A stretch of 32,250 nucleotides of DNA, from assembly GCF_017115095.1 (NCBI RefSeq), contig NZ_JABXKI010000209.1:1-32250 (forward strand), read 5' to 3'. Below the pieces are notes generated by a model. The model ran no database searches and was not told the origin of the DNA. It saw only the letters and a list, made by a program, of their open reading frames with translations. This DNA comes from Nostoc sp. NMS4. GTDB taxonomy: Bacteria > Cyanobacteriota > Cyanobacteriia > Cyanobacteriales > Nostocaceae. Below, piece after piece: positions 1 through 32,250 of this stretch. How positions within the stretch are numbered: position 1 is the first letter of the stretch; every line of letters begins with the position of its first letter. The translations under genes were made by a program, and so were the position numbers.

Positions 1-695
1 TTGGAGATAGCCGTGAAGGTTGGGTTGAATCATATCAAACCCTATTAGAACTCTCTACTGATGAACAATTTTCAGCAGAAGTTGAAGTATTAGTTGATAT
101 CAGCGATGTAAGAAAAGCTGGAGAAACTCTCAACGGTTTTGGAGGAGTTGCGAATCCGGTAAAATTGCCTGGACTTTATCAGCGTTGTGCCTCCATCCTC
201 AATAAAGCTTTAGGACGACAATTAAATTCAGTTGAATCCTGTCTATTAATCGATCAAGCTGCTGTCACAATTGTTGCAGGTAACATTAGGCGATCAGCTG
301 GCATGAGACAAGGTTCTAGCGAAGATAGTTTGTTTGCTGATGCCAAAGATAACTTATGGCAGCAAGATGAAAATGGCAATTGGCGAATCGATCCAGAGCG
401 TGATGCTCTCAGAATGGCAAATCATACGAGAGTTTTTCACCGCAAGCCCACCTTAGAAGAATGTGTTGGTGCTGTCCGCAAACAATATTATAGTGGCGAG
501 GGAGCGATTCAATGGGCTGGTGAAGCCGTGGCGCGATCGAACATTGATTTGCTACCAACTCCTAACTTAAAAATTGAGTTCTTGCAAGCTTACGAACAAG
601 GAACAGCAAAACAGTGGTTAAAAAAACATTATCCAAATCTGGATGCTAATGAGTTAGAACATCGTTTAGCTCGTTACGCTTTAAATCCGTGTGGT
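1..695 (+). CDS. nrdJ: Class II ribonucleotide reductase, exon 1 (5' end outside window)
   Basis: Adenosylcobalamin-dependent reductase that makes deoxyribonucleotides in the cytoplasm. The reading frame is open from base 3 (GDSREGWVES...), so the true start lies upstream of the window. About 231 residues are visible, ending in ALNPCG. The Cys of NPCG corresponds to the thiyl-radical cysteine of the monomeric Lactobacillus-type enzyme (C408 there). Without splicing the frame runs two codons further and stops at TGA 699-701, so the protein depends on removal of the intron at 696-983. After joining 695 to 984 the text reads NPCGEIIGSNFHCNLSEVHLN, the expected family sequence. The redox-partner cysteine near the N terminus (C119 in the Lactobacillus enzyme) is not in the window. 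Family and exon boundary are very secure. Confidence 0.95.
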
Positions 696-983
696 AATTG
701 ATTTTGCCTCACGTTAAAAACCTCGCAAAAACGGGGAAAGCTGAGATGCTAATCCCGTGGTAATCAAAGGAATTAAAAAGCCTTTGACACCGTACAGCGT
801 AGAGAGTGAAACTAGATTACATCGAAAATTTGTGTCTAGAATATAATCTCTCCAAGAGTGCGGGGGCGGATGTGAAAAACACTTTTATTATCTGAAGTCA
901 CATCTGCAAAAGGTACGCGGAGCTACTGCAAATAATCAAGCAGTAGAACTAGGGGATAAAAAGCCTCTAGGGTAACAAATCTG
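696..983 (+). ncRNA. Group I self-splicing intron in nrdJ
   Basis: A 288-nt intervening sequence without an ORF. The exon ends in U and the intron ends in G, as in group I introns. P1: exon bases 689-695 (GUGUGGU) pair with the internal guide 706-712 (GCCUCAC), with one U-U mismatch and a U.G wobble exactly at the splice site. P10: intron 700-705 (GAUUUU) pairs with the first six bases of exon 2, 984-989 (GAAAUC). Further helices: P2 721-725/732-736; a hairpin 765-770/781-786 in the P4-P6 region; candidate P3 743-747/846-850; P7 GCGUA 797-801 with UACGC 914-918; P8 866-875/898-907; P9 923-929/940-946; a last hairpin 949-955/964-970. The 65 nt between the P7 strand and P8 suggest extra P7.1/P7.2 helices (IA-like); the subgroup is inference. 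No homing endonuclease is encoded. Confidence 0.93.
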
Positions 984-2054
984 GAAATCATCGGTAGTAA
1001 CTTCCACTGCAATTTGTCAGAGGTTCACCTTAATCAAATCGACCCACATAACTACAAAGAACAAGAGGAGGCTTTCACTGCTGGGGCGTTATCTGTAGCA
1101 GCACTTTTAAATCACAAATTCCTGGAACCACGCTATCAATACAGCCGTGAATTAGATCCGATTGTGGGAGTTTCTTTTACAGGTTTATTTGATTTCTTTG
1201 TCCATGCTTTTGGTGTTGATTGGCTGCGCTGGTGGGAAGCAGGAAGACCCGCAACTGCACAAGGATTAGTTTTCAAGCGTGAGGAAGAGAAATACCTAAG
1301 TTCCTGGAGAGATATTGTACATCGGGTAGTTTGGGATTATTGCGATCGCCACAATCTCAAACGTCCAAATCGTTGTACCACAGTCCAACCCAGTGGCACT
1401 AAGGCTTTATTAACTAACGCTAGTTCAGGGTGGCATCCCCCGAAAGCCCAAAGATTTATTCGCCGGATCACCTTCGGGAAAAATGACCCAGTAGCCTTAG
1501 CTTGTATTGACTATGGTTATAACGTCATTCCGTCTCAATCAGATAAAGATGAACACGGCAATTTGCTTAACGATCCCTTCGATCCACGGGTGAGTGAATG
1601 GTTAGTAGAAATCCCTGTTTCTGTAACTTGGGCTGATTTACCAGGGGCTGATGAAATTGATGTTTCTAAATTTTCAGTCTTAGCCCAATTTGATTTTGTC
1701 CTCCAGGTTCAACGTTGGTACGTGACTCACAACACATCAGCTACTTTAGAACTGCGTTCTGATGAAATCGAACCTTTGGGACAGCGTATTTACGAAACCA
1801 TTCAGAATGATCAAGGATATATTTCAGCAGCTCTTTTAGCCCGTTTTGACGATTTGCAATCATTCCCACGTTTGCCGTTTGAACCAATAGATAAATCAAC
1901 CTACGATCTCTTAAATCAAGAGGTGAAAGCGCGGCGCAAAACAGATGACTTCTGTGCAGTACTAAGTCGCTACGATTTAGGCGAAATGACAGAGGCTGGC
2001 CCTAGTGGTTGTGATTCTGATAAGTGTATGTTTCCCGATCAACAACCAAGCTAG
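984..2054 (+). CDS. nrdJ: Class II ribonucleotide reductase, exon 2 (C-terminal part)
   Basis: Continues nrdJ in frame after splicing, 356 residues to TAG. It starts with the Glu that matches the catalytic Glu of NPCGE (E410 in the Lactobacillus enzyme). Then comes HCNLSEVHLN, whose Cys matches the active-site redox cysteine (C419). The family signature TVQPSGTKALLT followed by GWHPP lies around exon-2 residues 125-150. The tail GCDSDKC carries a C-x4-C pair like the C-terminal shuttle cysteines (C731/C736) that re-reduce the active site through thioredoxin. The pattern is that of the monomeric RTPR-like class II enzyme usual in cyanobacteria, so no NrdB partner is expected. No start codon belongs to this part: an in-frame TTG near 1014 is internal. 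Confidence 0.95.
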   Translation, partial: EIIGSNFHCNLSEVHLNQIDPHNYKEQEEAFTAGALSVAALLNHKFLEPRYQYSRELDPIVGVSFTGLFDFFVHAFGVDWLRWWEAGRPATAQGLVFKREEEKYLSSWRDIVHRVVWDYCDRHNLKRPNRCTTVQPSGTKALLTNASSGWHPPKAQRFIRRITFGKNDPVALACIDYGYNVIPSQSDKDEHGNLLNDPFDPRVSEWLVEIPVSVTWADLPGADEIDVSKFSVLAQFDFVLQVQRWYVTHNTSATLELRSDEIEPLGQRIYETIQNDQGYISAALLARFDDLQSFPRLPFEPIDKSTYDLLNQEVKARRKTDDFCAVLSRYDLGEMTEAGPSGCDSDKCMFPDQQPS

Positions 2055-2074
2055 GCGAAGTGACTGCGGAGTAG

Positions 2075-2200
2075 GGAGATGAGGGGGATGAGGGAGACAA
2101 GGGGACAAGGAGATAAACAAAACTCCTAACTCCTAACTCTTAACTCCTAACTCCTAACTCCTAACTCAGCACTCAGCACTCAGCCCTCAGCACTCCTAAC
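2075..2200. repeat. Composite purine-rich plus heptamer tandem repeat
   Basis: Fills most of the 217-bp gap after nrdJ. The first part (about 2075-2115) is G/A-rich with units like GGGAGATGA and GGGGACAAG. From 2121 to 2200 runs a degenerate 7-bp tandem array, first CTCCTAA/CTCTTAA units, then CTCAGCA/CCCTCAGCA units, ending with CTCCTAA. Period-7 arrays are a known feature of heterocystous cyanobacteria (STRR sequences). The same purine-rich-then-heptamer layout recurs at 16211-16321 (inside a gene) and 20138-20256. Confidence 0.85.
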
Positions 2201-2271
2201 GCCCAATGCTGTAACACGTTACGATCAATTAAAAAGTAATAATTTTTTACGGCAGTGCCAGGAGTCTTTTT

Positions 2272-2493
2272 ATGTTCATTGATGAATTGTCACCTATATT
2301 CAGAGAATTTACTCAGCATCCAGTCTCATTTGTGGGTGGGTTTTTCTCTGGTGTGCTTCGGCTTAATCTCGCAGACGATCCGGTTAAAAGCTGGCTAGAT
2401 AAACAGATCCGCTCAAATAGTTACACCAGCAGTACTATAACGGATGCACATAACGGCAAAGCCACTGGCCCTCAGCAGATTTCGATTGACTAA
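2272..2493 (+). CDS. Small conserved cyanobacterial protein of unknown function
   Basis: A 73-residue protein. The start is supported by AGGAG 8-12 nt upstream of ATG. Residues 20-45 (FVGGFFSGVLRLNL then DDPVKSWLDKQ) look like a short amphipathic or membrane-associated helix followed by a charged segment; I recognise this block as common in short cyanobacterial hypothetical proteins, but no function is known to me. The last 25 residues are Ser/Thr-rich and look disordered. A strong hairpin 44 nt after the stop (2537-2569) probably ends its transcript, which makes it a single-gene unit separate from nrdJ. Confidence 0.7.
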   Translation: MFIDELSPIFREFTQHPVSFVGGFFSGVLRLNLADDPVKSWLDKQIRSNSYTSSTITDAHNGKATGPQQISID

Positions 2494-2536
2494 AAACGTC
2501 AACCATACATAGTTGATTGAATTTACTAGAAAACAG

Positions 2537-2569
2537 GAAGTCAGTGCTGCTGTTGGTAGCACTGACTTC
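2537..2569 (+). terminator. Perfect 12-bp hairpin, probable terminator
   Basis: GAAGTCAGTGCT (2537-2548) and AGCACTGACTTC (2558-2569) pair perfectly around a 9-nt loop. The downstream DNA is T-rich but has no clean run of Ts until about 2590. It probably ends the 2272-2493 transcript; it could also act on the minus strand for the haem-protein gene. Confidence 0.6.
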
Positions 2570-2689
2570 TACTTTCTACAATAATTATTTTATTTTTTGG
2601 AAGCTATAGCCGTAGTCAGATAGATTAGGACAGTATTGATTGCTCAAAGCCTTGAAGTAACTGATTTTTTACTCAGCACTCAGCTATAC

Positions 2690-3205
2690 TTACTGGTTGA
2701 TTGGCACTCTGAGCATGAGCGCACCCACTTGGTCAGGTGTGGGGCCGGGCTTGAAGTTAATGTGGCACAGGGCGCACTCTGCCCGAAAGTTGCTGAGGGG
2801 AATTGAGCGTCTATAGTACCATTTATTGTCCACACGCTGAACAGATGTGTATGCCTGTCCTGCGAGTGCCAGTGCGTTTGCCTGACGCTCGAAGTTGTCG
2901 CTGGGGCGATCGCTTTCCTTAAGCGGGCCAACAGTGCCGACTAACCGCATATCCTGGTTGCGATCGTTAAATATCAGCGAGATGGACTGCTTACCTTGCT
3001 CCACGTTATCCGCCGTCGTCTCGTCGAACTCCTGCGTCAGCGCTGCAAACAATGTGTTGAACATGAGATCGCTCGTCTGTTGAGCGATCGCAACCTGCCC
3101 AGTTGGGGGTGGATAGTCAAAAGCACGGGCAATTCCCGTGAAACTAAAGCCGATGACGAGCATCAACACAAAAATTCCATAGCTGACTAGCTTTTTCAGA
3201 CGCAT
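2690..3205 (-). CDS. Secreted c-type haem protein, DUF3365 / Tll0287-like
   Basis: A 171-residue precursor. Residues 1-28 form a signal peptide (MRLKKLVSYG, then a hydrophobic stretch ending GIARA), so the mature protein is exported, to the thylakoid lumen or periplasm. Near the C terminus lies CALCH, a CxxCH covalent haem-attachment motif. The rest (SLIFNDRNQDMR..., WYYRRSIPLSNFRAECALCH) matches the Tll0287-like (DUF3365) family, single-domain PAS-fold c-haem proteins; a redox or gas-sensing role has been proposed for such proteins but is not proven here. The frame stays open upstream to 3373, but AAAGGAG at the right distance before ATG 3205 and the signal peptide fix the start. It stands alone, with long non-coding DNA upstream. 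Confidence 0.88.
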   Translation of the reverse strand: MRLKKLVSYGIFVLMLVIGFSFTGIARAFDYPPPTGQVAIAQQTSDLMFNTLFAALTQEFDETTADNVEQGKQSISLIFNDRNQDMRLVGTVGPLKESDRPSDNFERQANALALAGQAYTSVQRVDNKWYYRRSIPLSNFRAECALCHINFKPGPTPDQVGALMLRVPINQ

Positions 3206-3671
3206 TCTCTTAACTCCTTTGGTTTTGTATTGTTCCTGACTCATATCAATCCTGTGTGAAGATACATATAACAAGACCCCCATGTAGTCTCCCCAATTAC
3301 TTGAGGGAACAGCATAGCTGGGGGTAAATATATACAACTTCACAAAGAAACGATATCCGCAACTTTGCATCACGGATGGAACATTTACCTAAGAAGACTA
3401 GAGGTTAGAGGGCAGAAAGGAAGAATTTATTTTCTATCTACTATATAAAGTATGTTCGCGTAGCACCTCGTATAATCTTATCATACTGATAGGGAAAATA
3501 CTAGTATAAAATTCAGTAAATATAACTACTATCTCAATTAATAAGACTTGGGGCTTAATCAAGTGTTAAAGGTAGGCAAACTTCCGCCCTACTGTAGTAG
3601 TGGTCTAGCAAGTCAAAAAGCAATTTAGGTAGCAAAAGCTTGAATCGACTTCCAGATGCGCTAGTTGTAAT

Positions 3672-3700
3672 GCGATGCCTACGGTGGGCAAAGCCTACGC
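3672..3700 (+). repeat. Dispersed 29-bp repeat, copy 1
   Basis: Begins GCGATGCCTACGGTGG and ends AGCCTACGC. It differs by one base from the copy at 21261-21289. A shorter inverted relative sits at 4045-4070. GTAGGC and GCCTAC parts inside the unit are mutually complementary, so a transcript could fold. This looks like a widely dispersed intergenic element of Nostoc-type genomes. Confidence 0.7.
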
Positions 3701-4044
3701 CAAGCAACTGAAGTGATAGACTAGGATTAAAGCCCCCCTTAGCCTCACCCAAGGAGGGCAACAAATTGAGTTCGCTAACACTGGCTTATAATTAATTGTG
3801 GAAATTATTCATCTGACGATGGTAAGCTTAGTAAGGCAATAGCTGGAAAATGCCAGTGCTAAACAATTCCAGGGACTTAGCGTAAGTTCGTTATTCTTGG
3901 CGACTGGGGTAATAGGTAAAGCAGACAAGTGTCGCAGCAGTTTCCCTACTATCTCCAAATTGATTTTCTGGGAAAAATGCTACTTGTGCTGTAGTCAAGA
4001 GTTTCTTGACAGCCTCTAAAGCAATGAGTGCTTCCTCTAAAATT

Positions 4045-4070
4045 GCGTAGTTTACCGCCGTAGGCATCGC
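4045..4070 (-). repeat. Dispersed repeat, shorter inverted copy
   Basis: Read on the minus strand it begins GCGATGCCTACGGCGG and ends ACTACGC, a 26-bp variant of the repeat at 3672-3700 and 21261-21289. It forms the N-terminal codons of a short spurious minus-strand frame ending at 3891. Confidence 0.6.
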
Positions 4071-4483
4071 CTCTATGTTATCCAAAACTTTCCCTTAATC
4101 AAGCCATCCTCTGTTATTCTGGCAAGGGGCAGTGATTCTTTTAGGAAAGCTGGAAGGTGCGCTTCGCAAGTTATAGAAGTAGTACATAGTTGTTATGGCT
4201 GTTTCCCAATCCTAGTTAATGATTGGCTAGAGGCGAAAAAGACACTTCATCGAATGCACCTGGCGGTTGAGAAAACCCTCTACAAAGTTGGTCTGAACAG
4301 TTAACAGCTTCCTGATAGATTAGATTAGATTAGATACAATTAGCATCTGTGTTTACTTGGGCGACGCCGATAGCGAAGCGTTAGCGAGTCCGCGAGCGTC
4401 ATAGCCCGTCGTAGACATCGCTTGCTCAAAGCGAAGACTCAAAGTGATATGATGCTGCACTAGCCGATTTGACATATTATTAA

Positions 4484-4717
4484 ACCTTTCACCTGCTGGC
4501 TCTGGCGAAAATTTTTGATCCGGGGCAAATTAAGACTTATATTCAAGGGACTTGGGTGTTTCTTGGAGATGAAGTTAAACAAAAGGCAGCAAAAGGCTCA
4601 AAAAATATGTCTGGTGTCAAAAACGCAGATCGGATAGGAGTATGGAAATCTAAAATAGATATTAAGAAGAAAAAACAACGACCATCAACAACCGTCAGTC
4701 TATTTTACTTTCTGTAA
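4484..4717 (+). pseudogene. Possible remnant of an unrecognised gene
   Basis: An open frame of 77 codons between TAA 4481 and TAA 4715, with no ATG until 4607. Its translation is protein-like rather than random: ...LAKIFDPGQIKTYIQGTW, VFLGDEVKQKAAKGSKNM, SGVKNADRIGVWKSKIDI, then a Lys-rich tail. I do not recognise the family. With no good start and no ribosome site it may be the C-terminal fragment of a lost gene, or chance. It ends 39 nt before the sasA start, so it also overlaps the sasA promoter region. Confidence 0.25.
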
Positions 4718-4756
4718 AGCGTCACCGGGTTGTTACCAGTGCTGAAACACGATTAC

Positions 4757-5944
4757 ATGCAAGTTTCCCAGGATCAGCCTATTTATTCTGAAGCTCCACT
4801 CCAGCTGTTACTATTTGTCGATGGACGACCCAAGTCCCGTCAACAGGTGCAGCGAATACGTGCTTACTTAAAAGAATTAGAGGCTGAATATAGTTTTGAA
4901 CTTCAAACTATTGATGTCGGACAACAACCTTATTTAGCAGAACACTTTAAATTGGTAGCAACGCCAGCTTTAATCAAAATTCACCCGGAACCACGACAGG
5001 TTTTAGCTGGGAGTAATATCATAGCGCAATTGAAAAATTGGTGGCCTCGCTGGCAAGCTGCTGTAGACGCTTACTTAAAAGTACAGGAAGACTTACAAGA
5101 ACGGATAGACGATTCTGTTAGGACAACATCACCCAAATCCACCATCCGTTCTGTTGCTGTTTCTGCTGAACTCATCCGACTTTCAGACGAAATTTTTCGC
5201 CTAAAACAGGAAAAAGACAACCTCCAAGAACAACTACAGTTTAAAGATCGGGTAATTGCGATGATGGCACACGATCTCCGCAATCCGCTAACTGCTGCCG
5301 CGATCGCCATTGAAACTCTCCAATCTAACTACAATTTAGAGACAGGACAATTTCAGCGCCTCAAACCAGCTTTAACAGCGCATCTCTTAAAACAAGCCCG
5401 GAATCAAACTAAAATCATTGACCGGATGATTGCCGACCTTTTACAGGTAGGTCGTGGCAAAGATACAGAGTTTCCGATTTTGCCACAAAAGGTACAGCTA
5501 GGTAAACTCTGCTTAGAGGTACTAGAAGAATTGTGCGATCGCTACACCGCCAAATCCCAAGAGGTAGAAACGGATATCCCTAATGACTTACCTCATGTAT
5601 ATGCTGACCCAGAACGCATCCGCCAAGTGCTTGTAAATCTGTTGGATAATGCCATCAAATATACCCCCGAAGGTGGCAAAATTAGCATTGCCGGATTGCA
5701 CCGCACTACCCAAAAAGTTCAGTTTAGTATTGGCGATACTGGGCCTGGTATTCCTGTAGAGAATCGCGATCGCATCTTTGAAAACCACTTCCGTCTGCAA
5801 CGGGATGAAGCTACAGAAGGTTACGGTATTGGTCTTTGTCTATGTCAACGCATCGTCTTAGCACATTATGGACAAATTTGGGTGGACTCTGTACCCAATA
5901 ACGGAGCATGGTTTCACTTCACACTGCCAGTTTATCCTTCTTAG
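4757..5944 (+). CDS. sasA: Circadian clock output histidine kinase SasA
   Basis: A 395-residue kinase that binds the KaiC clock protein and phosphorylates the response regulator RpaA, passing circadian timing to transcription. Residues about 10-95 form the KaiB-like thioredoxin fold typical of SasA ([20 protein letters not shown]...VATPALIKI). A coiled linker follows (about 135-165), then the dimerisation domain with H-box [13 protein letters not shown] (phospho-acceptor His172). The HATPase domain has N-box [13 protein letters not shown]1 DTGPGIP and G2 GYGIGL. Length and layout are standard for the family. The frame is open to a TTG at 4730; I prefer ATG 4757 because it places the conserved KaiB-like fold close to the N terminus, but neither start has a clear ribosome site. 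It converges with the diguanylate cyclase gene 38 bp downstream. Confidence 0.95.
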
Positions 5945-5954
5945 GTAATGGGCA

Positions 5955-5982
5955 TTGACAAATGACAAATGACAAATGACAA
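5955..5982. repeat. TGACAAA heptamer array
   Basis: Four near-perfect tandem TGACAAA units fill the 38-bp gap between the convergent sasA and diguanylate cyclase genes. This is a second sequence class of period-7 repeat in the window. No hairpin terminator is visible between the two genes. Confidence 0.85.
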
Positions 5983-7008
5983 TTAAGAACTTGAGACAAA
6001 GCGATCGCGTCCCCCGGTCTTTGCTTCGTAGAGTGCTTTATCTGCCAGTACAATCAAATCTGAAGGTGAAGATTCCCAAGTAGGGACAACAGTTGCTAGT
6101 CCCATACTGAGGGTGACGTGCTGACTCACCGCAGAACCATCGTGAACAATTTGCAAATCTTTGATTCCCCCTTGGATCGCGGCGGCAACGTGAACTGCAC
6201 CAGATGCAGGAGTATATGGCATAATCACAGCAAATTCTTCGCCACCATAACGCGCTACTAAATCTTGATGTTTTTGTGCCTTAAGGCTTAAGACAGCACC
6301 CACCTTTTGTAAACAGACATCCCCAGCCGGATGGCCATATTTATCATTATAAAATTTAAAAAAGTCGATATCACACAAAATCATTGACAAGGGAAATCCC
6401 TCTTGTGCAAGCTTAATCCACTGAGTATTGAGATAATCGTCAAAGCGGCGACGATTAGCCAACTCAGTTAAGCCATCTACATTGGCAAGGTGATGCAAAG
6501 CTTCGTTTGCCGCCTTTAACTGTTTGTATACTTGTGCTTGCTGTAGCAGTCGGCGCAACCTCTGGCGCAATACAGGCCAGTGAATTGGCTTAGTGACATA
6601 ATCAGTCGCTCCCGCTTCAAAAGCACGGTTTACGGATTCCTCATCGTCCAAGCATGTGATCATCAATATGGGAGTGCGCTCCCATATCTTGGAAATGACC
6701 GTATTGTTAAGGGCTGAGTCAGTATCAAAGGTTTCAACAGCTGATTTTAAATTATTCCTGGCAATCTGGAGCAAGTGCTTACAGCAGGTAAAACCATCCA
6801 TCACAGGCATTACAGCATCTAGCAAAACTATATCCGGTTTGATGGTTTCATAGGCATCTAAACATTGCTTACCATCATTGACCTCGACCACTCGATAACC
6901 TTCTTGTTCCATTGCTTTCCGCAACAATACCCGGATGGTCTTGTCATCATCAGCTACTAGAATCAGTGGTGGTTGCTTAGAAACAGTAAATGGGCTTATG
7001 CCTGACAT
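5983..7008 (-). CDS. Response regulator with GGDEF diguanylate cyclase output
   Basis: A 341-residue cytoplasmic signalling protein predicted to make cyclic di-GMP from two GTP when its receiver is phosphorylated. Receiver: acidic pocket ADDD at 19-22, phospho-acceptor Asp64 (VLLDAVMP), Lys140 (YVTKP). The receiver has an insertion of about 25 residues (roughly 84-110) before the strand TPILMI. A helical linker leads to the GGDEF domain (about 175-340) with metal-binding DIDFFKFYND and an intact catalytic GGEEF at 255-259. The inhibitory-site position, normally RxxD five residues before GGEEF, reads KHQD, so product inhibition may be weakened. ATG 7008 is used; the first 12 residues are a non-conserved lead. 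Just upstream lies a decayed sensor fragment (7080-7196) that may once have belonged to its partner kinase. Confidence 0.93.
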   Translation of the reverse strand: MSGISPFTVSKQPPLILVADDDKTIRVLLRKAMEQEGYRVVEVNDGKQCLDAYETIKPDIVLLDAVMPVMDGFTCCKHLLQIARNNLKSAVETFDTDSALNNTVISKIWERTPILMITCLDDEESVNRAFEAGATDYVTKPIHWPVLRQRLRRLLQQAQVYKQLKAANEALHHLANVDGLTELANRRRFDDYLNTQWIKLAQEGFPLSMILCDIDFFKFYNDKYGHPAGDVCLQKVGAVLSLKAQKHQDLVARYGGEEFAVIMPYTPASGAVHVAAAIQGGIKDLQIVHDGSAVSQHVTLSMGLATVVPTWESSPSDLIVLADKALYEAKTGGRDRFVSSS

Positions 7009-7079
7009 GAGTTGCCTTCCAGTTGCGGGACTATCCTAAAAAAGGCTGTACAACTCAATCGCATGGGGGCGATCGCTAT

Positions 7080-7196
7080 TTTCATCAATGCCAGGATTTG
7101 CGGCAAAGGCGTGTCTGGCTTCACAATCAACTGTTTTTTGACAATGGACTGCCCAATCTTCTTGGGCCAAGCAAGCGGTAGATAACTAAGTTGCAT
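7080..7196 (-). pseudogene. N-terminal remnant of a CBS-domain sensor kinase
   Basis: A short frame starting at ATG 7196 reads MQLSYLPLAWPKKIGQ, then LIVKPDTPLPQILALM. This resembles the N terminus of large cyanobacterial CBS-PAS-histidine kinases, where the CBS domain begins with a similar PLIVxPDTPLxEAIALM block. After ALM the similarity ends: the frame continues into unrelated sequence and overlaps the first 13 nt of the diguanylate cyclase gene. Interpretation: an upstream kinase gene lost nearly all of its length by deletion, leaving its response regulator. It could alternatively be expressed as a 66- or 76-aa peptide. Family assignment is from memory of the motif only. Confidence 0.4.
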
Positions 7197-7226
7197 AGAC
7201 AATCTGTAATTGGAACACGAAGGCAA

Positions 7227-7876
7227 TTGTTACCTTTTTGTTCAGCGATGGTTAGGGGAGAAAATGTTACTTTTATATTTCCCCATTGTTAAAGTCAAAT
7301 TACGATTTTTTTGAGAATTGCAAATACACACCTTAGTTATTTCGCTCTGTAGTTAGTTTAGAAACCTAGTAATACCGTGAAAGCGATCGCCAAACTGCCC
7401 TCAGAAGATAATTAATCCTAAATACTAATATCACCTGACTAAAATTTATTTACTCTATTCGACAAGGCTTGCTGAAGTTTAGTATAATTACATAAGATTG
7501 AAATTAAACTTAGCGCAAAGCTTTATTTTCAAGTGACTCCAGAACTATTTCTTTCTACCCATAAACCACCCAGTACTAAAGTTCCGCAGATCGTCATTCA
7601 AGTCCGTTTTAACTGATAATAAGCTTTGATCAGTCATTTTTAGACAATTGAGTGCTATTAGACTCAAAATTCCTTCTGAGGCAGATGAAAGTGAAATAGC
7701 ACTGCAAGTTACGCTGAGTTAATAAATTAAGTATAAATTTTTATTTCATTGTGTTCAGTATATCTATTAAACTACACAAACAAGCAAAATTTCTGACAAA
7801 AAACAATCCCAACCTATTGATGTAGGAATCGCGTGACTTCTAGTCATGCGAGGTTAAAATTCACTAAATCTTTAAA
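7227..7876. other. Divergent intergenic region
   Basis: 650 bp between the minus-strand diguanylate cyclase unit and the plus-strand CRR7 gene; it presumably holds promoters for both. It is AT-rich with one GCGATCGC octamer at about 7384. The only clear structure is the hairpin at 7830-7850. No coding potential seen. Confidence 0.5.
7830..7850 (+). promoter_or_regulatory. 9-bp hairpin in the leader of the CRR7 gene
   Basis: CGCGTGACT (7830-7838) pairs with AGTCATGCG (7842-7850), one G.U pair, 3-nt loop. It ends 26 nt before ATG 7877. It could be an operator dyad, a translational leader hairpin or a processing site; the sequence alone does not decide. Confidence 0.35.
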
Positions 7877-8137
7877 ATGCCAGACTCATTAATGTATCAG
7901 CAGGATCATTTTGTTGTTCTAGAAACAAATCAACCAGAACAATTTATGACCATCTCAGAGTTATTAGAAAAACTCAAAACAACTCTTCAAAAACTCATAA
8001 TTAAAGATTTGCCACCTGACCTGCAAAAGTTTGATAATTTGGAAGCTCAAGCACAATATTTACTTGACACTAGCTGCGAATTAGATATTGGCCCTGGGCA
8101 ATATTTACAGTGGTATGCAGTTCGTTTAGAAAAGTAA
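7877..8137 (+). CDS. CRR7-family protein (NDH-1 complex factor)
   Basis: An 86-residue soluble protein matching the chlororespiratory reduction 7 family. In plants CRR7 is needed to accumulate the chloroplast NAD(P)H dehydrogenase-like complex used in cyclic electron flow; the cyanobacterial form is inferred to serve the related NDH-1. Shared features with the plant protein are the start DHFVVLETNQPEQF, the middle LPPDLQKFDNLEAQAQYL and the tail SCELDIGPGQ...QWYAVRLEK. Full length for the family and no transit peptide, as expected. A second in-frame ATG lies five codons downstream. A short hairpin follows 60 nt after the stop. It appears to be a single-gene unit. Confidence 0.8.
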   Translation: MPDSLMYQQDHFVVLETNQPEQFMTISELLEKLKTTLQKLIIKDLPPDLQKFDNLEAQAQYLLDTSCELDIGPGQYLQWYAVRLEK

Positions 8138-8196
8138 CTTTATCGTAAATGCTTAAGATAATACCAAAAAATATTAAGCAGAAATTGATGCTCAGA

Positions 8197-8223
8197 TCCC
8201 CGAATTCTTGAATAAATCGGGGA
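8197..8223 (+). terminator. Hairpin after CRR7 gene
   Basis: TCCCCGA (8197-8203) and TCGGGGA (8217-8223) form a 7-bp GC-rich stem with a 13-nt loop. There is no T-run after it, so it is a weak terminator candidate or an mRNA 3'-end stabiliser. Confidence 0.4.
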
Positions 8224-8380
8224 GCTAAATTCTGGTTAAGGGAATTCTAAAAATAACAATTAATAATTCATAATTCCTAGCTAAAGATACTGTACGCTAG
8301 CCCACATACTGATCAAAAGTTTAATAGTCAATAAGACAATTGAGAGTAAAGAGCTAAGTAGCTAGACGTAAATAAATTAA

Positions 8381-8501
8381 AGTTTGTAGTGAGTTAGCGC
8401 GGTCTTGAGGGTTTCCCCCATGAGCGACTAACTTTCCCGTTGGGTAAGGACTTTAGTCCTAATAATCCTTGCTTTGAGCGATAAATCGCTCACTACGAAC
8501 T
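8381..8501. mobile_element. MITE-like 121-bp element with 13-bp terminal inverted repeats
   Basis: Ends are AGTTTGTAGTGAG (8381-8393) and CTCACTACGAACT (8489-8501), inverted with one mismatch. Inside is a perfect palindrome AGGACTTTAGTCCT (near 8448-8461) and a second partial inversion around GAGCGATAAATCGCTC at the right end. It has no coding capacity. The structure suggests a non-autonomous transposon or a highly folded dispersed repeat of a type common in Nostocales. No target-site duplication is obvious. Confidence 0.6.
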
Positions 8502-8598
8502 AGGATGTAATTATGAATTATCAGTTATTTTGACTGTTGCAAAAATATGGATAACAACAAGCCATAAAGGGATGAAGTTTGGGTAACGATAATTTTTG

Positions 8599-9168
8599 CT
8601 ATTGACTATTGACTAGTGATTCTTTTTGAGTATTGATTAGCGCTAGCTCAATTGTATCTTCAGATGGCTGGGTTATTTGAACTTCCAATCCTGGTCCAAA
8701 ATAACTAGTCATTTTTTCATGCTTTTTTTGCCACACATCAATTGGTATTAGCGGTGAATCAAATTCTAAAATTAGGGCATAATTCCCATTAACTTCTGTT
8801 TCTCGCAACCCTGTGACTGTTGGCCGTTCCTGGTCTGTGGGACTCAAACCCAAAAAAGAAAGTGTTGTATCTAGATGAGCATCTTGACCGTAGCAATATC
8901 GGGTGATGTCTTTGCGAATTTTATTTTGAGTATCAGTTGCTTGTTGCTGGCGCAGTATCAATGCTGACGGTGACGTAGTTTGAGTAAATGGTACGGGCTT
9001 AAGTTCATTAGCTTTTAGCGCCAGCCCTCCCAATAATAGAGGAATCCCGTAAAAAAATCCGACAAGGTTGAGTGTGGCATTATTATCAGCATAGGCGACG
9101 AAGCCAATGATGGTTAATATGCCGCCGATAGTTAAACCGAGTGTTCCCAAAGAAATTTGGCGTAGCAT
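8599..9168 (-). CDS. DUF2854 membrane protein, cyanobacterial/plastid family
   Basis: A 189-residue protein. Two hydrophobic segments at about 7-27 and 34-50 (LGLTIGGILTIIGFVAY; LVGFFYGIPLLLGGLAL) anchor it in a membrane. The soluble remainder contains conserved blocks: RQQQATDTQNKIRKDITRY, YGQDAHLDTTLSFLGL, ERPTVTGLRETEVNGNYAL and SYFGPGLEVQI. I recognise this as DUF2854, found in cyanobacteria and plant chloroplasts, with no established biochemical function. The start ATG 9168 gives the usual MLRQISLGTLGL N terminus. It is a single-gene unit divergent from the candidate RNA and small gene upstream. Confidence 0.85.
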   Translation of the reverse strand: MLRQISLGTLGLTIGGILTIIGFVAYADNNATLNLVGFFYGIPLLLGGLALKANELKPVPFTQTTSPSALILRQQQATDTQNKIRKDITRYCYGQDAHLDTTLSFLGLSPTDQERPTVTGLRETEVNGNYALILEFDSPLIPIDVWQKKHEKMTSYFGPGLEVQITQPSEDTIELALINTQKESLVNSQ

Positions 9169-9256
9169 GAGCTTAAATTAGTATAAAGTCTGAATACCTT
9201 AGTTTTATTATCATCGGCTATAAGCAACAAATTAGGAAAGAACATCTTCTTCCCCA

Positions 9257-9463
9257 GGTGGTAGTATTCAAATAACTCTAAATTGCTATATTAAGGTGGT
9301 TGGAAACCGCACGCCAGTTACTAAAGAGCGGGAACCGCCAAGAGCCAGTGTGTCAGGCATTACCACCCAACGCACTGGCTAGCTAATGATGGGTTAGACC
9401 CTGATCAATTCGGCAACGGTTTCATGACCTTCGCCCTGGCTCTAAATTGACTACTAAAGGCGT
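9257..9463 (+). ncRNA. Candidate structured RNA or leader, identity unknown
   Basis: About 200 nt of non-coding DNA rich in long-range pairings. GAAACCG 9303-9309 pairs with CGGTTTC 9417-9423; AGCCAGTG 9343-9350 with CACTGGCT 9373-9380; the same left arm, as AGAGCCAG 9341-9348, can instead pair with CTGGCTCT 9436-9443; GCGG 9328-9331 closes a GAA loop with CCGC 9335-9338; GGGT/ACCC 9391-9401; GGTGGTA 9257-9263 with TACCACC 9361-9367. Two mutually exclusive 8-bp stems recall a switching leader. It lies 70 nt upstream of the 57-aa gene at 9534. It does not match any riboswitch consensus I know. It could also be the end of a decayed mobile element. Strand is uncertain. Confidence 0.35.
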
Positions 9464-9533
9464 ATAGTGTTCCAGAATATTAGATTTTGAGTTAACTTTA
9501 AATTTAAAGGTAGTTAAAGATAGGAAAAAAATA

Positions 9534-9707
9534 ATGGATTTACAGACTATAAAAGAAAGAATTGTCGCAGTTCAAAGTAAACGCGATTACCTATTAAGCT
9601 TACTGGAGCAACCAAACCTGGGAACTTTGAGAATTGACGTAAATCAGGCTTTGGAAGAATTGGATGAATTAATTGATGAATTTAGACGCACCATTCCGGT
9701 AGAGTAG
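9534..9707 (+). CDS. Small helical protein, 57 aa, unknown function
   Basis: Translation starts MDLQTIKERIVAVQSKRD and ends ...LDELIDEFRRTIPVE. A TAGGA-like purine stretch precedes ATG. Charged and leucine residues are spaced as in a two-helix coiled-coil hairpin (QTIKERIVAVQSKRDYLLSLL and VNQALEELDELIDEF), with NLGTLRID as the turn. Strong support for its being real is the intrinsic terminator 16 nt after the stop. It probably acts as a small cytoplasmic adaptor or regulator, but that is inference. The leader upstream contains the candidate structured RNA. Confidence 0.65.
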   Translation: MDLQTIKERIVAVQSKRDYLLSLLEQPNLGTLRIDVNQALEELDELIDEFRRTIPVE

Positions 9708-9723
9708 AAATTATCAAAAATTG

Positions 9724-9763
9724 CGTCGGTTTAACCCCAACTTCAGGCTATACCGACGTTTTT
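9724..9763 (+). terminator. Intrinsic terminator, probably bidirectional
   Basis: CGTCGGT (9724-9730) pairs with ACCGACG (9752-9758), then TTTTT at 9759-9763. Read on the minus strand the stem is followed by CAATTTTTG, so it can also end the convergent receiver gene at 9836. Confidence 0.8.
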
Positions 9764-9835
9764 CAGTATTATCATGTCTTCAAATCCCCAGAATTTAACT
9801 AAGCTTAAGTTGGCAAAGTAACATCACTGCATCAT

Positions 9836-10252
9836 TTACCCTGCCACTGAACCATCTCCTGCACGCTTACCTAACTGCCTAACTAAGGCAATAAGTTCGT
9901 TTGTAGGTACATCTTTCTTACAAACGTCATCAAAGCTAGACATTGCCTTTTTCCCCTGAAAATTCACGTCTTCCACTGAGGAGTAAGCAAGAATCTGGGT
10001 GTTGGGAGATATAGCTTTAATGCGACTAGACGCATTCCAGCCATCCATGACTGGCATTTGTAAATCTAAAACAATTACGTCAGGATGGCAACGTTTAACC
10101 ATTTCTATAGCTTCTTCACCATTACTGGCTAAACCTACTACTTGAATATTTTCCTGGCAAGAAAAAACCAATTGTAAGGTTAAACGAGTCAGTTCGTGGT
10201 CATCAACTACTAAAACACGCAAGGTAGAAAGCTCGCAGGATAACATTAACAT
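9836..10252 (-). CDS. Stand-alone response-regulator receiver, NarL-like
   Basis: A 138-residue receiver domain with no output domain. Acidic pocket VVDDHE at about 15-20, phospho-acceptor Asp63 (VLDLQMPVMDG), conserved Ser91 (AYSS) and Lys112 (CKKD). The DDHELTRLTLQ and MPVMDGW patterns resemble NarL/FixJ receivers, but the protein stops where a LuxR-type helix-turn-helix would begin. It therefore probably acts through protein contacts or as a phosphate relay. It lies 199 bp downstream of ppk on the same strand, with no obvious terminator between, so partial co-transcription is possible. Start ATG 10252 or 10246 cannot be separated by ribosome sites. Confidence 0.88.
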   Translation of the reverse strand: MLMLSCELSTLRVLVVDDHELTRLTLQLVFSCQENIQVVGLASNGEEAIEMVKRCHPDVIVLDLQMPVMDGWNASSRIKAISPNTQILAYSSVEDVNFQGKKAMSSFDDVCKKDVPTNELIALVRQLGKRAGDGSVAG

Positions 10253-10451
10253 TGAGGGGAAAGATAAATTTGTTTAGAATAACCCCTCCAGTTTATGAGA
10301 ACAAGTGCCAGCACTGACTCTATCCTATGGTTGAATAACTTGTGTGAACCGATGACAAACAACTCAGACAACTGCTCAAAAAATTCAATTTTTCCAAAAA
10401 AAACTAAGTTGAGCTAGTTGTCAAGGTGGAAATAACTTATTTTTTAATCAA

Positions 10452-12623
10452 TCAGCTTGGGACTGCACCAGTTGAGCGTAATACCATGTTCATGAGAATT
10501 TTTTGGGAATTGGCTTCTGGAGAATCATCATAAGGACGGCGTTGAATGTAAGTACCATCGGCTTGTAATTCCCAAGCTTGACGATTATCTGCGAGCATAA
10601 TTCCCATAATTTCTTGCAAATCTTTAGCAATATCTGGGTCTTTGACTGGGGTAATTACTTCGACTCGACGATCTAGGTTGCGGCGCATCCAGTCAGCACT
10701 GCCGATAAAAATTTCCTCCTGTGTATTGTTGTGAAAATAAAAAATCCGAGAGTGTTCTAAAAAGCGACCGACAATGCTGATTATATGAATGTTTTCACTA
10801 ATGTCTTTGAGTCCTGGGCGCAAACAACAAACGCCCCTGACAATTAAATCAATTTGCACTCCGGCGCGGGAAGCTTCGTATAGAGTGGCGATAATTTCTG
10901 GATCGACTAGGGAATTCATTTTGGCGACAATCCGTCCAGAAAATCCATTTTGAACATTTTCGATTTCGCGGTGAATTAGTGCCAAAAAGCGATCGCGCAT
11001 ATTCACAGGTGCAACCAGCAACTCTCGATAAACCTTTTGCAGGGAGTATCCTGTTAAGAAATTAAATAAATCTGTGATATCAGCACCCAATTCTTCACGG
11101 CAACTAAACAATCCCAAATCTGTATACAGTCGTGCAGTTTTAGGGTTATAATTACCAGTCCCAATATGTACGTAGCGACGTATGCGGTCTTTTTCGCGCC
11201 GTACCACCATGACGGTTTTACTATGGGTTTTTAGCCCGACTAAACCATAGACGACATGAACTCCAACTCTTTCTAATCGTCTTGCCCAGTAAATATTATT
11301 TTCCTCATCAAATCGCGCCTTTAATTCCACCAGCACAGATACTTGTTTGCCATTTTCGGCAGCAGCAATTAAAGCGTTGACGATGGGCGAGTCACCAGAA
11401 GTCCGGTAAAGGGTCATCTTGATGGCTAACACATTCGAGTCATAAGCAGCATGGGTAATAAAGCGGACAACTGTTTCCGAAAAGGATTGATAGGGATGGT
11501 GTACTAGCAAATCCTTTTCTCGAATCACAGCAAAAAAGTCTTTTCCTTCGTCCGTTTCTAGAACATCTGGGTCTAAACTGGGTTCCCTCAACCTTTGTAG
11601 GCGTAATGGTACAACAGATTGGCGTGGTGGATCTTTGAGTTCTGGCAGTGGCAAGGACATAAAGTACATCAAATCCCGCAGTCCCAAAAGTCCATCTACT
11701 TCGTAAAGATCGCTTTCTGTTAATTCCAGATCGTGCAATAAGCGCGATCGCACTATTTCAGGAGTCTGAGATTGAATTTCTAGCCGAACTGGACTCCCAC
11801 CCAGCCGCCGTTTTCGCAATTCTTGTTCGATCGCTAATAATAAGTCATCTGCCTCATCTTCTTCTAAGACCAAATCGGCATCACGGGTAATGCGGAATGG
11901 ATGATATTCTTGAATGTTCATCCCTGGAAATAGAGATTCTAAGTTATGAGCGATCGCTTGTTCTAAAGGTACTCCTGTCCAGTGGGCAGGTTTTTCGCTG
12001 TTCTGATCTCCCAACTCAGGCGGTATCGGTAGAAATCGTGGTAGAACACTAGGGACTTTGATTCTGGCAAAAAATTCTTCTTCCGTGTCAGGGTTCTTGA
12101 CCACAACAGCCAGATTTAAACTGAGATTAGAAATAAAAGGAAAGGGATGACTAGGATCGACAGCCAGAGGAGTCAAAACTGGAAAGATTTGTTCCTCAAA
12201 ATAGCTGTTGAGATGAGTCCGCTGCTTTTGATTCAAATCTATATAATTCAGAATATGAATGCCATGATTTACCAGTAGAGGACGAAGTACTTGCTCAAAA
12301 TGTTGGTGCTGTTTATTGACGTGGGGAATGAGGGTAGACCTAATATCGTCTAGCTGTTGTTGTGGTGTGCGACCATCGGGAGTCAACAGGCTAACTTTTG
12401 CTTCTACTTGTTGCTTTAAACCAGCAACCCGCACCATGAAAAACTCATCCAAATTAGAGTTAAAGATTCCCAAAAATTTGAGGCGTTCTAGAAGAGGCGT
12501 GCGAGCGTCACAGGCTTCATGTAAAACTCTGGCATTAAATTCTAACCAGCTTAACTCCCGGTTAAGATAATATTGTGGATCGCTGAGATTTATAGGGATA
12601 GAGCTTTTCTTAGATTTTGCCAT
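10452..12623 (-). CDS. ppk: Polyphosphate kinase 1
   Basis: A 723-residue enzyme that reversibly polymerises the ATP gamma-phosphate into polyphosphate, the phosphate store of cyanobacteria. The N domain starts with the family signature YLNRELSWLEFNARVL (19-34). The phosphorylated histidine is His467 (LKTHSKT); the second conserved histidine His486 lies in HIGTGNYN, 19 residues later as in the E. coli enzyme. His624 (EHSRIFYFHN) lies 157 residues after His467, the same spacing as the E. coli H435/H592 pair. TARLYTDLGLF and GSADWMRRNLDRRVE further support PPK1. The length is normal and nothing is missing. Start ATG 12623 gives a short basic lead before the conserved domain. Confidence 0.97.
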   Translation of the reverse strand: MAKSKKSSIPINLSDPQYYLNRELSWLEFNARVLHEACDARTPLLERLKFLGIFNSNLDEFFMVRVAGLKQQVEAKVSLLTPDGRTPQQQLDDIRSTLIPHVNKQHQHFEQVLRPLLVNHGIHILNYIDLNQKQRTHLNSYFEEQIFPVLTPLAVDPSHPFPFISNLSLNLAVVVKNPDTEEEFFARIKVPSVLPRFLPIPPELGDQNSEKPAHWTGVPLEQAIAHNLESLFPGMNIQEYHPFRITRDADLVLEEDEADDLLLAIEQELRKRRLGGSPVRLEIQSQTPEIVRSRLLHDLELTESDLYEVDGLLGLRDLMYFMSLPLPELKDPPRQSVVPLRLQRLREPSLDPDVLETDEGKDFFAVIREKDLLVHHPYQSFSETVVRFITHAAYDSNVLAIKMTLYRTSGDSPIVNALIAAAENGKQVSVLVELKARFDEENNIYWARRLERVGVHVVYGLVGLKTHSKTVMVVRREKDRIRRYVHIGTGNYNPKTARLYTDLGLFSCREELGADITDLFNFLTGYSLQKVYRELLVAPVNMRDRFLALIHREIENVQNGFSGRIVAKMNSLVDPEIIATLYEASRAGVQIDLIVRGVCCLRPGLKDISENIHIISIVGRFLEHSRIFYFHNNTQEEIFIGSADWMRRNLDRRVEVITPVKDPDIAKDLQEIMGIMLADNRQAWELQADGTYIQRRPYDDSPEANSQKILMNMVLRSTGAVPS

Positions 12624-12764
12624 AATGACTTAAAGGCCGGCAGATGTAGCCCATTGAACTGGGGGACAATAAACATAGTAATTTAAATGGTGCTTGAGCA
12701 GAACGCTGAGGCAATTTTTGGCTAACATTGATTCTCTACCTCGCTACTGGTAAAGAACAGTTAT

Positions 12765-12873
12765 CTCGTTCCCATGCTTTGCATGGGAATGGTTTATTAG
12801 GGGCTGCTGCCTCTAGTCAGACATTGAGTCAGAGACTCAATGAATGCATTCCCAGTCGGAGACTGGGAACGAG
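12765..12873. repeat. 109-bp multi-hairpin element with CTCGTTCCCA ends
   Basis: Terminal inverted repeats CTCGTTCCCA (12765-12774) and TGGGAACGAG (12864-12873) are perfect. Inside are three local hairpins: CCCATGC/GCATGGG with loop TTT at the left; CATTGAGTC/GACTCAATG (12822-12830/12834-12842) with loop AGA; and TTCCCAGTC/GACTGGGAA with loop GGA at the right. It has no coding potential. CGTTCCCAGTC-type hairpins are frequent dispersed repeats in cyanobacteria; here two of them bracket a third, giving a MITE-like unit. Confidence 0.65.
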
Positions 12874-13014
12874 GAACCACCCAACCTATAAGTAGATTTT
12901 ATAGCCGTTTTCAACTTTGTGGAATATGGTATGGGCGTATAGACAAAATATTGCATCCATACAATAACTGCGGTCAGCCTGGGCATTCAAATCCTTGCCC
13001 ACAGCATATTAACC

Positions 13015-13179
13015 ATGAAGATGCACTTAAGATTTAGCAAAGATATAACAGAGGGATTTCTGACAACTTGTGACGAATTATTAAGCAGTCTTTACAAAGA
13101 ATTTAGGTGTTGTGAGCGGTCTAAAGCCTTACCTCCAGTGCTTTCTGAACTTGGTTTTAGACAAGAGGAGGTTTGGTAA
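13015..13179 (+). CDS. Weak 54-aa open frame, unknown
   Basis: ATG 13015 (or 13021) opens a frame MKMHLRFSKDITEGFLTT..., ending SELGFRQEEVW. The composition is plausible for a small soluble protein, but there is no recognised family and no clear ribosome site. It may be a real small gene or chance in a stretch of remnants. Confidence 0.25.
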   Translation: MKMHLRFSKDITEGFLTTCDELLSSLYKEFRCCERSKALPPVLSELGFRQEEVW

Positions 13180-13413
13180 GCATTGCGACAACTTCCATAC
13201 AGGCATTAAGTAAATACAAGCCTTGCTGTAACTCGGTTTTTATTAGGTTTGTTAACCTTTTTTTAGATCCGCACTAATAGTTCAATCTATTATTTTTTTA
13301 ATTTATGACCTGTAATATTTTGAAAAAATACAGTATTATTACTGAGATGTTTCTGCCATAGCAATGGTTATATTAAAAACGCAAAGGTAAACAACACGAG
13401 GAGTTTGTTAATC

Positions 13414-13842
13414 ATGAAAATTTCTGCGATCGTTAAAGGAAGCATCTGCTTGTTAGGTTTGGTTGGCGTTGGTAATATCCTGTCTGCACCAGCAAGTGCA
13501 GGTCAAGCAACAGCCCGTGGTGCTGTAACTATTGTTAGAGCTTCAGGCGCTTCTGTTAGTGTTAGTGGTGAATTAGCTTTGCCTCAAAATGGTTACTACG
13601 ATCAGGCTTTAACCATTACACCTACCTATGGCGGCGCATCAACTACTGATGATGAAACCATAACTGATTTGAAAGTAGATCCAGGCACACCTAACGTTAC
13701 TTTGCTTACTGCTAGCAGCAATCCTTTCGTCACTTCAGCAGCAGCAGCCTTAGACGCAGCTACAACTGCTGGTAACATTGGCGCACAAGCAGCTATTATT
13801 CGCGCTGGTGCTGGTGTTAATGGTTTAGGCGGTTTAGAATAG
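13414..13842 (+). CDS. Small secreted protein, unknown function
   Basis: A 142-residue protein. GAGGAG at 13398-13403 sets ATG 13414 as the start, rather than an in-frame TTG 9 nt upstream. Residues 1-32 are a classic signal peptide (MKISAIVKG, hydrophobic core, cut near SAPASA), so it is exported. The mature part is short, acidic and Ala/Gly/Thr/Val-rich: SGASVSVSGELALPQNGYYDQ, then TPTYGGASTTDDETITD, ending in an Ala/Gly-rich tail AGAGVNGLGG. There is no Cys, no metal motif and no transmembrane segment after the signal. The beta-rich, low-complexity character suggests a cell-surface or matrix protein, but that is inference. A very strong terminator follows. Confidence 0.8.
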   Translation: MKISAIVKGSICLLGLVGVGNILSAPASAGQATARGAVTIVRASGASVSVSGELALPQNGYYDQALTITPTYGGASTTDDETITDLKVDPGTPNVTLLTASSNPFVTSAAAALDAATTAGNIGAQAAIIRAGAGVNGLGGLE

Positions 13843-13922
13843 ATTAAGTTTTTGCTTTTGCCTTGTAAGTACTGACAAAATTTTTAGCAACTGACAGAAC
13901 AGTTGAATAAATCAATAGATTC

Positions 13923-13959
13923 TAGGGAAGAGAAATAGCAATGCTATATCTCTTCCCTA
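13923..13959 (+). terminator. Long hairpin terminator after secreted-protein gene
   Basis: TAGGGAAGAGA (13923-13933) pairs with TCTCTTCCCTA (13949-13959); after one A-A mismatch the stem continues ATAGC/GCTAT around a 3-nt loop. It is followed by TATTTATGTTTG. It lies 80 nt after the stop codon. Confidence 0.75.
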
Positions 13960-14006
13960 TATTTATGTTTGTATACATGATATAGGACTAGTACCGCAAG
14001 GCGGAA

Positions 14007-14036
14007 TTCAAAATTCAAAATTCAAAATTCAAAATG
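14007..14036. repeat. ATTCAAA heptamer array
   Basis: Four tandem ATTCAAA units in the gap between the secreted-protein gene and the photoreceptor kinase gene. The same heptamer class appears inside the kinase coding sequence at about 16250-16281. Confidence 0.85.
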
Positions 14037-14067
14037 AGTACAGTCTACGCAAAATAGTGCATTAGAC

Positions 14068-14103
14068 GTAGGTTGGGTGGAGGCTTTGCGTAACCCAACC
14101 TAC
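14068..14103. repeat. Palindromic repeat, GTAGGTTGGGT class
   Basis: GTAGGTTGGGT (14068-14078) and ACCCAACCTAC (14093-14103) form a perfect 11-bp stem with a 14-nt loop. This is a known type of dispersed palindromic repeat in many bacteria, cyanobacteria included. It lies 169 nt before the kinase start. Confidence 0.75.
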
Positions 14104-14271
14104 AATTTTTTTGCAACTCTTAGGTTGAGGAAGAAAACTCAACCTGTAAATCTTTTATTTTTTCAGAGTAATAAAAACGGTTAGATTAAAAGTTGGACAT
14201 AGCGTTAAGCTATTTATCAAGTAGTCAAACTGTTGACTATATATCACATTGAGATTTGTTAAAAAAAGTTA

Positions 14272-16578
14272 ATGGAAGCTGGAAATATTGATACAGAAGC
14301 TGTCAGGTTAGAAGCTCTGCGCCAGTATCAAATTCTTGACACCGAACCCGAAGAAGCATACAACAATCTTGCTCGGTTAGCGGCATTTATTTGTGATACC
14401 CCTATATCTTTGGTAATTTTCATTGATGAAAACCGTCTATGGTTTAAGGCAAAAGTAGGTTTAGATGTATCAGAAATGCCTCGGAGTGTTGGGTTATCGG
14501 ATCTTTGCCAAGAACAGGGTCAGGTTGTAGTGATTTCTGATACCCTGGCTGATGAAAAGTTGGCAAATAATCCAGTAGTGACGGGCTATCCATATATACG
14601 ATTTTATGCAGGTGTACCTTTAATTACTCCGAAGGGAGATATCTTGGGAACTCTGTGCGCGATTGATCAAGTTCCACGGCAACTAAGCCAAAAACAAGTA
14701 GAGGCGTTTGTGGGTTTGAGTCGCCTGGTAATCGACCAACTAGAACTGAGACGTTATGTAGCTGAAGTGTCTCAAGTTACTGAGAAATTAATGGCGCACG
14801 AGCAATCAGCCAATACCCAATCTGAAGCACTACGAGAAAGTGAAGAACGTTGGCAATTAGCATTACATGGTAATAATGATGGTATTTGGGATTGGAACTT
14901 CAAGACTAATGAAGTGTTCTTCTCAACTCGATGGAAGGAAATGCTCGGCTATAAAGACTACGAAGTTTCCAACCGTTGGGATGAGTGGACAAAACGAATC
15001 CATCCTGATGAGCGAGATAGGGTACTTCAAGCTTTCCAAGACCACTTTGCCAAGAAAACACCGTTTTACGTCTGTGAATATCGAGTCCAGTGCGAAGACG
15101 GCAGCTATAAATGGATTCTAGATCGAGGACAGGCACTTTGGGACGCATTGGGTGATATAGTGCGGATGGTAGGTTCTTATACTGATATCACAGATGTCTA
15201 CGACGAGCTTCGCTTACGCAAGCGGGCAGATGAAGAATTAAAGCGGCAAAATCTGCGATCGCAACTATTTTCCGAAATCACCTTAAAAATTCGAGAATCT
15301 TTACAAATAGATGAAATTCTTCAAACTACTGTCACAGAGGTACAAAAACTACTACAAGCCGATCGGGTGTTGATTTTTCGACTGGAAACTGACGGTTCGG
15401 GAACAGTGGTACAAGAGGCAGTGCTGCCTGGTTGGCCGGTAATTCTCGGAAAAAATATTTTTGACCCCTGCTTTAAAGAAGAATATATAGAAAGATATCG
15501 CCAGGGAAGAGTAAGTGCCATTGAAGACATTGAAGCTGCTCATATCCAAATATGCCATCGAAAATTTCTTCAGCAGTTTGCTGTCAGGGCTAATCTCGTA
15601 GTGCCGATTCTTGTCAGAGACGCTATTTGGGGCTTATTGCTAGCTCATCAATGTGCCGCACCTCGACAGTGGAATCAGTTTGAGACGGATTTGTTACAGC
15701 AATTAGCTAATCAAATTGGGATTGCTTTATCTCAAGCGCAACTATTAGAAAAAGAAACCCAGCAAACTCAAGAACTTACTCGTTCTAATGCAGAATTAGA
15801 ACAGTTTGCCTACGTTGCTTCCCATGATTTGCAAGAGCCATTGCGGATGGTAACTAGTTATTTACAACTGCTGGAGCGGAGATACAAAAACAAACTGGAT
15901 GCCAACGCAGATCAGTTTATTACTTACGCAGTAGATGGGGCTAGCCGAATGCAAACCCTAATCAACGATTTATTGAATTATTCCCGTGTCAGCACCCGCG
16001 CACAGCCTTTTGTGCCAGTTGATTGTAGTGCCGTCTTAGAACAGGTACTTGCTAATCTTCAAGTTGCGATCGCAGATAGTAGAGCAATTGTCACTTATGA
16101 TACTTTACCTGAATTGATCGCTGATACTACCCAATTGATACAAGTATTTCAAAACCTGATCGCCAACGCGATCAAATTTTGTCGTCATCAACAGCCACGA
16201 ATTGAGATTGGAGTGGGGAGTCGGGGAGCAGAGGAGCAGGGGAGCAATCAATTCAAAATTCAAAATTTAAAATTCAAAATTAAAGAACTTCTGCCTAATG
16301 CCCAATGCCCAATGCCCAATCAAAACGAATATTTGTTCTGGGTGCGCGATAATGGAATTGGTCTAGAATCCCAATATGCTGAACGTATTTTTATAATTTT
16401 TCAGCGTTTGCACGGTAGAGACAAGTATCCAGGTACTGGAATTGGTCTAGCAATTTGTAAAAAAATTATAGAACGCCACGGTGGCCGGATCTGGGTTGAG
16501 TCAAAACCGGGTCAAGGCTCGACTTTCTACTTCACAATTCCAGATAGAGCTAAATTAAATCGCCAAAATGTTAACTAA
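14272..16578 (+). CDS. Predicted dual-Cys cyanobacteriochrome histidine kinase (GAF-PAS-GAF-HisKA-HATPase)
   Basis: A 768-residue cytoplasmic sensor kinase. GAF1 spans about 20-160, a type-3 PAS about 190-308 (NNDGIWDWNF...HPDERDRV), GAF2 about 330-490. GAF2 has DPCF at 398-401 (Cys400) and ICH with Cys428; the 28-residue spacing equals that of the two bilin-linking cysteines of DXCF cyanobacteriochromes such as TePixJ. Surrounding text (GWPVILGKNIFDPCF, RQGRVSAIEDI, VRANLVVPIL, WGLLLAHQC) is typical of that family. The HisKA H-box ASHDLQEPLRMV (His518) is of the phytochrome-kinase type; N-box FQNLIANAIKF; G1 RDNGIGL; G2 GTGIGLAICK. Residues about 648-686 are an extra segment encoded by heptamer-repeat DNA inside the ATPase domain. 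There is no output beyond the kinase, so it must signal to a separate regulator; the nearest is the Rcp1-like receiver at 17263. The start has no clear ribosome site. Confidence 0.92.
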   Translation: MEAGNIDTEAVRLEALRQYQILDTEPEEAYNNLARLAAFICDTPISLVIFIDENRLWFKAKVGLDVSEMPRSVGLSDLCQEQGQVVVISDTLADEKLANNPVVTGYPYIRFYAGVPLITPKGDILGTLCAIDQVPRQLSQKQVEAFVGLSRLVIDQLELRRYVAEVSQVTEKLMAHEQSANTQSEALRESEERWQLALHGNNDGIWDWNFKTNEVFFSTRWKEMLGYKDYEVSNRWDEWTKRIHPDERDRVLQAFQDHFAKKTPFYVCEYRVQCEDGSYKWILDRGQALWDALGDIVRMVGSYTDITDVYDELRLRKRADEELKRQNLRSQLFSEITLKIRESLQIDEILQTTVTEVQKLLQADRVLIFRLETDGSGTVVQEAVLPGWPVILGKNIFDPCFKEEYIERYRQGRVSAIEDIEAAHIQICHRKFLQQFAVRANLVVPILVRDAIWGLLLAHQCAAPRQWNQFETDLLQQLANQIGIALSQAQLLEKETQQTQELTRSNAELEQFAYVASHDLQEPLRMVTSYLQLLERRYKNKLDANADQFITYAVDGASRMQTLINDLLNYSRVSTRAQPFVPVDCSAVLEQVLANLQVAIADSRAIVTYDTLPELIADTTQLIQVFQNLIANAIKFCRHQQPRIEIGVGSRGAEEQGSNQFKIQNLKFKIKELLPNAQCPMPNQNEYLFWVRDNGIGLESQYAERIFIIFQRLHGRDKYPGTGIGLAICKKIIERHGGRIWVESKPGQGSTFYFTIPDRAKLNRQNVN
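16211..16321 (+). repeat. Heptamer-repeat insertion inside the kinase gene
   Basis: An intergenic-type composite repeat within an open reading frame: G/A-rich GGGGAGC units (16213-16245), ATTCAAA-type units (about 16250-16281), then GCCTAAT and three GCCCAAT units (16293-16320). It is translated in frame to about 38 residues (GVGSRGAEEQGSNQFKIQN...MPNQN) between the two halves of the HATPase fold. The matching intergenic composite is at 20138-20256. Confidence 0.85.
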
Positions 16579-16680
16579 ACTTATTTATAATTGGGCAAAA
16601 TAGGGAAGTTATGTGGAACGTTGAAGATTTGGTCGATTTAATTGGTGTATATTGCTCCATGTCAGGAATAGATGTATAGT

Positions 16681-16707
16681 TTATCTAGGTAAATAGGCTA
16701 GATAAAA
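16681..16707 (+). repeat. Hairpin at left edge of tnpB remnant
   Basis: TTTATCTAG (16681-16689) and CTAGATAAA (16699-16707) form a perfect 9-bp stem with a 9-nt loop, 8 nt before the tnpB start. IS200/IS605-type elements carry subterminal hairpins at their ends, so this may be the left-end hairpin of the element. Confidence 0.5.
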
Positions 16708-16715
16708 TTTAATAA

Positions 16716-17198
16716 TGTTCGCCATCAAAAGAGAACTAAAACTAAATAACAAAGAACGTTCCTTGATGCGCGGCATTGCTGGTTTTAAAAGGTTTGACAA
16801 CTGATTTGAGTCGTCGTGTGTACTGTATCCGAATTGAAGATATCAATGTTTCCGGTATGATTGCCAATCACAAGCTGAAGAGTGCAATTAGCGATAATTG
16901 CTTCTATGAAGTGCGTCGCCAGTTGATTTACAAGCAAGAGCATTATGGAACTAAGGTTGAAATAGTTGATAGGTGGTTTCCTTCTTCTAAGATGTGTTCC
17001 AAATGCGGTAATGTTCAGGCAATGAAATTATCAGACAGGGTATTTTCTTGCCAAAAGTGCAATCATACTTTAGACAGAGATGAAAATGCCGCAATTAATT
17101 TGAAAAATGCACCATCTAAAAAAGTAAGGTTGGCTCGATCTTAACTTATACGCCTGTGGACAAGAAGTAGCCGTCTACCTTGGATGAAGTAGGAAGAA
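16716..17198 (+). pseudogene. tnpB: Decayed, internally deleted TnpB (IS200/IS605 family)
   Basis: ATG 16716 begins MFAIKRELKLNNKERSLM then RGIAGF, the usual TnpB N terminus, but the frame hits TGA about 30 codons later. Homology resumes at once in another frame at about 16790 with LTTDLSRRVYCIRIEDINV (the RuvC-II Glu motif), then a zinc ribbon CSKCGN...CQKCN and RuvC-III DRDENAAINL. The middle of the protein, including the first RuvC Asp, is missing, so a deletion removed perhaps 200 residues. The C terminus is also broken: after VRLARS comes a stop, and TPVDKK / PSTLDEVGRKH continue in shifted frame with another stop. It is inactive as a nuclease. No tnpA is nearby. It sits between the photoreceptor kinase and the receiver gene. 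Confidence 0.88.
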
Positions 17199-17262
17199 AA
17201 CACTAACTTAATTAACTAGTTTGATTAGGTTTAGATAAGTTTTTCGGAGCAGCAGGTAAGCA

Positions 17263-17712
17263 ATGGTAAACACCATAATAGCGATTATGCCTATTGAGGT
17301 TTTGTTAGTAGAGGATAATCCTGGCGATGTCCAACTTACACGCATCGCCTTGGAAGATAGCAAAATTTCGATTCACTTGAACGTGGTCGAAGATGGTGTA
17401 GAGGCAATGGCATTCTTGCGAAAACAGGGAAAATATGCTAAAGTAGCCCATCCAGATATTGTACTGCTCGATTTTAACCTTCCGAAAAAAGATGGACGAG
17501 AGGTATTAGCAGAAATAAAAGGAGATGAAAACCTCAAACGAATTCCTGTAGTAGTTTTGACAACTTCTCAGGCTGAAGAAGATATCCTGAAAGCCTATAA
17601 CCTTTTTGCCAACTGTTACATAACTAAGCCAGTAGATTTCGATCAATTCGTTAAAATTGTCCAATCAATCGAAAACTTTTGGTTTGCGATCGTAAAACTG
17701 CCACCGGAGTAG
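17263..17712 (+). CDS. Rcp1-like single-domain response regulator
   Basis: A 149-residue receiver protein of the type that takes phosphate from phytochrome-like kinases. VEDNPGDVQL (17-26) is the acidic pocket with the NPGD signature of Rcp1-type regulators; Asp70 is phosphorylated (IVLLDFNLPKKDG); Thr100/Thr101 and Lys122 (YITKPVDF) complete the site. There is no output domain. GGAG lies about 12 nt before ATG 17263; a second in-frame ATG at 17287 would match the shorter family N terminus. Its stop lies 5 nt before the start of the hybrid kinase, so the two are translated together. A likely phosphate donor is the cyanobacteriochrome kinase upstream, or the hybrid kinase, or both; this is inference from position. 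Confidence 0.9.
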   Translation: MVNTIIAIMPIEVLLVEDNPGDVQLTRIALEDSKISIHLNVVEDGVEAMAFLRKQGKYAKVAHPDIVLLDFNLPKKDGREVLAEIKGDENLKRIPVVVLTTSQAEEDILKAYNLFANCYITKPVDFDQFVKIVQSIENFWFAIVKLPPE

Positions 17713-17717
17713 TGGAA

Positions 17718-20027
17718 ATGGCAGGTGAAAATATTAAAGTTTTGTTAGTAGAAGACAACCCTGGTGATGTCTTATTGTTACAAGAGTTATTTAAAGAAGT
17801 TACCACAGTTGTAGTTGAATTAATGCCTGTTGAGCGGCTTTTTGAAGCACTCAACTACCTAACAAACGAAATTTTTGATGTGATTTTGTTAGACCTCTCG
17901 CTGCCAGATAGCCAGGGATTACAAACCTTTGTGATTGCTCACAATCAGGCACAAGCAACTCCAATCATTGTGCTGACGGGTATAGACGATGAAACCCTGG
18001 CAATTAGGGCAATGCAAGAAGGAGCGCAGGATTATTTAGTCAAAGGGCAAGTAACTGGTGATTTGCTGGTGCGTTCTATGCGTTATGCTATCGAACGTCA
18101 ACGGGCAGATAACGCACTGCGGCAAAGTGAGGAGCGATTTCGGGTTGCCCTAAAAAACTCTCCAATCTTTGTCTACAACCAGGATAGGGATTTACGGTAC
18201 ACCTGGGTTTACAATGCCCCATCTGGATTGACAGTTGAAGAAATATTGGGCAAACAAGACTTAGATATCATCCCAGTTGAAGATGCTCAACGTCTCATCA
18301 CAATTAAACGTGGAGTATTGACCACAGGCGTAGGAACGCGAGAGGAAGTATCAATTACAATCAAAAATACAACTCGATATTACGACTTAACTATCGAGCC
18401 ACTACGGAATGAATCGCAAGAAGTTGTCGGCGTGACATGCGCCAGTATAGATATTAGCGAACGACAAGCTGCGCTACGCGAACGGCAAGCCGCGCTATGC
18501 GATCGCAAATTGGCAGAAGAAAAAATCCGCGAACAAGCAGCACTATTAGATGTCACCACAGATGCCATTTGCGTCCGAGATTTAAACAATCAAATTATCT
18601 TCTGGAACAAAGGCGCAGAAACACTTTACGGCTGGCAAGCTACAGAGGCTTGCGGTAAAAATGCTAGTAAGCTTTTGTATGACGAACCTTCACCGGAAAT
18701 CGAAGCGGCTTTATTGCAAGCGATAAGTAAAGGTAAGTGGCAGGGTGAGTTAACAAAACTTACTAAAATGAACAAAGAAGTCCTTGTGGCTAGTCGCTGG
18801 AGTTTGGTATGCGATGAACAAGGAAAACCTAAATCAATTCTCACTGTTGACACAGACATTACTGAAAAAAAGCACCTAGAAGCTCAATTGTTTCGCGCTC
18901 AACGCCTGGAAAGTATTGGCACTTTAGCTAGTGGTATTGCTCACGACCTCAACAACATCCTGACACCGATTTTGGCAGGAGCGCAACTGCTACCGTTAAA
19001 ATTTCCCAATGCCGATGAGCGGACTCGCCATCTACTAGAAATTTTAGAAACCAACGCTAGACGCGGTGCTGATTTAGTCAAGCAGGTATTGTCCTTTGCG
19101 CGGGGTGTAGAAGGGAAGCACATCACTTTGCAACTCAGACATATAATTGTAGAAATTGCCAAGATTCTTCAAGAGACATTTCCCAAATCGATAGAAATCA
19201 GCACCGATATACCGCAAGATTTGTGGATGGTTTCTGGAGATAGTACCCAACTGCATCAAGTGCTGATGAACCTCTGCGTTAATGCCCGCGATGCTATGCC
19301 TAATGGCGGTACTTTGAATCTCTCTGTCGAAAATCTGTTAATTGACGAAAATTATGCCCGCATGAACCTAGAAGCAAAACAGGGACCTTACATAGTGATT
19401 ACCGTCTCCGATAGTGGAGTTGGGATTTCTAAAGAAATGCTAGATAGAATTTTCGAGCCATTTTTTACTACAAAAGATGTCGGACAAGGCACTGGTTTAG
19501 GACTTTCCACAGTACTGGGGATTGTTAAAAGTCACGGAGGTTTTGTGAACGTGTATAGTGAACCAGGAAATGGGACTAGCTTTAAGGTTTACTTGCCAGC
19601 AGTGGGGGGAATAGAAACGCTCAGACCCAAAGATTTGCCACCACAGACAGGACATGGAGAATTGATTTTGGTTGTGGATGATGAAGTTGCCATTCAAGAG
19701 GTTACAATAACATCACTAGAAGCTCACAACTATAAAATTTTAGTTGCCAGTGATGGCATTGAAGCGATCGCACTATACGCTCAAAATAGAGATAAAATTA
19801 GTGCCGTCCTCATGGATATTATGCTGCCCTCACTGGATGGTTTAACTGCCATCCGTACCTTGCAAAAGATTAACCCCCAAGTCAAAATTATCGCCAGCAG
19901 TGGATTGATATCTGACAAGAAGCTCAGTGCAGTAGCAGCAATTGGTGTGAATACGTTTTTGTCAAAGCCCTATACTGTCAACGAATTATTGCTTTCTTTA
20001 CAGAAAGTCCTATCGGGAGTCAAGTAA
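17718..20027 (+). CDS. Hybrid histidine kinase, REC-PAS-PAS-HisKA-HATPase-REC
   Basis: A 769-residue cytoplasmic phosphorelay protein. Receiver 1 (about 5-120): VEDNPGD, Asp59 (ILLDLSLPD), Lys109 (YLVKG). PAS1 about 135-247, PAS2 about 270-383 (NNQIIFWNKGAETLYGW). Kinase: H-box GTLASGIAHDLNNILTPIL with His409, of the NtrB-like H-D-L-N-N type; N-box LMNLCVNARDAMPNGG; G1 DSGVGI; G2 GQGTGLGLST. Receiver 2 (about 646-769): VVDDE, Asp700 (LMDIMLP), Lys750 (LSKPY). GGAG at 17706-17709 fixes ATG 17718, although the frame opens upstream at 17679. The PAS1-PAS2 linker contains a small tandem duplication (RQAALRE / RQAALCD, about 249-263) in GC-rich repeat-like DNA. Signals sensed by the PAS domains are unknown. 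Confidence 0.93.
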   Translation: MAGENIKVLLVEDNPGDVLLLQELFKEVTTVVVELMPVERLFEALNYLTNEIFDVILLDLSLPDSQGLQTFVIAHNQAQATPIIVLTGIDDETLAIRAMQEGAQDYLVKGQVTGDLLVRSMRYAIERQRADNALRQSEERFRVALKNSPIFVYNQDRDLRYTWVYNAPSGLTVEEILGKQDLDIIPVEDAQRLITIKRGVLTTGVGTREEVSITIKNTTRYYDLTIEPLRNESQEVVGVTCASIDISERQAALRERQAALCDRKLAEEKIREQAALLDVTTDAICVRDLNNQIIFWNKGAETLYGWQATEACGKNASKLLYDEPSPEIEAALLQAISKGKWQGELTKLTKMNKEVLVASRWSLVCDEQGKPKSILTVDTDITEKKHLEAQLFRAQRLESIGTLASGIAHDLNNILTPILAGAQLLPLKFPNADERTRHLLEILETNARRGADLVKQVLSFARGVEGKHITLQLRHIIVEIAKILQETFPKSIEISTDIPQDLWMVSGDSTQLHQVLMNLCVNARDAMPNGGTLNLSVENLLIDENYARMNLEAKQGPYIVITVSDSGVGISKEMLDRIFEPFFTTKDVGQGTGLGLSTVLGIVKSHGGFVNVYSEPGNGTSFKVYLPAVGGIETLRPKDLPPQTGHGELILVVDDEVAIQEVTITSLEAHNYKILVASDGIEAIALYAQNRDKISAVLMDIMLPSLDGLTAIRTLQKINPQVKIIASSGLISDKKLSAVAAIGVNTFLSKPYTVNELLLSLQKVLSGVK

Positions 20028-20137
20028 TTACATAAGTATACTGTTAGCAGTGAGTACAAAAAGCTGCTTTATTGATGCGGGTGCAAATTGCTTGGATTTG
20101 ATATGATTGAGCATCCCTTAACACACTCCTCTTAGCG

Positions 20138-20256
20138 GACTGGGGGAGATGAGGGCAGAGGAGCAGGGGAGCAGGGGGAGATTAATAACCAATTCCCAAT
20201 GCCTAATGCCCAATCCCTTTTAATTACGAATTACGAATTACGAATTACGAATTATT
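20138..20256. repeat. Composite purine-rich plus heptamer repeats
   Basis: GGGGGAGATGAGGGC and GAGGAGCAGGGGAGC units (20141-20180), then CCCAATGCCTAATGCCC (20195-20213), then four ATTACGA units (about 20223-20254). The last array ends a few bases before the start of the secreted-protein gene and supplies its 5' leader. The layout matches the insertion at 16211-16321. Confidence 0.85.
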
Positions 20257-20261
20257 TTAAT

Positions 20262-21176
20262 ATGCCTCGGTTTCTTAAGTTAATCATCAATATAGTAATT
20301 TTAGGTGCATTCTTACTCATATCCCAGCAAGTTTGGGCGCAAGATTGGCGACCGGTTCGCGGTGGTATTCCTTTTGGTATCAGTGGTATGGCTTTGATAG
20401 AACAGCAAAGCAATTCTCTAGATTTTTTGATTGTCCATGACAACAAACAAAAAAATCAAGGTCGTATAGCAATCATCAAGATTAAGGGTAAGAACCAACC
20501 TGAATATTTACCCTTGAATTGGCCAAATAATATAGAATTGCCCATCGACTTAGAAGCTTTAACATCTGTTCCAGAGAAAACAAAATCCTCTTTTATCGCT
20601 TTAAGTAGTTCTGGAAAAGCTTATTACATCAAGTTAGATTCTACCAACCAAACCATCTCAGTTATTAAAGAATTCAATCTACCAGGAATTATTCAAGGAA
20701 ATAACTTTGAAGCATTTGGATTGCAAAATATAGACGGTAAATTAGTTGCTATTTGGGGACATCGAGGTGAAGGAGAACAACCAGCAACTATTTTTTGGGG
20801 AATATTTGACTTAGCTAAATATCAAATTACTCTCGTAGGTTCTGCCAATCTGAAAGTACCGTTTCCATCTGGTAATGTTCGCCATATTTCAGATATTAAG
20901 GTAGACTCCGTAGGAATTGTATATATCACCTCAGCAAGTGATGCTGGAGATGATGGCCCATTTCAGTCAGGTGTGTATGTCGCTGGTTACTTAGGATTGC
21001 GTGGCGACAAAATTGCATGGCGACAAAATTCTCAACTTGTTCCTCTCTACCGCTCTGATTATCACAAAATTGAAGCTATGGAACTTGTTCCTGGCACAGA
21101 AGGCGGTGTAGTGGTTGGTACAGACGACGAGAATTTGGGTTCTTATGTGTACATTGTGGGTGGAAGTAGCGACTAG
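20262..21176 (+). CDS. Secreted protein of unknown function, possibly beta-propeller
   Basis: A 304-residue precursor. ATG 20262 starts a signal peptide (MPRFLKLIINIVILGAFLL...QQVWA, cut before QDWRP). The frame is open for 21 more codons upstream, but these are translated heptamer repeats and are unlikely to be used. The mature protein shows repeated short beta-type segments ending in small turns, for example FLIVHDNKQKNQGRIAII, GKLVAIWGHRGEGEQPATIF, SDIKVDSVGIVYITSASDAGDDGP and GGVVVGTDDENLGSYVYIVGG, as in propeller-like exported proteins that read out like phytase- or esterase-type blades. I do not recognise a catalytic motif. The acidic loop DAGDDGP and the DDEN could bind Ca2+; this is inference. 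It stands alone. Confidence 0.75.
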   Translation: MPRFLKLIINIVILGAFLLISQQVWAQDWRPVRGGIPFGISGMALIEQQSNSLDFLIVHDNKQKNQGRIAIIKIKGKNQPEYLPLNWPNNIELPIDLEALTSVPEKTKSSFIALSSSGKAYYIKLDSTNQTISVIKEFNLPGIIQGNNFEAFGLQNIDGKLVAIWGHRGEGEQPATIFWGIFDLAKYQITLVGSANLKVPFPSGNVRHISDIKVDSVGIVYITSASDAGDDGPFQSGVYVAGYLGLRGDKIAWRQNSQLVPLYRSDYHKIEAMELVPGTEGGVVVGTDDENLGSYVYIVGGSSD

Positions 21177-21260
21177 ATTTTGAGGATTGCTGGTTTATTT
21201 GCTATTTGCGATCGCCTACCATCCTATGCACATACTATAAATTTTGTCAATTTATTTGTT

Positions 21261-21289
21261 GCGATGCCTACGGTGGTCAAAGCCTACGC
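21261..21289 (+). repeat. Dispersed 29-bp repeat, copy 2
   Basis: Differs by one base from the copy at 3672-3700 (GGTCAAAG here, GGGCAAAG there). It lies between two genes that point towards each other. Confidence 0.7.
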
Positions 21290-21344
21290 AACTTGGTGTA
21301 AGTTGACCATTATCTTATCGATAACGGCCACACATTAATTACCC

Positions 21345-22436
21345 CTACACATTAAATCGGAACAACATTACATCCCCTTCCTGCACAACATACTCTTTCC
21401 CTTCACTGCGAACCAACCCTTTCTCCTTCGCCGCATTCATCGAACCAGTTGTTACCAAATCTTTATAAGCAACAGTTTCGGCGCGAATAAATCCCCGCTC
21501 AAAATCACTGTGAATTACACCAGCAGCTTGAGGTGCAGACATTCCCGCATTAATTGTCCAAGCGCGGGTTTCTTTGGGGCCGCAGGTGAAATATGTCCGC
21601 AAACCTAGAAGCATGTAAGTAGCCCGAATCAATGATTTCAAACCGCCTTCTTCCACACCTAAAGATTCGAGAAAATCAGCTTTATCTGACTCTGGTAATT
21701 CCACCAATTCCGCTTCCACTTGAGCCGAAACAATCACAACTTGGGCATTTTCTGTAGCTGCAATTTGCCGCACTGTTTCCACAAAATGATTACCCGTTGC
21801 CAACTCATCCTCAGATACATTCGCAGCGTAGATAATCGGTTTATAAGTAAGCAGTTCTAATCCTTTAATAATTTCTGTTTCTTCTTCATTCAAGCTCACC
21901 TGACGCACCGATTTACCTTCATTTAAAGCCGCAGCTAATTTTTCTAAAACTGAGACTTCAAACTGTGCATCTTTGCTGGTACGAGCTTGTTTGCGAGTGC
22001 GGTCAATTCGCCGCTCAATTTGTGCTAAATCTGATAAACCCAATTCTATATTAATGATTTCAATATCTCGCGCTGGGTCAACAGAACCAGCAACATGAAT
22101 AATATCATCATTCTCAAAACAACGTACCACATGGACGATCGCATCAACTTCCCGGATGTGGGACAGGAATTGATTTCCTAGTCCCTCACCCTGACTTGCG
22201 CCTTTAACTAAACCCGCAATATCTACAAATTCAACCCGCGCCGGGATAATTTGTACCGAACTAGCAATTTTAGCAAGAACATTTAACCGTTCATCCGGTA
22301 CTGCGACAACGCCGACATTCGGTTCAATCGTGCAAAAAGGGAAGTTAGCTGCTTCTGCTTTAGCATTAGCAACGACAGCATTAAATAAAGTAGATTTTCC
22401 GACGTTGGGAAGTCCGACAATTCCGGCTCTTAGCAT
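21345..22436 (-). CDS. ychF: Universally conserved P-loop ATPase YchF
   Basis: A 363-residue Obg-related ATPase that binds ribosomes and is linked to translation quality and oxidative-stress response. P-loop GLPNVGKST at 8-16; switch II DIAGLVKGASQGEGLGNQFL follows; the family prefers ATP because its G4 motif departs from NKxD (here AANVSED). The C-terminal TGS domain is visible as TYFTCGPKETRAWTI, GMSAPQAAGVIHSDFERGFIRAE and the end EGKEYVVQEGDVMLFRFNV. Full length. It follows a Pro-rich small gene by 45 nt on the same strand. Confidence 0.97.
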   Translation of the reverse strand: MLRAGIVGLPNVGKSTLFNAVVANAKAEAANFPFCTIEPNVGVVAVPDERLNVLAKIASSVQIIPARVEFVDIAGLVKGASQGEGLGNQFLSHIREVDAIVHVVRCFENDDIIHVAGSVDPARDIEIINIELGLSDLAQIERRIDRTRKQARTSKDAQFEVSVLEKLAAALNEGKSVRQVSLNEEETEIIKGLELLTYKPIIYAANVSEDELATGNHFVETVRQIAATENAQVVIVSAQVEAELVELPESDKADFLESLGVEEGGLKSLIRATYMLLGLRTYFTCGPKETRAWTINAGMSAPQAAGVIHSDFERGFIRAETVAYKDLVTTGSMNAAKEKGLVRSEGKEYVVQEGDVMLFRFNV

Positions 22437-22481
22437 TTTGGATTTTAGATTTGAGATTTTGGATTACATTACCAAGGTAAT

Positions 22482-22709
22482 CTAAACAGGTTCCGGTATG
22501 GTTTGGGGAATCGGCCCTGGAACCGTTTGAGGAATGGGAGCAGGTACTGGTTCTGGTACAGGCCCCGGTAAGGGTTGGGGTATCGCTGGCCCTGGTACAG
22601 GTTCGGGACTAGGGAGCGGATTCGGGCCAGGATTGGGACTAGGTAGCGGATTTGGGCCAGGAGTAGGAATTTGTGGTTCGGGTATAGAAATCGCAGTAAG
22701 ATTAACCAT
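22482..22709 (-). CDS. Proline-rich repeat mini-protein
   Basis: 75 residues, starting MVNLTAISIPEPQIPTPG and continuing as imperfect P-x-P repeats (GPNPLPSP twice, PVPGPAIPQPLPG, PIPQTVPGPIPQTIPEPV). The repeats would form an extended polyproline rod. There is no signal peptide and no clear ribosome site. The DNA is a tandem repeat of about 9-30 bp, so the frame could stay open by composition; the other frames over the same DNA are open too. In favour: a proper ATG, a non-repetitive first eight codons and its place just ahead of ychF. It could be a real adaptor-type peptide or a translated repeat. Confidence 0.45.
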   Translation of the reverse strand: MVNLTAISIPEPQIPTPGPNPLPSPNPGPNPLPSPEPVPGPAIPQPLPGPVPEPVPAPIPQTVPGPIPQTIPEPV

Positions 22710-22892
22710 CGTAAGTCCAAATTAAATTATTCAACCTTCCCACGCTAGATGACAACCTCATCTGTTGACATCTCCCCAAATAGCTATACCCACGAACACA
22801 TCCTTTAATAACTTACCCCTCTTCTCATTCTCTGCGTCCCTCCGCGCCCCTTTGCGTTTAAAATCCAACCTCAATTCGCCCCCTCAGCAAAA

Positions 22893-23129
22893 CTACTCCC
22901 CCTCCACCTTTTCCACCACCTCTGGCACTGGATCGTAACCACCTGGATGAAACGGATGACACCGCAAAATCCGCAAAGTTGCCATCCACCCACCACGCAA
23001 CACCCCAAATCGTTCAATAGCTTCAATAGCATACATCGAACAAGTTGGTTGAAAGCGACAAGTCGGGAGAAACAACGGCGAGATAAACATTCGGTAGCCC
23101 CGAATCAGCCAAATAAATAATAATTTCAT
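22893..23129 (-). CDS. yidD: Membrane protein insertion efficiency factor YidD
   Basis: A 78-residue protein that assists YidC-dependent insertion of membrane proteins at the inner membrane. N-terminal amphipathic/hydrophobic part ([18 protein letters not shown]), then the signature [43 protein letters not shown]. All family cysteines are present. Length is normal. It is not next to rnpA/rpmH here, unlike in many bacteria. It is divergent from the kinase-like gene at 23190. Confidence 0.95.
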
Positions 23130-23189
23130 TGCAGCTACCCAAATCTTATAAATTAGTAACAGGGGTAAAACTTTTCATTTGTTGCATCT

Positions 23190-23906
23190 TTGTTAATTAC
23201 ATTTTCTGACTTCACCTCAATTCCGGTTTTATGGCTGCAAATTGCGTTGGCTGTGCCCGCCGAAGGCATCGCTGCAATTTGGGTGCTACTTATTCTCCTG
23301 ATTGCATGGGTGGTAAACCGCTTTGCCGACAAGCCAGAAATCGTGCGGAAGATAGTTCATATTGGCACTGGTAATGTGATTTTAATCGCTTGGTGGCTAA
23401 ATATTCCTGCCAGTGTAGGGATTACAGCTTCTATTTTAGCGAGTGCAATCACCTTATTATCTTACCGATTACCAATTCTTCCTGGTATTAATAGCGTTGG
23501 ACGGCAAAGCTTAGGGACATTTTTTTACTCTGTCAGTTTCGGTATTTTAGTTGCCTGGTTCTGGTACTTGCAAGAACCCCAGTACGCAGCACTAGGAATT
23601 TTGATAATGACTTGGGGAGATGGATTAGCAGCCTTAATTGGGCAACGCTTTGGTAAACACAAGTATAAAGTTTTTGGTACGCAAAAAAGTTGGGAAGGCT
23701 CCCTAACTATGATGTTCGTTAGCTATGTCGTCAGTAGTTTGATTTTGATTGGCACTCAAGGAAACAGTTGGCAAACTTGGGCGATATCGCTGATAGTGGC
23801 AGTTATAGCTACTGCTTTAGAGGCTGTTTCATTTTTAGGTATTGACAATTTGACAGTTCCCTTGGGTAGTGCAGCACTTGCTTTCTATTTAAGTCAGTTC
23901 ATCTAA
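23190..23906 (+). CDS. Phytol/polyprenol kinase-like integral membrane protein (VTE5 family)
   Basis: A 238-residue protein with about seven membrane segments. The signature of the CTP-dependent VTE5/SEC59/DGK1-type kinases is visible: RKIVHIGTGN (conserved RKxxHI), SVGRQSLGTFFY, and TWGDGLAALIGQRFG with GTQKSWEGSL. In plants and Synechocystis VTE5 phosphorylates phytol freed from chlorophyll, feeding tocopherol and chlorophyll synthesis. Substrate here is inferred; a phosphatidate cytidylyltransferase-type annotation is also common. The start is uncertain: TTG 23190 gives the longest N-terminal helix, and the nearest ATG is out of frame. Codons 21-28 (VPAEGIAA) lie in a GCCGAAGGCATCGC repeat-like piece. 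Confidence 0.85.
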   Translation: MLITFSDFTSIPVLWLQIALAVPAEGIAAIWVLLILLIAWVVNRFADKPEIVRKIVHIGTGNVILIAWWLNIPASVGITASILASAITLLSYRLPILPGINSVGRQSLGTFFYSVSFGILVAWFWYLQEPQYAALGILIMTWGDGLAALIGQRFGKHKYKVFGTQKSWEGSLTMMFVSYVVSSLILIGTQGNSWQTWAISLIVAVIATALEAVSFLGIDNLTVPLGSAALAFYLSQFI

Positions 23907-23959
23907 GTCAGTTCATCTTGAGTTAACTCTATGAAATCTCTTTTCAAGAAGAATGGTCT

Positions 23960-24571
23960 GTGAATAAAGCTTCATCTGAGATTCCAAAACCACAAAATAG
24001 CAGAGTCATATTAAGAAAAGATGAAGAGTTTTTGGAAATCATTTTTCCCTCACCAGGACTTAGCAAAGCTTATATATCTCTAATTACCTTCGGGGTAATG
24101 TTTCTGATCCCTAGTATAATCTTGGTTGTAATTCTCTTTGGTATTTATTGGGCTGATTTGTCTTCTAAAATTGTCTTAGCTTTATTTTCTATTCCTTGGT
24201 GGATTTTTGCTATAGCAATGTTCTTTATATTTACCAATTTTATTGGCAATATATTGGCAAATACCCGACTAGAGATTAATCAACAAAAAATTTATTTCAG
24301 TCATCAAATATTTGGAGTGAAGATAGATGAAGAGATATCCAGCCCAAGGCAAGATATTAACAAGCTAGAACGTATTAAACGCCATATAAAACTTAGCTCT
24401 TTACCTGACTACGCACCTGACTACTTAGGTAGTATATATGAATCTGAAATTATTATTTTTGCTGGGGAATCTAAATACAGAATTTCTATATCTTTAGCAT
24501 CTGACGATGAACTTGATTGGTTAGCCAATGAACTAAGTGATTGGTTAGGATTACCCATTGATAAATCCTAA
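23960..24571 (+). CDS. Membrane protein, unknown function
   Basis: A 203-residue protein starting with GTG 23960, with AAGAAG upstream. Two strong membrane spans at about 38-64 (LITFGVMFLIPSIILVVILF) and 72-98 (IVLALFSIPWWIFAIAMFFI). The soluble C-terminal half (about 100-203) looks like a small beta-rich PH-like domain: ANTRLEINQQKIYFSHQIFG, SEIIIFAGESKYRISISL, ending ELDWLANELSDWLGLPI. I have seen a similar DWLxxELSxWLGLP ending in cyanobacterial membrane proteins and kinase-associated domains, but no function is known. It lies 53 bp after the VTE5-like gene and may be co-transcribed with it. Confidence 0.75.
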   Translation: MNKASSEIPKPQNSRVILRKDEEFLEIIFPSPGLSKAYISLITFGVMFLIPSIILVVILFGIYWADLSSKIVLALFSIPWWIFAIAMFFIFTNFIGNILANTRLEINQQKIYFSHQIFGVKIDEEISSPRQDINKLERIKRHIKLSSLPDYAPDYLGSIYESEIIIFAGESKYRISISLASDDELDWLANELSDWLGLPIDKS

Positions 24572-24770
24572 TTAAATTAAGTTTGTATGTAAAAAACTAG
24601 AAGTTTGGTAATTAAAATACTCAAATCATAAAGCCTTGCCACGTCACTACATATAGTGAGATTTTTTCACAAATCAAATCGGATTTCTAGATTTTTCCTT
24701 TAACTTATTGCACAATAAGAATCAATCCTCAATACGCATTCTATAAATTTTGAGGTTAACTCGATGTAAA

Positions 24771-25697
24771 TTATTCCTCTAGCTTTGCCGAGTCTACTAG
24801 TGTCTTTCGCTCCAAAATCCAATCGAGTAAAATCGGATTGACTAACTCCGGCGCTTCATCCTGCGGACAATGCCCTACTCCCTCTAAAGGAATAAACTTC
24901 TCTACTTGGGGAAAGTTAGCTAATTCTCTCCCTAATTTAATTGGTTCCCACGGATCGGCTGTTCCCCACAAGATAATCGCCGGACAGGGTAACAGTGGTA
25001 AAAGTTCTTCTGGTAATGGCCCTGTAGAATAAGAAGTAAAAGCAAGAAACACAGCCCCTGCCCCCGGATCGCTTGCTGGTGAAGTGAGAATATCTACCAA
25101 CTCATCTGTCACCATCTCAGGATTCGAGTATGCTTGCAGGAGAATTTTCCGCACTGTTTTCGGTTTGGCGAGTTGATTGAAAAAGAAATCACCAACTGGT
25201 TTAATAGATAACAGCCGTTGCAGTAGAGGCGCTCCGTAACGACGAGATAAAGGTAAAGTTACCCGTTTGCGATCGTGCAACAGCCGTAAAGAACAGTTGA
25301 GCAAAGCAACTCCCAAGGCAATATCTGGGTTACTTACTGCTGCTTGCATGGCGACAATACAGCCAATGGAATTTCCCACTAAAAAAGCTGGCTCACCGAC
25401 AACTTCACGGCAAAAATCTGCTACTTGCTGTCCCCAGGTTTCTAATGTGTAGGTAATTTTTTCACCAGGTTGAGGTTTTGCAGAAGCGCCAAAACCAATC
25501 AAATCAATAGTATAAACACGGCAATTTTCGGCTAATACGGGAATATTTTTTCGCCAGTGCCACCAAGAAGCGCCAAATCCATGCACCAGGACAACAGCTG
25601 GCCCAGTAGTCCCTTGGGTTTGATAGCAGATCGGAAAATCTTGCCAAATCCAGGTTTTTGTAGAGTTAAGTGCTGTTTTTGAACTTGAGGTTGTCAT
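24771..25697 (-). CDS. Alpha/beta hydrolase
   Basis: A 308-residue enzyme of the alpha/beta-hydrolase fold. Oxyanion region LVHGFGAS (HGFG), nucleophile elbow GNSIG with Ser at about 110, acid in GTADPW and catalytic His in GVGHCPQDEAPE. Catalytic triad complete. The frame opens 17 codons upstream at 25748, but MTTSSSKT at 25697 is the better start: the upstream residues are hydrophobic and not family-like. The overall pattern (FPICYQTQGTTGPAVVLVHG, SWWHWRKNIPVLA, VYTIDLIGFGASAKP) is that of the cyanobacterial/plastid hydrolase group that includes pheophytinase-like proteins; the substrate cannot be told. Confidence 0.88.
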   Translation of the reverse strand: MTTSSSKTALNSTKTWIWQDFPICYQTQGTTGPAVVLVHGFGASWWHWRKNIPVLAENCRVYTIDLIGFGASAKPQPGEKITYTLETWGQQVADFCREVVGEPAFLVGNSIGCIVAMQAAVSNPDIALGVALLNCSLRLLHDRKRVTLPLSRRYGAPLLQRLLSIKPVGDFFFNQLAKPKTVRKILLQAYSNPEMVTDELVDILTSPASDPGAGAVFLAFTSYSTGPLPEELLPLLPCPAIILWGTADPWEPIKLGRELANFPQVEKFIPLEGVGHCPQDEAPELVNPILLDWILERKTLVDSAKLEE

Positions 25698-26144
25698 GGA
25701 AAATTTGATGATAATAAGGGTATAAAGGCTTTCAACAGCAAGCCACAAGTAAAATTGTTTTTAATTTGGATAAAATTTATCAGATTTTCAAAATAAATCT
25801 TTTGCTCTAGTGATAGCCTATACATATACCACGAAAGCTTCTAAGCTGATAGTTTTATCCAGTATAGAGTTTTCATCTTATTGATAGAGGTAATTTACTC
25901 ACAACTGAGATTATGTCAGTAGTTGAAATCATAACTTTTTTAATGTGAGTAATATTTTGGCTATTTTTTAGATGTGAGAGAATTACCATCAGTGCTAGAT
26001 TCAGTAGTTTCACAATTTACGATCGCAAATTTGGTCTATAAGATTGGCAAATATGAGGCATCGGCTAAGGGGTGGTTTGCAACTGGAAACTGACGCTGAA
26101 TTTAATAATATTTTTCTTGTTCCTAGTTCTGCGGGCCAGAAATC
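25698..26144. other. Intergenic, divergent promoters
   Basis: About 450 bp of AT-rich DNA between the divergent hydrolase and thioredoxin-fold genes. I see no gene, repeat array or clear hairpin in it. It presumably contains both promoters. Confidence 0.5.
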
Positions 26145-26699
26145 ATGAATCTACTAGAAACAATTGATACTCCCGTTGGGAGCTACGCACCAGATTTTGA
26201 ATTGCCAGGAATTGATGGTCAAGTACACCATCTCAGGCGTTATCTTGAGAAGTTCCGAGCAGTCGGCGTTATTTCTATGTGTAACCACTGCCCTTATGTA
26301 GAGCGGTATTTAGGCAGACTAAAAAACATTCAAGCCGAGTTTGCCCTAAAAGGCTTCACACTAATTGGACTGAATGGTAGTAATGTTGACTACGACACTA
26401 AGTCAAGCTTTGAAAATATGAAAGCTTTTGCTCTGCGTCACCAGTTGAACTTCCCCTACCTGTGGGACTCAACGCAAGACGTAACCGGTAGTTTCGGCAC
26501 AAGAAAAACACCAACAGCCTTTCTCATCGATGCTAATGGTATAGTTCGTTACAAAGGTAAAATTGATAATCATCCCCAAGAACCATTATCAGTGGGAGAG
26601 GATTATTTGAGAACTGCGATCGCTTCTCTGTTTAAAGGTGAAGAAATAGCCATACCACAAACAGAACCAGTCGGTACTACATTGATTTGGCGTAACTAG
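26145..26699 (+). CDS. Thioredoxin-fold AhpC/TSA-type protein
   Basis: A 184-residue cytoplasmic protein with a thioredoxin-like redoxin fold. N-terminal [16 protein letters not shown] is the redoxin start. The active site CNHCPYVE (Cys46 and Cys49) is a CxxC pair, so a thiol-disulfide reductase or peroxidase-like role is likely. The cis-Pro motif is [11 protein letters not shown] (KTPTAF), followed by [11 protein letters not shown]. It is of the type often named thioredoxin family protein in cyanobacteria; the partner is unknown. It precedes pyrH by 71 bp, with no hairpin between them. Confidence 0.9.
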
Positions 26700-26770
26700 A
26701 CATAGATAGTCCCTGTAACTGTTATCTTAAATTGGAGGCAATTGCAACTTTTTTGATAAAGCGTAACTTC

Positions 26771-27499
26771 ATGGGAACGAATTACCGACGGGTTTTACTC
26801 AAACTGAGCGGTGAAGCCTTAATGGGCAACATGGGCTATGGCATTGATCCCGAAGTGGTCAAAGGAATAGCACAAGAATTAGCAGAGGTGATAGCCACTG
26901 GTACTCAAATCGCCATAGTTGTTGGTGGTGGCAATATTTTTCGTGGCGTTAAAGCAGCGTCGGCGGGGATGGACAGGGCAACTGCTGACTATATTGGGAT
27001 GATTGCCACGGTAATGAATGCCATGACGCTGCAAGATTCGCTAGAACGCATAGGAGTACAGACGCGAGTGCAAACCGCGATCGCTATGCAAGAATTAGCA
27101 GAACCCTATATTCGTCGTCGTGCCATCCGTCATCTTGAAAAAGGACGGGTGGTAATTTTTGGTGCTGGTTCTGGAAATCCCTTTTTTACTACCGATACGA
27201 CTGCGGCATTAAGAGCCGCAGAAATTGATGCTGAGGTGATTTTTAAAGCCACCAAAGTAGATGGGGTATATGATGCCGATCCTCATATTTATCCTGACGC
27301 AAAGCGTTACAATAGCTTAACCTACGCGCACGTTTTAGCCCAAGATTTGCGGGTGATGGATAGTACTGCGATCGCCTTGTGTAAAGAAAATAATATCCCA
27401 ATTCTAGTATTTGACCTAACGGTGCGAGGAAATATCCACCGAGCAGTCATGGGAGAATCCATCGGCACCCTTGTGGGAGGTTCTTGTGAAATTAGCTGA
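26771..27499 (+). CDS. pyrH: UMP kinase
   Basis: A 242-residue enzyme converting UMP to UDP with ATP. The amino-acid-kinase fold shows [12 protein letters not shown] at the N terminus, [24 protein letters not shown] and [15 protein letters not shown], then [13 protein letters not shown] and the tail. The frame opens upstream at 26732, but ATG 26771 gives the family N terminus [16 protein letters not shown]. The last 14 nt overlap the frr start, and the frr ribosome site lies inside this gene, so the two are translationally coupled. Confidence 0.97.
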
Positions 27500-28034
27500 A
27501 GCTGAAAGTACGATGCAAAAAACCGTTGAGGCAACTCAACGAGCTTTTAACTCGATTCGCACTGGTCGCGCCAATGCGAGTTTATTAGATAAGGTATTGG
27601 TGGATTATTACGGTTCGCCTACTTCCTTAAAAGCACTGGCAAATATTAGCACGCCAGATTCCACGACGATCTTAATTCAACCCTACGAGCGCAATACCCT
27701 AAATATCCTTGAGAAGGCTATTTCCCTCTCAGATGTGGGTTTAACACCCAGTAACGACGGTTCTGTAATCCGGTTGAATATTCCGCCCTTAACGAGCGAA
27801 CGCCGTAAAGAATTCGTCAAAATGGCATCCAAGTATGCTGAAGAGGGTCGTGTTGCAATTCGTAACATTCGCCGCGATGCCATAGACGCGATTCGCAAAC
27901 AGGAGAAAGCCTCTGAAATCTCCAAAGATGAATCAAAAGACCAACAAGATAGCTTGCAAAAACTAACAAACGAGTATACCGCCAAAATAGACTCACTGTT
28001 GGCAGAAAAAGAAAAAGACATCACGACTGTTTAA
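27486..28034 (+). CDS. frr: Ribosome recycling factor
   Basis: A 182-residue factor that, with EF-G, splits ribosomes after termination. GTG 27486 starts [23 protein letters not shown] at 27476-27480 lies 5 nt upstream, and the start is inside pyrH, overlapping it by 14 nt. Family sequence throughout: [80 protein letters not shown]. Full length. The pyrH-frr pair is the usual bacterial order. A terminator follows. Confidence 0.97.
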
Positions 28035-28050
28035 AGTCTCAAGTCGAAGC

Positions 28051-28091
28051 ATAAAGGCTGAAGGATGATGGATAAATTCTTCAGCCTTTAT
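28051..28091 (+). terminator. Terminator of pyrH-frr
   Basis: ATAAAGGCTGAAG (28051-28063) pairs perfectly with CTTCAGCCTTTAT (28079-28091); the loop is 15 nt. It is followed by CATTTCTTAG, T-rich but without a pure T-run. It starts 17 nt after the frr stop. Confidence 0.75.
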
Positions 28092-28167
28092 CATTTCTTA
28101 GGTATTTAATAAAAATTGATCGAGTATTTCAATACAAAATAAACTAATTCTGGAGCAAAAATTCAAT

Positions 28168-29289
28168 ATGTACGACTGCATCATCGTCGGCGCTGGGCCA
28201 GCTGGTGGAACAGCTGCATATCATTTAGCCAAACAAGGCCGCTCAGTATTAGTGTTAGAAAAAGAATTTCTGCCAAGATATAAACCTTGTGGCGGTGGTG
28301 TATCTCCAGCGATCGCTCAATGGTTTGACTTTGATTTTAGCCCAGTAATTTCTGTAAAAGCCGACTCCGTTCGTTTTACCTGGAATTTGGGCGACCCCGT
28401 AGAAGCAAAAATCGCCACAAAAGAACCAATTTGGATGGTGCGACGAGATATTTTTGACCATTTCTTAATTCAGCAAGGACAGAAACAAGGGGCTGAACTA
28501 CGAGATAATACGGAAGTAATGGGTATTGATTTTCAAGGTGACTACTGGCAAGTTAACACAGCTAATGGCCCAGTTACAGGTCGCTACTTAATCGCGGCTG
28601 ATGGTGCTAAAGGGCCAATGGCAAAATGGCTAGGCTTCAAAGACCGGAAACGCCGTTTAGCAGGAGCTTTGGAAGCAGAAGTTGCCGCAGATGTCAAGGA
28701 TAAATCCACAATTCACTTCGAGTTTGGCTTAGTGAAAAATGGCTACATTTGGAACTTCCCAAAAGCTGATGGTTATTCCATTGGTGTCGGTACATTTATT
28801 GGCGGTAAACCCCAAGATTTTAAGAAAATTTTAGATGAGTACGCGCGATCGTTTAATGTAGATATCAAAACTGGCAAGCAATATGGTTATCCCCTTTCCT
28901 TGTGGGATGGCAACCAAAAATTGCATACCCAAAATGCGGTTTTAGTTGGGGAAGCAGCTTGTATAGTCGATCCGATGACAGCAGAAGGCATTCGTCCGTC
29001 AATTTTTAGCGGTTTAATTGCAGCAGGAGCCATTAATGAAGCCCTTTCTGGTGATACCAACGCTTTAGAAAAATATACTGAAGCCATTAATGAAGAATGG
29101 GGTAGTGAAATGGCTTGGGCGCAAAAATTAGGTGGGGCATTCTATCGTTTTCCAGGTATTGGCTACAAAGTGGGTGTTAAGCGCCCTTCCGGTGCGAAAA
29201 TCATGGGTAAGATTCTGTGTGGAGAACTTCGCTATGGCGACGTTGCCGATCGCGCCCTCAAGCGTTTAATTCCTGGTTTTGGAGGTTAA
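28168..29289 (+). CDS. Geranylgeranyl reductase-family flavoprotein
   Basis: A 373-residue FAD-dependent oxidoreductase. FAD-binding GAGPAGGTAAYHL at 8-20; LVLEKEFLPRYKPCGGGVSP is the family block after it; second FAD region LIAADGAKG; third LVGEAACIVDPMTAEGIRPS. It is homologous to ChlP but shorter, and the N terminus (MYDCIIVGAGPAG) suggests the ChlP paralogue common in cyanobacteria rather than ChlP itself. It likely reduces a prenyl double bond in a chlorophyll-, quinone- or lipid-type substrate; the substrate is inference. The small secreted-protein gene follows 28 bp later. No clear ribosome site. Confidence 0.9.
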   Translation: MYDCIIVGAGPAGGTAAYHLAKQGRSVLVLEKEFLPRYKPCGGGVSPAIAQWFDFDFSPVISVKADSVRFTWNLGDPVEAKIATKEPIWMVRRDIFDHFLIQQGQKQGAELRDNTEVMGIDFQGDYWQVNTANGPVTGRYLIAADGAKGPMAKWLGFKDRKRRLAGALEAEVAADVKDKSTIHFEFGLVKNGYIWNFPKADGYSIGVGTFIGGKPQDFKKILDEYARSFNVDIKTGKQYGYPLSLWDGNQKLHTQNAVLVGEAACIVDPMTAEGIRPSIFSGLIAAGAINEALSGDTNALEKYTEAINEEWGSEMAWAQKLGGAFYRFPGIGYKVGVKRPSGAKIMGKILCGELRYGDVADRALKRLIPGFGG

Positions 29290-29317
29290 TTAAAGAGTGT
29301 AGTAGGCATTTTTCAAT

Positions 29318-29743
29318 ATGGCAATTTACTTGACAAAACGGCTGTCTATGTTCGCTAATATTCTTGCTCTTTTCCTCTTCATGCCGGGAATTGCCTTAGC
29401 TGCACCCGTTCAAATCAATACTACTTCTGGTGTTATTTTCGCCCAAACTACCAAAACTGCAAGCTACTCAACCCCGTCGGAGATTAACCTGACTCCCTTA
29501 CAACGTCAGGAACTCCAAGCTGTGCGTCAGAGGAGAAATAGGGAAATTGCGGCAGTGTTAAACTCATCTCAGCGCGACCAACTTAATCATAATCTTCGGG
29601 CTGGTAATAATATCAAGCAAGCCCTAGAAAAACTAAATTTGCAACCAGAACAGCAAGATTTAGTAAAAGCGATCGTGCAATTTACTAACTTGAAATTGAA
29701 GGCTATTTCATCTAGACATTTGCTAAAAATAGGACAGAAGTAA
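29318..29743 (+). CDS. Small secreted protein, Spy/CpxP-like
   Basis: A 141-residue precursor. Signal peptide at 1-28 (MAIYLTKRLSMFANILALFL...ALAAP). The mature part is short and helical: NLTPLQRQELQAVRQRRNREI, then LNSSQRDQLNHNL and LNLQPEQQDLVKAI. The repeated LTPxQ / LxxxQRDQ pattern recalls the periplasmic Spy/CpxP chaperone family (LTxxQ motif); the assignment is by pattern. A second ATG at 29348 could also start a shorter signal peptide. It lies 28 bp after the flavoprotein gene and may be co-transcribed. Confidence 0.75.
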   Translation: MAIYLTKRLSMFANILALFLFMPGIALAAPVQINTTSGVIFAQTTKTASYSTPSEINLTPLQRQELQAVRQRRNREIAAVLNSSQRDQLNHNLRAGNNIKQALEKLNLQPEQQDLVKAIVQFTNLKLKAISSRHLLKIGQK

Positions 29744-29761
29744 AAGTTTGATTTCTAGAAA

Positions 29762-30319
29762 TTATGGAAACATTTGACTAATCGACACTTCAATTTCTGG
29801 AAAGGCAATCAAAGATAACATTGCATCCTCCTGCAAAATAAATTGTTGATTGTAGCTTTGCAAACCCGGTTCGCGGAAAACATAAACCTGACGCTGATTC
29901 ACATCCAAAATCCAGTAGTCAGCAATTCCCGCTTTAGCATAAAGAGGTGCTTTTTGTTTACGATCTGTTTCTAATGTTGTATCGGCTACCTCAATGAGTA
30001 AAAAGATTTCATTCGGTGCAGGATGACGATCGCTGTACTTTCGCTTATCAATCTGGACAATAGCGATATCTGGCTCAGGTTCAGAGTATTGGCTCAAGTG
30101 AATGGGATTTTGCACCCGAACTAAGGCAACTTCTGCTAGCAGCCGCTTGAGATAGTCAGACGCACAAAGCGTTGTCGCTGCATGGGCAGGATTTTTGGCG
30201 CTCATCGGGATAACTCGCCCATCAATCAGTTCTACCCGTTCATCCTCTGTAATAATACCCGTCTCCAGCATCAGGTGATATTCGTTTACAGTCCACAGGC
30301 GGACTCTAGTTTGTGTCAT
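29762..30319 (-). CDS. Uma2-family (DUF820) PD-(D/E)XK-fold protein
   Basis: A 185-residue protein of a family greatly expanded in cyanobacteria. Family marks: RLWTVNEYHLMLETGIITED, ERVELIDGRVIPMSAKNP, SEPEPDIAIVQ, then FLLIEVADTTLETDRKQKAPLYAKAG and IADYWILDVNQRQVYVFREP. The D (PDIAIV), E (LLIEV) and K (DRKQKAPLYAKAG) match the predicted PD-(D/E)XK nuclease site. The target and role are unknown; many members lie at transposon-rich loci. It is convergent with the Spy-like gene, 18 bp away. Confidence 0.9.
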   Translation of the reverse strand: MTQTRVRLWTVNEYHLMLETGIITEDERVELIDGRVIPMSAKNPAHAATTLCASDYLKRLLAEVALVRVQNPIHLSQYSEPEPDIAIVQIDKRKYSDRHPAPNEIFLLIEVADTTLETDRKQKAPLYAKAGIADYWILDVNQRQVYVFREPGLQSYNQQFILQEDAMLSLIAFPEIEVSISQMFP

Positions 30320-30420
30320 TGTATTTCCTTTAGCGATCGCACATCACTTTTAGGCGATTATTGCTTACTCTCAACTTTGGCAGCATCTATAATTAATCTT
30401 GCCCTATTTAGTTCGTTACC

Positions 30421-32106
30421 ATGTCGGAAGAAGATATCCGAGCCGCGAGGCTGGAGAAAGTAGAACAACTCAAGCAGCTAGGGACTAACCCTTACGCCTA
30501 TCGTTGGGAATCTACCCATCATGCAGCGCAGTTGCAAGAACAATTTGCCGATTTAACCAGTGGTGAAGAAGTTGATTTAGAAGTTGCGATCGCAGGGCGC
30601 ATTATGGCGCGTCGCGTTTTTGGTAAATTGGCTTTCTTCACCTTGCAAGATGAAACCGGCACAATTCAGCTTTATCTTGATAAAAACCGCATCCAAGAAG
30701 GTATGGCAGATATTGATGCTGATGCCTTTAATCACCTGAAGCAACTTACAGATGCAGGTGACATTCTGGGAGCCAAAGGTACTATTAAACGGACTGAAAA
30801 GGGCGAGTTATCTGTCTACGTTAAACAATATACTATCCTGACTAAATCCCTGTTGCCCCTACCCGACAAGTGGCATGGATTAACGGATGTTGCCAAGCGC
30901 TACCGTCAGCGCTACGTTGACTTGATTGTTAACCCGGAAGTGCGCCAAACTTTCCGCCGTCGCGCTCAAATTACTGCTGGTATTCGCCGCTATTTAGAAC
31001 AGCGAGATTTTCTGGAAATTGAAACGCCAGTTTTGCAAAGTGAAACTGGGGGTGCAGATGCACGTCCATTTATCACCTACCACAACACTTTAGAAATGGA
31101 GTTGTATCTGCGAATTGCTACAGAACTCCATCTGAAGCGGTTGATTGTGGGTGGTTTTGAAAAAGTGTTTGAATTGGGGCGAGTTTTCCGCAATGAGGGA
31201 ATTTCGACTCGACACAATCCCGAATTTACGACGATTGAAGTTTACCAAGCCTACGCCGATTACAACGATATGATGGCGCTGACTGAGGGGATTATTACCA
31301 CTGTAGCTCAAGAAGTTCTTGGTACATTGCAAATCACCTATCAAGGGGAACCGATAGATTTGACACCACCTTGGCGGCGGGTGACAATGCATGATTCAGT
31401 TAAAGAATTTACAGGCTTGGATTTTAATTCGTTCTCAAGTTTAGAAGAGGCAAAAACAGCAAGTAAAAATGCTGGTATTCCTGGTGTAAATGAAGCCCAA
31501 TCAATTGGTAAGTTACTAAATTTAGCCTTTGAAGAGAAGGTAGAAGCCAATTTAATTCAACCTACCTTTGTAATTGATTACCCTGTAGAAATTTCGCCCT
31601 TAGCAAAACCTCACCGTTCTCAACCTGGTTTGGTAGAACGATTTGAGTTATTTATAGTCGGGCGAGAAACTGGGAATAGCTTCTCAGAACTTACCGATCC
31701 GATCGATCAAAGAGAACGCTTAGAAGCACAAGCGGCGCGGAAAGCTGCTGGCGACTTAGAAGCCCAAGGCGTAGATGAGGACTTTCTCACCGCTTTGGAA
31801 TATGGGATGCCGCCTACAGGTGGTTTGGGGATTGGGATCGATCGCTTGGTGATGTTATTAACTGATTGTGCCAGTATTCGGGATGCGATCGCTTTCCCCT
31901 TACTCAAGCCTCCCAGCAGCCTGATTAAAGAATTTCGTTATGATCCAACAACTCAAACACTAACTATTGAATTTGACAATGGAAGTGTTTATGAGTATTT
32001 CAAAGTACCCCTTAGTCTAAAGGAAGGCTTAGAAAATGCACCGTCTGATGGTCAATACTTTAACAAGTTTATTAAAGGGAAATTTAAGTTTGAACAATTG
32101 AGTTGA
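30421..32106 (+). CDS. lysS: Lysyl-tRNA synthetase (class II) with C-terminal KTSC domain
   Basis: A 561-residue enzyme charging tRNA-Lys. OB-fold anticodon-binding domain near 50-150 ([20 protein letters not shown]). Class II catalytic core: motif 1 region [18 protein letters not shown], motif 2 [19 protein letters not shown], motif 3 [15 protein letters not shown]. Core ends around residue 495. Residues 497-561 ([54 protein letters not shown]) form a KTSC domain, a short domain named for its place at the C terminus of lysine tRNA synthetases; its role is not established. Start ATG 30421 follows GTTACC; no strong ribosome site. It is divergent from the Uma2 gene, about 100 bp away. Confidence 0.97.
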
Positions 32107-32250
32107 GTTAGTAAAGGTAAGGAATGAGAATTAAATAACATACAATTTATATCCCTTGTTTACCTCACCTCAATCCCTCTCCTTATAAAGGCTACGGTGT
32201 ACACACAAGTCTGAAATAGCTGATTAACCAAGGTTTTACCCCACCCTAAC
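32107..32250. other. End of window, non-coding
   Basis: 143 bases after lysS with no gene or terminator hairpin that I can see. The last bases are AT-rich. Confidence 0.5.

Follow-up and report, generated by a model that had tools for sequence, protein, structure and literature searches.

At the start of the window, the 32,250-nucleotide stretch of Nostoc sp. NMS4 analyzed here, the ribonucleotide reductase gene nrdJ is interrupted by a 288-nt insert (positions 696-983, on the forward strand as are all features below). This insert is highly likely to be a group I intron of the phage type (group IA) that splices itself out and that would have spread between cyanobacteria into this one site. 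A complete and covarying core, together with P1, P10, P7 and a terminal G, fixes the predicted splice sites at 695/696 and 983/984.

Host Gene and Boundaries of the Insert

The gene encodes an adenosylcobalamin-dependent ribonucleotide reductase and is already open at the start of the window, its 5' end lying beyond the start of the contig. Exon 1 (3-695, ending ...NPCG) matches positions 181-378 of the TIGR02505 profile (E 3.9e-49) and exon 2 (984-2054, starting EIIG...) matches positions 379-723 (E 8.6e-114). In this profile search the exons are thus contiguous across the insert (378 to 379, with no profile gap). The insert falls between the codons for Gly and Glu in the motif NPCGE, whose Cys we take to be the radical-site residue of the nrdJ product. 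An earlier note, made from the letters of the window, had placed a 288-nt group I intron between these codons, and its coordinates turn out to be exact to the base. The insert ends in G983, and all 74 same-site introns likewise terminate in G; this set counts the window twice, and some of the genus genomes in it may be duplicates. The spliced exon junction is predicted to read ...CCGTGTGGT/GAAATC, joining 695 to 984.

The second codon of the insert is an in-frame TGA (699-701). The earlier claim that unspliced reading stops at this point is borne out by the reading frame, and in-frame stops are found at codon 2 or 3 in all 44 introns of our sample (the window and 43 other loci; TGA 23, TAA 18, TAG 3). 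The stop at the second codon rules out that the window insert is an intein. We found no endonuclease ORF in the six frames of the insert, where the longest stop-free stretch is 56 codons, which agrees with the earlier description of an intron devoid of one.

One might suspect an artefact of sequencing or assembly, or a pseudogene with a dead insert, because nrdJ runs off the contig start and leaves its 5' end outside the contig. Against this, both exons are open and contiguous in the family profile. Furthermore, intron DNA is matched in 39 of the 53 genomes of the genus, i.e., in 38 besides the window's own, which already refutes an artefact, and 43 other loci have an intron at the site, some of them possibly in the same genomes. 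Hence, we give this explanation a negligible chance. The genus count also means that the earlier qualification of such introns as rare is not supported within Nostocales.

In the host genome (98.7% complete), TIGR02505 matches one gene only, the split nrdJ. A profile search of the same genome for class III reductase (PF13597) gave no match. PF02867 gave none either; it also misses the window's nrdJ, and its silence bears on other reductase classes only. Hence, nrdJ is the only reductase detected in the genome.

Structure and Covariation of the Intron

We drew a structure of 76 pairs from the window and the general rules for group I introns (P1, P3-P6, P6a, P7-P9, P7.1, P7.2, a 3' hairpin, and P10) and scored it on 29 same-site introns, aligned with MAFFT without fitting to the structure. 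These 29 were obtained from the 44 introns by dropping those longer than 420 nt and near-copies. Pairing is found in 97.9% of the 2169 cells (76 pairs, 29 introns). Changes on both sides occur at 42 of the 76 pairs, against a mean of 27.6 in shuffles, and concern 300 cells, against 107.1; the covariation score is 0.402, against 0.154. For each of these three measures, none of 500 shuffles was as high. Related rows may beat shuffles even without structure, but when the structure is displaced by 1-3 columns, pairing falls to 36-48%. The folding energies of 670-1010 (100 shuffles) and 713-975 (200 shuffles) both have a z of -5.1.

The earlier note had argued that P1 and P10 fix the two junctions, and both helices hold. 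P1 (689-712) is made of 689-691 with 710-712 and 693-695 with 706-708, with U695.G706 at the 5' splice site; U692 and U709 are mismatched. None of the six pairs varies among the 29 introns, and P1 is thus uninformative by covariation. In P10, the intron strand 700-705 pairs with the exon 2 strand 984-989 (6/6 in the window). The outer pair of this helix, 700/989, is GC in 14 introns, AU in 11, and GU in one, and three introns do not pair there; P10 thus changes in step with an exon 2 wobble position.

P3, P4, P5, P7, P8, and P9 differ between lineages by whole-pair swaps, so that P7, for example, exists as GCGUA/UACGC, GACUA/UAGUC, and GCAUA/UAUGC. The compensatory changes across the 29 introns also bear out P7, P8, and P9, the other helices named earlier. 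P3 (5' strand 721-727, 3' strand 859-865) has changes on both sides at five of seven pairs and is paired in 99.0% of the cells. The corresponding counts are six of nine for P4 and P5 (731-758; 731-736/753-758 and 739-741/748-750, 100% paired) and five of nine for P6 and P6a (759-791; 759-761/789-791 and 765-770/781-786). P7, the predicted guanosine-binding site, joins a 5' strand at 795-801 to a 3' strand at 914-919 by the pairs 797-801/914-918, with a bulged A796, plus C795-G919; three of its six pairs have changed on both sides and all cells are paired. P8 (866-907; 866-874/899-907) has seven such pairs of nine, and P9 (923-946; 923-929/940-946) five of seven. A P9.1-like hairpin (949-970) is found near the intron 3' end, where 955-978 is a motif shared with introns of viral contigs. 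Finally, P7.1 (802-806/848-852) and P7.2 (812-816/835-839), which covary, lie between P7 and P3 (802-852). Having P7.1 and P7.2 between the P7 5' strand and the P3 3' strand is the rule for group IA. Under this rule, and with the subgroup taken from the position of P7.1/P7.2 in the predicted structure, 696-983 is a group IA (IA2-like) intron.

A Blind Spot of the Rfam Model

The Rfam model Intron_gpI (RF00028) does not match the window at the gathering cut-off, nor at E-values up to 10, and it misses 10 of the 10 same-site relatives tested. For comparison, it detects the T4 nrdD intron that served as a control (105 bits) and, in the host genome, two further group I introns over the cut-off (71.6 and 53.1 bits; no tRNA was called around them). 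As the model misses the same-site relatives yet finds other group I introns, we conclude that it has a blind spot. The covariance-model check proposed in the earlier note thus gave a divided answer: the absence of an Intron_gpI match, taken literally, speaks against a group I intron, but the core is conserved and covarying. A match to RF00028 is a detection criterion and not a defining feature of group I introns. Among viral loci with relatives of the intron, 10 of 11 have no Intron_gpI match; the exception, viral locus L165, has a pair of matches, and one of these coincides in part with a weak profile match, so that the border is not sharp. A group I intron database from 2025 took its seeds from matches to the Rfam model at a very lax E-value (PMC11835236). 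That database may share the gap, which the lax E-value possibly reduces. We dismissed the matches of SAM_alpha, CRISPR-DR17, and Hatchet in the window, all far below gathering.

Distribution at the Site and Neighboring Inteins

The comparison of nrdJ across strains suggested earlier gave an identical insertion site in the 29 other genomes of the genus that were measured, and in G001. We then analyzed 81 nrdJ genes, i.e., the window's and the 80 best among its listed matches. An intron is present at the site in 44 of them, with lengths from 286 to 1156 nt, 19 have an exact empty site, in 10 an insert directly precedes the Cys, and eight have an insert at FH/C only. Across 386 cyanobacterial genomes, exact patterns, which undercount, recovered the 5' junction in 21 and the 3' motif in 20, in the window's order throughout.

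The inserts of L033 and L102 (NP/C) and, with weaker scores, L050 (FH/C) match intein and LAGLIDADG-like families; the remaining ones were called inteins by position and length. None of the 18 intein-bearing loci among the 81 has the intron (Fisher 3.9e-8, kinship ignored). In G402 (L288) and, as judged by eye, in G125 (L280), the intron occurs together with an apparent FH/C intein. Hence, the exclusion is not absolute at the FH/C site.

An intron located in the only reductase gene detected might have a regulatory role, splicing being a switch on nrdJ expression that depends on guanosine, Mg2+, or translation. Besides this location, one could cite the stop that precedes the core in 44 of 44 introns and the weak match to SAM_alpha. 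Yet the latter scores 20.2 bits, far below its gathering threshold of 36, and overlaps P1 and P3. Moreover, regulation would not be conserved, given 19 of 81 genes without insert and 18 with inserts classed as inteins, and an in-frame stop is present in many group I introns (PMC3984707). This makes a regulatory intron quite improbable.

The intron also goes with a particular choice of codons. The end of exon 1 reads CCG TGT GGT in 44 of 44 intron-bearing genes and in five of 27 intron-less ones (Fisher 6.5e-14, kinship ignored); the latter are the 19 empty genes and the eight with an FH/C intein, the 10 genes whose intein precedes the Cys being left out. We read this as codon locking, in which the intron would freeze the synonymous codons of the catalytic site, and we weigh it as part of the joint reading given below.

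Lateral Movement and Putative Endonucleases

The intron state needs 20 changes on a quick tree of the exons, and supported branches force at least 11 of them. With shuffled labels the average is 26.9 changes, showing that the state is also clustered on this tree. The exon data reject the intron clade formed by L083, L086, L088, L098, and L099 (p-AU 3.5e-42), the grouping of the GACUA-type introns as a clade (p-AU 2.8e-6), and, more weakly, the grouping of L099 with the wider Anabaena/Dolichospermum clade (p-AU 0.024). Conversely, the intron data reject the supported exon clade formed by L100, L104, L108, and L111 (p-AU 0.004). L086 and L099 have exons that are 79-80% identical and introns that are 92% identical. 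These conflicts between trees indicate that the intron has moved laterally, and we dismissed vertical inheritance as the only process. We saw no co-conversion tract, i.e., no raised identity in the flanks beside the junctions. In the intron tree, the clade of 21 rows that includes the window is sister to a clade of five rows with L083, L086, and L099 (96/86, midpoint root).

How the intron stays or moves, a question raised in the earlier note, is answered in part by these conflicts and by endonuclease-like genes at the same site in some relatives. An intact ORF of this kind is present in three of the 44 introns (L083, L086, and L099) and a broken copy is found in the 506-nt intron of L088; none was recognized in the others. 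The ORF of L083 is of the GIY-YIG family and lies in the P7.2 region (PF01541, E 2.3e-10). L086 and L099 have a PD-(D/E)XK-like ORF of 322 aa in the P8 loop, which runs through the 3' core and has its stop eight bases before the intron end. The same ORF is found in G244 (L279), and G490, an assembly with 38% contamination, has two copies at 78% identity. The dN/dS of the 322-aa genes is 0.09-0.13, a sign of purifying selection. A NUMOD3 motif is found in L086 (E 8e-5) and falls below the cut-off in L099. PHROG endonuclease families match the N-terminal part of the protein (E 1.8e-10) and T7 endonuclease I matches the L086 ORF weakly (E 0.02). The structure model has a mean pLDDT of 47.6, with residues 21-100 at 73-90, and the best Foldseek match for L086 is I-Bth0305I (3r3p, E 0.017, prob 0.99), no match having an E-value of 0.001 or less. 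We found no close relatives of the protein in phage records (tblastn) or in viral contigs (pattern scan).

These genes also bear on the idea of an IStron, in which an IS605/TnpB transposon mobilizes a group I intron. The paper on the RIR intron of Nostoc punctiforme does speak, in its title, of an insertion sequence element. On the other side, the window intron lacks any ORF that large; no transposase family is matched by the two ORFs of L086 and L099, and the L083 ORF belongs to GIY-YIG, its only transposase-type matches being helix-turn-helix ones. As no IS605-type transposase ORF is found in the introns of the window, L083, L086, and L099, we dismissed this reading for the window insert and hold it to be very improbable.

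Did the window copy once carry an endonuclease? The intron of L098 keeps what appear to be the first codons of the gene (0/200 shuffles). In the window, 868-972 read in the endonuclease frame has 63% identity to residues 286-322, with an E-value of 5e-6 that is partly due to the overlap of the ORF with the shared RNA core. In a protein test anchored on P8 of the window, and framed after the match was seen, three of 20,000 dinucleotide shuffles and 64 of 20,000 codon shuffles were as good. This test gave scores of at least 10 in 17 of 20 relatives, which are close kin, and below -16 in L036, L057, and L106. In an unanchored DNA test of the window P8 alone, 72 of 2000 shuffles were as good and another part of the endonuclease gene was matched best. 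In most close Nostoc relatives, too, the best place fell within or close to nt 190-228 and not at the end of the gene, in some cases with few equally good shuffles (0/200 in L034 and L038). P8 of the window (866-907) possibly holds a fossil of the last codons of the endonuclease. That the window copy lost an endonuclease gene is plausible rather than proved.

The intron might now be stable and vertically inherited in this lineage, no longer moving, with its patchiness resulting from losses. All 21 rows of the window's intron clade are without an endonuclease gene (286-337 nt), and the uniform codons of exon 1 imply that loss would need exactness. However, the intron and exon trees conflict outside the window's clade, and purifying selection acts on the endonuclease genes found in relatives. 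There is also a mild contrast in G244, whose endonuclease-bearing intron is 85-86% like those of two congeners (in the shared core), with exons at 88-97%. We consider that such a settled intron is rather unlikely, without being far-fetched, and we retain spread between cyanobacteria as the preferred explanation.

Link to Phages

The 24-nt motif at 955-978 matched at least 120 IMG/VR stretches. A profile of the nrdJ introns matches all 120 listed stretches, with one match spanning the core in 64 and matches in pieces in seven more; since the motif is part of the profile, only the 64 core-spanning matches are informative among the 120. There were no matches on the reversed IMG/VR sequences. Reading frames beside 17 of the viral introns include, as judged by eye, dUTPase-like, tape-measure-like, and capsid- or terminase-like proteins. 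In GenBank phages, 15 records have partial matches, none of which covers 80% of the query.

A Proposed Model of the Intron and its Homing

From these data, we infer the following sequence of events. The nascent nrdJ mRNA would fold the intron, a guanosine bound in P7 would attack after U695, and the freed exon 1 would then attack after G983. The joined exons would encode NPCGEIIG, and the in-frame stop would bar ribosomes from the intron core. To judge from the relatives, the intron would have spread between cyanobacteria into a single nrdJ site, most likely by endonuclease-driven homing. In the window copy the endonuclease was probably lost, and the intron would be kept because its removal must be exact.

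A broader joint reading is more tentative, and we lean slightly against it as a whole. It would place the intron in a large phage-linked IA clade that is missed by Rfam and perhaps by databases seeded with it. Members would home into the radical-site codons of nrdJ by means of an undescribed NUMOD3-bearing PD-(D/E)XK endonuclease overlapping the 3' core of the ribozyme, compete with two inteins for the same target of roughly 30 bp, and freeze the choice among synonymous codons at the catalytic site, the window being the endonuclease-deleted end stage. We found no prior description of the same-site endonucleases, of codon locking, or of a phage-linked clade missed by Rfam. For the endonucleases, the literature searched mostly excluded subscription papers and gives weak evidence of novelty.

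This single gene samples the likely stages of a homing cycle among related cyanobacteria (empty, endonuclease-bearing, with a broken endonuclease, and endonuclease-less), next to inteins whose targets are these same codons of the active site. With the Rfam group I model an entire clade can be overlooked, and counts of bacterial and phage introns based on it may be too low. Split nrdJ genes may also be misannotated.

Comparison with Known Systems

This kind of intron is already reported in this gene, and the window has an apparently intact member. A group I intron in the RIR gene of N. punctiforme (Meng 2007) is cited in PMC3984707, PMC1995217, and PMC12702839; it shares the gene and the group I type with the window intron. 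In strain NIES-2108 of N. punctiforme (L032), an intron of 288 nt occupies precisely the window's site. To judge from this NIES-2108 locus, the RIR intron, of strain PCC 73102, is very probably the same intron. It is described with an insertion sequence, unlike the window intron, which has none.

Like the nrdJ intron, phage group IA2 introns place P7.1 and P7.2 in the segment that separates P7 from P3, and as a general rule their endonuclease genes are housed in peripheral loops. The T4 nrdD intron, in contrast to the nrdJ introns tested, is found by Intron_gpI. For the modeled L086 protein, I-Bth0305I and PD-(D/E)XK-like nucleases would be the nearest solved fold, on fold evidence that is marginal throughout; unlike I-Bth0305I, the L086 ORF has an additional NUMOD3. 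Finally, class II reductases have inteins in the active-site loop that the intron also interrupts, NP/CG lying 6 nt upstream and FH/C 24 nt downstream; these inteins differ from it by protein splicing, LAGLIDADG-like domains, and other insertion points.

Variation within the nrdJ intron

The P8 helix looks like the tolerant insertion point of the group IA intron that lies between the Gly and Glu codons of NPCGE in nrdJ. Small repeats or related sequence occupy its loop in the same-site introns of four other nrdJ loci. In L045 and L048 the small repeat inside the loop is a TTGAGCGGCTTGCCCTGAGCGTAGCCGAAGGG-type element, L036 carries small repeats with CAAAAGT heptamers, and the loop of L057 has sequence related to these heptamers. 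The same-site intron of L089 is strongly divergent and forms a long branch in the intron tree. The same locus also carries five tandem copies of NsiR1 (nitrogen stress-induced RNA 1) on the minus strand (L089:9629-10257). At locus L280 (genome G125), the intron is 247 nt long, its P1 carries GCTTCAC instead of GCCTCAC, and it co-occurs with what reads as the intein at FH|C, 24 nt downstream of the intron site.

Other insertions and the ends of nrdJ

Of the 81 nrdJ loci (the window and its 80 best named matches), 21 have another in-frame insert, 1137-1221 nt long, between residues ~97 and ~98 of exon 1. The copy in L041 (L041:4090-5310) is the one tested; its matches are to LAGLIDADG-like and homing-endonuclease families, with weak ones to intein splicing blocks. 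Contig G000:C68 starts in the interior of nrdJ (window 1-3), and the 5' part of this gene is therefore elsewhere or missing. Directly after the nrdJ stop lie seven-base tandem repeats (AACTCCT, ACTCAGC; window 2121-2195), and the window holds five more heptamer arrays.

Other group I introns

The Nostoc sp. NMS4 genome has two group I introns outside nrdJ that are matched by Rfam Intron_gpI (L112 and L113); ARAGORN found no tRNA around either. Introns of the same clade as the nrdJ intron occur two or three to a single viral contig in IMG/VR (L166, L184, and L122), where some have their 5' and 3' pieces separated by several hundred bases.
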